In this document: positions 1 to 44,033 of the stretch, in pieces
How positions within the stretch are numbered: position 1 is the first letter of the stretch
Layout: each line of letters opens with the position of its first letter
Source: Oscillospiraceae bacterium
Lineage (GTDB): Bacteria; Bacillota; Clostridia; UBA1381; UBA9506
Direction of reading: 5' to 3'
NCBI GenBank assembly: GCA_015068615.1
Contig: SVKE01000005.1
Location: 1-44,033, forward strand
Length of the DNA stretch: 44,033 nucleotides
Notes under the pieces: model-generated
The model's database searches: none
The model's input: only the letters and a program-made list of their open reading frames with translations
What the model was told of the DNA's origin: nothing
Translations under genes and position numbers: made by a program

Positions 1-1
1 G

Positions 2-538
2 CGGCGCTCCACCCATTTGGGGAAGCTGGAGCAGATTAACACCGTTGTCAGAAAGGTGTCGGACGGCGAATTCTCGGCAGAAGAGGCACTCGCCCGCCTC
101 AGCACCATTGACAACACCCGGGAAAATCCCGCGCGCAGCATGCTTGCATCTGCAGCTGCCGCCGGTGTTTTTTCCCTGCTGATAAACGGCGGTTTGACGG
201 AGCTGATTCTGGCCTTTTTGAGCTGCCTTTTGGCGCAAATTGCGGCCCTTTTGTTTCGCAAGGTGAGCATGCACGGGTTCTTTAGCAGTGTGCTGGGCGG
301 CCTTGTGCCCACGCTGCTTTTAATCCCCGCCTCTCTGCTTCTGCCTGATTTGAACCAACAGGCTGTTCTTTTGGGCTCCATGCTGCCGCTATTCCCCGGT
401 GTGGCAATGGTCAACGCTATTCGCGATGCCATTAACGGCGATTTAATCTCCGGCGTTTCACGCGCAGCCGAGGTCCTCATGATTGCGCTGGGACTGGGGC
501 TTGGCGCCTCACTCATTCTGCTTGCGGGGGTGGCATAA
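2..538 (+). CDS. ThrE/YjjP-type threonine/serine exporter, large subunit (5' end outside window)
   Basis: Membrane protein of the DUF1212/ThrE family, which exports threonine and serine or related small metabolites. The frame is open to the left edge, so the start lies upstream. A TTG at 17 is only an internal codon, and the visible 178 residues are the C-terminal part of a family usually near 250 residues. A charged stretch (LEQINTVVRKVSDGEFS) is followed by about five hydrophobic segments with the family-typical Gly/Pro-rich helices (MLPLFPGVAMVNAIRDAING). The stop codon directly abuts the ATG of the next gene, which encodes the small partner, so the two are translationally coupled. Substrate is inferred from the family only. 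Confidence 0.85.
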   Translation, partial: RRSTHLGKLEQINTVVRKVSDGEFSAEEALARLSTIDNTRENPARSMLASAAAAGVFSLLINGGLTELILAFLSCLLAQIAALLFRKVSMHGFFSSVLGGLVPTLLLIPASLLLPDLNQQAVLLGSMLPLFPGVAMVNAIRDAINGDLISGVSRAAEVLMIALGLGLGASLILLAGVA

Positions 539-979
539 ATGGAGCTTTTGTATAAATACATAGTCTGTATGGCCGTCATTTTTCTGCTGGGTCTGTCTCT
601 GCGTACAAAGCCTCGGGTTTCGTTGCTTGCCGGTATAGGCGGCGCCGTGGGATACATTGTCTATCTCCTTTGCCCCTCAGCACCGCTGGGCTTTTTGTTT
701 AGCAGTCTGACGCTGGCCCTTTTAGGTGAAATTTTTGCCCGGCTCTGCAGAATTCCCTCCAGCATCTTCATGGTGCTGGGCATTTTTCCGCTGGTGCCCG
801 GCACCGGCCTATATGAAACCATGGCTCATGCATTTCTGGGAGATTATGCCCAGGCTTTAAAAGCCGGCGGCGATGCCATAATCGGCATTGCACTCATGGC
901 GGTGGCCTTTGCCTTTGTAACGGTTTCCTTCCGCATCTTTGCACCGATTAAAAGGAGAAAGGGAAATGCTGCGAAATAA
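539..979 (+). CDS. ThrE/YjjB-type threonine/serine exporter, small subunit (DUF3815)
   Basis: A 146-residue protein with four to five membrane segments. It matches the C-terminal half of the actinobacterial ThrE exporter, which in many Bacillota is encoded as a separate small subunit. The helix pair around FPLVPGTGLYETMAHAFLGD resembles the FPGVAMVNAIRDAINGD segment of the upstream partner, as expected for the internal duplication of this family. ATG directly follows the TAA of the upstream gene (TAAATG), indicating one operon and a two-subunit transporter. No clear terminator follows; the ilvE promoter begins 15 bases after the stop. Confidence 0.85.
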   Translation: MELLYKYIVCMAVIFLLGLSLRTKPRVSLLAGIGGAVGYIVYLLCPSAPLGFLFSSLTLALLGEIFARLCRIPSSIFMVLGIFPLVPGTGLYETMAHAFLGDYAQALKAGGDAIIGIALMAVAFAFVTVSFRIFAPIKRRKGNAAK

Positions 980-993
980 TTTCCTCTGCCTAT

Positions 994-1023
994 TTGACAA
1001 AAAAGGAATATCTATGATATAAT
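994..1023 (+). promoter_or_regulatory. SigA-type promoter of ilvE
   Basis: TTGACA at 994-999 and TATAAT at 1018-1023 are separated by 18 bases. Both hexamers are consensus. It gives a short leader with a strong AGGAGG site before the ilvE ATG. No T-box or leader peptide fits in the 28 bases left. Confidence 0.75.
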
Positions 1024-1051
1024 GTAAAAAGCTACAGTTAGGAGGATTACC

Positions 1052-2113
1052 ATGGAGATTAAAATAACAAAAACCACCGCTCCCAAGACCAAGCCACCCG
1101 TGGATTCACTTGGCTTTGGAAAGCATTTTACCGATCACATGTTTGTGATGGATTACACCGCCGGAAAGGGTTGGCACGACCCGCAGATTGTCCCCTACGG
1201 CCCGATTCCAATGGACCCGTCCTGCGCCGTTTTGCATTATGGTCAGGCCGTATTTGAAGGCCTGAAGGCCTATAAGGGCGAAAACGGTCAGGTGCTGTTA
1301 TTCCGTCCCTATAATAACATGAACCGCATCAACGAGTCAAACGACCGCCTTTGCATTCCCAAGCTGGACGTAGATTTTGCGGTAGAAGCCATTAAAACTC
1401 TTGTGGAGCTGGAAAAGGACTGGATTCCCGGCGGCAAGGGCACAGCTCTTTACATCCGTCCCTTCATCTTTGCAACGGATCCCTTCTTGGGCGTGCACCC
1501 GGCCAGTACATATAAATTCATCATTATTCTCTCTCCGGTTGGTGCATATTATAAAGAAGGCCTCAATCCCGTTAAGATTTATGTGGAGGATGAATATGTC
1601 CGCGCTGTACGCGGCGGTATGGGCTTTTCCAAAACAGCTGGCAATTATGCCGCCAGCCTGAAGGCACAGGAGGAGGCTGAAAAGAAGGGTTACACGCAGG
1701 TGCTTTGGCTGGACGGCGTGGAAAGAAAATACATTGAGGAAGTGGGCGCTATGAACATCTTCTTCAAAATTGACGGCAAGGTTGTAACGCCCGCCCTAAA
1801 TGGTAGCATTTTAGCCGGCATCACCCGCAATTCCTGCCTGGAGATTTTAAGATCCTGGGGTGTACCTGCCGAGGAGAAAAAGATTTCTGTTGAAGAAATT
1901 TATGAAGCTTACCAAAACGGCAAGCTGGAGGAGGTATTCGGCACCGGCACCGCTGCTGTCATCTCTCCTGTCGGCGAGCTCTGCTGGGAGGGCAAGAAAA
2001 TGGTCATTAATAACGGCGAGATTGGAGCCCTCTCCCAAAAGCTGTACGACACCATCACCGGCATCCAAAGCGGTAAAATTGAGGATACCTTTGGATATAC
2101 GGTTACCTTATAG
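1052..2113 (+). CDS. ilvE: Branched-chain amino-acid aminotransferase
   Basis: PLP-dependent class IV aminotransferase of 353 residues. It interconverts Leu/Ile/Val and their 2-oxo acids in the cytosol. The sequence matches the longer BCAT group: the GQAVFEGLKAY motif near residue 64, FRPYNNMNR near 84, the PLP-binding lysine in GMGFSKTAGNYAASL (K194), and the C-terminal EVFGTGTAAVISPVG segment. Length is normal for this group. The start is set by a strong AGGAGG seven bases upstream. It has its own promoter and is not followed by other ilv genes. The transcript would run through the structured repeat at 2131-2551 and end at the hairpin there. Confidence 0.95.
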   Translation: MEIKITKTTAPKTKPPVDSLGFGKHFTDHMFVMDYTAGKGWHDPQIVPYGPIPMDPSCAVLHYGQAVFEGLKAYKGENGQVLLFRPYNNMNRINESNDRLCIPKLDVDFAVEAIKTLVELEKDWIPGGKGTALYIRPFIFATDPFLGVHPASTYKFIIILSPVGAYYKEGLNPVKIYVEDEYVRAVRGGMGFSKTAGNYAASLKAQEEAEKKGYTQVLWLDGVERKYIEEVGAMNIFFKIDGKVVTPALNGSILAGITRNSCLEILRSWGVPAEEKKISVEEIYEAYQNGKLEEVFGTGTAAVISPVGELCWEGKKMVINNGEIGALSQKLYDTITGIQSGKIEDTFGYTVTL

Positions 2114-2130
2114 GATAATAAGAGTAAAAA

Positions 2131-2551
2131 GGGGCTGTAGCAAAATGCCCAGACCGCGCAAAGCATAAAAAGCCTATAGTAGCATATTGTAATTGGAAAG
2201 AAATTACAAGAATACAGTGATAAGTGGTAAAAATCGTTAAAAACGATTTTTAGATTAAAATGCTTTCCACTTCGAACAAACTTCACCTCTCGGGCGTCAA
2301 AACACGTCCTTTTGTTCGTTTTCTTTTTTAAAAGAAAACTTCACATAGACGGACGATTTTGCCTTTTCCTCAAAAGACAGATGTCTTTTGAGGGGAGGAA
2401 CAGTTGCGTTGGAAATGAGGGGGCGTTGTTAAACGCCCACGTTACAACCAATGCAAGCTGTGACGATGTACGCCTTCGGGACTCAGTTTGTCCAATCTGC
2501 GCTATTTTGCGTCCATCCCCAAAAGGGGCTGTAGCATTTTGCTACAGCCCC
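2131..2551 (+). repeat. Structured intergenic repeat, copy A (421 bp, extended form)
   Basis: Long non-coding repeat in the convergent gap between ilvE and the DMT transporter. It starts with GGGGCTGTAGCAAAATGC (2131-2148) and ends with the reverse complement inside a perfect hairpin (2525-2551). An inverted second copy is at 26524-26781. Reading plus-strand sense, it can form: stem P1 (2158-2166 with 2260-2268, one mismatch); inside it P2 (2187-2194 with 2202-2209) and P3 (2229-2238 with 2242-2251); then P4 (2276-2282 with 2485-2491) closing P5 (2293-2297 with 2470-2474); and the terminal hairpin. The loop of P5 carries about 165 extra bases absent from copy B. It may be a MITE-like mobile element or a structured RNA; no open frame in it looks real. 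Confidence 0.8.
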
Positions 2552-2557
2552 TTTTTT
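2525..2557. terminator. Intrinsic terminator at the end of repeat copy A
   Basis: An 11-bp stem GGGGCTGTAGC closes a 5-base loop and is followed by six T on the plus strand. It ends ilvE transcription. Read from the other side it is followed by four T and can also stop transcripts of the minus-strand transporter gene whose stop is at 2559. Confidence 0.8.
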
Positions 2558-2558
2558 G

Positions 2559-3476
2559 TTACTGCTCCAAGCTTTTTTCTCTTTTGTTAAACAGCCTTTC
2601 TGCCAGACCGATTTCCGAAATAATCATACCACCCACAATAAGAGCGCTGCCAATAATCTTAAGGAAGGTCAGCGGCTCTGTCACGCCCTCCGGACCGGGG
2701 ATGACCAGAGCATACATATAGGCAAAGACGGGTTCCAGCGTAAAAATAACCGCCACACGGGAGGGCGCGACATATTTTTGCATAACCACCTGGCCGGTAA
2801 AGGCAAAGGCTGTGCAAAAGACAGCCGTGAGCACCACGGAGGTGAGCAGCGTGCCCGTGTAATCCACGCCGGCAAAGGTGGCAGGGTCGGTGATGCACCA
2901 CGCCAAAAGGGAAAGCACCGCTGCCGCCAGCGTTTGTCCGATGCCTAAGAGCAGGCTGTCATCCTCCTTCACATACCAATCTGCCGCAATGATGTGCACC
3001 GCCACACAAATAGCGCACAAAAACGTGTAAAAATCGCCTTGGTTTAAGGCTGTAAAATCCTGCAGAACACCGGTGATGCACAAAAGACCGACCACCGCTA
3101 GCCCCACACCAATCAAATTACTTTTGCTGGCCTTTTTTCGCAAAAACCAGCTGGATAAAAAGGGCACCATCAGCACGCTTGTGCTGGTGATAAAGCCGGA
3201 ATTGGAGGCCGAGGTATACCGCAGGCCAAAGACCTGCAGCACCATATAGCCACATAAAAGCGCACCCAGCACAAAGGAATGGAGGATTGTTTTTTTTGTA
3301 TACAGCCGCAGCTTTTTGCAAAAAACCGCCGCCAGAATGATGCCCGCGATGCCGAAGCGCAGGGTTAAAAATGCCAGAGCCGATACATCAGCGGCCACAT
3401 TTTTCATTAATATAAAAGATGAACCCCAGGCCGCTGTTACCAGCACCAGAATCAGGGTTGCAGTTTTATGATTCAT
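2559..3476 (-). CDS. EamA/DMT-family metabolite transporter
   Basis: Drug/metabolite transporter superfamily protein of 305 residues with about ten hydrophobic helices in two EamA repeats. The N-terminal repeat begins ATLILVLVTAAWGSSFILMKN. The second contains the family-typical LEPVFAYMYALVIPGE-like segment (here LEPVFAYMYALVIPGPEG) and ends with a Lys/Arg-rich tail. The start at 3476 is chosen because GGGAGG lies just upstream. A longer frame from 3539 lacks such a site and would run deep into the upstream gene. The start sits 11 bases inside the end of the FAD-dependent oxidoreductase gene, so the two are coupled. The substrate cannot be inferred. Confidence 0.85.
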   Translation of the reverse strand: MNHKTATLILVLVTAAWGSSFILMKNVAADVSALAFLTLRFGIAGIILAAVFCKKLRLYTKKTILHSFVLGALLCGYMVLQVFGLRYTSASNSGFITSTSVLMVPFLSSWFLRKKASKSNLIGVGLAVVGLLCITGVLQDFTALNQGDFYTFLCAICVAVHIIAADWYVKEDDSLLLGIGQTLAAAVLSLLAWCITDPATFAGVDYTGTLLTSVVLTAVFCTAFAFTGQVVMQKYVAPSRVAVIFTLEPVFAYMYALVIPGPEGVTEPLTFLKIIGSALIVGGMIISEIGLAERLFNKREKSLEQ

Positions 3477-5046
3477 CGTTTTGTTGCCTCCCGTTGCATA
3501 AAATAGACCGCGCTGCCTTAATGCCATCCACCGCGGCACTCATAATGCCTCCGGCATATCCCGCGCCCTCTCCGGCAGGATACAGACCGGCATGGCTGAC
3601 GCTTTCTCCCGCTTCATTGCGCAGAATGCGCACCGGCGCGCTGGTACGGGTCTCCGGAGCGGTTAATAACGCGTCCCCGGCAGTAAAGCCCTCTATTTTA
3701 TGCCCAAAGCTCACTAAGCCGGCTTTAAGCATCTGCACAATCCGTTCCGGAAAAAGCTTTGTCATGTCGCAAAGCGCTGTCCTGCCCGTGTAGCTGGGCT
3801 GCACTCTGCCAAGGCTGTTTTTGCCGCCATGTAAAAAGCTGCCCACGGTCTGCACCGGTGCCGCACCTCCAGCCAGCTGAAAGGCGCGCCGTTCCAGCTC
3901 GCGCTGCAGCATAACACCGGCCAGCGGATGGTCGCTTGCAAAATGCCTCTCATCCACGTTGACGCACAGGGCTGCGTTGGCGTTCTGTTCATTCCGGGCG
4001 CGGCGGCTCATGCCGTTTGTCACCAGGCTTTCTGCCTCCGAAGCCGCTGCCACCACCAGGCCACCGGGACACATACAAAAGCTATAGCAGGCATCGTTTC
4101 CCTGTCGCAGGGAAAGCTGATATTCCGCCGGTCCCAGCTTGGGATGCCCAGCGTAATGGCCATACATAGCCCGGTCAAGCTCCTTCTGCAGATGCTCAAT
4201 CCGCACCCCCACGGAAAAGGGCTTTTGCGCCATCGACACATCGCTTGCAAGAAGCATTTCATACGTATCACGCGCGCTGTGACCGATGGCCAGCACCAGT
4301 GTATCACAGGGGATATATGTCTCCTTCGAGGTGTAAATGCCCGCCACAGCACCGTTTTTTACATCCAGCCCCGTCAGGGCCGTTTCAAACTGAATTTCAC
4401 AGCCAAGCGCCAGTAGCTCCTGCCGTATGTTTTGAATCACCCGGCGCAGCACATCCGTTCCGATGTGGGGCTTGGCCTTTACCAGAATGTCTGCATCGGC
4501 ACCGAAGGCATGAAAATCTGTCAGTACCTGGCGCGCTGTTTTATCATGAATTCTTGTGGTCAGCTTACCATCAGAAAAGGTACCGGCACCGCCTTCTCCA
4601 AACTGCACATTGGTATTAGGATCAAGGACGCCGCCCTGCCAATACCGCTCAACAAGCCGGGTGCGCTTATCCACCTCTGCACCCCGCTCTAAAATAAGAG
4701 GCGGTGCTCCGGCACGGGCCAGCGTCAGGGCGCAGAACAGGCCACAGGGACCTGTGCCCACCACCACAGGCCGCATTTTCAGGCTTCTTGTGGGCGTCGG
4801 TAGCTCCGGCTCCGGAATCAGCCGGACAATATCCGGCACATCCGGCAAGGCTGATTCATCCTTAAGCGTCAATTCTGCTGCATAGACAAGCTGCACCTGC
4901 TTGCGGCGGGCATCCACGGATTGCCGGGCAATGCGAAACGCAAGCACATCGCTCTCCCGCTTGTGCAGGCGCAAAAGAGCCTGTTCCTTTACCTCAGCCT
5001 CATCTGCATCCGGCGAAAGCTTAATGTTATTAACACGAACAGACAT
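3466..5046 (-). CDS. FAD-dependent oxidoreductase (COG2509-type dehydrogenase)
   Basis: A 526-residue soluble flavoprotein of the 'NAD(FAD)-utilizing dehydrogenase' family common in Bacillota. An N-terminal domain of about 85 residues (SVRVNNIKLSPDADEAEV...) precedes the Rossmann FAD site VVGTGPCGLFCALTLARAG (GxGxxG at 97-102) with the acidic ERG end of the second strand. FGEGGAGTFSDGKLTTR follows near residue 148. The C-terminal GEGAGYAGGIMSAAVDGIKAA is the second FAD-contacting motif. The physiological substrate of the family is unknown to me. The start is supported by GGGAGG upstream and a good promoter at 5080-5108. Co-transcribed with the transporter downstream. Confidence 0.9.
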   Translation of the reverse strand: MSVRVNNIKLSPDADEAEVKEQALLRLHKRESDVLAFRIARQSVDARRKQVQLVYAAELTLKDESALPDVPDIVRLIPEPELPTPTRSLKMRPVVVGTGPCGLFCALTLARAGAPPLILERGAEVDKRTRLVERYWQGGVLDPNTNVQFGEGGAGTFSDGKLTTRIHDKTARQVLTDFHAFGADADILVKAKPHIGTDVLRRVIQNIRQELLALGCEIQFETALTGLDVKNGAVAGIYTSKETYIPCDTLVLAIGHSARDTYEMLLASDVSMAQKPFSVGVRIEHLQKELDRAMYGHYAGHPKLGPAEYQLSLRQGNDACYSFCMCPGGLVVAAASEAESLVTNGMSRRARNEQNANAALCVNVDERHFASDHPLAGVMLQRELERRAFQLAGGAAPVQTVGSFLHGGKNSLGRVQPSYTGRTALCDMTKLFPERIVQMLKAGLVSFGHKIEGFTAGDALLTAPETRTSAPVRILRNEAGESVSHAGLYPAGEGAGYAGGIMSAAVDGIKAARSILCNGRQQNDES

Positions 5047-5079
5047 GGACGAATCCTCCCAGTTAAATCTATGCTTTTT

Positions 5080-5108
5080 ATTGTAATAAAAAAAGGATGC
5101 AAAGTCAA
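5080..5108 (-). promoter_or_regulatory. SigA-type promoter of the FAD oxidoreductase-transporter operon
   Basis: On the minus strand, TTGACT (5108-5103) and TACAAT (5085-5080) are spaced by 17 bases, about 30 bases upstream of the start codon. Confidence 0.7.
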
Positions 5109-5194
5109 GAAAGGCAAATGATTTTAAGCATCATTTTATTTTTTCCCGCAAGTCTGCGCGAAAAAGTCTACATAATATATTTACATAATTCAAT

Positions 5195-5222
5195 TTGATT
5201 TCCAAAATGTTACAGGTATAAT
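5195..5222 (+). promoter_or_regulatory. Candidate promoter of the S-layer gene
   Basis: TTGATT (5195-5200), 16-base spacer, TATAAT (5217-5222). If used, it gives an untranslated leader of about 390 bases. A nearer promoter was not convincing: TTGACA in the 5520s has no good -10. Confidence 0.5.
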
Positions 5223-5228
5223 TTTTGT

Positions 5229-5619
5229 TTTTTCGGAACTTTCTTTGAGGTTTTGCCGTTTATATGAATGTCAGCACGATGACACGAACGACGTAACATT
5301 AACCATTACACTCGTAAAACGGGCACCGACGTCTGACAGATTTTTTTGCACTGACCTTCGACATAGCACAAAGCAGCTCATTTGCTTACAGCTGTTTTGT
5401 TTTGCAATAACACAGCATTATGTCAACCTGCTGTTTGGCTGCATTGGTTTCCACCAAGGGAAACAGGCAGCAGGATGCAGAGCGTTACACCCACATATCA
5501 CTGTCACTACACGGTGTAATGCTTCCTTGACAGGGAGGAACAGGTGATATGACAGCCGGCGCCGCAGCAAGCGCGACAGAAGGAATTATATTTTTATAAA
5601 AACAAGGAGGAAAATCTTC
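5229..5619 (+). other. Long structured leader of the S-layer gene
   Basis: No gene is convincing here although a 100-codon open frame exists. The stretch holds nested inverted repeats. CCTGCTG near 5429 pairs with CAGCAGG near 5471, enclosing TTTCC/GGAAA. TTACACC near 5487 pairs with GGTGTAA near 5514. The leader ends with AAGGAGG before the ATG. Long leaders of this kind often stabilise highly expressed S-layer mRNAs; that role is inferred. Confidence 0.5.
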
Positions 5620-8217
5620 ATGACAATCTCAAAAAAACTGCCCGCAGCAATTCTGGCGGGAATCATGACGGTGGGTATGGCTTTTTCGAGCTTTGCAGCT
5701 CTTCCGAGCGATGTTGTTGACTCTCCCTATGAAGAAGCCATCGAAACCCTGAGCGCTCTTGATATTATGATTGGTGATGATGACGGTATGTTCCGTCCCA
5801 CCGACAGTATCAAGCGTTCCGAATTTGCTAAGGTTGCCGTAGAGGCTATGGGCCTGGGTGACGTGGCAAGTGCTTCTAACCATCAGACGAAATACCCCGA
5901 CGTTGTAGAGAACCACTGGGCAAACGGATATATTAATGTAGCAACCGAGCAGGGCGTTGTCATCGGCGACGATGAGCGTAACTTCCGTCCTGACGATTCC
6001 ATCACCTACGCAGAAGCCATGACCATTCTGGTCCGCATCATTGGCCACGAGCCCTCTGCTCTTTCTAAGGGTGGCTTTCCCACCGGTTATATGGTGGTAG
6101 GCTCTCAGAACGGCATTTCCAAAAACGCAGCTGCCTCTGCAAATGATAAGGTTGTCCGCGGCATGGTCGCACAGATGACCTTCAATACGCTGACCGTTAA
6201 AATGATGGAACAGGTCGGCTTTGGTAACGACGAGCGCTACGAAATTGTTGACAAAACCCTGCTTGCCGATGTGTTGGATGTTACGAAGGATAGCGGCCAA
6301 ATCACCGCTCTGGGCATCAGCAGCATCAGCGGCTCCAGCTCTTTAAAGGACAACGAGGTAAGAATCGGCGACAAGGTGTTCTCCGTTTCTGAGGAAGCGC
6401 TGCCGACGGTCAGAAACCTGTTAGGCTTTAACGTCACCTACTATGTGCGTGAGCACGATAACGGCGATGAGGAGCTGATTCTGGCAAGAGCCGAAAAGAA
6501 CAAGAACAATGCCACAACCGTTGCCACAGACGATATAGAAAATGTTGTTGCCGAGGAAGGCAAGAATACGATTGTGCATTACTGGCTCGATAAGGAAACC
6601 GATAAAAACACCAAGGAGCTGACGATAGGTCAGAAGGCACAGATGATTTTTAACGGCAAGCCCGTTGATTTTGATGCCGCTCTCCTGCGCCCGGATTCCG
6701 GACGTGTTACCTTCTTAGATATTGATAACGATGACATTCACGATCTGGTGTTCGTCACTTCCTTCACAAACCTTGTTGTGGAATCCGTGATTGAAACAAG
6801 CCACAAGGTAACAGATAAATATGGCAACCCTTCCTTAGTCCTAGATCCCGACGACAAGGACGTGAAATTCACCCTGACAAAGGCCGGCCACTTAATTAAG
6901 CTGTCTGACCTGAATGAATGGGATGTGCTGAGCGTTGCAAAAAGTAAGGATGGCTCCATTATCTCTGTTGAGATCTCCTCTAACAGAGTGACCGGCAAGG
7001 TGGAAGAGATTGAGGATACAAAGTTCTTCATTGACGGCAAGGAATATGAAGTGGCTAAAAACTACACCGGGGAAATCAAGCTGAACGACGAGGGTACCTT
7101 CTATCTGGATATTGAGGGCAAAATCGCAGCTGTTGACACCTCCAGCACGCTTTCTTCTAACTATGCGTATGCCGTAGCAGGTGAGATTGCCACCGGCTTT
7201 GACAAAAATCTGAAGCTGAAGGTTTACACTAAAGAAGGCGAAACCACCATCTTAGAATCCGGTGAAAAGATTAAATTCAACGGCGCCAACGGCAAAACCG
7301 GCGAGGAAGTTCTGACAGCTTTAAAGAGCGAAGGCAGCTTTATGCCTCAGCTGATCACCTACGAGGTGAATGCAAAGGGTGAGCTGACCCAGCTGAACAC
7401 CGCCACAGATGCAACCGATTCCGGTGCTATTAATAAAAACAAGTTCACGCTGAATGCAGAAGGTGAACTGACCTATAAAAAAGCCTCCAAAAAGCTGGGC
7501 GCCTACAACGTAAATGCCCAGACACTGATCTTCAACATTCCGGAGGGCAAAACCGATCCCGAGGATTTTGCGATTGAAACAATCGACTTCTTCGATGACA
7601 ACGAAGCCTATGATGTGCTGCTCTTTGACGTAGCCGAGGATTTAACGGCCAAGGTTGTGATTGTCACAAGCTCTGCCGCTTCTGCCAACATCGAAGCTCC
7701 GATTGCAGTTGTTGACCAGATTACCACCATCACAAACGAGGACAATGAGCGCGTACAGAAGCTGTATGCATACCAGAATGGTGAAAGACTCTCCTTTGTT
7801 ACCGCAACCGACGGTCTGCTGGTGAACGGAGATGACGAGCCGAAGGCCTTAAAGCGCGGCGACATCATTCAGCTCAAGCTCAATACCAGAAACGAAATCA
7901 GCGGCATCCGCGTGCTCTTTGAGGCCGAGGATAAAGCAACCGAATTTACCACGACCATTGATGAGGACATGACCATCGTATATGGTAAGGTAACAAAGAA
8001 ATTTGCCTCCTCCATCAACGTACAGGTCGCAGATGGTGCTGTTGCAAACTACAGCTTAGAGGGCGCAACGGTGTACGAGGTAGACACCGCTAAAACCAAT
8101 AACGCCATCAAGGTTGTTGATGCAAATGAAATCACACAGTATGACGAATCAGATCCCAGCCGCGTATTCATCAGAATTTACGAAGATGCTGTGACCGAAA
8201 TTGTCATCATCAGATAA
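5620..8217 (+). CDS. S-layer homology (SLH) domain surface protein
   Basis: An 865-residue secreted protein. A Sec signal peptide (KK, hydrophobic core, cleavage near SSFAA at 26-27) is followed by SLH domains at about 32-75 (ALDIMIGDDDGMFRPTDSI) and 92-140 (NGYINVATEQGVVIGDDERN), and a degenerate third at about 150-195. SLH domains anchor proteins to pyruvylated cell-wall polysaccharide. The remaining 670 residues are acidic, rich in Asp/Glu/Lys/Thr and beta-prone, with no catalytic motif or membrane anchor. I do not recognise them. The strong ribosome binding site, long leader, own terminator and even codon use suggest high expression, perhaps as a major S-layer component. Confidence 0.9.
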   Translation: MTISKKLPAAILAGIMTVGMAFSSFAALPSDVVDSPYEEAIETLSALDIMIGDDDGMFRPTDSIKRSEFAKVAVEAMGLGDVASASNHQTKYPDVVENHWANGYINVATEQGVVIGDDERNFRPDDSITYAEAMTILVRIIGHEPSALSKGGFPTGYMVVGSQNGISKNAAASANDKVVRGMVAQMTFNTLTVKMMEQVGFGNDERYEIVDKTLLADVLDVTKDSGQITALGISSISGSSSLKDNEVRIGDKVFSVSEEALPTVRNLLGFNVTYYVREHDNGDEELILARAEKNKNNATTVATDDIENVVAEEGKNTIVHYWLDKETDKNTKELTIGQKAQMIFNGKPVDFDAALLRPDSGRVTFLDIDNDDIHDLVFVTSFTNLVVESVIETSHKVTDKYGNPSLVLDPDDKDVKFTLTKAGHLIKLSDLNEWDVLSVAKSKDGSIISVEISSNRVTGKVEEIEDTKFFIDGKEYEVAKNYTGEIKLNDEGTFYLDIEGKIAAVDTSSTLSSNYAYAVAGEIATGFDKNLKLKVYTKEGETTILESGEKIKFNGANGKTGEEVLTALKSEGSFMPQLITYEVNAKGELTQLNTATDATDSGAINKNKFTLNAEGELTYKKASKKLGAYNVNAQTLIFNIPEGKTDPEDFAIETIDFFDDNEAYDVLLFDVAEDLTAKVVIVTSSAASANIEAPIAVVDQITTITNEDNERVQKLYAYQNGERLSFVTATDGLLVNGDDEPKALKRGDIIQLKLNTRNEISGIRVLFEAEDKATEFTTTIDEDMTIVYGKVTKKFASSINVQVADGAVANYSLEGATVYEVDTAKTNNAIKVVDANEITQYDESDPSRVFIRIYEDAVTEIVIIR

Positions 8218-8284
8218 AACAAGCTGATTTAGCAGCAATTTAAGCAGCCAGCCAACCAATTTAATATATCACACAACCTCCAAA

Positions 8285-8322
8285 GACGGGCTGTGCCACC
8301 TGGCGCAGCCCGTCGACCTTTT
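8285..8322 (+). terminator. Intrinsic terminator of the S-layer gene
   Basis: A 13-base arm beginning GACGGGCTG (8285-8297) and its complement (8302-8314, one mismatch) close an ACCT loop and are followed by CCTTTTT. Confidence 0.8.
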
Positions 8323-8345
8323 TACATATATTTTTTAAAATTCTA

Positions 8346-8374
8346 TTGACAGAAGGAAAGATAAATAGTAATAT
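8346..8374 (+). promoter_or_regulatory. Promoter of uraA-upp
   Basis: TTGACA (8346-8351), 17-base spacer, TAATAT (8369-8374). The leader of about 55 bases is too short for a PyrR attenuator and none is seen. Confidence 0.6.
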
Positions 8375-8436
8375 TTTATGTAGAGGTTTTTGTCACAATT
8401 TATCAAAAATTTTTTTATTAAGGAGAGGATTATTGT

Positions 8437-9798
8437 ATGAAATTAGTTTACGGCGTAAACGACAAACCAAAGTTTGGGCAGCTGATCGTGCTTGCCATTC
8501 AGCAGCTTCTGTCCATTATGACTGCAACCCTTGTGGTGCCTGTCATCATTAACGGCTCCTGCGGCACGACTATGAGCTCTGCGGCTGCTCTCTTAGGCGC
8601 CGGCCTGGGTACGCTTGTGTACATTGCCTTTACCATGAAAAAATCCCCTGTTTTCTTAGGCTCTTCCTTTGCATTTATCGGTTCCATGATGGCTGCCTTT
8701 GCCGGCGGCGTTTCTATGTCACTGGGATTTTTAGGCCTCATCATTGGTGCCTTTTTTGCTGCACTGGTGTATGTTGTCATTGCTTTGATCGTTAAGTTTG
8801 CAGGCGTTAACTGGATTAATAAAATCATGCCTGCTGTTGTCATCGGCCCTACCGTTGCCATTATCGGTATGAGTCTTGCCGGAAACGCTGTTGGCGATAT
8901 GTCAAAGGGTAGCATTGCCGGCGTTGAAACATCTCCTTTGATTGCTGTTTTATGCGGCGTTATTACGTTGCTTATTACCATTATCTGCTCTGTATACGGC
9001 AAGAAAACCTTAAAGCTGATTCCTTTTATTATAGGTATTTTAGGCGGCTATGCCGCTGCCGCTATCTTTACCGCCATCGGTTATGCAGCCGGCATTGATG
9101 CCATCAAGGTGTTAAATGTTGAACCATTTTTAGCCCTCGTTGAAAACGGCGTGAGCCTGAACACCTTCTTAGCCGTTCCCGACTTTACCTTCCTGACGGC
9201 TTATAAGGGCTTAGGCGAGCTCAGCGGCTCTTACATCAGCACCATTGCGGTTGCATATATTCCGGTTGCCTTTGTTGTTTTTGCCGAGCACATTGCCGAT
9301 CATAAAAACATTTCTTCTATTATAGAGAAAGACCTTCTGGAGGATCCCGGCCTGCACAGAACCCTGTTGGGTGACGGTATCGGCTCCTTGGTCGGTGCAT
9401 TCTTCGGCGGCTGCCCCAATACAACCTACGGTGAATCCGTCGGCTGCGTGGCCATTACAAAAAATGCATCGGTCGTAACGATTATCACAGCAGCTATTTT
9501 AGCCGTTTTAATCGCCTTCCTTTCGCCCTTTATCGCTTTTGTTAACACCATTCCCTCCTGCGTTATGGGTGGCGTTTGTATGGCGCTTTACGGCTTCATT
9601 GCTGTTTCCGGCCTCAAGATGGTGCAAAAGGTTGACCTGAATCAGAACAAAAACCTGTTTGTCGTTTCCGTTATTTTAATTTCCGGTATCGGCGGCCTGA
9701 CACTAACCTTCGGCAAGGTTACCATCACTTCCGTCGCTTGTGCGCTGATTCTCGGCATTATCACAAATCTGGTGGTTTCAAAGGCAAAAGAAGAATAG
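8437..9798 (+). CDS. uraA: Uracil/xanthine permease (nucleobase:cation symporter-2 family)
   Basis: Integral membrane protein of 453 residues with about 14 helices, importing uracil (or xanthine) by proton symport. Family marks are IQQLLSIMTATLVVPVII at the N-terminus, the FLGSSFAFIGSM segment, PAVVIGPTVAIIGMSLAG, the transport motif VFAEHIADHKNISSI, and GGCPNTTYGESVGCVAITKNAS near the middle. Uracil specificity is supported by the immediately following upp gene, whose ribosome binding site overlaps this stop codon. The start has AGGAGAGG upstream. Confidence 0.93.
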   Translation: MKLVYGVNDKPKFGQLIVLAIQQLLSIMTATLVVPVIINGSCGTTMSSAAALLGAGLGTLVYIAFTMKKSPVFLGSSFAFIGSMMAAFAGGVSMSLGFLGLIIGAFFAALVYVVIALIVKFAGVNWINKIMPAVVIGPTVAIIGMSLAGNAVGDMSKGSIAGVETSPLIAVLCGVITLLITIICSVYGKKTLKLIPFIIGILGGYAAAAIFTAIGYAAGIDAIKVLNVEPFLALVENGVSLNTFLAVPDFTFLTAYKGLGELSGSYISTIAVAYIPVAFVVFAEHIADHKNISSIIEKDLLEDPGLHRTLLGDGIGSLVGAFFGGCPNTTYGESVGCVAITKNASVVTIITAAILAVLIAFLSPFIAFVNTIPSCVMGGVCMALYGFIAVSGLKMVQKVDLNQNKNLFVVSVILISGIGGLTLTFGKVTITSVACALILGIITNLVVSKAKEE

Positions 9799-9807
9799 GA
9801 GCATGTT

Positions 9808-10437
9808 ATGAAAAACGTAACCTTATTTGATCATCCGCTCATTCAGCATAAAACGACCGTTTTGCGTCAAACCTCCACCACGAATAAGGAATTTCGTGAG
9901 CTCGTAGAGGAAATTACCATGCTGATGTGCTATGAGGCGCTTCGGGACCTGCCCTTAGAGGATGTGGAGATTGAAACGCCCATTAAAAAAACAACGCAGA
10001 AAATGATTCGCGGCAAGAAAATGGCTGTGGTTCCCATTTTGCGTGCCGGTCTGGGAATGGTAAACGGCATGCTAAATCTGGTGCCTTCTGCCAAGGTTGG
10101 ACACATCGGCATGTATCGTGACGAGGTCACCATGCAGCCGCAGGAATATTACTGCAAGCTGCCGGCTGATATTGACAAGCGCTTAATTGTCGTTGTCGAC
10201 CCCATGCTGGCAACCGGCGGTTCTGCCATTGATGCCATTGGCCAGATTAAGGCTTACGGCGGTCATCAGATTAAGTTTTTATGCCTGATTGCAGCACCCG
10301 AGGGCATTCAGGCACTATCTGAGGCGCATCCTGATATTGAAATTTACTGCGCTAATGTTGATGAGAAATTAAACGAAAATTGTTACATCGTGCCCGGCCT
10401 CGGCGATGCCGGCGACAGGCTCTTCGGCACGCAGTAA
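9808..10437 (+). CDS. upp: Uracil phosphoribosyltransferase
   Basis: Cytosolic salvage enzyme that makes UMP and pyrophosphate from uracil and PRPP. It has 209 residues, the normal length. The PRPP loop is [15 protein letters not shown] (residues 128-142). [14 protein letters not shown] (about 75-98) and the C-terminal [16 protein letters not shown] uracil-binding segment are intact. It lies 9 bases after uraA, with AGGAG overlapping the uraA stop, so import and phosphoribosylation are one unit. A strong terminator follows. Confidence 0.97.
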
Positions 10438-10464
10438 AGGCAGATTAAAAGAACTATAAAAAAA

Positions 10465-10497
10465 GGGGCTGTAGCATTTTGCTACAGCCCCCTTTTA
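10465..10497. terminator. Terminator between upp and the DUF1015 gene, identical to the hairpin of the A/B repeat
   Basis: Same 27-base palindrome as at 2525-2551: 11-bp stem GGGGCTGTAGC with a 5-base loop, A-rich before and T-rich after. It lies between two convergent genes, so it serves both. Confidence 0.85.
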
Positions 10498-10499
10498 TC

Positions 10500-11771
10500 T
10501 TATCTGATTTTTCTTGCTTCTGTATAAAACCTCTTATCGCAGGCCTCTCCCATGGAGAAGGTCTTTCGGGGAAGAGCGCCGTCTAAAATGACTGATTTAT
10601 ATAGGTCAGATTTATCCATGGCCGGAAGAACGATGCCGAAGTTCTTAGAATCCTCACATAGCCTATACACAACATCCTCACCATGAATGTAGTCAATCTC
10701 GCCGCCCAAGCGGGCCACATAGGCATCCAGAAAACTCTGCACGGTGGCAACGGTAAGGTATTCCTTCGGATTTGTTACCGTAACCTTTTTCGCCTCTCCG
10801 TTATAGACAAACACAAAGCTTTGACCCTCGGCATTTTCCTCATAGCTCAGCTCGTAGCTTTCCTCAAGCGCCCGCAAAAACTCTGCGCCATTTGCGCCGA
10901 ATACCACCCGGTGAATGGCCTCAAATTCCAAGGATGCATCATGGAGGTTTACCAGCTCACAGAGGGCGTATCGCGCCGCGGAGGCACGAGCCTTCTCAGC
11001 GCCGATTTCCTTCTTTAAATTTTCGTAGTACGATTTTGCGGTAGCCAGGGAGTGGTTGCCGTCACCCATTGCATAAATCAAAGGTGCGGTTTCCTGCACG
11101 CCGTATTTTTGATTAAAGCCGGCAAGATCATCCAGCGCTGCCAATTTTTCATCCAGGCGGTTGCAGGCCTCCTCCGACATTTTATAGCCGGTGATATGAC
11201 CGGAATCCTGCATCAGGTCAAAGTCATAGAGCTTGGTAAAGCCCTCTGTCATGGCAGCATTTGGTTCAATAATATCCCTGTCTGTATCATCAATCAAAAG
11301 CATGATGTGCGGCAGCTCTATCAAAGCCTCCTGACGCACCTTGAGTCGGGGCGGAATGCGGGAAACGACCGTGCCCTCGGTAGCCCGCACCTTCGTTTTG
11401 GAGCCCTTGCTGTAGTCATAGTCTTCAAGATCCACCACGCCTACAATACCCAGCCGCTTCACGCCCGATTGCAGCGTTCTTTGCACAAAAACATATGTAT
11501 TCTTATGCTCGGTAAAAACCTCCTCGGCCATGTACCGGGCCATGGTGCTGTTGGTTTTTTTGATTCGTGCCTCAATGTCCGGATCGTTTAAGTAAATTTC
11601 CGGCACCGTGAGGTGCAATGTGGATTCATCCTCTCCCACAAGCTCGGAAACCGCATTCCAATACGCCGGCTCGGAGGTGTACTGGTCACAGGCGACAATG
11701 CTCCATTTCTTCATTTTTTCACCGACCGATGCAAAATTCGGCAACAGGATATCTGCTCTTTGAAAGGTCAT
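10500..11771 (-). CDS. DUF1015 family protein
   Basis: A 423-residue soluble protein of the COG4198/DUF1015 family, whose biochemical role is not settled. Recognisable segments are WSIVACDQYTSEPAYW near residue 23, RLGIVGVVDLEDYDY near 110, the family hallmark APLIYAMGDGNHSLATAKSYY near 241, and a C-terminal part with PRKTFSMGEACDKRFYTEARK. The length fits the family. A GGATGAG site precedes the ATG and a good promoter lies at 11819-11847. Convergent with upp. The DGNH motif hints at metal or phosphate binding, which is only inference. Confidence 0.85.
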   Translation of the reverse strand: MTFQRADILLPNFASVGEKMKKWSIVACDQYTSEPAYWNAVSELVGEDESTLHLTVPEIYLNDPDIEARIKKTNSTMARYMAEEVFTEHKNTYVFVQRTLQSGVKRLGIVGVVDLEDYDYSKGSKTKVRATEGTVVSRIPPRLKVRQEALIELPHIMLLIDDTDRDIIEPNAAMTEGFTKLYDFDLMQDSGHITGYKMSEEACNRLDEKLAALDDLAGFNQKYGVQETAPLIYAMGDGNHSLATAKSYYENLKKEIGAEKARASAARYALCELVNLHDASLEFEAIHRVVFGANGAEFLRALEESYELSYEENAEGQSFVFVYNGEAKKVTVTNPKEYLTVATVQSFLDAYVARLGGEIDYIHGEDVVYRLCEDSKNFGIVLPAMDKSDLYKSVILDGALPRKTFSMGEACDKRFYTEARKIR

Positions 11772-11818
11772 TTTATCTCATCCTTTTTTCTATATTTTGT
11801 TTTTTTAAAGGCTTTTTT

Positions 11819-11847
11819 ATTGTACCACACAATCTGCCAAAGCGCAA
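11819..11847 (-). promoter_or_regulatory. Promoter of the DUF1015 gene
   Basis: Minus strand: TTGCGC (11847-11842), 17-base spacer, TACAAT (11824-11819). Confidence 0.55.
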
Positions 11848-11930
11848 TACGTAAGAAAAAGGATGAATGTAAATTTTTTACCCTTCTGACAAACCTGTGT
11901 AAAATAATTTCTCCTCTACATTTTATACGA

Positions 11931-12275
11931 TTATGGTTCACACCGACTACACGCCTCCAGCCCTCTGGAATGTGCCTCGCCTATGTCAATTTCAATACAG
12001 CTTTTATATAAATATCTGCATCCATATCGGTGATATTTTGTCCCTGTTTTTGTACGATAAACTGTTGCCTCTGTTGTTTTTGATGAATTGTTCTCAAACA
12101 TGTCCTCATTTTCTTCTAAAAGCTCCTCAACTGCAAATTCATCTGTCTGTGGCAAATTTTCATAAATAAGATTCTCTGTAAGTGGATTTTCTCTAGGATT
12201 TTTTACTCGCTCTCCAACCGAATTGCACAAAAATAAAACAGCAACCGTCAGCACTATGGCAATTATTTTTTTCAT
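11931..12275 (-). CDS. Small secreted protein with a C-terminal Cys/His motif
   Basis: A 114-residue protein. An N-terminal hydrophobic segment (residues 3-20) acts as a signal peptide or anchor. An acidic, low-complexity linker (EELLEENEDMFENNSS) follows, then a C-terminal module YRTKTGTKYHRYGCRYL plus ACSRC. This H-x3-C ... C-x2-C module occurs at the ends of various secreted Gram-positive proteins, including nuclease and ComEC-like metallo-hydrolases, and is probably a small metal-binding or disulphide domain. Here it stands alone without an enzyme domain. It is transcribed away from an XRE regulator, with a palindrome at its likely transcription start. Function unknown. Confidence 0.75.
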   Translation of the reverse strand: MKKIIAIVLTVAVLFLCNSVGERVKNPRENPLTENLIYENLPQTDEFAVEELLEENEDMFENNSSKTTEATVYRTKTGTKYHRYGCRYLYKSCIEIDIGEAHSRGLEACSRCEP

Positions 12276-12332
12276 ATTTTTCTCACTCTCTCCCTCTACA
12301 GTTTATATCGCCTATAAGGGTCATTACAAAAC

Positions 12333-12347
12333 ATCCCGAAACGGGAT
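12333..12347. promoter_or_regulatory. Palindromic operator candidate between the secreted protein and the XRE regulator
   Basis: ATCCCGAAACGGGAT, 6-bp arms around AAA. It starts seven bases downstream of the -10 box of the minus-strand promoter, so it overlaps the likely start site. A related half site, ATGGGAT (12365-12371), lies in that promoter's spacer. It is probably bound by the XRE protein encoded next door. Confidence 0.6.
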
Positions 12348-12353
12348 ATTTTT

Positions 12354-12382
12354 ATTATACCACTATGGGATAATAAACGCAA
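12354..12382 (-). promoter_or_regulatory. Promoter of the small secreted Cys/His protein
   Basis: Minus strand: TTGCGT (12382-12377), 17-base spacer, TATAAT (12359-12354). Confidence 0.7.
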
Positions 12383-12402
12383 GAGGTGAAAGAGGTGATT
12401 TT

Positions 12403-12606
12403 ATGCGACTGAAAGAGCTCCGCAAACAACGTGGGATATCCCAGCTGAAGCTTGCACTGGATTTAAACATGAACCAGAACAGCATCAGTCGATATGAAAC
12501 CGGCAGTCATGAAGCAGATTATGCCACATTGATTAAACTTGCCGATTATTTTGATGTCTCTTTGGATTATCTTTTAGAACGAACCGATTGTCCAACCAGA
12601 AATTAA
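12403..12606 (+). CDS. XRE-family helix-turn-helix transcriptional regulator
   Basis: A 67-residue single-domain DNA-binding protein. It is a Cro/C1-type HTH: LKELRKQRGISQLKLALDLN, then the recognition helix around NQNSISRYETG, and DYATLIKLADYFDVSLDYLL closing the fold. The start is the ATG at 12403 with AGAGGTGA upstream. A longer in-frame extension from 12223 crosses the palindromic operator and the divergent promoter and is not coding. The lack of a sensor domain suggests a simple repressor, probably of itself and the divergent secreted protein. A long hairpin follows. Confidence 0.9.
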   Translation: MRLKELRKQRGISQLKLALDLNMNQNSISRYETGSHEADYATLIKLADYFDVSLDYLLERTDCPTRN

Positions 12607-12630
12607 AATCTCTATAAAGAACATATAAAA

Positions 12631-12669
12631 ACAGGTAGGGGGGCTCTGCTTTGCAGCCCCCCTACCTGT
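12631..12669 (+). terminator. Long GC-rich hairpin after the XRE gene
   Basis: A perfect 15-bp stem starting ACAGGTAGGGGGGCT pairs across a 9-base loop, followed only by a short T run. Probably the XRE terminator and, read from the other strand, a barrier for the minus-strand capA-like gene. The 108 bases from here to 12778 hold no supported gene. Confidence 0.65.
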
Positions 12670-12777
12670 TTCATACCAAGGAGAATAAACCCTATGGTAT
12701 TGATGGCAAAATTAGTAAACATGTGCACAAACCACGAGGAATACACGGCCCCGCTTTTTGCGTCTATTTTCCTTTCC

Positions 12778-13935
12778 CTAGGGCGTTGCCAGCTCGACCT
12801 GGCTCATATCATAGCCTGCAAAGGTCTCCTCCACCATGCTCTTGAAGCGGGCAATGCTGACCGCGCCATCATACTGCGAAACACCATGCACCGCAGCCAG
12901 ATCGTCCGAATAGTCGGAGAGCGGATACACCGCAAAGCCGGCAGAATCCATGTTATAATGCGTAACAATGGGGACAAAGGCGTAGTCTGCTATGGAAACG
13001 CTTTCCCCGTCGTAGCTGAGGCTCACCTCCGCCATGCCGCCCAGAAGATTCCGGGCCTCCTTTTGACGTGATACAAAGTTACCCAGCGAATAATACACCA
13101 GCATTTTGTTGCCATTTTCGCTGCTCCGCCACTCCACGGGCTCAATCACATGGGGATGGGAGCCAATAATTAAATCCACGCCCCAGTCACACATGGCCTG
13201 TGCCAGGCTTTTTTGCTCTGCATCGGGCATAATGGAATATTCCGTTCCCCAATGCATAAAAGCAATGGTGAAATCGGCATTGGCTTCTGCAAAAAGAGCA
13301 TCCTGCTCTATTTTTTCTCTGTCGATATAATTAACCAGATATTCCTTATTGGCAGGCACGGAAATGCCGTTTGTGCCATAGGTGTAATTAAGAAGGGCCA
13401 GCGTTGCGCCCTTAACCTCCTCAATTTCCACCGTTTGCTTTTCTTCCTCGTTTTCATTAATGCCCAAAACACGCATCCCCGGATAGCTTTTCCAGAAATG
13501 GAGGGTATGCTCCACGCCGGCCGCACCCATATCCAGCACGTGATTGGATGCATGCAGCACCACATCAAAGCCCGCCATCGCCAGACTTTTTCCCATATCC
13601 GTAGGGGAGTTAAAGAGCGGATAGCCGGAATAGCCCTGTTCCCTTCCGCCAAAGATGGTTTCCTGCCCGATGACCGCAAGGTCTGCCTCGCGGATGGCCG
13701 GCTGCAGACCGGCAAACAGATGCGCATAGTCATACGTGCCGTCTGCCTGCTTGCCGCTGTTGACAACGGGCATATGCAAAAGGTTATCTCCCAGCGCCAG
13801 GATGGATATGGTTTCCGGCTCTGCCGGCTGCTCGGCAAAGGCCGGTGCGACCTCCTCCTCGGGTGCGCTGCAGCCCGTTAGAAGAAAAAGAAGGGTAAAA
13901 AGGGCCAGCAGACCCACTTTACATTTTGTATACAT
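12778..13935 (-). CDS. CapA/PgsA-like metallophosphatase-fold lipoprotein
   Basis: A 385-residue surface lipoprotein. Its signal has a lipobox LLTGC with the lipidated Cys at 22. The PGA_cap domain follows, with calcineurin-like metal motifs ALGDNLLH (about 51-58), HASNHVLDMG, FMHWGTEY and GSHPHVIEPVE. The family was named from poly-gamma-glutamate capsule assembly, but most single-gene clostridial members are of unknown substrate, and no capB/capC genes lie nearby. It stands alone between an XRE gene and a nitroreductase. The start has a weaker ribosome binding site (GGGGCGAA) but sits correctly before the lipoprotein signal. Confidence 0.9.
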   Translation of the reverse strand: MYTKCKVGLLALFTLLFLLTGCSAPEEEVAPAFAEQPAEPETISILALGDNLLHMPVVNSGKQADGTYDYAHLFAGLQPAIREADLAVIGQETIFGGREQGYSGYPLFNSPTDMGKSLAMAGFDVVLHASNHVLDMGAAGVEHTLHFWKSYPGMRVLGINENEEEKQTVEIEEVKGATLALLNYTYGTNGISVPANKEYLVNYIDREKIEQDALFAEANADFTIAFMHWGTEYSIMPDAEQKSLAQAMCDWGVDLIIGSHPHVIEPVEWRSSENGNKMLVYYSLGNFVSRQKEARNLLGGMAEVSLSYDGESVSIADYAFVPIVTHYNMDSAGFAVYPLSDYSDDLAAVHGVSQYDGAVSIARFKSMVEETFAGYDMSQVELATP

Positions 13936-14017
13936 ATTGTTCGCCCCTTGACATCTTTTGTGTATCTATCGTCTATCATAAATATTTCTCTAAAGTCAAC
14001 GCGGCCTCCCGCTCGGT

Positions 14018-14536
14018 TTAAAATGTGTCGTAGCGCACAACCTCATCTAAAGGCCGGAATTCCTTATGCAGGCGGTGAGGCTCTGCATCGTCTGCGGGAT
14101 AGCCCATGACAAGCAGCGCAACCGGCTCAATCTCTGCCGGAATGTGAAACGTCTCACGCATGGCTGCCGGGTCGAAATGCATCACCCAGGTAGAGCCGAC
14201 ACCAAGGGCGTGTGCTGCAAGCATCATGTGCGTTGTCACAATGCAGGCGTCCACAGGCGCACTCAGTGCGCCGTCATATGGCCTGTGCCATGTTTCGTTT
14301 TTGTTATAGCAAACCAGCATGGCCGTCGGCGCGCCGAAATGGCTTTTGGTGCACCCGGCAAGAGCCCGGATAGAGTCGTCCGTGTTCAGCACAAGAATTC
14401 TCTGAGGCTGATAGTTACAGCCCGTGGGTGCAAGGTGTCCCGCAGCGAGAATTTTGTCGATGACCGCCTGCTTTAAGTGCTCATTTTTAAATTTTCTGAC
14501 CGAGTAGCGCTCGGCTGCCAGCTGTAAAAAATCCAT
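14018..14536 (-). CDS. Nitroreductase family protein
   Basis: A 172-residue FMN-dependent oxidoreductase, short like many clostridial members. The N-terminal RYSVRKF motif (residues 10-16) is the family FMN-phosphate contact. APTGCNYQPQRILVL is the second conserved segment, and LGVGSTWVMHFDPAAMRETFHIP with LLVMGYPAD is the C-terminal flavin-binding part. Substrate unknown; members reduce nitroaromatics, flavins or quinones. GAGAGG precedes the ATG and an excellent promoter is at 14589-14617. Monocistronic. Confidence 0.9.
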   Translation of the reverse strand: MDFLQLAAERYSVRKFKNEHLKQAVIDKILAAGHLAPTGCNYQPQRILVLNTDDSIRALAGCTKSHFGAPTAMLVCYNKNETWHRPYDGALSAPVDACIVTTHMMLAAHALGVGSTWVMHFDPAAMRETFHIPAEIEPVALLVMGYPADDAEPHRLHKEFRPLDEVVRYDTF

Positions 14537-14588
14537 AACCGTTACCTCTCTTTATCTCAATTCTAAATTTAATAGGCCATATGTGTTT

Positions 14589-14617
14589 ATTATAGTACAA
14601 GAAATTCATAAAATCAA
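14589..14617 (-). promoter_or_regulatory. Promoter of the nitroreductase gene
   Basis: Minus strand: TTGATT (14617-14612), 17-base spacer, TATAAT (14594-14589). Confidence 0.7.
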
Positions 14618-14663
14618 GAAAAGGTTATAAAAGGAATGCAAGAACTCCACACGGCTAAATCGC

Positions 14664-14692
14664 TTGACTTCTGTGGCGTTTTTTGATACACT
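14664..14692 (+). promoter_or_regulatory. Candidate promoter of the ZIP transporter
   Basis: TTGACT (14664-14669), 17-base spacer, TACACT (14687-14692). An inverted repeat CTCTT-GT-AAGAG (14691-14702) overlaps the start-site region and could be an operator for a metal-sensing regulator. Confidence 0.45.
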
Positions 14693-14759
14693 CTTGTAAG
14701 AGCATATGTATAGATTGTATGAATAGACGGAAACGATACTAACAGAAGAGGTGTGTATC

Positions 14760-15512
14760 ATGAAATTGGTGTTACTAACAGCCTTGGGCGTCGGTGCGGC
14801 CACCGTCATCGGTGCGCTGATTGGCTTTGTCTTTAAAAAAATGTCGCACAGGTTTTCCGATATTGTGCTTTCCTTTGCAGCAGGTGTCATGCTGGCGGCC
14901 GCCGTGCTGGGGCTGATTATCCCTTCCTTAGAATACGGCGGAAGATACGGCCTGATTATGACCATTGCCGGCATCTTTGCCGGCGCGCTGTGTTTGAATT
15001 TGCTTGATAAGCTGGTGCCGCATCTGCACAAGCTGGTAGGAACAGAGACGGAGGCACATAACAACGCAAGCCTAAGCAAGGTGCTTTTGTTCGTGACGGC
15101 GATTGCGATACACAACTTTCCCGAGGGCATCGCCGCCGGCGTCGGCTTCGGCTCCGGAGACACCTCGCAGGCATTGATGATTGCCGGTGGTATTGCGCTG
15201 CAGAACATTCCGGAGGGCATGGTGATTATTGCGCCGATGCTGGCGGCCGGCGTAACGCCGAAAAGAACCTTCCTCTGTGCTATGCTGACCGGACTGGTTG
15301 AGGTCATCGGCACGCTGCTCGGATTTTTTGCGGTCAGCCTCGCATCCGCCATCCTGCCCTTTGCGCTCAGCTTTGCCGGAGGCACCATGCTGTATGTCAT
15401 CAGCGATGAAATGATTCCCGAAACACATGCGCACGGCAGCCAGCGCGGCGCAACCTACGCGCTTTTGGTGGGCTTTTGTCTCATGTTGGCCAGTGACGTG
15501 CTGCTGGGATAG
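14760..15512 (+). CDS. ZIP-family divalent metal transporter (ZupT/GufA type)
   Basis: A 250-residue membrane protein with eight hydrophobic helices. The two metal-site helices are present: HNFPEGIAAGVGFGSGD and LQNIPEGMVIIAPM, carrying the HNxPEG and QNxPEG motifs of the binuclear site. The family takes up Zn2+ and sometimes Fe2+ or Mn2+. The ATG at 14760 is preferred over the GTG at 14751, because AGAGG is then correctly spaced. The last helix ends LLVGFCLMLASDVLLG. Monocistronic, with an inverted repeat at the promoter that may mediate metal control. Confidence 0.92.
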   Translation: MKLVLLTALGVGAATVIGALIGFVFKKMSHRFSDIVLSFAAGVMLAAAVLGLIIPSLEYGGRYGLIMTIAGIFAGALCLNLLDKLVPHLHKLVGTETEAHNNASLSKVLLFVTAIAIHNFPEGIAAGVGFGSGDTSQALMIAGGIALQNIPEGMVIIAPMLAAGVTPKRTFLCAMLTGLVEVIGTLLGFFAVSLASAILPFALSFAGGTMLYVISDEMIPETHAHGSQRGATYALLVGFCLMLASDVLLG

Positions 15513-15639
15513 AGAGGACTGTAAAAATTTTGATTGGTCCAAATAATACCTCTTTTCTGCCATATATTGTGTTAAATCTCAATACACCTTGCTGATTTTA
15601 TTATCAGCAATAAAAAGTAAAGAACTTCTGCCTCTTCAC

Positions 15640-15668
15640 TTGCAGATTTGTTCAAAATATGATATGAT
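15640..15668 (+). promoter_or_regulatory. Weak promoter candidate upstream of the phosphatase-purL unit
   Basis: TTGCAG (15640-15645), 17-base spacer, TATGAT (15663-15668). The -35 is poor. No purine riboswitch or other leader structure was recognised in 15513-15698, apart from a T-poor hairpin TTGCTGAT/ATCAGCAA at 15589-15610. Confidence 0.4.
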
Positions 15669-15698
15669 ACATTATATATATGTAAGGAGGGGAGCTAT

Positions 15699-16295
15699 GT
15701 GTTAGAGCTTGTGTTAATCAGACATGGTGAAACCGAAGGGAATTTGCGTCCCACGGCCCTGGGCGCGACCGACCTTTCCTTAAACGAAAGAGGGAGAAGG
15801 CAGGCCCAGACGCTGGCTCGGGTTTTTGCCTTAGAGAGGCCGGATGCAATCTATACAAGCCCCTTAAATCGCGCCCGCGAAACAGCGGAGATCATCAATC
15901 AAAAACACGGACTTTCCCTTGAGCTCCTGCCGGATCTACGCGAGCGCAACTTTGGCATATGGGAAAATCTCCCTGTGGAGGAAATCCGCAGTCGCTACGA
16001 GGCGGAGTACGCTGCTTGGGAGCAGGATCTTGCCGATTATGTGATTCCCGAAGGAGAGAGCGCAAGAGAGGTTTACGAGCGCAACACGCGGGCGATTGAT
16101 GCCATTACCAAAAATCACCCGGAGGGAAGGGTGCTTGTGGTGACGCATTTGGGCTGCATCCGCAACATTCTGGCGCACCTTTTGGGTATGGAGCTTGCCG
16201 GCGCCTGGCGTTTTCAGGCCAATACCGGCAGCATTTGTAGGCTTAAGCTGGACGAAAACGGCTTTGCTGTTTTGACATCCTTTAATGAGTTTTAG
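15699..16295 (+). CDS. Histidine phosphatase superfamily protein (phosphoglycerate-mutase-like)
   Basis: A 198-residue cytosolic phosphatase. The catalytic RHG is at 8-10 (LIRHGETEGN), followed by the DLSLNERGRRQAQTLA segment, TSPLNRARETAEII with the second phosphate-pocket Arg, RERNFGIWE, and the second catalytic His in VVTHLGCIRNIL. This pattern fits GpmB/CobC-like phosphatases. The specific substrate is unknown. The start is a GTG at 15699: the ATG two bases earlier runs into a stop after two codons, and GGAGGGG is correctly spaced for the GTG. It lies 13 bases before purL, so it is probably co-transcribed with it. Confidence 0.9.
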   Translation: MLELVLIRHGETEGNLRPTALGATDLSLNERGRRQAQTLARVFALERPDAIYTSPLNRARETAEIINQKHGLSLELLPDLRERNFGIWENLPVEEIRSRYEAEYAAWEQDLADYVIPEGESAREVYERNTRAIDAITKNHPEGRVLVVTHLGCIRNILAHLLGMELAGAWRFQANTGSICRLKLDENGFAVLTSFNEF

Positions 16296-16308
16296 ATTGG
16301 AGTGTAAC

Positions 16309-19300
16309 ATGAATACGGTCAGAAGAATTTTTGTTGAGAAGAAAAAGGGCTTTGATGTAGAGGCCCGGCAGCTGTTTCGGGATCTAAAGGAAAACCTGAA
16401 TCTTACCGCGCTGTCCGGCGTGCGCATTGTGCAGCGCTACGATGTACAGGGCGTTTCCGATAATGCCTTTGCAGCCGCCCGAACCACCATTTTCAGTGAG
16501 CCGCCGGTGGATGAGGTGTATGACGAAAGCTTCCCTCTGCCGGATGGTGCAAGTTACTTTATCACCGCGTTGCTGCCCGGTCAGTATGACCAGCGTGCAG
16601 ATTCTGCCGCCGAATGCGTGCAGCTGCTGACACAGCAGGCCCGCCCGGCTGTGCAGGCCGCCCGGCTGATTATTTTAGAGGGCGCCCTGTCTGACGCAGA
16701 GGTCTCGGCTGTTAAGAAATACTATATTAACCCGGTGGAGGCTCATGAGGTTTCGGCAGAAAAGCCCGAAAGTCTTGAGGTGCACGCCGAGATGCCGGAA
16801 AACGTCCCCATTGTGGCCGGCTTTTCGCAGATGGATGAGGCCGGACTGGTTACATTACTCCGGCAATACGGCTTTGCCATGGATGTGGACGACCTGGTGT
16901 TCTGCCGCAACTACTTCCGCGACACAGAGCACAGAGACCCCACACTGACAGAGCTGCGTATGATTGATACCTACTGGTCTGACCATTGCCGTCATACCAC
17001 GTTTTTGACGGAAATTACCGATATTGATGCCTCCGGCGCACCGGCGCGCATGCTGGAGGCTCTGGAGGATTATCAGGATGCCCGCAAGGTGCTCTATCAG
17101 GGCAGGGATAAGACCTTGTGCCTGATGGACCTAGGCACCATTGCTGCCAAAAAGCTGAAGCAGGAGGGCTATCTTGAAAGACTGGATCAGTCTGAGGAAA
17201 TCAATGCCTGCAGCATTGAAGTGGAAGTGGACGTCGATGGCAAAAAAGAGCCCTGGCTTATTATGTTTAAAAATGAAACACACAATCATCCTACGGAAAT
17301 TGAGCCCTTCGGCGGTGCTGCGACCTGCTTGGGCGGCGCAATTCGCGATCCCCTGTCCGGCCGATCCTATGTCTATCAGGCAATGCGTGTCACCGGTTCG
17401 GGCGATCCGCGCAAGACCATGGCAGAGACCCTGCCCGGCAAGCTGATGCAACGCAAAATCAGCACCGGCGCTGCTGCCGGCTACAGCTCCTATGGCAACC
17501 AGATTGGCCTTGCGACCGGTCAGGTCACCGAGATTTATGACGAGGGCTATGTCGCAAAGCGTATGGAGATTGGCGCTGTGATTGCTGCAGCTCCGAAGAA
17601 AAATGTTGTTCGTTTACGCCCTGAGCCGGAGGATGTCATCATTCTTTTGGGCGGTCGTACCGGCCGCGATGGCTGCGGCGGTGCCACAGGCTCTTCCAAG
17701 GCACATGACGATCACTCCTTAGAGTCCTGCGGTGCCGAGGTGCAAAAGGGTAACGCGCCCGTAGAGCGCAAGCTGCAGCGCCTGTTCCGCAAGGAGGAGG
17801 CCGCCCGGCTGATTAAGCGCTGTAACGACTTTGGCGCCGGCGGTGTTTCCGTTGCCGTGGGCGAGCTGGCAGACGGTCTGTTTATTGACCTTGATAAGGT
17901 ACCCAAAAAGTACGAAGGCCTAGACGGCACAGAGCTCGCCATCAGCGAGTCGCAGGAGCGCATGGCCGTGGTGGTAGCCCCTGCCGACGAGGCACGCTTT
18001 ATGGAGCTGGCTCACGAGGAAAATCTGGAGGCCACCCGCGTTGCTGTTGTCACCGAGGAGCCACGGCTTAAAATGCAATGGCGCGGCGAGCTGATTTGCA
18101 ATATTTCCCGTGCATTTTTAAATACCAACGGCGCCGCCAAGCGCACAACTGTTTCAATCAGTGCGCCCGAGGCTCCGTCCTATTTTACCGCAGAAACTCC
18201 ACAGGATATAAAGGCTGCATGGCTTTCCATGCTCTCTGATTTAAATGTTTGTTCTCAAAAGGGTCTGGTTGAGCGGTTTGACGCCTCCATTGGGCACGGC
18301 ACCATACTCATGCCCTTCGGCGGTCTGCATCAGCTAACTCCGGAGGATTGCATGGCAGCCAAGGTGCCCGTTCCCGGCGAAACAGATACGGCAACCCTGA
18401 TGTCCTTCGGCTATCAGCCCCGCCTGTTCCGCGAAAGCCCCTTTGATGGCGCTGTGTATGCCGTAACAGAATCTTTGGCTAAAATCGTGGCTGCCGGCGG
18501 TGACCGCAAGGACGTATATCTCACCTTCCAGGAATATTTTGCTCGTCCCGGCAGCGAGCCAAGCCGCTGGGGCTTGCCCTTTGCGGCTCTTCTGGGCGCA
18601 TATAGGGCGCAGACGGCTCTGGGCATTGCCGCCATCGGTGGTAAAGACTCCATGTCCGGCTCGTTTAACGATTTAGACGTGCCTCCCACGCTGGTTTCCT
18701 TTGCCGTGGCACCCGTCAGCGCAAAGGCTGTTGTTTCCGGCGCGCTGAAGGAAGCCGGCAGCGCTCTGTGGCTGATTATCCCGGATCGCAGCGCAGACGG
18801 ACTCCCTGATTTTGACGATATGAAGCAAAAATACGATTATGTGCACGAGCTGATTGCCTCCGGCAAGGTGCGGGCCTCCTATACCGTTCGCGAGGGCGGT
18901 ATTGCGGCCAGCCTTTCCAAAATGGCCTTTGGTAACAAAATCGGCATAGAGCTTTCTGCCGATGCAATGAGTCGCCTCTTTGTACCCGAGCTGGGTGCCA
19001 TCATCTTAGAAACCGCGGCAGATGAAGCCATCCATGGGATTAAGCTGGGCCGCACCGTGAAGGAGCCTGTTATCAAGGCCGGTGACGTTAGCCTTTCCAT
19101 TGACGAGCTGCTTTCTGTTTGGCAGGCACCCTTAGAGGGCGTATTCCCCACGGCCACCAAGGCAGAAGCAAAGGAGGTTCCTGCTTTTACGGGCAAGACT
19201 TCTTCTGTGATTGTGGCAAAATCAAAAATTGCACGGCCAAAGGTGTTTATTCCGGTGTTCCCCGGAACAAACTGTGAGTATGACTCTGCCAAGGCCTTTA

Positions 19301-20031
19301 ACGATGCCGGTGCGCAAAGCGATATTTTTGTATTGAAAAATCTGACCCCGAAGGACATTACCGAATCGGTTGCCGAAATGGTTAAGCGTATTAAGAGCAG
19401 CCAGATTATTATGATTCCCGGCGGCTTTTCTGCCGGTGATGAGCCGGAGGGCTCTGGTAAATTTATTGCCACCGTGTTCCGCAATCCCGCCATCCGGGAT
19501 GCCGTAACCGAGCTCTTAGAGCAGCGTGACGGCCTGATGCTGGGTATTTGTAACGGCTTCCAGGCCTTGATAAAGCTGGGACTTTTACCCTATGGAAAAA
19601 TCTGTGATCTGGAGGCAGATTCTCCCACGTTGACCTACAACGAAATTGGACGCCATGTGTCCCAGATGGTCTATACCCGCGTGGCCTCCTGCCTGTCGCC
19701 GTGGCTAGCCGAATCCAAAATCGGCGATATTCACGCCATTCCCGTTTCCCACGGCGAAGGTCGCTTTGTGGCAAGTGAGGCATGGGTGAAGCGGCTAGCT
19801 GAGAACGGCCAGATTGCCACCCAGTATGTAGATCTGTCCGGTGCGCCGGTACAGACAACACCCTTTAACCCCAACGGCTCCGTGTGCGCTATTGAAGGCA
19901 TTACCAGCCCCGATGGCCGTATTCTGGGTAAAATGGCACATTCCGAGCGCAAGGGTGGGGAAGTGGCAAAGAACATTATTGGCAATCAGGAGCAAAAGCT
20001 GTTTATTTCCGGCGTTAAATATTTCTCATAA
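16309..20031 (+). CDS. purL: Phosphoribosylformylglycinamidine synthase, single chain
   Basis: Step four of purine synthesis: FGAR + Gln + ATP to FGAM. It has 1240 residues, as in the single-chain enzymes of Clostridia and streptococci. In order: an N-terminal PurS-like part; the PurL core with DTYWSDHCRHTTF (about 222-234), FKNETHNHPTEIEPFGGAAT and GGRTGRDGCGGATGS; and the second AIRS-like half with AIGGKDSMSGSF. The C-terminal glutaminase has FPGTNCEYDSA, IPGGFSAGDEPEGSGK, nucleophile Cys1081 in LGICNGFQALI, and SHGEGRF. The ATG at 16309 has TTGGAG upstream; a start eight codons earlier overlaps the previous gene. Not clustered with other pur genes, but followed by a purine salvage gene. 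Confidence 0.97.
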   Translation: MNTVRRIFVEKKKGFDVEARQLFRDLKENLNLTALSGVRIVQRYDVQGVSDNAFAAARTTIFSEPPVDEVYDESFPLPDGASYFITALLPGQYDQRADSAAECVQLLTQQARPAVQAARLIILEGALSDAEVSAVKKYYINPVEAHEVSAEKPESLEVHAEMPENVPIVAGFSQMDEAGLVTLLRQYGFAMDVDDLVFCRNYFRDTEHRDPTLTELRMIDTYWSDHCRHTTFLTEITDIDASGAPARMLEALEDYQDARKVLYQGRDKTLCLMDLGTIAAKKLKQEGYLERLDQSEEINACSIEVEVDVDGKKEPWLIMFKNETHNHPTEIEPFGGAATCLGGAIRDPLSGRSYVYQAMRVTGSGDPRKTMAETLPGKLMQRKISTGAAAGYSSYGNQIGLATGQVTEIYDEGYVAKRMEIGAVIAAAPKKNVVRLRPEPEDVIILLGGRTGRDGCGGATGSSKAHDDHSLESCGAEVQKGNAPVERKLQRLFRKEEAARLIKRCNDFGAGGVSVAVGELADGLFIDLDKVPKKYEGLDGTELAISESQERMAVVVAPADEARFMELAHEENLEATRVAVVTEEPRLKMQWRGELICNISRAFLNTNGAAKRTTVSISAPEAPSYFTAETPQDIKAAWLSMLSDLNVCSQKGLVERFDASIGHGTILMPFGGLHQLTPEDCMAAKVPVPGETDTATLMSFGYQPRLFRESPFDGAVYAVTESLAKIVAAGGDRKDVYLTFQEYFARPGSEPSRWGLPFAALLGAYRAQTALGIAAIGGKDSMSGSFNDLDVPPTLVSFAVAPVSAKAVVSGALKEAGSALWLIIPDRSADGLPDFDDMKQKYDYVHELIASGKVRASYTVREGGIAASLSKMAFGNKIGIELSADAMSRLFVPELGAIILETAADEAIHGIKLGRTVKEPVIKAGDVSLSIDELLSVWQAPLEGVFPTATKAEAKEVPAFTGKTSSVIVAKSKIARPKVFIPVFPGTNCEYDSAKAFNDAGAQSDIFVLKNLTPKDITESVAEMVKRIKSSQIIMIPGGFSAGDEPEGSGKFIATVFRNPAIRDAVTELLEQRDGLMLGICNGFQALIKLGLLPYGKICDLEADSPTLTYNEIGRHVSQMVYTRVASCLSPWLAESKIGDIHAIPVSHGEGRFVASEAWVKRLAENGQIATQYVDLSGAPVQTTPFNPNGSVCAIEGITSPDGRILGKMAHSERKGGEVAKNIIGNQEQKLFISGVKYFS

Positions 20032-20048
20032 TAGCAGGAGGGTGCTTC

Positions 20049-20849
20049 ATGCTGCAAAAGCTTAACGAAGCCGCAGATTATATCCGCAGTAAACTACAAA
20101 TCCGGCCCGAAATTGCGCTGGTTTTAGGCACCGGTCTAGGAGACTTTGCCGCAGAGCTTACCGGCTCTGTGGTAATCCCCTATGCTGACATTCCGCATTT
20201 TCCTGTCAGCACAGCCCCCTACCACAAAGGGCAGCTGGTGGCAGGGGAGCTCGCCGGAAAGCCTGTTTTAATTATGCAGGGCCGCTTTCATTACTATGAG
20301 GGCTACACCATGGAGCAGGCGGCCTTTCCCGTGCGGGTGTTCTGCCTTTTAGGCATTAAAACCCTGATTCTCACCAATGCGGTAGGTGCCATTAACACCG
20401 ACTATCGTGTGGGAGATTTAATGATGATTGAGGATCACATTAAATTTTTTAACGACTCCCCTCTGCGCGGCTCGAACTTAGACAGCTTCGGTCCCCGTTT
20501 TAACGATATGAGCAATGCATACACGAAGAAGCTGCGGGATTTGGCGCGGGAGATAGCGGAAACGATGCATATTCCTTTAAAAGAAGGCGTCTATGCATAC
20601 ATGCCCGGCCCCAGCTATGAAACACCGGCAGAAATTCGCATGCTGCGTACGCTGGGCGCCGATGTGGTTGGTATGTCCACCGTGCCGGAGGTGCTGGCTG
20701 CCGCCCATGCCGGCATGCAGATTTTCGGCCTTTCCTTCTGCGTTAATATGGCTGCCGGAATTGAAAAGGAAATTACGCATATTGGCTTTAGCAAAGCCGG
20801 AATTGAACACTTTACAAAGCTTATGTGTAAAATGATTAAGGACATGTAA
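20049..20849 (+). CDS. punA: Purine-nucleoside phosphorylase
   Basis: A 266-residue trimeric-type PNP that phosphorolyses inosine/guanosine to base and ribose-1-phosphate. Family motifs are LVLGTGLGDFA, the phosphate-site GRFHYYEGY, LTNAVGAINTDY, GPSYETPAEIRMLRTLGADVVGMSTVPE (the long PNP signature), and FCVNMAAGI near the C-terminus. Length is normal. It lies 17 bases after purL with AGGAGGG upstream of ATG, so synthesis and salvage of purines are likely on one transcript. Confidence 0.95.
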   Translation: MLQKLNEAADYIRSKLQIRPEIALVLGTGLGDFAAELTGSVVIPYADIPHFPVSTAPYHKGQLVAGELAGKPVLIMQGRFHYYEGYTMEQAAFPVRVFCLLGIKTLILTNAVGAINTDYRVGDLMMIEDHIKFFNDSPLRGSNLDSFGPRFNDMSNAYTKKLRDLAREIAETMHIPLKEGVYAYMPGPSYETPAEIRMLRTLGADVVGMSTVPEVLAAAHAGMQIFGLSFCVNMAAGIEKEITHIGFSKAGIEHFTKLMCKMIKDM

Positions 20850-20906
20850 ACTATAATTTATCTACAACGCAAAATACAAGACGTAGTCTTATCCAATGGA
20901 GGATAT

Positions 20907-22712
20907 ATGGTCAATCAGAAAAACATAAGAAATTTTTCCATTATTGCACATATCGACCACGGCAAATCCACTCTGGCCGACCGTTTGCTTGAAAAAACAG
21001 GCCTTTTAACCGAGCGCGAAATGGAGGCGCAGGTGCTTGATAATATGGATTTAGAGCGCGAGCGCGGCATTACCATCAAGGCTCGCGCTGTTCGTCTTTT
21101 ATACCGCGCCACCGACGGGGAGGAATATGTATTAAACCTTATTGATACCCCCGGTCATGTGGACTTTAACTACGAGGTATCTCGGAGCCTGGCGGCCTGC
21201 GAGGGTGCTCTTTTGGTGGTGGATGCCGCCCAGGGCATCGAGGCACAGACTCTTGCCAATACGTATCTTGCGCTGGATCACGATTTGGAAATTCTGCCTG
21301 TTGTAAATAAAATTGACCTACCGGCGGCACAACCGGAGGTTGTCATCGGCGAGATTGAGAACATCATTGGCATCCCCGCCGAGCACGCGCCGAAAATCTC
21401 CGCAAAAAACGGCATTGGCATTGAGGCTGTGCTGGAGCAGATTGTTAAGGATGTGCCACCGCCTGCGGGTGACCCGTCGGCGCCTCTTTCCGCCTTGATT
21501 TTTGATAGCTTTTATGACCCCTACAAAGGAGTTATCATTTACTTCCGTGTGATGGACGGCACGCTCAAAACCGGCGACATTATCCGTTTGATGGCAACAG
21601 AGAAGGAATTTGAAGTAGTGGAGCTGGGGTACTTACATCCAAACGGCTTTTTAAAATGCGATTCTCTTTCTGCCGGTGAGGTTGGTTACCTGACCGCCTC
21701 GATTAAAAATGTATCCGATACCCGCGTGGGTGATACCATAACCCTGAAAAACCGCCCCACAAAGGAACCTCTTGCCGGTTATAAGCAGGTCAACCCCATG
21801 GTGTTCTGCGGTATTTATCCGGCAGACGGTGCCCGTTATGACGATTTGCGAGATGCTCTTGCCAAGCTGCAATTAAACGACGCTTCTCTTTCCTATGAGC
21901 CGGAGACCTCCGTAGCGCTGGGCTTTGGCTTTCGCTGCGGCTTTTTGGGTCTTTTGCACATGGAAATTATGCAGGAGCGTTTAGAGCGTGAATACAATCT
22001 GGATTTGGTCACCACCGCACCCAGCGTTGTATATAAAGTGAAGAAAACCAACGGCGAGGAGCTTTGGATTTCAAACCCGACTAACATGCCCTCCGGCAGC
22101 GAGATTCTCTATATGGAGGAGCCCATGGTAAAGGCCGACATCATGACTCCCACCGAGTTTGTGGGCAGCGTGATGGAGCTTTGTCAGGATCGCCGGGGCG
22201 TTTATCACAACATGACCTACATTGATACAGACAGGGCACAGCTGCATTACGACCTGCCCTTAAACGAAATTATCTACGACTTTTTTGATGCATTAAAGTC
22301 CCGCACCCGCGGCTATGCGTCATTTGACTATGAAATGACCGGCTATGCAAAATCCGAGCTGGTGAAGCTGGATATTCTCTTAAACGGCGACATGGTAGAT
22401 GCCCTTTCCTTTATTGTGCATTCCTCCAAATCCTATGCCCGGGGCCGGAAGATTGCAGAAAAGCTGAAGGCGGCCATCCCCCGTCAGCTATTTGAAATTC
22501 CCATTCAGGCGGCCATCGGCAATAAAATTATTGCCCGCGAAACCGTCAAGGCCATGCGCAAGGATGTGCTGGCCAAGTGCTACGGCGGTGACATCACCCG
22601 AAAGAAAAAGCTCTTGGAAAAACAGAAGGAGGGCAAAAAGCGGATGCGTCAGGTGGGCAGCGTAGAGGTGCCGCAGGAGGCCTTTATGTCCGTGCTGAAG
22701 CTGGACGAATAG
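20907..22712 (+). CDS. lepA: Translation elongation factor 4 (LepA)
   Basis: A ribosome-binding GTPase of 601 residues. G1 is [14 protein letters not shown] (14-27), switch I/G2 [10 protein letters not shown]3 DTPGHVDF and G4 NKIDLPAA. The elongation-factor domain II and the LepA-specific C-terminal part follow, the latter with [27 protein letters not shown] and [23 protein letters not shown]. Full length. TGGAGG precedes the ATG. A small hairpin AAGAC/GTCTT lies in the 57-base gap after punA. In many Bacillota lepA is followed by hemW, as here. Confidence 0.97.
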
Positions 22713-22773
22713 ATAGGTGCATGGCTTTTTTGAAGCCTGTCCCGCTCCAAATTCCCGAAAGAAAGGTAAAAAA

Positions 22774-23886
22774 ATGACCGGTATTTACATTCATTTTCCC
22801 TTTTGTATTAAAAAATGCAATTACTGCGATTTTGTTTCCTACGAGAACCGACTCACAGAGGGAGAGCGCTATGTTTCGGCGTTGCTTTTGGAAATGGAGG
22901 AATATCGCGGAGAAAAAGCGGATACAGTATACCTTGGCGGTGGTACGCCCACGGCCCTGTCGCCACAGCTCCTTGCCCGGGTGCTTCACGGCGTGCGAGA
23001 TTGCTTTTCTCTCTGCCCCGATGCAGAAATTACCGTTGAGGCCAATCCCGGCACCTGTGACCGGGAGGCCTTTTTACAATTAAAAGAAGCCGGTGTAAAC
23101 CGAATCAGCCTGGGTGTGCAGTCCTTTGTGGATGAGGAACTGTCGCTTTTGGGACGAATTCACTCGGCAAAAGAGGCAGAGGAAGCCGCAGAGAATGTTC
23201 GCAAGGCGGGTATTTTAAATCTGAGTCTGGATTTCATGTTTTCCACCCCGGCGCAAACCAGGGAGAGTCTTACGTATTCGCTCGATACCGCCCTTGCTCT
23301 TCATCCCCAGCATCTTTCCTGCTATAGCCTGACGCTAAGCGAAGGAACCCCCTTGGAAAAAGCCGTAAGCCGCGGCGAGCTGCTTTTGCCCGATGAAGAA
23401 GCAGACAGAGAATTATATCATTTTCTTACTGCATACCTAGAAAAGCGCGGATACCATCGCTATGAAATATCCAATTTTGCCCGCGAGGGCTTTATGTCCC
23501 GTCACAACACAAAATATTGGCAGCGTGAGCCATATATCGGCCTGGGGGTAGCCGCACACTCCTTCTTCCGTGGGTGCCGCTATGAAAATCCTGCCTCTCT
23601 GCCGGCTTATTACAGGCGGACAGAGCAAGGCCTGCGCCCTGCGGGAGTTCCGGTTACGCCGGAGGATGCCAGGGCCGAATTTTTCTTTTTGGGGCTGCGC
23701 CAGACAAGGTGCGGCGTTACCCGCCGGGATTTTTTCAAATGCTTTGGCATGCCCCTTGAGGACTGCTACGGCGCGACCGTTCAAAAGCTTTGCGCTCTTG
23801 GACTTTTGGAGGATGACGGTGAGACGCTGCGACTTACAGAGCGCGGTATTGACGTTTCAAACGCCGTGTTCTGCGAATTTCTGTAA
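22774..23886 (+). CDS. hemW: Radical SAM heme chaperone HemW
   Basis: A 370-residue protein related to oxygen-independent coproporphyrinogen III oxidase. The N-terminus is typical of HemW (YIHFPFCIKKCNYC), with the [4Fe-4S] cysteines at 11, 15 and 18. The extra Cys of true HemN is replaced, in line with a heme chaperone rather than an oxidase. YLGGGTPTAL, VEANPGTC and ISLGVQSF follow. The C-terminal HemN_C domain ends LRLTERGIDVSNAVFCEFL. The ATG at 22774 with AAAGG upstream fixes the start; the frame extends 19 codons further upstream without support. Located directly after lepA. Confidence 0.93.
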   Translation: MTGIYIHFPFCIKKCNYCDFVSYENRLTEGERYVSALLLEMEEYRGEKADTVYLGGGTPTALSPQLLARVLHGVRDCFSLCPDAEITVEANPGTCDREAFLQLKEAGVNRISLGVQSFVDEELSLLGRIHSAKEAEEAAENVRKAGILNLSLDFMFSTPAQTRESLTYSLDTALALHPQHLSCYSLTLSEGTPLEKAVSRGELLLPDEEADRELYHFLTAYLEKRGYHRYEISNFAREGFMSRHNTKYWQREPYIGLGVAAHSFFRGCRYENPASLPAYYRRTEQGLRPAGVPVTPEDARAEFFFLGLRQTRCGVTRRDFFKCFGMPLEDCYGATVQKLCALGLLEDDGETLRLTERGIDVSNAVFCEFL

Positions 23887-23917
23887 GCCTGACGACACCT
23901 TAAAGGGAGGTTTTTTT

Positions 23918-25447
23918 GTGCATAAAAAGTGGTTTAGAATTGTTTTTCGACAGCGCGTTTTTGTGATTCTTCTGCTCCTTTTACAGGTCTGTCTGATGGT
24001 TTTTACCGTATATAGCTCCAGCCGCACCTATAAATGGATTCACTACTTTTTATATGTTGTCAGCATCGTTGTCGTGCTGCACATTATTTCCACATCGCAA
24101 AAACCCTCTTACAAGCTGATTTGGTCCGTTACCATTCTGCTTTTTCCGCTCTTTGGCGGCCTTCTTTATATTTTTATCCGGCTACAAACCCTTTCTCCGG
24201 GTTTTCGGCGGTTCTTTTCCGAGGCTGAAAAGCGGACACTTCCCCTTTTTAAACAGGATGAAAAAACCGACCGCGCCCTGCAGGATGCTGCTCCTGCATA
24301 TAAGACGCTGGCACATTATTTAATTAAAACCTGCCGTCTTTGCGCCTACCCCAACCGGCACGTGGAGTTTTTATCCCCCGGCGAGGAGAAATTTGCCCGA
24401 ATGCTGGAGGCTTTACGGGGTGCAAAGCGCTTTATTTTTCTGGAATATTTTATTATCTCCGAAGGAGAGATGTGGTCCGCTATTTTAGAAATTCTAAAAG
24501 ATAAGGCCGCTGCGGGTGTGGACGTGCGTCTGATTTACGATGATTTGGGCTGTTTTATGAAGCTCCCCATTGATTTTCAAAAGCAAATGGAGGCGTATGG
24601 CATTAAATGCCGCATTTTTAACAAATTCCGCCCCGCTCTTTCTACCCTGCAAAACAACCGCGACCATCGAAAAATTGCCGTAATAGACGGAGAATGGGCC
24701 TTCACAGGAGGCATTAACATAGGAGACGAATATATTAACAAAGCCTCCTTGCTCGGCCATTGGAAGGATGCCTCCCTGCTCCTGGGCGGCGAGGCTGTCA
24801 ACAGCTTTACATTGATGTTTTTAATCATGTGGCAGGCCCTTACCGGCAAGCAGGAGGAGGCCTCTCCCTTTCTGACGGCACCCAAGGATGCTCCCGCCGA
24901 GGATGGCTTTGTTATCCCTTACTGCGACAATCCCATAGATGATGAATACGTTGGCGAGCAGGTATATATGAATATGATTACCGGTGCGCGGCAGTATTTA
25001 TATATTGAAACACCCTATCTGATTCTTGATGACAGCGTGACCGCCGCGTTGATTTTGGCTGCCAAAAGCGGAGTGGATGTGCGGATTATCACACCGCATT
25101 CGCCGGATAAGTGGTATGTGCATATGACCACTCGCTCTTATTACCGGGATTTGATTCGGGGCGGGGTTAAAATTTATGAATATACCCCCGGCTTTATCCA
25201 TTCTAAGGTCATGGTGGCTGACGATATGGTAGCTGTCGTGGGCAGCATTAATCTTGATTTCCGGAGCCTTTATCTGCATTTTGAATGCGGTAGCCTTTTA
25301 CTGCAAACAAAGGCAGTGCTGGATATAAAAGAGGATTTTTTAAACACCTTAGACGGCTGTGAGCAGGTCAGCGAAAAGGCCTGCCGGGTCGGCTTTGTAA
25401 AAAAGGTCATGCAGAGCGTGCTGCGTCTGCTGGCCCCTTTGATGTGA
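23918..25447 (+). CDS. cls: Cardiolipin synthase
   Basis: A membrane phospholipase-D-superfamily enzyme joining two phosphatidylglycerols. The start is a GTG at 23918 with GGGAGG seven bases upstream; the longer frame overlaps hemW. It gives 509 residues, as usual. Two N-terminal membrane helices (VFVILLLLLQVCLMVF and a second near 50-90) precede two HKD motifs, DHRKIAVIDGEWAFTGG (His250) and HSKVMVADDMVAVVGS (His428). The C-terminus ends with a short hydrophobic tail. It sits 31 bases after hemW and 4 bases before the next gene. Confidence 0.95.
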   Translation: MHKKWFRIVFRQRVFVILLLLLQVCLMVFTVYSSSRTYKWIHYFLYVVSIVVVLHIISTSQKPSYKLIWSVTILLFPLFGGLLYIFIRLQTLSPGFRRFFSEAEKRTLPLFKQDEKTDRALQDAAPAYKTLAHYLIKTCRLCAYPNRHVEFLSPGEEKFARMLEALRGAKRFIFLEYFIISEGEMWSAILEILKDKAAAGVDVRLIYDDLGCFMKLPIDFQKQMEAYGIKCRIFNKFRPALSTLQNNRDHRKIAVIDGEWAFTGGINIGDEYINKASLLGHWKDASLLLGGEAVNSFTLMFLIMWQALTGKQEEASPFLTAPKDAPAEDGFVIPYCDNPIDDEYVGEQVYMNMITGARQYLYIETPYLILDDSVTAALILAAKSGVDVRIITPHSPDKWYVHMTTRSYYRDLIRGGVKIYEYTPGFIHSKVMVADDMVAVVGSINLDFRSLYLHFECGSLLLQTKAVLDIKEDFLNTLDGCEQVSEKACRVGFVKKVMQSVLRLLAPLM

Positions 25448-25451
25448 TGCT

Positions 25452-26387
25452 ATGAAAGTGATTACGATTAACGAAAATGATGCAGGACAGCGCGTAGATA
25501 AGTTTTTAACAAAATTCTTGCCGGCCATGCCAAAAAGTCTTTTGTATAAGCAGCTGCGCAAAAAACGCATTAAGCGAAACAAAAAGGCTCTTAGTGCACA
25601 GGATATTCTGGCTGCTGGTGATGAGCTTTATTTGTATATAAACGATGAGTTTTTTACGGAGCAACCGGCCGAGCTGCCGGCCGCAGCGCCTTCTCCTGTG
25701 ATTGTGTATGAGGATGAAAACCTGCTGATATGTGATAAGCCGGCGGGGCAGCCCTCTCACGGTGGCGATGCCTCCCTGTTAGCCGGCATTCAATACTATC
25801 TGTATCAAAATGGAGCATATCACCCAGAAAGGGAGCAAAGCTTCCGCCCCGCGCTCTCCAACCGGCTGGACAGAAACACCCGCGGCCTGGTGCTGGCCGC
25901 CAAAAACGCGGCCTGTCTGCGTGCCTTGAATGAAAAAATAAAAAACGGAGATATTGTCAAATCCTATCTGGCGCTGGCAAACGGAAGCTTTAGCCATAAA
26001 ACAGGGCGGCTGACGGATTACCTGCTGGCAGATCCCGCAGAAAACCGCGTGCACATTGTTTCACAAAAAACATTGGGTGCAAAGTGCGCCGTCACGGAAT
26101 ATGAGGTGCTCAAGACCGGTGGAGGACTGTCTCTGCTTAAATTAACCCTACTGACCGGACGCAAGCACCAAATCCGTGTGCAGCTGGCCCATGCGGGTCA
26201 TCCCCTTGTGGGGGATACAAAATATGGCGCTCCCAAGGATGCCCGCTTTTCCTATCAGGCTCTTTGTGCCTGCAGTCTGCACTTTAACTTTATAGATGAG
26301 GAAGGCCCGCTACGGAATATCGCGGGTAAAACCATAGATATAAAGGAAGATGAGTATTTAAAATTGATAACGATTGACTGTTTTTGA
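25452..26387 (+). CDS. RluA-family rRNA pseudouridine synthase
   Basis: A 311-residue enzyme that isomerises specific uridines in rRNA. The N-terminal S4-like RNA-binding domain (QRVDKFLTKFLPAMPKSLL ... KRIKRNKKA) precedes the catalytic domain with CDKPAGQPSHGG, the catalytic Asp in SNRLDRNTRGLVLAAK, and KLTLLTGRKHQIRVQLAHAGHPLVGDTKYG. It is most like RluC/RluD-type members, but the target position cannot be assigned. The gap after cls is 4 bases with no good ribosome binding site, suggesting coupling. Convergent with serS across repeat copy B; 26388-26523 holds only a small GGCGTT/AACGCC hairpin. Confidence 0.9.
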   Translation: MKVITINENDAGQRVDKFLTKFLPAMPKSLLYKQLRKKRIKRNKKALSAQDILAAGDELYLYINDEFFTEQPAELPAAAPSPVIVYEDENLLICDKPAGQPSHGGDASLLAGIQYYLYQNGAYHPEREQSFRPALSNRLDRNTRGLVLAAKNAACLRALNEKIKNGDIVKSYLALANGSFSHKTGRLTDYLLADPAENRVHIVSQKTLGAKCAVTEYEVLKTGGGLSLLKLTLLTGRKHQIRVQLAHAGHPLVGDTKYGAPKDARFSYQALCACSLHFNFIDEEGPLRNIAGKTIDIKEDEYLKLITIDCF

Positions 26388-26523
26388 TGTTGCATTTTTT
26401 TGGCTCGGGCGTTAGAGATGAACGCCTGCAGACCTCGGACATATCCATAGATCCGGGGCTTTCTGAGCTACTTTAAAAAATAGAAATCTTTTAAGGGCAG
26501 AAACAGTTTTCGTCCACCTTAAA

Positions 26524-26550
26524 GGGGCTGTAGCAAAATGCTACAGCCCC
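26524..26550. terminator. Terminal hairpin of repeat copy B
   Basis: 11-bp stem GGGGCTGTAGC with 5-base loop. It is followed by TTT on the plus strand (for the RluA gene) and by TTTAAGG on the minus strand (for serS). Confidence 0.65.
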
Positions 26551-26781
26551 TTTGGGGATGGACGCAAAATAGCGCAGATTGGACAAACTGAGTCCCGAAG
26601 GCGTACGTGGGTACGCCGAGAGGCGAAGTTTGTTCGAAGTGCAAAGCATTTTAATCTAATAAATCGTTTTAAAACGATTTATTACCACTTATAATTGTAT
26701 TCTTGTAATCTCTTTCCAATTACAATATATTATTACAGGCTTTTTATGCTTTGCACGGTCTGGGCATTTTGCTACAGCCCC
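26524..26781 (-). repeat. Structured intergenic repeat, copy B (258 bp, compact form)
   Basis: Inverted second copy of the element at 2131-2551. In minus-strand sense it begins with the 18-base terminus (26781-26764) and ends with the 27-base hairpin (26550-26524). P1 is a perfect 11-bp stem (26746-26756 with 26639-26649). P3 is a perfect palindrome (26658-26683). P4 is ACAAACT/AGTTTGT, and P5 is GGCGTAC/GTACGCC with a CCAC loop. Relative to copy A, P3 has an extra T in one arm balanced by an extra A in the other, and P2 has an A changed to G that still allows G-U pairing. It lies in sense orientation right after the serS stop codon (26790). Confidence 0.8.
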
Positions 26782-26789
26782 TATTTTTT

Positions 26790-28594
<1,805 letters not shown>

Positions 28595-28711
28595 ATAGTT
28601 CTCCTACCTGTTTCTTTTTTTATTTTCTTATGTAAACCTCTTTTTTTGCTTATATATTGTGTCTCTTTTAAGGTTTTAACTCTTATCTATATTAGAATAT
28701 ATAATTTTTTT

Positions 28712-28736
28712 AAAAAACGAAAATAGGCGCTTTTTT
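28712..28736 (-). terminator. Weak terminator candidate after parB
   Basis: AT-rich inverted repeat: AAAAAACG (28712-28719) with CGCTTTTTT (28728-28736), 8-base loop and one bulged base. The rest of 28595-28756 is AT-rich with no other recognised site; a promoter for DUF4446-serS is likely here but not clear. Confidence 0.35.
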
Positions 28737-28756
28737 AAGCTTCCATTTTTTTACAA

Positions 28757-29608
28757 TTATCCAATTATTTTCATTATTCTTTCAAAATCATCATTGTTAT
28801 AATATTCTATCTCTATTTTTCCCCGATCCTTTTTATTTTGGATTCTTACCTTGGTCCCCAGGGAATCAGAGAGTCTTTTTTCCAGAGTTAAAAGGTAGCG
28901 TTTCATTTCCTCATCCACAGGATTTTTTTGCTTTGGCTTTTTTTCTTGTTGTATGGTTTTTATAAATGCCTCTGTTTGTCTTACCGTCAAGCCTTCATCA
29001 ACAACCTTACGTGCCGCGATGAGCTGAATTTCTTCATTATCTGTTGCCAGCAACGCACGAACATGACCAACAGTCAACTCCTTATTTAGCACAAGCTTTT
29101 TAATTTCATCCCCAAGTGACAACAGTCGAATGCTGTTTGCAATGGCAGAACGGCTCTTCCCCATTTTTTGTGCTACCTGCTCCTGTGTCATAGAGAATAA
29201 ATCCATCAACTCTCTATAACCACGTGCCTCTTCAAAAGGATTTAAATCCTCGCGCTGCAGATTTTCAATGAGCGCAATCTCCATAGTTTCTCTGTCATCA
29301 TAATCCTTAATAGTGACTGGTACCTTTGTCAGGCCGGCGAGCTTTGCTGCGCGCCAGCGTCTTTCACCGGCAATAATTTTATAAAAGCCATTATCTTGTT
29401 TTTTTACAACAATCGGCTGCAATATTCCATATTTTTTGATAGATTCAGCCAGCATTTCTAATTTTTCAGCATCAAAATCCGTTCTGGGCTGGCTTTTGTT
29501 TGGTTCTATTCGAGATATTTTAAGCTCGGTTTGCGATTCTAATTTTGTGCTAATGACCTCGTCCGTGTTCAGTAACGCTCCAAGCCCTTTTCCTAAACCG
29601 GTTTTCAT
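28757..29608 (-). CDS. parB: Chromosome partitioning protein ParB (Spo0J type)
   Basis: A CTP-dependent DNA clamp that loads at parS. It has 283 residues. The N-terminal GLGKGLGALL segment, which stimulates ParA, precedes the ParB/CTPase domain (IRPNKSQPRTDF-like, here ISRIEPNKSQPRTDFDAEKL, and IIAGERRWRAAKLAGL with the GERR motif), then ENLQREDLNPFEEARGY. The helix-turn-helix MTQEQVAQKMGKSRSAIANSIRLL and a short C-terminal dimerisation domain follow. It lies 8 bases after parA. A consensus parS is about 1 kb upstream, beyond parA. Confidence 0.97.
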   Translation of the reverse strand: MKTGLGKGLGALLNTDEVISTKLESQTELKISRIEPNKSQPRTDFDAEKLEMLAESIKKYGILQPIVVKKQDNGFYKIIAGERRWRAAKLAGLTKVPVTIKDYDDRETMEIALIENLQREDLNPFEEARGYRELMDLFSMTQEQVAQKMGKSRSAIANSIRLLSLGDEIKKLVLNKELTVGHVRALLATDNEEIQLIAARKVVDEGLTVRQTEAFIKTIQQEKKPKQKNPVDEEMKRYLLTLEKRLSDSLGTKVRIQNKKDRGKIEIEYYNNDDFERIMKIIG

Positions 29609-29616
29609 ATTTCTTT

Positions 29617-30390
29617 CTACCCCTTTCTTTCATTATTTTTAAGTATTTCCTTTGCAAGCTTCATATAACTTTTTGCTCCCTTTGAGTGCTTGTCATAACT
29701 GATAATCGGCTCACCATAACCGGGTGCCTCCGAAAGTCGCACGTTTCTTGGAATTACGGTACGCAAAATGCTGTCCGGAAAATATTTATTTACCTCTTCT
29801 GCCACCTGGTTGGAAAGGTTTGTTCGGGAATCGTACATTGTCAAGAGAACGCCTTCAAAGGTTAGCTTTGGATTAATTTCATTTTTCATACTGTTGACGC
29901 TTTTTGTAAGCATACTGAGTCCCTCCAAAGCGAAATATTCACATTGAATGGGAACCAGCAAGCTGTCCGCTGCGGCAAACGCATTTAATGTGAGAAGACC
30001 AAGGGAAGGAGGACAATCCAGAACAATATATTCAAATTTTTCTCGAACACTATCCACGGCCCGCTTGAGTCTTTCCGTTCTGTTTGTCATCGACACCAGC
30101 TCAACCTCTGCTCCGGCAAGATTAATATCTGCCGGACAAACATAAAAATTCTTTATTTTTGTTTCTAAAATTGCTTCTTTTAAAGGTAAATCATTAATAA
30201 TAACATCATAAATAGAGTTCTCTAATGTCTCCTTATCGAAGCCGGTTCCGCTCGTTGAATTTCCCTGAGGATCAAAATCAATTAATAGCGTTCTTTTTTT
30301 TAAAGTTCCAATACAGGCGGCTAAATTAATTGCAGTGGTTGTCTTTCCTACGCCACCTTTTTGGTTTACAACGGCAATTACCTTTGCCAT
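29617..30390 (-). CDS. parA: Chromosome partitioning ATPase ParA (Soj type)
   Basis: A Walker-type ATPase of 257 residues that drives origin segregation with ParB. Deviant Walker A is NQKGGVGKTTTAINLAA (8-24), A' is LLIDFDPQGNSTSG, Walker B is YIVLDCPPSLGLLTLNA, and IPRNVRLSEAPGYGEPI is in the C-terminal part. There is no N-terminal HTH, so it is of the chromosomal Soj kind rather than a P1-like plasmid ParA. GGAATG is a weak ribosome binding site. Strong promoter at 30540-30568. Confidence 0.97.
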   Translation of the reverse strand: MAKVIAVVNQKGGVGKTTTAINLAACIGTLKKRTLLIDFDPQGNSTSGTGFDKETLENSIYDVIINDLPLKEAILETKIKNFYVCPADINLAGAEVELVSMTNRTERLKRAVDSVREKFEYIVLDCPPSLGLLTLNAFAAADSLLVPIQCEYFALEGLSMLTKSVNSMKNEINPKLTFEGVLLTMYDSRTNLSNQVAEEVNKYFPDSILRTVIPRNVRLSEAPGYGEPIISYDKHSKGAKSYMKLAKEILKNNERKG

Positions 30391-30487
30391 GGTTTTCTCA
30401 TTCCTTTCTACCTCTCAAAAACGCGTAACTTCCTTTTGCATTTTTATACATGCACTTTTTTCTTATTCTTTTATAACACACCGGTGC

Positions 30488-30542
30488 AATAAACACATCG
30501 GAATGAAATCCGTTAGGATTTCAAACTAATACTGTGTTTATT
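30488..30542. repeat. Nested inverted repeat at the parA promoter
   Basis: AATAAACACA (30488-30497) pairs with TGTGTTTATT (30533-30542). Inside, GAAATCC (30505-30511) pairs with GGATTTC (30516-30522). The outer right arm overlaps the -10 box, and the inner hairpin lies within the first bases of the parA leader. It may be an operator or leader structure. Confidence 0.6.
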
Positions 30543-30568
30543 ATACCACTATATAATCCTTTTTTCAA
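30540..30568 (-). promoter_or_regulatory. Promoter of parA-parB
   Basis: Minus strand: TTGAAA (30568-30563), 17-base spacer, TATAAT (30545-30540). A parS-like site ends only seven bases upstream of the -35. Confidence 0.75.
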
Positions 30569-30574
30569 TCTTTT

Positions 30575-30590
30575 TGTTTCACATGAAACA
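30575..30590. promoter_or_regulatory. parS-like site (one mismatch)
   Basis: TGTTTCACATGAAACA differs from the perfect palindrome at 30630-30645 at one central base (CACATG for CACGTG). It lies 39 bases from that site, on the other side of a terminator hairpin. Confidence 0.65.
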
Positions 30591-30594
30591 AAAA

Positions 30595-30634
30595 AAACAA
30601 GACTTTTGTAAATCCCATCACAAAAGTCTTGTTT
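30595..30634. terminator. Bidirectional hairpin between greA and parA, overlapping parS
   Basis: A perfect 15-bp stem AAACAAGACTTTTGT (30595-30609) with 30620-30634 closes a 10-base loop. On the minus strand it is followed by seven T, so it ends greA transcription. Its right arm shares five bases with the parS site. Confidence 0.8.
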
Positions 30635-30645
30635 CACGTGAAACA
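30630..30645. promoter_or_regulatory. Consensus parS site
   Basis: TGTTTCACGTGAAACA, a perfect 16-bp palindrome matching the bacterial parS consensus TGTTNCACGTGAAACA. It lies six bases from the greA stop codon, about 240 bases upstream of parA. ParB binds here and spreads. Confidence 0.95.
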
Positions 30646-30651
30646 TTTTCT

Positions 30652-31128
30652 TTATTTACTTATTTCTAAAATTTCAAGCTCATACTCTCCGTTTGGCGCT
30701 GCTACCATCACCTTTTCTCCCACTTTCGCACCAATTAATGCTTTACCTATAGGAGACTCGTCTGAAATTTTATTTTGCATCGGGTCTGCTTCTTCAGACC
30801 CTACAATACTATATACTTCTTCTTCATCCATATCAACATCTAGTACTTTTACCTTTATTCCAATAGAGACAGTTTCCGTGGATATTTCCTCTTCATCTAT
30901 TATTTTCGCATTTTTCAACATTTTTTCAAGCTTTACTATTTTTGCTTCCACTTCTGCCTGCTCATTTTTCGCTTCATCATATTCTGCATTTTCGGATAAA
31001 TCTCCAAATCCGAGAGCAACCTTAATTTTTTCGGATATTTCTTTTCTTTTCTCTGTTTTTAAATACTCCAGTTCCTTTTCTCTTTCTTTAAGACCTTCAT
31101 ACGTCAAAAAAATTACTTTTTCTGACAT
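30652..31128 (-). CDS. greA: Transcription elongation factor GreA
   Basis: A 158-residue factor that stimulates transcript cleavage in backtracked RNA polymerase. The N-terminal coiled-coil hairpin carries the catalytic acidic tip in [20 protein letters not shown] (about 39-58). The C-terminal FKBP-like domain is [24 protein letters not shown] ... [20 protein letters not shown]. The start at 31128 has AGGGGGTGA upstream; the frame extends eight codons further without support. Its terminator overlaps parS. Confidence 0.95.
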
Positions 31129-31193
31129 GCTGTCACCCCCTATTACTAACATTAATCTTTAATACAGTATTATAAACAAAATTATTCTGTTTG

Positions 31194-31997
31194 TCAATCA
31201 ATATTTTCAATTTTAATAATTCGTACATTAAATTCCCCGGTAAATCTTCTGGCCGCACTTTCTAAAAAACTGCCATATTTTTCTATCATTAAAAATTCCA
31301 GAGCCGCTTGATGCAGCTTTACATATGAAAGAATTGAGCTTTCCTTTTTATTAATTTTAAAATATACCCTGTTATGATAAAAAGCAGATAAAGAAATATC
31401 AAGGTCGCATCCTTCTTTTTCTTTATTTTCATCCACCATCACAACTAGCTCGTCCTTTTTTCTTTCTTCTTTTTCCACGGAAATATACAAACCATATTCA
31501 TTCATGAAATAATTGATTAATGGCAAAAAGGATTCCTGCTTTTTTGTTTCTACTCTAATTCTTTTGACATGCCTATATAATTTCATAATCAATGCTTCTG
31601 CCACTTTTGGACGATCCGTCACAAGTACCACCGTGCTTTGGTTCATCTCCAGGTTTTTCTTAGCAGCACATTTTCTTAGTATATCGAAAAATTTATGATT
31701 TATAATACTATTTCCCAAAATCATTTGAAAATTTTCTTTTATTTTTTCTAATAAAATTTTTTCTTGCTCAACATCGTCTGCAAGCAAAACGTGTGTGATA
31801 TTTTCACTTTTTAAATAGGTAATCCACCTTTCTATCATTCGGCCACTCATTTTTTTATTCACAGGAAGTCCATACATAAAAAAAGAAATATTCACACACT
31901 TTTTTTCCTTCTTCATGCTTTCAAAATAATTTTTTAAAAATATTTTCTGATACAAATTTGGTTTGTTTTCTTTCTTATATATAAGTGCTGCCTTCAT
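31194..31997 (-). CDS. Unknown protein in the dnaN-greA block
   Basis: A 267-residue soluble, basic, Lys-rich protein; not recognised. No signal peptide or membrane segment. A pattern of alternating hydrophobic strands and helices suggests two alpha/beta domains: residues 1-115 (ITHVLLADDVEQEKILLEKI) and 125-190 (STVVLVTDRPKVAEALIMKLY, then KRIRVETKK). The latter resembles a Rossmann-like nucleotide or effector domain, but without a clear glycine motif. A C-terminal helical part (KLHQAALEFLMIEKYGSFLESAARRF) follows. The ATG at 31997 is chosen for its GGAGG; that site lies inside a 19-bp hairpin (32005-32047). Very AT-rich codons. Confidence 0.75.
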   Translation of the reverse strand: MKAALIYKKENKPNLYQKIFLKNYFESMKKEKKCVNISFFMYGLPVNKKMSGRMIERWITYLKSENITHVLLADDVEQEKILLEKIKENFQMILGNSIINHKFFDILRKCAAKKNLEMNQSTVVLVTDRPKVAEALIMKLYRHVKRIRVETKKQESFLPLINYFMNEYGLYISVEKEERKKDELVVMVDENKEKEGCDLDISLSAFYHNRVYFKINKKESSILSYVKLHQAALEFLMIEKYGSFLESAARRFTGEFNVRIIKIENID

Positions 31998-32004
31998 ATA
32001 AAAA

Positions 32005-32047
32005 TTCCTCCATATATTGTAATAAATCATTACAATATATGGAGGAA
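32005..32047 (-). promoter_or_regulatory. 19-bp hairpin hiding the ribosome binding site of the unknown gene
   Basis: TTCCTCCATATATTGTAAT (32005-32023) and its exact complement (32029-32047) enclose a 5-base loop, between the RNase M5-like stop codon and the next ATG. In the minus-strand RNA, GGAGG of the downstream ribosome binding site is in the 3' arm, paired with CCTCC. Five T follow directly, so it could also be a terminator. Confidence 0.8.
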
Positions 32048-32050
32048 AAT

Positions 32051-32617
32051 CTAAAATAATTCAAAAAACTTTTCTCTGTCATATAATACATTGAGAACAT
32101 CTAAAAGCATTTTTGCAGAAATGCGTTCCGGCAGGCCTAATAAAATTGCCAAATTTTTCCTTTTTTCTCTGCTTTCCTTTCCGCCTGATAATCCAAGCCG
32201 AAATAAATCTGTTTTTGTAATTTTTTCTTTCTTTCCTTCGTCTGTCTCATATCCGGCAAGTGTAAGTGCTCTTATAAGAGCTTCATCACGCATACCCTCT
32301 ACGCCTAAAAGTCCTTCCTTTCCGGGCTTTTCCTTTCTTTTTTCCTTACCCTCTAAGGAAGGAATAAAAGCATGCTTTACATTTTTTCCAATTAGACAGC
32401 TTTTGATATAATTTCTTATTTTAAAGCCGGCGCTGTCTGAATCAGTTAAGATTATGACGCCTGTTTCATCAGCAAGCCGTGAGAGCAGACGAAGCATTTC
32501 TTCATTTTTAAAAATCATAAAGCCATCGGTACAAATGATATTTGCATCTACCAAATAAGAAAGTCTTATTTTATCATACTTTCCTTCTACAACGATGGTC
32601 TCTTTTATCCTGATCAA
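32051..32617 (-). CDS. rnmV: Toprim-domain RNase M5-like protein (DUF4093)
   Basis: A 188-residue Toprim nuclease related to ribonuclease M5, which matures 5S rRNA in Bacillota. Toprim motifs are the catalytic Glu in IVVEGKYDKIRL (about residue 11), DGFMIFKNEEMLRLL, and DSDSAG (58-63, the DxD pair). The C-terminal DUF4093-type domain includes KTDLFRLGLSGGKESREKR. Length fits the clostridial group. The start is TTG, overlapping the dnaN TGA (TTGA), so translation is coupled to dnaN. No better in-frame ATG or GTG exists upstream. Confidence 0.85.
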   Translation of the reverse strand: MIRIKETIVVEGKYDKIRLSYLVDANIICTDGFMIFKNEEMLRLLSRLADETGVIILTDSDSAGFKIRNYIKSCLIGKNVKHAFIPSLEGKEKRKEKPGKEGLLGVEGMRDEALIRALTLAGYETDEGKKEKITKTDLFRLGLSGGKESREKRKNLAILLGLPERISAKMLLDVLNVLYDREKFFELF

Positions 32618-33717
32618 TGCACTCTCACCGGCAGAACGATATAATAAAAGCTGTTTCCTTCAGCGGGCTGAATCACAACAGGATTAAGAGCAGTGGAAAA
32701 ACTCAGCTTAATTTCCTTACAGTCTGCATTTTTAAAAGCTTCTAAAAGGTAACGCGGATTAAATGCAATTTCAATCGGATCACCCTGCATTTCCACTTCA
32801 AATTTATCCTTTACCTGACCCAGCACCGTTTCACAGTTTATATGCACCTGTCCGTCTTCTATTTTTAGGAGAACATGCGCTTTTACCGCCTCACTGGCAA
32901 TTAAAGAGGCACGGTCAATGGAATCTGCTATATCTTTTGTATCCGTTACAATAAATAAGGTGTTTTCGTGCTTTGCCACACCTTCATAATTTAAATAATC
33001 ACCATCAATCAAACGAGTTGTAACAGTACAATTTTTCAAGGTCAGCTGTGCTTGCTTATCACTGACCTTAATTTTTACCTCGTAATCTGTTTCTCCTAAA
33101 AGGGATAATAACTCTCTTGCTGTTTTTCCCTGCATGATAAACTTGAGAGGATTTTCATGAATGAGCTCCTCCCGGCGAATAGCAAGTCTATATCCGTCAC
33201 ATCCAACAACACTCAGCTCGTTTTGTTTCACGTCAAACAAAATACCGGTTAAATAAGGCTTTGTATCATTTTGCGATACGGCATATACGGTTTGACGGAT
33301 CATATTTTTCAATAAATATTCTTTTACACAAATATCATCAATTGCATCAATTTCCTGTGGGCGGGGAAAATCGTCTGCACCGGCAATGGAAAAATTAAAT
33401 TTTGCGTTGCCGCAGGAAAGCAGGATTACATTACTTTCATTCACTTCAATTTTTGCTTCATCGACATGTGCAGGCAGCTTTTTCACAGCGTCTGAAAAAA
33501 GGTTTGCTTTAACAACACAGCTTCCCTTTACGTCTACCGTTCCGGGAATGCTGCAATCAATGCAGAGCTCTAGGTTATTTCCCAAAAACCGAATTTCATT
33601 TTCCTTAGCTTCAATAAAAAGACCTTCTAAAATGTTCATAGTACTTTTGCTGGCAACGGCTCTTTCTGCAATATTGACTGCATCCAGCAAATCTGTTCTG
33701 CGACAGGAAAATTTCAT
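32614..33717 (-). CDS. dnaN: DNA polymerase III sliding clamp (beta subunit)
   Basis: A 367-residue ring-forming clamp with three homologous domains. The start KFSCRRTDLLDAVNIAERAV is typical, as are SVVGCDGYRLAIRREEL in the middle domain and the C-terminal end FYYIVLPVRVH (a variant of the usual YLIMPMR.. end). The ATG at 33717 is preferred over an in-frame GTG at 33726 because GGAG is then spaced eight bases away; with the GTG the site would touch the start. dnaA, the usual upstream neighbour, is absent: an AT-rich gap and an opposite-strand glycosyltransferase gene lie there instead. Confidence 0.96.
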   Translation of the reverse strand: MKFSCRRTDLLDAVNIAERAVASKSTMNILEGLFIEAKENEIRFLGNNLELCIDCSIPGTVDVKGSCVVKANLFSDAVKKLPAHVDEAKIEVNESNVILLSCGNAKFNFSIAGADDFPRPQEIDAIDDICVKEYLLKNMIRQTVYAVSQNDTKPYLTGILFDVKQNELSVVGCDGYRLAIRREELIHENPLKFIMQGKTARELLSLLGETDYEVKIKVSDKQAQLTLKNCTVTTRLIDGDYLNYEGVAKHENTLFIVTDTKDIADSIDRASLIASEAVKAHVLLKIEDGQVHINCETVLGQVKDKFEVEMQGDPIEIAFNPRYLLEAFKNADCKEIKLSFSTALNPVVIQPAEGNSFYYIVLPVRVH

Positions 33718-33780
33718 TTTTTTCACTCCGTTCTTTAATAAGAAATATAAAAATATAATCGTTATAGTAGTATAGACTGT

Positions 33781-34090
33781 TGATTCTGTTGAAAACCCTT
33801 ATAAGCTTTATCATATAAGGATTTTCACCTATGGATAAGCTTGTTGATAATCTGTAGAAAAAAAACACAATCCACAGGAGCAAAAAGAGAAATTTACAAA
33901 TATTTACAGATAAATATTTATTCACAGCTTTTCCTACAGGAATTAACAAAAAATAAACAGTTAACTGTTGAGAAGAAAAAGAGCAGTAAAATACAGGCTT
34001 TTCTCCTCTTTTTCCTAAAAAAGGAAAAGAAAAAGCGAGGAATTTAGGCATTTTTCATTTTTAACAGGGGTGTTGATAAATATTTCTCTT
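33781..34090. other. Origin-like region with DnaA-box-like 9-mers
   Basis: AT-rich gap upstream of dnaN. TTATTCACA (33918-33926) matches TTATNCACA exactly. TGTTGATAA at 33842-33850 and 34071-34079 is TTATCAACA on the minus strand, a one-mismatch box. TATGGATAA (33830-33838) is TTATCCATA, also one mismatch. CAATCCACA (33868-33876) has two mismatches. AACAGTTAACTGTT (33956-33969) is a palindrome, and CCTTATA/TATAAGG (33797-33820) an inverted repeat. The rest to 34178 is A/T runs suitable for unwinding. Gene direction switches across it and parS is 3 kb away. Confidence 0.55.
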
Positions 34091-34178
34091 TTTCTTCATT
34101 TTTCTTTCCTTATTGTAACATAATTTAATAAAAAAAGGAAGATATTTTTAAGTTATTTTTACATTTGTGTTTCTTCTA

Positions 34179-34207
34179 TTGATGTTTATTCCGTTTTTTG
34201 GTAAAAT
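34179..34207 (+). promoter_or_regulatory. Promoter of the glycosyltransferase pair
   Basis: TTGATG (34179-34184), 17-base spacer, TAAAAT (34202-34207). Confidence 0.6.
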
Positions 34208-34233
34208 ACTATGGAGTATAAGGCGGTGATACA

Positions 34234-35844
34234 TTGGTTGCTATTTTATTATTTTTACTTGCGGTTGCATGTTGTGTTTTTTGTATATATACAAAAAAAA
34301 AGAATATCAGCCCGACATGGTTTACATATGAAAAACATATTATGGCAGGCTTGTGTATTTTAGGTGTGCTCATTCGGTTTTTGTTTATATGGAAATTTCC
34401 GGCTGGTCTCAATCAGGATGAGGCTTCTATTGGATACGATGCCTTTGCGGATTTGACCTTTGGTATGGATAGAAATGGGGACCATAATCCGGTGTATTCC
34501 GTTGCTTGGGGCAGTGGGCACAGTAGCTTGTATCTTTTTTTAATAAAGCCCTTTATAGCCCTTTTTGGACTTAATACTTTTTCTGTAAGGATTGTCAATG
34601 CCATTTTCGGTTCTTTGGCTCTTTTTGCTTTTTACGGCACGGCAAAAAAATTGCGGGGGCCGCTTTTTTCACTTGTGGCCTTGTTTATGCTGGTGATTAA
34701 CCCTTGGCATATTATGATGAGCCGTTGGGGACTTGAATGCAATTTATTTCCCAATGTATTTTTAATTGGCCTGTATTTTTTGCTAAAAGGAGAGGAAAAA
34801 AGAATTTTTTATCCTCTTTCGCTTTTCATTTTTGGCTTATCCTTATATGCATATGGAACCTCATACATGTTTGTACCGGTATTTTTAGGCATTGCGGCGA
34901 TCTGTTTATACAGGCAAAGGAAAATAGAGCTTAAAATGTTACTTGTTTCGGCGGCAGTTTTTATTGTAACAGCAATTCCTATCTTTCTTTTTATGTGCAT
35001 CAATATTTTTCAGCTTAAGCCGATGGATTGGGGATTTTTATCCTTTCCGCGTCTGGCAGAAGGAAGATACCATACCACGGTCACGGTATTGGGTGGTGAT
35101 CTTGTCAGACAAATGCTGCGAAATCTTGGTACGTTTTTAAAAATTTTAATAACAGGAAATGATGGATTAATATGGAACAGCATTCCCGGCTTTGGGGTGC
35201 TTTATATGTTCTCTCTGCCTTTTGTGTTTTTAGGTCTTTACAGCCTCTGTACAGATAAAAAAAACAAGGGACGATTTTTACTTATTACGATGTTGCCGGC
35301 AATTTTTGTTTTGGTTTTACTCAGTGAGGTCAATATAAACAGGGCAAATATTGTTTTTCCGCTAATTATCTATCTTGCTGCAGAGGGAATTTATATGACG
35401 GTAGGACGGGGAAAAGGAGTGTTTTTCTCTGTTATCACCGTTTATTTAGCTTCCTTTTGTATATTTACCACGGTCTATTTTACAAGCTATCAAAAAAAGA
35501 TAGGGTCGGCATTTTTTGAAGGCTTTGGTGAGGCATTAACCTATGCGGCAGAGCAAACAGATGATACGATTTATATGACAGAATACGTGAATGCACCTTA
35601 CATTTTTGCTTTATTTTATGAAAAAGAAGACCCGCAGCATTTTATTGACACGGTGGATTATGCTTATAAAAACACTTCCGTAAGACCGGTCAACAGCTTT
35701 GGCAGGTATGTAACGGGCCTGCCGGAAGAGCTTGAAAAAACAGAAATTTGCATTGCTTCGGAAGGGGAAGCCGTGCAATATGACGATGCTAATTATGAAA
35801 AGAAAAAATTCGGTGGATATGTTGTCATATCCGGGAGGAAATGA
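34234..35844 (+). CDS. GT-C family membrane glycosyltransferase (PMT/ArnT-like)
   Basis: A 536-residue polytopic membrane protein with about 11-12 helices. The first extracellular loop carries an acidic motif NQDEASIGYDA near residue 60, as expected for the catalytic Asp/Glu of enzymes using polyprenyl-phosphate sugars. Further typical segments are FSVRIVNAIFGSLALFAFYGTAKKL and NPWHIMMSRWGLECNLFPN. A C-terminal soluble domain of about 120 residues ends the protein. The start is TTG at 34234 with AAGGCGGTGA upstream; the ATG at 34211 is in another frame. The last base positions overlap the next gene (ATGA), whose GT2 product would make the lipid-linked sugar donor. Acceptor unknown. Confidence 0.85.
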   Translation: MVAILLFLLAVACCVFCIYTKKKNISPTWFTYEKHIMAGLCILGVLIRFLFIWKFPAGLNQDEASIGYDAFADLTFGMDRNGDHNPVYSVAWGSGHSSLYLFLIKPFIALFGLNTFSVRIVNAIFGSLALFAFYGTAKKLRGPLFSLVALFMLVINPWHIMMSRWGLECNLFPNVFLIGLYFLLKGEEKRIFYPLSLFIFGLSLYAYGTSYMFVPVFLGIAAICLYRQRKIELKMLLVSAAVFIVTAIPIFLFMCINIFQLKPMDWGFLSFPRLAEGRYHTTVTVLGGDLVRQMLRNLGTFLKILITGNDGLIWNSIPGFGVLYMFSLPFVFLGLYSLCTDKKNKGRFLLITMLPAIFVLVLLSEVNINRANIVFPLIIYLAAEGIYMTVGRGKGVFFSVITVYLASFCIFTTVYFTSYQKKIGSAFFEGFGEALTYAAEQTDDTIYMTEYVNAPYIFALFYEKEDPQHFIDTVDYAYKNTSVRPVNSFGRYVTGLPEELEKTEICIASEGEAVQYDDANYEKKKFGGYVVISGRK

Positions 35845-36554
35845 ACATGATCTCTGTGATTATTCCGGCATATAATGAAGAAAAAAGAATAGAGGCCACC
35901 ATTTATAAAATAGAGGAGGCACTCCTAAAAAGCGGAGAGGCCTTTGAAATTCTTGCTGTTAATGACGGCAGCCGCGACAAAACTCTGGAGGTTTTACAAA
36001 CAATAGAGAGCCCACATCTTGTGATTTGCTCCTATGAGCAAAATAGAGGTAAGGGTGGAGCTGTCAAGCATGGCATAGAAAAAGCCTCGGGAGAGGTGGT
36101 TGTTTTTACGGATGCAGACCTTCCTTATCCACCGGAAAACATCCCTTTAGCAAGAAAGATGCTTGCCGGCGATTGTGATTTAGTGTTAGGTAGCCGTGTG
36201 CAAAACAGGGAGGGAAAAAAATATCCCTGGTATAGAAAAGTTATGTCAGAAGGGTTTGGACTTTTTGTCAATCTAACGCTCCGGCTGAAGGAAAAGGATA
36301 CCCAATGCGGTTTTAAGGCCTTTAAAAAGGAAGTAGCAAGAGAAATTTTCAGGCGCGTCACCTTAACCGGCTGGGGCTTTGATGTGGAAATGATTTTTAT
36401 TGCTAAAAAGCTGGGATATAAAATCGGACGATTGCCGGTCACACTTTTTCATGTGAACGAGGGCTCAAAAATTCATATAGTAAGAGATACTCTGCGTATG
36501 ATGGGCGAGGTTTTCACGGTACGAAAAAACAATAAAAACGGAATGTATCGGTAA
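35841..36554 (+). CDS. GT2 glycosyltransferase (dolichyl-phosphate glucosyl/mannosyltransferase-like)
   Basis: A 237-residue cytosolic or membrane-associated enzyme transferring a sugar from a nucleotide donor to polyprenyl phosphate. The N-terminus ISVIIPAYNEEKRIEATI is the donor-binding strand. AVNDGSRDKT, RGKGGAVKHGIEKASGE and FTDADLPYPPENI give the DxD site. TQCGFKAFKKEVAREIF and GWGFDVEMIFIAKKLGYKI complete the family signature, closest to ALG5-like proteins. No C-terminal membrane helices. It overlaps the GT-C gene by 4 bases (ATGA) with GGGAGG inside it, so the two act as donor maker and transferase. Confidence 0.92.
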   Translation: MNMISVIIPAYNEEKRIEATIYKIEEALLKSGEAFEILAVNDGSRDKTLEVLQTIESPHLVICSYEQNRGKGGAVKHGIEKASGEVVVFTDADLPYPPENIPLARKMLAGDCDLVLGSRVQNREGKKYPWYRKVMSEGFGLFVNLTLRLKEKDTQCGFKAFKKEVAREIFRRVTLTGWGFDVEMIFIAKKLGYKIGRLPVTLFHVNEGSKIHIVRDTLRMMGEVFTVRKNNKNGMYR

Positions 36555-36564
36555 GTAAAAAAAA

Positions 36565-37026
36565 TTAAGGCAAATAGGCGCGATCAAGCGGCAGCATAAA
36601 GCCATCTAACGCGCGGCTCATGCAATCGCCGCCGATAAGTCTGCCCTCATACACCAAAAGATTTACAAAAACCGGCTCTTCGGTAGGGTAAGGAAAATTC
36701 AGCACGGGGTAACCATAGCAGGCAACCCGCTTTCCGCAATACCTAGAAAGATCAAAGCCGCAGACGGTCTGCAGCCGGTTATATTCTATATACACAGCGT
36801 CTAAGGGATCGGGAATGGTGGTAAATCGTTCTGTTTCTCCGGCAGGATCAACCTCCCAGCCATAAAGAGCAAGACAGCGAACGCGCGCCTCTGTGGTGGT
36901 TAATTGATGTGTATGTGTGTTCTTTTGTATTTCTTTAATAATTATTCTTCCCCATAAGATAAACAAAAGAGAGAGTAAAATCAAGGATAAAATTAAAATT
37001 AGGTTTTTGGTAAAAAACCGTCTCAT
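36565..37026 (-). CDS. DUF4830-type membrane-anchored protein
   Basis: A 153-residue protein. One N-terminal membrane helix (about 8-32, LILILSLILLSLLFILWG) is followed by an extracytoplasmic domain with RCLALYGWEVDPAG, IPDPLDAVYIEYNRLQ, GFDLSRYCGKRVACYGYPVLNFP, VNLLVYEGRLIGGDCMSRALDGF. These are the conserved blocks of DUF4830, a Clostridia family of unknown role often near sporulation or cell-wall genes. It ends 10 bases from the convergent GT2 gene without a visible terminator. Confidence 0.8.
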   Translation of the reverse strand: MRRFFTKNLILILSLILLSLLFILWGRIIIKEIQKNTHTHQLTTTEARVRCLALYGWEVDPAGETERFTTIPDPLDAVYIEYNRLQTVCGFDLSRYCGKRVACYGYPVLNFPYPTEEPVFVNLLVYEGRLIGGDCMSRALDGFMLPLDRAYLP

Positions 37027-37116
37027 CAGTATTCATCACACCCTTCCATTTTTTCTAACATGCAGGAGTTATAGGCAAAAAGCGTAAAAAGCCTTTTTTA
37101 CATCATATGAGAAGGG

Positions 37117-37145
37117 TTGAAAACATATGAAAAAAATGGTATGAT
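37117..37145 (+). promoter_or_regulatory. Promoter of the aminopeptidase-comM unit
   Basis: TTGAAA (37117-37122), 17-base spacer, TATGAT (37140-37145), about 30 bases upstream of the ATG. Confidence 0.7.
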
Positions 37146-37175
37146 AAAAAAGAAAATCAGGAAGAGGAAAAGCAC

Positions 37176-38228
37176 ATGCATTTTAGAAGAATACAAGCAT
37201 TACAAAGGAAGGTAAAGGCTGATTATATATTGATTTGTTCACCGGAAAATCTGTTTTATTACAGCGGCTTTACCGGTGGCGAGGGCACTGTGCTCCTTGG
37301 TAAAAATGAACGTCTTTTGTTTACGGATTCGCGCTATATCGTCCAGGCAAAGCAGGAGGCACCCGATTTTGAAATAAAAAATGTGGCAGAGCAAAAGGTG
37401 TCACAGTTTTTAGCGGAGAAAAAAGCAACAAGCATTGGCTATGAGGCAGAGTTTGTCACCGCCGGAGCCTATCTTCGGCTTTGCGAGGCGTTACCCGGAG
37501 CCGTGTGGCTTCCTGTGGATGAAGAGGTTCTGGCGCAGCGCGCTGTTAAGGATGCACATGAGTTTAGTATGACGTGTCGCGCCGCAGAGCTTGCAGATGA
37601 GGCCTTTACAAAGGTTCTGCCGATGCTAAAACCGGGTACACGGGAAAAGGACGTGGCTCTTGCGCTGGAATGGGAGATGCGAAAAAACGGCGCACAGGGT
37701 GCCTCTTTTGAAATTATCTGTGCCTCCGGTGTGCGTTCTGCTATGCCGCACGGGGTTGCAGGAGAAAAAATAATGGAAAAGGGAGACTTTGTTACCCTTG
37801 ACTTCGGTTGCTTTTTTGAAGGCTATGCCAGCGATATGACCCGCACGGTGGTGCTGGGCAGGGCGACGGAGGAGCAACGAAACATTTACGAAACGGTGCT
37901 TCGGGCACAAAAAGCAGGACTTTCTGCCATCCGAGCCGGCATCACAGGCAAAGAGGCCGATGCCGCCGCACGCAGCATTATTGAAGAGGCGGGCTATGGT
38001 GAAAACTTTGGTCACAGTCTGGGTCACGGCACAGGCCTGATGATTCATGAGGCACCGACGCTCTCACCACGCTCGGAAAAGGAGCTTTCCACCGGTATGC
38101 TTGTCACCGTGGAGCCGGGCATTTATGTGGAAGGACTGGGCGGCGTGCGAATTGAGGACCTTGTTTGTGTGCAACAGAACGGACATTTAAATCTGACAAA
38201 GAGCGATAAGGAGCTGCTGGAGCTGTAG
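37176..38228 (+). CDS. M24-family Xaa-Pro aminopeptidase
   Basis: A 350-residue metallo-aminopeptidase releasing N-terminal residues before proline. An N-terminal creatinase-like domain ([38 protein letters not shown]) precedes the pita-bread catalytic domain. Metal ligands are seen in [20 protein letters not shown] (two Asp), [16 protein letters not shown] (His), [18 protein letters not shown] (Glu) and the final Glu of that segment. Normal length for PepQ/PapA-type proteins. GGAAGAGG lies upstream of the ATG. In many Clostridia this gene precedes efp, but here comM follows. Confidence 0.93.
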
Positions 38229-38247
38229 CTCGGCAGGGAGGGTTCAT

Positions 38248-39777
38248 ATGATTGCAAAAATAAAAAGCTGCGGCCTGTTAGGCATAGAGGGCTATGTGGT
38301 AGAGGTAGAGACCGATATTTCAAACGGCATGCCCGCCTTTGAGGTAGTGGGACTGCCTGATACGGCGGTTAAGGAATCCAAGGAACGGGTTCGGGCGGCC
38401 ATGAAGAATTCCGATTTGGATTTTCCTCAGCGCCGTATAACGGTGAATCTGGCACCGGCACACATCAAAAAGGAGGGTCCGTTTTATGACCTTCCCATTT
38501 GTCTGGGTCTGCTTCGCGGCTCGGGGCAGCTACCGGGAGATGAGGCAGATGAATATATGTTTTTGGGAGAGCTGTCGCTGGACGGCGCTCTGCGACCGGT
38601 GACGGGTGCCTTGCCCATGGTGCTCTGCGCAGCAAAGGCCGGCATTAAAAAAGTCATTTTGCCCAAGGAAAATGCACAGGAGGCGGCCGTGGTTGAAAAC
38701 ATAGAGGTCTATCCCGCCGGCACTCTGGCAGAAATAGTGGCACATTTTTTGCAAATTGAAAGACTGTCCCGGGTGACGGTGGATGTCGAAGAAATCTTTC
38801 GGCAGCAGGCTGTCACTTGTGCCGATTTTTCTGAGGTAAAGGGACAGGAAAGCGTTAAGCGAGCTCTGGAGGTGGCCGCTGCCGGCGGTCATAATGTTTT
38901 ACTAATCGGCTCTCCCGGCTCAGGTAAAACCATGCTGGCGCAGCGCCTGCCCGGCATTTTACCAAGCCCGACAATGGAGGAAGCGCTGGAGATTACAAAA
39001 ATCCACAGCATCGCGGGGGTATTGCCCTCGGATACGGCACTTATCACGACCCGTCCCTTCCGCAGTCCGCACCATACCATATCAGCCGTCGGACTCTCCG
39101 GTGGCGGGCGAATCCCACGCCCCGGCGAGGCAAGCCTTTCGCATAACGGTGTGCTGTTTTTAGATGAGCTGCCGGAGTTTAATAAAAGTGCTCTGGAGGT
39201 GCTGCGCCAGCCCTTGGAGGATGGCAGAGTGACCATTTCCCGCGTCAACGCCACCCTGACCTACCCCTGCAACACCATGCTTGTCGCGGCCATGAACCCC
39301 TGTAAATGCGGTTATTACGGAGACCCTGTGCGCGAGTGCAGCTGTAGCGAGGCGCAAATTCATACATATTTATCCAAGGTCAGCGGCCCGCTTTTAGACA
39401 GAATTGATTTACATATTGAGGTGCCCTCTGTTTCTTATCAGGACCTTGAATCCGGACGGCAAGGGGAATCCTCAGAGTCCATCCGCAAGCGCGTCAACGA
39501 AGCACGCATGCGGCAGGCAGAACGCTTCGCAGGAACAGGCATTTTCTCTAATTCCCAGATGTCACCGTCTCAGACGGCGGAATTTTGCCGCTTGGGTAAA
39601 GAGGAAAACGAGCTTTTGAAAAATGCCTTTACCAGGCTCAAGCTTTCTGCGCGGGCGCACAACCGGATTTTAAAGGTAGCTCGGACCATTGCGGATTTAG
39701 AGGGAAGCACGGAGATTAAAACCGCGCACCTGGCAGAGGCTATCCAATACCGGAGCCTTGACAGGAAGTATTGGTAA
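38248..39777 (+). CDS. ComM-like YifB family Mg-chelatase-related AAA+ ATPase
   Basis: A 509-residue hexameric helicase-like ATPase. In proteobacteria ComM promotes branch migration during natural transformation; in Clostridia the role is less clear. An N-terminal Lon-protease-like domain ([24 protein letters not shown]) precedes the AAA+ core with Walker [19 protein letters not shown], the [13 protein letters not shown] segment, and Walker [23 protein letters not shown] zinc-binding Cys cluster [17 protein letters not shown] and a C-terminal helical Mg_chelatase_C domain ending RSLDRKYW follow. It lies 19 bases after the aminopeptidase with GGGAGGG upstream. It usually neighbours dprA, which is not here. 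Confidence 0.93.
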
Positions 39778-39803
39778 TTTATAGGAAAATATCCATAAAA
39801 CTC

Positions 39804-39832
39804 TTGACCTTACGCGGACAATCATATATAAT
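39804..39832 (+). promoter_or_regulatory. Promoter of hom
   Basis: TTGACC (39804-39809), 17-base spacer, TATAAT (39827-39832). The leader of about 40 bases leaves no room for a T-box. Confidence 0.7.
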
Positions 39833-39879
39833 ATTAGAGATATGTAAAAAGGTGGATTGCAAAAAACGGGAGGTAAACC

Positions 39880-41076
39880 ATGATTAAGGTGGCCATAATG
39901 GGCTATGGAGTTGTCGGCTCCGGCGTCTACGAAGTGATTAGAAAAAATGAAAAGAGCATTGCAAAAAAAACCGGAGGCAAAACAATTACGGTTAAGCATA
40001 TTTTAGATTTGCGTGACTTTCCCGACCATGAGCAGCCGCAGCTTTTTACCAAAAGCTTTGAGGATATTGTAAACGACCCCGAGGTGGCGATTGTTGTAGA
40101 GGTAATGGGCGGTCTGACCCCGGCCTATGAATATTCAAAGGCGGCATTGCTCGCCGGCAAAAATGTTGTCACCTCCAATAAGGCATTGGTGGCAGAGCAT
40201 GGCACAGAGCTGATGCAAATCGCCAAGGAACAGAACGTAAACTATCTGTTTGAGGCCTCCGTTGGCGGCGGCATTCCCATTATTCGTCCTCTGAGCCAAT
40301 GCTTGGCGGCCAATGAGCTAGAAGAAATTTATGGCATTTTAAACGGAACCACCAACTTTATTTTAACAAAAATGATTACAGATGGAGCCGATTTTGAAGA
40401 GGCTCTTGCAGAGGCCCAGCGCTTAGGCTATGCAGAAAGAAATCCCGAGGCAGATGTCGAAGGATACGATGCCTGCCGCAAAATTGCAATTTTGGCATCA
40501 CTTGCCTCCGGTAAATATGTCAACTGGAGCACGATAGAAACAGAGGGCATCACCAAAATCACCCGTCGGGATGTTGCCTTTGCCGAAAAATTTCAGGCAG
40601 TGATTAAGCTGATTGGCCATGCGAAAATCACCGAGGACGAGAAGGTATATGCCAGAGTTTCGCCCATGCTGATTCCCAAGGGACATCAGCTGGCAGATGT
40701 AAATGGTGTGTTTAATGCCATTTTGGTTAAGGGCGATTCCATCGGCGATGTAATGTTTTATGGTCAGGGTGCGGGCAAGCTGCCCACGGCCAGCGCCGTT
40801 GTGGCAGATGTGATTGATGCTGCTAAGCACATTCATACCAATAAGCTGATTACCTGGAAGGAAGTAAAGGAGAACTTCATGGTAGACCCGGATACGGTGG
40901 TGGCTCGCTTCTTTGTTAAGGCAAACGCGGCCGAGGTTATGAAGGACTTCCCAGGAGCAGAGCCATTGGGTGATGAGGCCGGCACCTGGTACTTTGTGAC
41001 AGAAGCCATGCCGGAGGGTGAGTTTAAGAAAAAGCTAAACGGCCGCGGAGACTTTATCCGCGTGCTGGAAGGATAA
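39880..41076 (+). CDS. hom: Homoserine dehydrogenase
   Basis: NAD(P)H-dependent reduction of aspartate semialdehyde to homoserine, the branch point to Thr, Met and Ile. It has 398 residues. The Rossmann site is IMGYGVVGSGVYEVI (8-22). ASVGGGIPIIRPL, LNGTTNFILTKM and EAQRLGYAERNPEADVEGYDACRKIAILA are the catalytic signature segments with the Asp and Lys expected. A shortened C-terminal ACT-like region (about 325-398) suggests partial feedback control. GGGAGG precedes the ATG. Monocistronic, with its own terminator; no thrB or thrC adjoining. Confidence 0.95.
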   Translation: MIKVAIMGYGVVGSGVYEVIRKNEKSIAKKTGGKTITVKHILDLRDFPDHEQPQLFTKSFEDIVNDPEVAIVVEVMGGLTPAYEYSKAALLAGKNVVTSNKALVAEHGTELMQIAKEQNVNYLFEASVGGGIPIIRPLSQCLAANELEEIYGILNGTTNFILTKMITDGADFEEALAEAQRLGYAERNPEADVEGYDACRKIAILASLASGKYVNWSTIETEGITKITRRDVAFAEKFQAVIKLIGHAKITEDEKVYARVSPMLIPKGHQLADVNGVFNAILVKGDSIGDVMFYGQGAGKLPTASAVVADVIDAAKHIHTNKLITWKEVKENFMVDPDTVVARFFVKANAAEVMKDFPGAEPLGDEAGTWYFVTEAMPEGEFKKKLNGRGDFIRVLEG

Positions 41077-41088
41077 TAGAAAAACAGA

Positions 41089-41119
41089 GGGGCTGTAGCA
41101 AAATGCTACAGCCCTTTTT
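41089..41119. terminator. Terminator of hom, same hairpin as the A/B repeat
   Basis: GGGGCTGTAGC pairs with GCTACAGCCC over a 5-base loop, followed by five T. It lies between convergent hom and the DegV gene. The last C of the perfect palindrome is missing. Confidence 0.85.
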
Positions 41120-41149
41120 CATGAAACTTTCTATGTGCAAGGCGGCGAA

Positions 41150-42022
41150 TTAATACCTGTTTTTCCCCAAATAGAAAATAGCCAGTGTGCCGGGGCCGGA
41201 ATGAGCACCGACGACGGGGTCGATGCAGTTCATCAGCGTGCCCTTAACAGAAAATTTCTCTAAAATCAGGCGGCGGACATATTCTGCATCCTCCTCGCAG
41301 TCACCATGAGCAATGTAAATCATTTGCTCCTCCGGGTTTTCCACGGTCTCTTCCATGTGCTTCACAAGAGCCTGCAGAGATTGCTTTCTGCCGCGAGCCT
41401 TTTCTACAACGGCAAGCTTGCCGTCATCATCCATATGCATAACGGGCTTTACCTGCAAAAGAGAGCCAAAAACCGCGGAGGTACTGGAAATGCGGCCGCC
41501 CCGCTTTAAAAAGAATAAATCATCGCAGGTGAACCAATGGCACATGCGCAGACGATTATCCGTCAGCCACTGCGCCACCTCCTCAATGGATTTTCCTTCT
41601 GCCTTAAGCTCTGTGGCATGATACACCAAAAGGCCTTGGCCGAGGCAGGCGCAGAGAGAGTCGACGGTGATAATTTTTCGCTCGGGATACTTCTCCTTTA
41701 AGCTGTCTGCCGCGATGGTAGAGGACTGGTAGGTGCCGCTTAAGCCGGAGGAAAAGCCAAGGTATAAAATATCCTGTCCCTCCTTCAAAAAGGGCTCAAA
41801 AAATTCGGTAAAGGCCTCGGGCGAAACCAGGCTGGTGGTGATGTGCTCCTTGTTGCGCATCATGGAATAGAATTGCTTTAAATCCGTTGCCTGTCCTTTT
41901 ACATAGCTTTTTAACTCCTTATCCCCTACATGAAATGTAAAGGATATGATAGCCACGCCGCATTGTTCAATTAATTCATCTGTCAGATTTGCCGAGGAAT
42001 CCGTTAGAATTACATAACTCAT
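41150..42022 (-). CDS. DegV family fatty-acid-binding protein
   Basis: A 290-residue soluble protein that binds a long-chain fatty acid; in Gram-positives such proteins (FakB) present it to the kinase FakA. The start MSYVILTDSSANLTDELI with the DSS motif is typical. ITTSLVSPEAF, LGFSSGLSGTYQSS, VDSLCACLGQGLLV and FFLKRGGRISSTSAVFGSLLQVKPV are the conserved ligand-pocket segments. It ends with AHSGPGTLAIFYLGK. The ATG at 42022 with GGAG upstream is preferred over a 22-codon extension that crosses the leader hairpin (42038-42054, GTCCGC/GCGGAC). No fakA nearby. Confidence 0.93.
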   Translation of the reverse strand: MSYVILTDSSANLTDELIEQCGVAIISFTFHVGDKELKSYVKGQATDLKQFYSMMRNKEHITTSLVSPEAFTEFFEPFLKEGQDILYLGFSSGLSGTYQSSTIAADSLKEKYPERKIITVDSLCACLGQGLLVYHATELKAEGKSIEEVAQWLTDNRLRMCHWFTCDDLFFLKRGGRISSTSAVFGSLLQVKPVMHMDDDGKLAVVEKARGRKQSLQALVKHMEETVENPEEQMIYIAHGDCEEDAEYVRRLILEKFSVKGTLMNCIDPVVGAHSGPGTLAIFYLGKNRY

Positions 42023-42105
42023 TGAAAACTCCGATCTGTCCGCAATAAGCGGACGGTTCTTATATTTATTAAAGCTATAAACTACCAAATCTAGTAACCA
42101 AAACT

Positions 42106-42134
42106 ATTTTAACATATAAAGGGAACAACGTCAA
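42106..42134 (-). promoter_or_regulatory. Promoter of the DegV gene
   Basis: Minus strand: TTGACG (42134-42129), 17-base spacer, TAAAAT (42111-42106). The leader holds a 6-bp hairpin just before the ribosome binding site. Confidence 0.7.
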
Positions 42135-42187
42135 GCCCGATATGGTTATTTTACAAATTTTTCATAAATTCATAAATTTGCAGATAA

Positions 42188-42220
42188 ATAAATATCCACC
42201 CATAACGGGTGGATATTTAT
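42188..42220 (-). terminator. Hairpin downstream of the beta-propeller gene
   Basis: ATAAATATCCACCC (42188-42201) pairs with 42207-42220 around a 5-base loop. It lies about 50 bases past the stop codon at 42268; the tail is only moderately T-rich. Confidence 0.6.
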
Positions 42221-42267
42221 TGCAACAGAAAAAAACAAAAACCACGGCATAAAGTGACAATTTCATG

Positions 42268-43503
42268 TCAAAAAGTAACTTGCTCCCTGCCTTGTGCCGA
42301 AGCCTCCTCTTGAGCGGGGAGCTGTTTTTGCACCAGACTCTCGCAGCGTTCCTTTAGGGCAGTCAGCTCTAGTCGCAGGGAAAAAAGCTGGTCCTTTAGG
42401 GCGGAAAGCTCTGCTTTTAAAAAGGCCAGTGCCGCATCAGAGGCCGGGGGCATCGGGGGCTCCTCCTGCAGGGCGCCCATGCGTCTGGCAAACTCCTCCG
42501 CTTCATAGCCGGCAAGTCGGGGACGAACCGGTGGCGAAGGCTCATCCGAGAGCTCAGGCATTGCATAAAGGACAAGGTCGCGGCCGCTGCTGTGACCATA
42601 AGCCTGCCGGTTGCTGCCGTTTTCACTCAGGGTAAACAGGACCGGCTCTAAAGCGGCATCCTTCATATAGCGGAGCGGTTTTGACCACCTTTTACCACCG
42701 TCGGAGGAATAAGAGGACATAATACTGCCGTTTTCGCGCCAAACAAGATACAGCTTTTCTCCGTTTTTGCAGAAAATAGGGATGGCATCGGCAGGGCAAT
42801 CAAGATATACCGTCACCGGCTCTGTAAATTCGCCTTCCGGCGATTTTTCAAAAAAGACAAGGTTCGTCACGCCGGACAGCGATTTTAGGGCGGCGTAATA
42901 TATTTGGTCATTCGGCTCAACCCAAAGCCCGCGCACAAGGCAGTCTGCAGATGGGTGTACCGGAACAAACCGGCTAAATTCCTTGCGGGACCATCGGTAG
43001 AGTCGGGAGCCGGTGATACCGCTCTCATTTTCATATAAAAGGGTTAGCTCCGTGCCGGTGTGGGCCGCGGCGAGAAAGGGCGGCGAAGTGGGGGTTATAT
43101 GGTCAATCACAGCAGGAGGTCTGTCCTCGGCGGTAAGAAGCTGATGAATCAGCATGTATTTTTCCTTGTGCGCAATGATGTAAAAAAGATTGAGATGGTT
43201 GCCCATGGGGAGTAGGGTGAAGTGCTTTGGGTAGGGGCTTGCGGTCTTGCTTTCTAAGAGGACGCTTTTGCGCCAGGTTTCTCCGTCGTAGCTCAGGTAT
43301 AAAATACTGCCGGCTTTATCCTGACAGACAACATGGATTTGTCCGCCGGAGGAAAGCGCGCAAAAATCTTCACAAATGTCAGGAAGCAACACCTCAAAGT
43401 GCAAAAAGTGTACCCCCTCTTTTCTGCGGTAGCAAAGACCGTAAAAAGGTTTTATAAAAAAATGCCACCATTTATCATGATGACGAACCAGGTATTCCTG
43501 CAT
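42268..43503 (-). CDS. Unknown protein: beta-propeller-like repeats plus C-terminal coiled coil
   Basis: A 411-residue protein without signal peptide or membrane helix. Residues 1-310 are beta-rich with two Asp-box (BNR-like) motifs, LSYDGETWRKSVLL (about 70) and SYSSDGGKRWSKPL (about 265), and repeated blade-like units, suggesting a propeller of sialidase/BNR type without catalytic residues. A Pro-rich linker (PPVRPRL, then PPMPPASD) leads to a C-terminal helical coiled coil (AFLKAELSALKDQLFSLRLELTALKERC). It looks like a cytoplasmic scaffold or spore/wall-associated protein exported without a signal. AAAGGAG precedes the ATG. Not recognised further. Confidence 0.75.
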   Translation of the reverse strand: MQEYLVRHHDKWWHFFIKPFYGLCYRRKEGVHFLHFEVLLPDICEDFCALSSGGQIHVVCQDKAGSILYLSYDGETWRKSVLLESKTASPYPKHFTLLPMGNHLNLFYIIAHKEKYMLIHQLLTAEDRPPAVIDHITPTSPPFLAAAHTGTELTLLYENESGITGSRLYRWSRKEFSRFVPVHPSADCLVRGLWVEPNDQIYYAALKSLSGVTNLVFFEKSPEGEFTEPVTVYLDCPADAIPIFCKNGEKLYLVWRENGSIMSSYSSDGGKRWSKPLRYMKDAALEPVLFTLSENGSNRQAYGHSSGRDLVLYAMPELSDEPSPPVRPRLAGYEAEEFARRMGALQEEPPMPPASDAALAFLKAELSALKDQLFSLRLELTALKERCESLVQKQLPAQEEASAQGREQVTF

Positions 43504-43614
43504 ATGGTTTCGCTCCTTTACAATGGCTGATTATTTCCATTTTATGTACGGAGAAAAGACAATATGAATGGTGGATTAAGAAAGGGATTATGCGGCAGAT
43601 ATTGAATAAGGTTG

Positions 43615-43761
43615 ATGCAAGCAGAGGCGATTGCGCTTGATGTTCCGGCACAGCTAACCGGAGGCCGAACTCTTGTTCCGGCAAGGGCCGTTTCTGAGGC
43701 CTTTGGCGCTTTTGTTGATTGGGATGAGGCAACAAGAACGGTTATTATCATAACCGAGTAG
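43615..43761 (+). pseudogene. Fragment of a copper-amine-oxidase N-terminal-like (stalk) domain
   Basis: A 48-codon open frame: IALDVPAQLTGGRTLVPARA, then VSEAFGAFVDWDEATRTVII. This is the second half of the stalk domain (family pattern NGRTLVPLRAIFEALGAxVxWDxxTxTV) found in many secreted clostridial proteins. The first half and the signal peptide are missing: a stop lies three codons before the ATG, and no ribosome binding site is seen. It is most likely a remnant of a deleted surface-protein gene; a short expressed peptide is less likely. Confidence 0.7.
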
Positions 43762-43853
43762 TTCGACGTAAAGGGATAAAGCATAATAAATAATGGTGCT
43801 TTCATTTGCTGTTAAGCAGGGGGAGCACCATCATTTTTCGCAAAAATAGGGGC

Positions 43854-43882
43854 TTGACAAAAAGACATAAATCATGTACAAT
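43854..43882 (+). promoter_or_regulatory. Consensus promoter upstream of the tRNA-Ser-like sequence
   Basis: TTGACA (43854-43859), 17-base spacer, TACAAT (43877-43882). Among the strongest promoters in the window. The transcript would begin near 43889, just before a GGTGC/GCACC hairpin (43891-43905). Confidence 0.75.
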
Positions 43883-43917
43883 AATGTGGCGGTGCGTCAG
43901 GCACCAAGCATATATTA

Positions 43918-43993
43918 GGACAGGTATCGAAGTGGTCATAACGGGGCTGACTCGAAATCATTCGAAATATTGTGCCGTTCTGACCATCAGAAC
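43918..43993 (+). pseudogene. tRNA-Ser(CGA)-like sequence with aberrant 3' half
   Basis: GGACAGGTATCGAAGTGG and the next 25 bases match the 5' half of a serine tRNA: acceptor arm, U8, D-arm (TCG with CGG) and an anticodon loop CTCGAAA with anticodon CGA between TGA and TCA. The lower anticodon stem does not pair. No long variable arm, no GGTTCGAAT T-arm and no CCTGTCC acceptor complement follow. TCTGACC at 43980-43986 could pair with the 5' acceptor with one mismatch, and GTTCTGA/TCAGAAC (43977-43993) forms its own hairpin. Either a broken tRNA gene or a tRNA-derived small RNA. Confidence 0.6.
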
Positions 43994-44000
43994 TGCTCGT

Positions 44001-44025
44001 AAACCCCGATAAAATAAGGGTTTTT
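44001..44025 (+). terminator. Terminator candidate after the tRNA-Ser-like sequence
   Basis: AAACCC (44001-44006) pairs with GGGTTT (44018-44023), 11-base loop, T run at the end. It would define a transcript of about 135 bases from the promoter at 43854. Confidence 0.5.
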
Positions 44026-44033
44026 GAAAATTT

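Follow-up and report, generated by a model that had tools for sequence, protein, structure and literature searches.

Short dispersed palindromes at gene ends are found in the REP/BIME repeats, which occur with RAYT (Y1) transposases. Other mobile elements are directed at terminators: for IS1272 and TnSha1, insertion at terminator hairpins is reported, accompanied by partial deletion but not by a target duplication (PMC4923244, PMC5678879), and sites between convergent genes are enriched for IS1182 (PMC9208149). Streptococcus pneumoniae has small folded repeats, BOX, RUP, and SPRITE, that are interspersed in its genome and enriched where genes converge. Of these, SPRITE is terminator-like and the ends of RUP are similar to those of an IS; the three are separate families found mainly in the pneumococcus and its close relatives (PMC3049150).

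The repeat described here occurs twice in the window, the whole stretch of 44,033 nucleotides that was analysed (contig SVKE01000005.1, assembly GCA_015068615.1). The host genome, G000, is an Oscillospiraceae MAG of 1.32 Mb in 74 contigs with a completeness of about 90%. Like REP/BIME, the element is a short dispersed repeat at gene ends, but its ends match IS1182; identity with REP/RAYT was rejected, as no match to a Y1 transposase was found in G000. With the IS1272/IS1182 family and TnSha1 it shares GGGGCTGTNGCAAAA-type ends, seen here in IS1182-family IS, and sites between convergent genes. Its location at hairpins and convergent gene ends is the counterpart of their insertion into terminator hairpins, a step that is presumed for the element itself. 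Unlike IS1272 and TnSha1, it has no transposase gene, its right end is a full hairpin, and its covarying body is found order-wide. BOX, RUP, and SPRITE are likened to it by description, whereas the element joins a body and a putative terminator in one unit that extends over an order.

The element is probably a non-autonomous, MITE-like mobile repeat of IS1182 type, with a putative terminator as its right end. As in MITEs, it is short and gene-less, with inverted ends, many dispersed copies, and a variable position. The original prediction had offered either a structured RNA domain at mRNA 3' ends or a MITE whose folding matters for mobility. The MITE option is the better supported one, with dispersed and tandem copies, absence at orthologous sites, IS1182-type ends, and compensatory stem changes. 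Copies A and B were correctly recognised as copies of one element with 18-base termini (Table 1). P3 of copy B is longer through matched changes in both arms, and P5 keeps GGCGT/ACGCC in both copies around a loop that is about 170 nt longer in copy A, as had been proposed.

Table 1. Coordinates of the two copies, their parts, and related stand-alone hairpins in the window.
Feature	Position	Strand	Remark
Copy A, long form	2131..2551	+	left end, folded body with extra ~170-nt domain, and terminal hairpin
Left terminal repeat of copy A, GGGGCTGTAGCAAAATGC	2131..2148	+	first 15 bases equal the ends of the IS1182-family IS L178
P2 arms 2156-2166 with 2260-2270, around P3 2229-2238 with 2242-2251	2156..2270	+	covariation
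P4 arms ~2274-2282 with 2484-2493, around P5 2293-2297 with 2470-2474	2274..2493	+	covariation
Extra domain inside P5 of copy A	2298..2469	+	closely matched by three copies in two sister species; looser counterparts in other genomes
Terminal hairpin of copy A, GGGGCTGTAGCATTTTGCTACAGCCCC followed by T6	2525..2551	.	right end, putative bidirectional terminator
Copy B, short form	26524..26781	-	
Left terminal repeat of copy B	26764..26781	-	
Terminal hairpin of copy B	26524..26550	.	
Stand-alone hairpin, same sequence as the element's terminal hairpin	10465..10491	.	between convergent ORFs 9808-10437(+) and 10500-11771(-)
Stand-alone hairpin, same family as the terminal hairpin	41089..41115	.	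between convergent ORFs 39880-41076(+) and 41150-42088(-)

In G000, the 421-nt copy A has about 20 relatives, full or partial, and the terminal 18-mer (at most 2 mismatches) occurred 77 times compared to 0 times for the reversed control, which is far more than chance would give. The search for further copies was also successful beyond the host. Of 61 related genomes, 38 contain matches to the short copy B, spread over 16 of 21 genera, and full-length homologues are present in four families of the host's order. Among 84,980 species genomes, an exact pattern was found in 43 stretches, all from MAGs labelled Clostridia or Oscillospiraceae; where the title states a source, it is the gut of sheep, goat, buffalo, water deer, or yak. 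No match to the element was found in the viral contigs, plasmids, and phages searched, and no relevant match in Rfam at the gathering score or in permissive searches. Among the papers searched, none described a named repeat of this kind. Tandem arrays of 4.1 x 215 bp, 2.2 x 220 bp, and 2.9 x 114 bp occurred in L127, L130, and L128, respectively. Two tandem units in C73 are 98.2% identical to each other and at most 94.7% to other full-length copies in G000, so local duplication is the simpler origin of the arrays and inverted-repeat replacement was rejected as first choice. Two 120-base copies at contig ends (L014, L015) match the C73 units at 98-100% and may belong to C73-like arrays.

G028, a genome of the same order, has an intact transposase gene of the IS1182 family that is flanked by GGGGCTGTAGCAAAAC and GGGGCTGTAGCAAAAT (L178). 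Its product was assigned to NF033551 with 392.8 bits (cutoff 270) and to Pfam DDE_Tnp_1_6. The first 15 bases of the element are identical to the ends of this IS. A transposase gene bounded by such ends, for which a search had been proposed, was found here, although in a different family of the order, and none was found in G000, where a search of the incomplete genome gave no match to the IS1182 transposase domain (PF13751). This domain occurred in only 2 of 20 genomes of the host's family. Full IS1182 membership is not claimed, because no cognate transposase was found in G000 and, in a MAG of this completeness, IS copies are easily lost in assembly.

Other IS1182-family elements across the class have ends of the form AAAAGGGGCTGT(N)(GC)AAAA or AAAAGGGGCTGTAAAAAAAGTCCC, with AAAAGGGGCTGTTGCAAAA and GGGGCTGTCGCA among the ends seen, and several of them sit beside or inside palindromes. 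The element itself carries two end types on the same core, with type a in 125 copies and type b, AAAAGGGGATGTAAAAAAAGTCC, in 14 copies by a strict rule, and the type b ends are close to the second IS1182 end type (L291/L292). Of all arguments, this parallel pairing of end types speaks most strongly for a link to IS1182. The AAAAGGGGATGTAAAAAAAGTCC-end subtype was seen in L112, L130 (6873-7143), L337, L343, L358, L365, L373, L374, L380, and L383, while L326, L322, and L349 show a possible third end type, GGGCTGTGATAAAACAGCACCGACC. At both ends of L178 (276-2108), the same subterminal hairpin AAAATGAGGAC...GTCCTCATTTT is present. Another IS1182-family element, L271, has a nearly identical complete hairpin CCGCCGCATT..AATGCGGCGG on both sides, as if a hairpin target had been duplicated and not replaced.

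Hairpins of the terminal type were counted as GGGGCTGTAGC-(3-6 nt)-GCTACAGCCCC with at most 2 mismatches per arm. This gave 61 complete hairpins in G000, 39 of which are solo, without an adjoining element. Both neighbours were called for 55 of them; 36 of these are flanked by convergent ORFs and 2 by divergent ones. On either side of 43 of the 61 hairpins, 3 or more of 5 bases are T. By these features, the hairpin right end of the element looks like a bidirectional terminator. One hairpin sequence is found at about 60 gene ends of G000, with paired arm changes of GAGG/CCTC and GGGGGTG/CACCCC. No long target duplication was found in the flanks of the element, where direct matching was slightly raised, at 2.77 of 8 vs 2.24±0.14 after shuffling.

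As described for IS1272 and TnSha1, an IS1182-family transposase would move the element into terminator hairpins at gene 3' ends. The right-end hairpin with T-tracts on both sides would then replace the destroyed terminator and make the insertion tolerable between convergent genes. The left arm of the hairpin is a direct repeat of the left end, and a deletion between the two would leave nothing but an intact hairpin and so account for the 39 solo ones. The covarying multi-stem module, in which P1b closes P2/P3 and P4/P5, lies between the two ends.

Neighbouring genes were called by a longest-ORF rule and not by a gene finder. Confident neighbours on both sides were available for 86 of 148 distinct copies; they are convergent for 57 copies and divergent for 0. 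In an earlier copy set, the gap between stop codon and element was mostly -2 to 15 nt. That copies A and B lie in sense orientation past ilvE and serS before a convergent gene had been noted as a feature of the element; the arrangement is uninformative, as between convergent genes either orientation is 'sense'. After ilvE or serS, the element was absent from all sister-species loci read, in a coarse comparison in which a few loci were read from the neighbouring ORF or run into another gene. Several of these loci carry unrelated terminators instead, with a AAAAAAGGGGCTGTAAAATAAC hairpin in G003 and elsewhere a AAAACCCCCAC hairpin. The comparison was made at the level of sister species, and no strain-level empty sites were seen.

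Selection for a structured 3' UTR element in the sense mRNAs of ilvE, serS, and further genes would agree with copies close behind stop codons and with the lean of co-directional copies towards sense, with 19 copies vs 10 in the other orientation. However, this lean is not significant (P=0.14), the position is not conserved in sister species, which leaves no link to ilvE or serS, and, as given below, the wobble asymmetry favours the opposite strand and P1 does not covary. This explanation is very improbable, and the originally proposed RNA domain at the 3' ends of mRNAs finds no support.

The fold was analysed in alignment A1 of 42 diverse copies, in which RNAalifold found 17 of 27 pairs changed on both sides. 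The named structure (P1b, P2, P3, P4, P5, and terminal hairpin) had 95.0% paired cells, and double changes occurred in 31 pairs and 156 cells, compared to 16.7±2.2 pairs and 36.2±6.9 cells in shuffles, a control that ignores the relatedness of the copies. Slid versions of the structure reached at most 13 pairs and 29 double-change cells, although this control leans in favour of the named structure, which was partly derived from the same alignment. The outer P1 as first drawn had 12 double-change cells vs 8.5±2.8 expected from shuffles. The elements of the predicted fold are present in both copies, and P2 to P5 and the terminal hairpin covary strongly, a result that is neutral as to the strand, but the outer P1 does not. 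Alone, the 3' terminus forms a complete hairpin, so that P1, a pairing between the 5' terminus and the far arm, is in competition with this hairpin; of the two, only the hairpin covaries. P1 is better read as a likeness between the terminal repeats, while the inner stems and the hairpin are conserved.

A folded sense RNA predicts more G.U than A.C among imperfect pairs. In the originally assigned sense orientation, P2, P4, and P5 together had 6 G.U vs 20 A.C cells, and on a tree of 135 copies there were 25 G.U vs 47 A.C origins (P=0.013, in a test devised after inspection of the data and with the three stems grouped by the analyst; P3 alone gave 16:16). Wobble origins in the terminal hairpin were symmetrical with 29:33. 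This pattern suggests that the folded strand, if there is a single one, is the reverse complement. Consensus folding energy of the unit was -20 kcal/mol in sense vs -36 kcal/mol in antisense, a gap in the alifold values that may partly reflect composition. Single-sequence folding energy was dropped as strand evidence, since composition accounts for the difference. The P4/P5 internal loop reads UC/UC in sense and GA/GA on the reverse strand, and only there can G.A pairs form. Together, the strand evidence moderately favours the reverse strand as the folded one, against a sense 3' UTR RNA, but does not separate RNA from single-stranded DNA.

In one copy, L013 (C29:100651), the right P4/P5 arm has been replaced by a perfect complement of its left counterpart. 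As a DNA-level event, it means that compensatory changes in repeats do not prove selection on RNA. It also lends some weight to the view that the repeat is inert and that its stems are conserved merely as a side effect of quasi-palindrome correction in the DNA. This view is nevertheless unlikely, because the letters of internal loops are also conserved over four families, a feature not predicted by the copying of arms, and because A.C and G.U are unequal.

A covarying internal fold across families is not usual for ordinary MITEs, and parasitism alone therefore leaves part of the observations unexplained. It is possible, if doubtful, that the core has a function as a structured RNA, or as a fold of single-stranded DNA specific to one strand, which is read from the reverse complement and spreads by means of IS1182-type ends. 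Five covarying helices, the conserved internal loop with its strand-specific G.A pairs, the excess of A.C origins, the lower antisense consensus energy, and the combination of one core with different ends and extra domains would agree with this. However, Rfam holds no match, no promoter or transcript is known, the energy differences are open to explanation by composition as stated above, and L013 shows that DNA template switching can produce paired changes. In its widest form, we only tentatively suggest an unrecorded, order-wide modular RNA or strand-specific DNA fold with short and long forms and an optional side hairpin, carried inside IS1182-type ends that transposon subtypes can exchange, and providing terminators for many convergent gene pairs of its hosts. 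As a probable MITE-like repeat, the element connects topics that are mostly treated separately: IS1182 transposition aimed at terminators, small intergenic repeats with a fold, and a genome with at least 61 terminator-like hairpins of one sequence. If its body has a job, it represents an undescribed structured family in many gut Clostridia; if it has none, it is a clear case against hastily reading covariation in repeats as a functional mRNA element.

The additional nucleotides of copy A are a second domain with homologues in other species and not a random loop. They were found in one copy in G006 and two copies in G008 at 75-79% identity, and long, dissimilar inserts occur at the same place in G017 (L379), L238, L233, and L165. 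The long-form sequences are too few for a covariation test. Besides copy A, the long form with a second domain inside P5 is represented by L338, L387, L398, L379, L238, L233, and L165, and the relatives of this domain diverge strongly between genera. In L128 (2046-2372) and L360, a form was seen that consists of the core alone (114 bp) and lacks both P3 and the usual ends; it is present in three tandem copies in L128.

Follow-up and report, generated by a model that had tools for sequence, protein, structure and literature searches.

Adjacency of dnaA and dnaN is the usual landmark for placing the replication origin in Bacillota, while the E. coli-type oriC is distant from dnaA, works in trans and sits between genes other than dnaN. 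Origins that border dnaN are described in cyanobacteria, where dnaN lies on one side of oriC in 55 of 68 species (PMC4674748) and the oriC of Synechococcus elongatus is placed near dnaN at the skew shift point (PMC7198777). In B. subtilis and C. difficile, the origins are bipartite around dnaA, and the trio of the C. difficile oriC2 as given there is much like the CTA array reported below (PMC7561715).

Here we analyze a candidate origin in the window, a stretch of 44,033 nucleotides from an Oscillospiraceae bacterium that constitutes a single contig (C20) of a 1.32-Mb draft genome of 74 contigs and ~90% completeness. It resembles the cyanobacterial oriC (Synechococcus elongatus, Cyanothece) in bordering dnaN, in the variable gene on its other side and in the location of dnaA elsewhere, but differs in its DnaA boxes, which are of the TTATCAACA and TTATCCATA types, whereas the cyanobacterial box is given as TTTTCCACA (PMC4674748); no site with two mismatches or fewer in the gap under study has the latter sequence. 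The two arrangements, found in different phyla, are presumably independent events. Like oriC2 of C. difficile and B. subtilis, the locus has boxes, a short spacer, CTA repeats and an AT-rich stretch directly before dnaN; unlike the origins of those species, it has no dnaA on the far side and no oriC1 half. With the E. coli-type oriC it would share action in trans from dnaA, differing in that it adjoins dnaN. Because cyanobacterial origins are arranged alike, this kind of layout counts as known; what is new is a family-wide case in Clostridia in which dnaN is absent from the dnaA operon. We found no earlier report of dnaA/dnaN separation in Firmicutes/Clostridia in open-licence titles and abstracts, which is no proof of absence.

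Results

The gap upstream of dnaN has the following neighborhood.

33718–34233, no strand assigned: proposed oriC, the 516-bp dnaN/GT-C intergenic region, 27% G+C, proposed from box enrichment, conservation and a skew minimum at 33937
32614–33717, minus strand: dnaN, DNA polymerase III beta clamp (TIGR00663, E 2e-78)
32051–32617, minus strand: rnmV-like gene (ribonuclease M5), under the curated cut-off, Toprim and DUF4093 present
30652–31152, minus strand: greA
30575–30645, no strand assigned: parS pair, 30575–30590 with one mismatch and 30630–30645 exact
29617–30390, minus strand: parA (Soj-type ATPase)
28757–29608, minus strand: parB (Spo0J/Noc-type)
34234–35844, plus strand: PMT_2/GT-C glycosyltransferase, a membrane protein and incidental neighbor

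The dnaN start is the ATG at 33717, which is preceded by GGAG; the start in the open reading frame list is a GTG 9 nt further upstream. Transcription diverges from the gap, as a previous sequence-only reading of this DNA had stated, with dnaN on the minus strand and the PMT_2/GT-C gene on the plus strand from 34234. On the left side of the proposed origin, gene order is constant: dnaN, the rnmV-like gene and greA follow one another in all 17 family dnaN loci; parA-parB comes after greA in 16 of them, and the contig of the 17th stops after greA. The right side is fluid, the gene facing the dnaN gap within one genus being a GT2 gene, homoserine dehydrogenase, a GT-C gene or others. The same reading was correct that a GT-C gene borders the gap; because the right-flank genes vary within one genus, the GT-C gene says nothing about the origin and is ruled out as a meaningful border. 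The parS that it placed 3 kb away is the pair listed above, ~3.1 kb from the dnaN start between greA and parA, and 8/8 genus loci (L065–L072) have a parS-like pair at a distance of ~3 kb from the start of dnaN.

Two further observations concern this flank. A one-mismatch parS match lies within dnaN (33224–33239), and dnaN of the same eight loci contains no such site even when two mismatches are allowed. Between rnmV and greA, a 278-aa open reading frame (31194–32030) is without a Pfam or NCBIfam match; its position is kept in the eight loci with identity of 31–38%, compared with 69–85% for the adjacent rnmV and greA, marking it as a putative fast-evolving, origin-proximal gene without assigned function.

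DnaA boxes were searched against TTATCCACA by counting mismatches, with dinucleotide-shuffled versions of this AT-rich sequence as the null. The main sites in the gap are:

33830–33838, minus strand: DnaA box TTATCCATA, 1 mismatch, in tandem with the box at 33842 across a 3-nt gap
33842–33850, minus strand: DnaA box TTATCAACA, 1 mismatch
33868–33876, plus strand: DnaA box CAATCCACA, 2 mismatches, in a block (CTGTGGATT on the opposite strand) widely conserved in the genus alignment
33918–33926, plus strand: DnaA box TTATTCACA, 1 mismatch, exact under TTWTNCACA
33966–33974, minus strand: weak box TTCTCAACA, 2 mismatches, overlapping the palindrome at 33956–33969
34071–34079, minus strand: DnaA box TTATCAACA, 1 mismatch

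Four sites lie one mismatch from TTATCCACA, a number reached in 0/1000 shuffles (mean 0.14), and eight lie within two mismatches, reached in 1/1000 (mean 1.91); the window has nine sites with at most one mismatch in its other 43.5 kb. One exact and three near-consensus boxes had been claimed for the gap. The four near sites stand, while no exact TTATCCACA is present there; the site at 33918 is presumably what had been meant by the exact box, although a single TTWTNCACA match taken alone is not significant (71/1000 shuffles). All 18 exact TTATCCACA copies of the genome lie outside the contig of the window, and the tandem-pair motif of 33830/33842, which was defined from the gap itself, has a zero-mismatch match in the assembly only at the gap. 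The 14-bp palindrome that had been pointed out, AACAGTTAACTGTT at 33956–33969, is indeed present; it lacks conservation in the genus and was rejected as a functional element.

Box enrichment extends to the family. The 17 family dnaN-upstream regions (400 bp each) contain 41 boxes with at most one mismatch versus a shuffle mean of 2.4 and maximum of 7, with none in G015 and G016. When 400-bp segments across 989 kb of family contigs were ranked, the dnaN gap of G017 came out on top with six boxes, followed, at four boxes each, by the dnaN gaps of G000 and G010 and one segment within a long coding frame of G009. When ten genomes (the genus including G007) were aligned, the box blocks and a CTA block stood out against variable sequence, conserved even though the gene across the gap from dnaN varies. 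The CTA block belongs to a candidate unwinding module at the dnaN end of the gap:

33787–33795, minus strand: proximal DnaA box TTTTCAACA of the module, 2 mismatches
33778–33786, minus strand: second, abutting weak box GAATCAACA, 3 mismatches, then GTCT and the trios
33753–33775, minus strand: DnaA-trio-like array CTATACTACTATAACGATTATAT on the dnaN strand, a proposed unwinding site that leads into AT-rich sequence in front of dnaN

Read along the dnaN strand, the end of the gap is TTTTCAACA-GAATCAACA-GTCT-ATA-CTA-CTA followed by AT-rich DNA, with a spacer of 13 nt. The published module rule, as set out in PMC8287927, comprises a box pair, a spacer (most commonly 13 nt) and trios; we coded it with the additional requirement of two or more CTA/TTA triplets. 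A module of this description is found in the window with the 13-nt spacer and in the right place and orientation, and, in all, in 10 of the 17 family members (only distally in G004), compared with 32/850 shuffled sequences. Over the 17 genomes, the summed count of CTA repeats before dnaN is 60 on the dnaN strand (shuffle mean 27, maximum 36) and 15 on the opposite strand. The array of the window itself is short and unremarkable, its count of 3 being reached in 30/300 shuffles. Since CTA repeats are also present in four of the five dnaA-dnaN gaps inspected from outgroups of the same order (G023, G045, G035 and G021; not G020), the module is most simply read as the former dnaA-dnaN unwinding region, which stayed with dnaN.

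The sequence-only reading had found dnaA missing beside dnaN; a full DnaA match occurs once in the genome, on contig C42, and not in the window. The order on C42 is dnaA, an S4-domain gene and recF, dnaN being missing from between dnaA and the S4 gene; in outgroup G023 the order is dnaA-dnaN-S4-recF-remB-gyrB-gyrA. The dnaA-recF arrangement without dnaN recurs in 16/16 family dnaA loci, and gyrB-gyrA persists with rnpA 12–31 kb away. Three separate remnants of the ancestral origin neighborhood are thus left, dnaA-recF, rnpA-gyrBA and dnaN-oriC-parAB; the draft genomes do not polarise which block physically moved.

In an order-level sample of 61 genomes (the genome under study and its relatives; table counts, weak DnaA-like matches excluded), dnaA and dnaN are on different contigs in 15/15 genomes of the family (f1) in which both were found, and adjacent in 34 of 35 genomes with both from the other families, adjacency being undecidable in the 35th, G028, where the dnaA match is close to the contig start. 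The displacement of dnaA is therefore real in this genome but no peculiarity of it, as it spans the whole family. The family genomes are draft metagenome-assembled genomes, the nearest named relatives being recorded as Clostridia or Oscillospiraceae and several coming from ruminant gut. That dnaA and dnaN are truly adjacent in the chromosome and appear apart through assembly or binning has next to no probability: the assembly is a draft and so are those of the relatives, but in all 15 family genomes the two genes occupy constant, distinct neighborhoods, and the named records are separate isolates (SIG and RGIG series).

The earlier reading also considered a bipartite origin possible. Its halves would be the dnaN gap and the DNA upstream of dnaA at its new place, with DnaA bridging a long loop. 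The bipartite origins of B. subtilis and C. difficile lend this a precedent, but the region upstream of dnaA has no box cluster. In 15 family genomes (400 bp each), it holds four boxes versus a chance mean of 1.8, with 26/200 shuffles reaching four, and 12 of 16 family loci are boxless in the 500 bp upstream; a full cluster retained at dnaA, a possibility that had been raised for checking, was thus not found. Moreover, dnaA is on a separate contig, and the contig ends in G004 imply ~100 kb or more between dnaA and dnaN. With dnaA on another contig and a cluster on one side only, a bipartite origin was rejected for this genome; because the dnaA upstream DNA has no box cluster, it is unsupported and very improbable. 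A boxless dnaA upstream region is not unique to the family, being found in four of five f4 outgroups inspected, while three of three f2/f3 genomes have three to six boxes.

A class-wide draw of 118 genomes contained 115 with both genes, of which 107 have them on one contig within 2.2 kb. The eight with the genes on different contigs are G000, five f16 genomes (dnaN at L132, L125–L126, L134, L136 and L138; dnaA at L133, L130, L135, L137 and L139), one f40 genome (G110; dnaA at L141, dnaN at L140) and the undecided G028. These f16 and f40 genomes share the dnaA/dnaN separation with the family but differ in their boxes. The class-wide box survey covered the 500 bp upstream of each gene, and loose start-codon calls (e.g., for dnaA of G148 and G125) make those upstream offsets approximate. 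In it, the f16 genomes have no box (up to one mismatch) at either gene, so their origin must lie elsewhere, while G110 has six boxes at dnaA and none at dnaN, so its origin-like cluster is with dnaA. In one of the 107 genomes with both genes on one contig, G165 (L142, ~91.8–94.4 kb), dnaN and dnaA are divergent, and the cumulative GC skew of the 20-kb stretch reaches its minimum 38 bp upstream of dnaN.

Computation of GC skew, a check suggested for the gap, gave a cumulative minimum at 33937, within it, on the single-contig curve of the window. The minimum falls inside the dnaN gap in six of ten family dnaN contigs (G000, G017, G013, G016, G005 and G008), including the 153-kb contig of G017. 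In the other four it misses the gap, by 2.5 kb in G009, 5.6 kb in G010 and 24 kb in G004, and the G015 curve does not switch at dnaN. Divergent transcription by itself also lowers skew at such gaps. On none of four dnaA contigs does the cumulative minimum coincide with dnaA; it comes closest in G001, at a stretch end 2.2 kb away; on the short contig C42, the detrended minimum lies 0.7 kb from the dnaA start, which is weak contrary evidence to an origin in the dnaN gap.

These data also bear on the alternative that the gap is a mere DnaA-regulated dnaN promoter or DnaA-titrating site and the origin lies elsewhere, e.g., at rnpA-gyrBA or dnaA. Boxes near dnaN could have regulatory use, rnpA with gyrB-gyrA survives as another remnant of the ancestral neighborhood, and f16, in the same class, indicates that origins can leave both genes. 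Against this, neither an intergenic cluster of boxes nor a clear skew minimum is seen at the dnaA and rnpA/gyrB loci examined, while the dnaN gap has both as well as trios, with parS sites and parAB 3–5 kb away. An origin at rnpA/gyrBA was rejected on those grounds, and we consider the alternative as a whole improbable.

The box-reading helix of DnaA was compared between the family and its relatives.

L001:1180–2520, and 14 family relatives: family DnaA with a changed recognition helix

The helix reads RNHAT(I/V) in 15/15 family DnaA proteins, and that N or A occurs in 0/18 relatives outside the family. By motif, we take these residues to be equivalent to positions 433 and 435 of E. coli DnaA. 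The base-contacting stretch of the latter is given as residues 432–439 (PMC5043019), and the family changes fall there. A link between the changed helix and box type was considered but does not hold cleanly: f40 and f2 genomes, in which DnaA keeps the common helix residues, likewise have TTATCAACA upstream of dnaA, G017 combines exact TTATCCACA with the changed helix, and the family comparison revealed no clear change in box sequence matching that in the helix.

Discussion

The observation that the gap at 33718–34233 is origin-like and that dnaA lies apart from it is confirmed and mostly explained. Gene order, box enrichment, conservation and the skew minimum are observed, and the last three bear out the origin-like character first read from the sequence; the gap combines the features of a DnaA-dependent oriC, namely a box cluster beyond chance, an AT-rich unwinding element with trios and a skew minimum. 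We propose, with a probability of roughly 90%, that a one-part DnaA-dependent oriC has been kept at dnaN and works in trans from a distant dnaA, which entails predicted DnaA binding, unwinding and origin activity at the gap.

According to this proposal, the former dnaA-dnaN intergenic (oriC2-type) unwinding region would have stayed before dnaN while dnaA, the S4 gene and recF ended up elsewhere. DnaA made at the distant locus would bind the box array at 33830–34079 and the proximal pair at 33778–33795, load onto the CTA (3'-GAT-5') repeats at 33753–33775 and then melt the AT-rich DNA next to the start of dnaN. From there, one fork would travel through dnaN-parS-parAB and a second through the variable right flank.

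More tentatively, and with somewhat less than even confidence, dnaA may be uncoupled from the origin both physically and regulatorily, given its separate location, a promoter without a box cluster and a changed recognition helix alongside a compact one-part oriC at dnaN. If so, the control of initiation would involve neither dnaA gene dosage at the origin nor autoregulation of dnaA through boxes, and the box code would be altered.

A whole family thus breaks the dnaA-dnaN landmark with its proposed origin staying with dnaN, whereas two other lineages of Clostridia have no such origin at dnaN. Origin finders anchored on dnaA would misplace oriC in the family genomes. Together, these lineages provide a natural series in which to ask whether linkage to dnaA matters for initiation control, and why the unwinding module persists beside dnaN.
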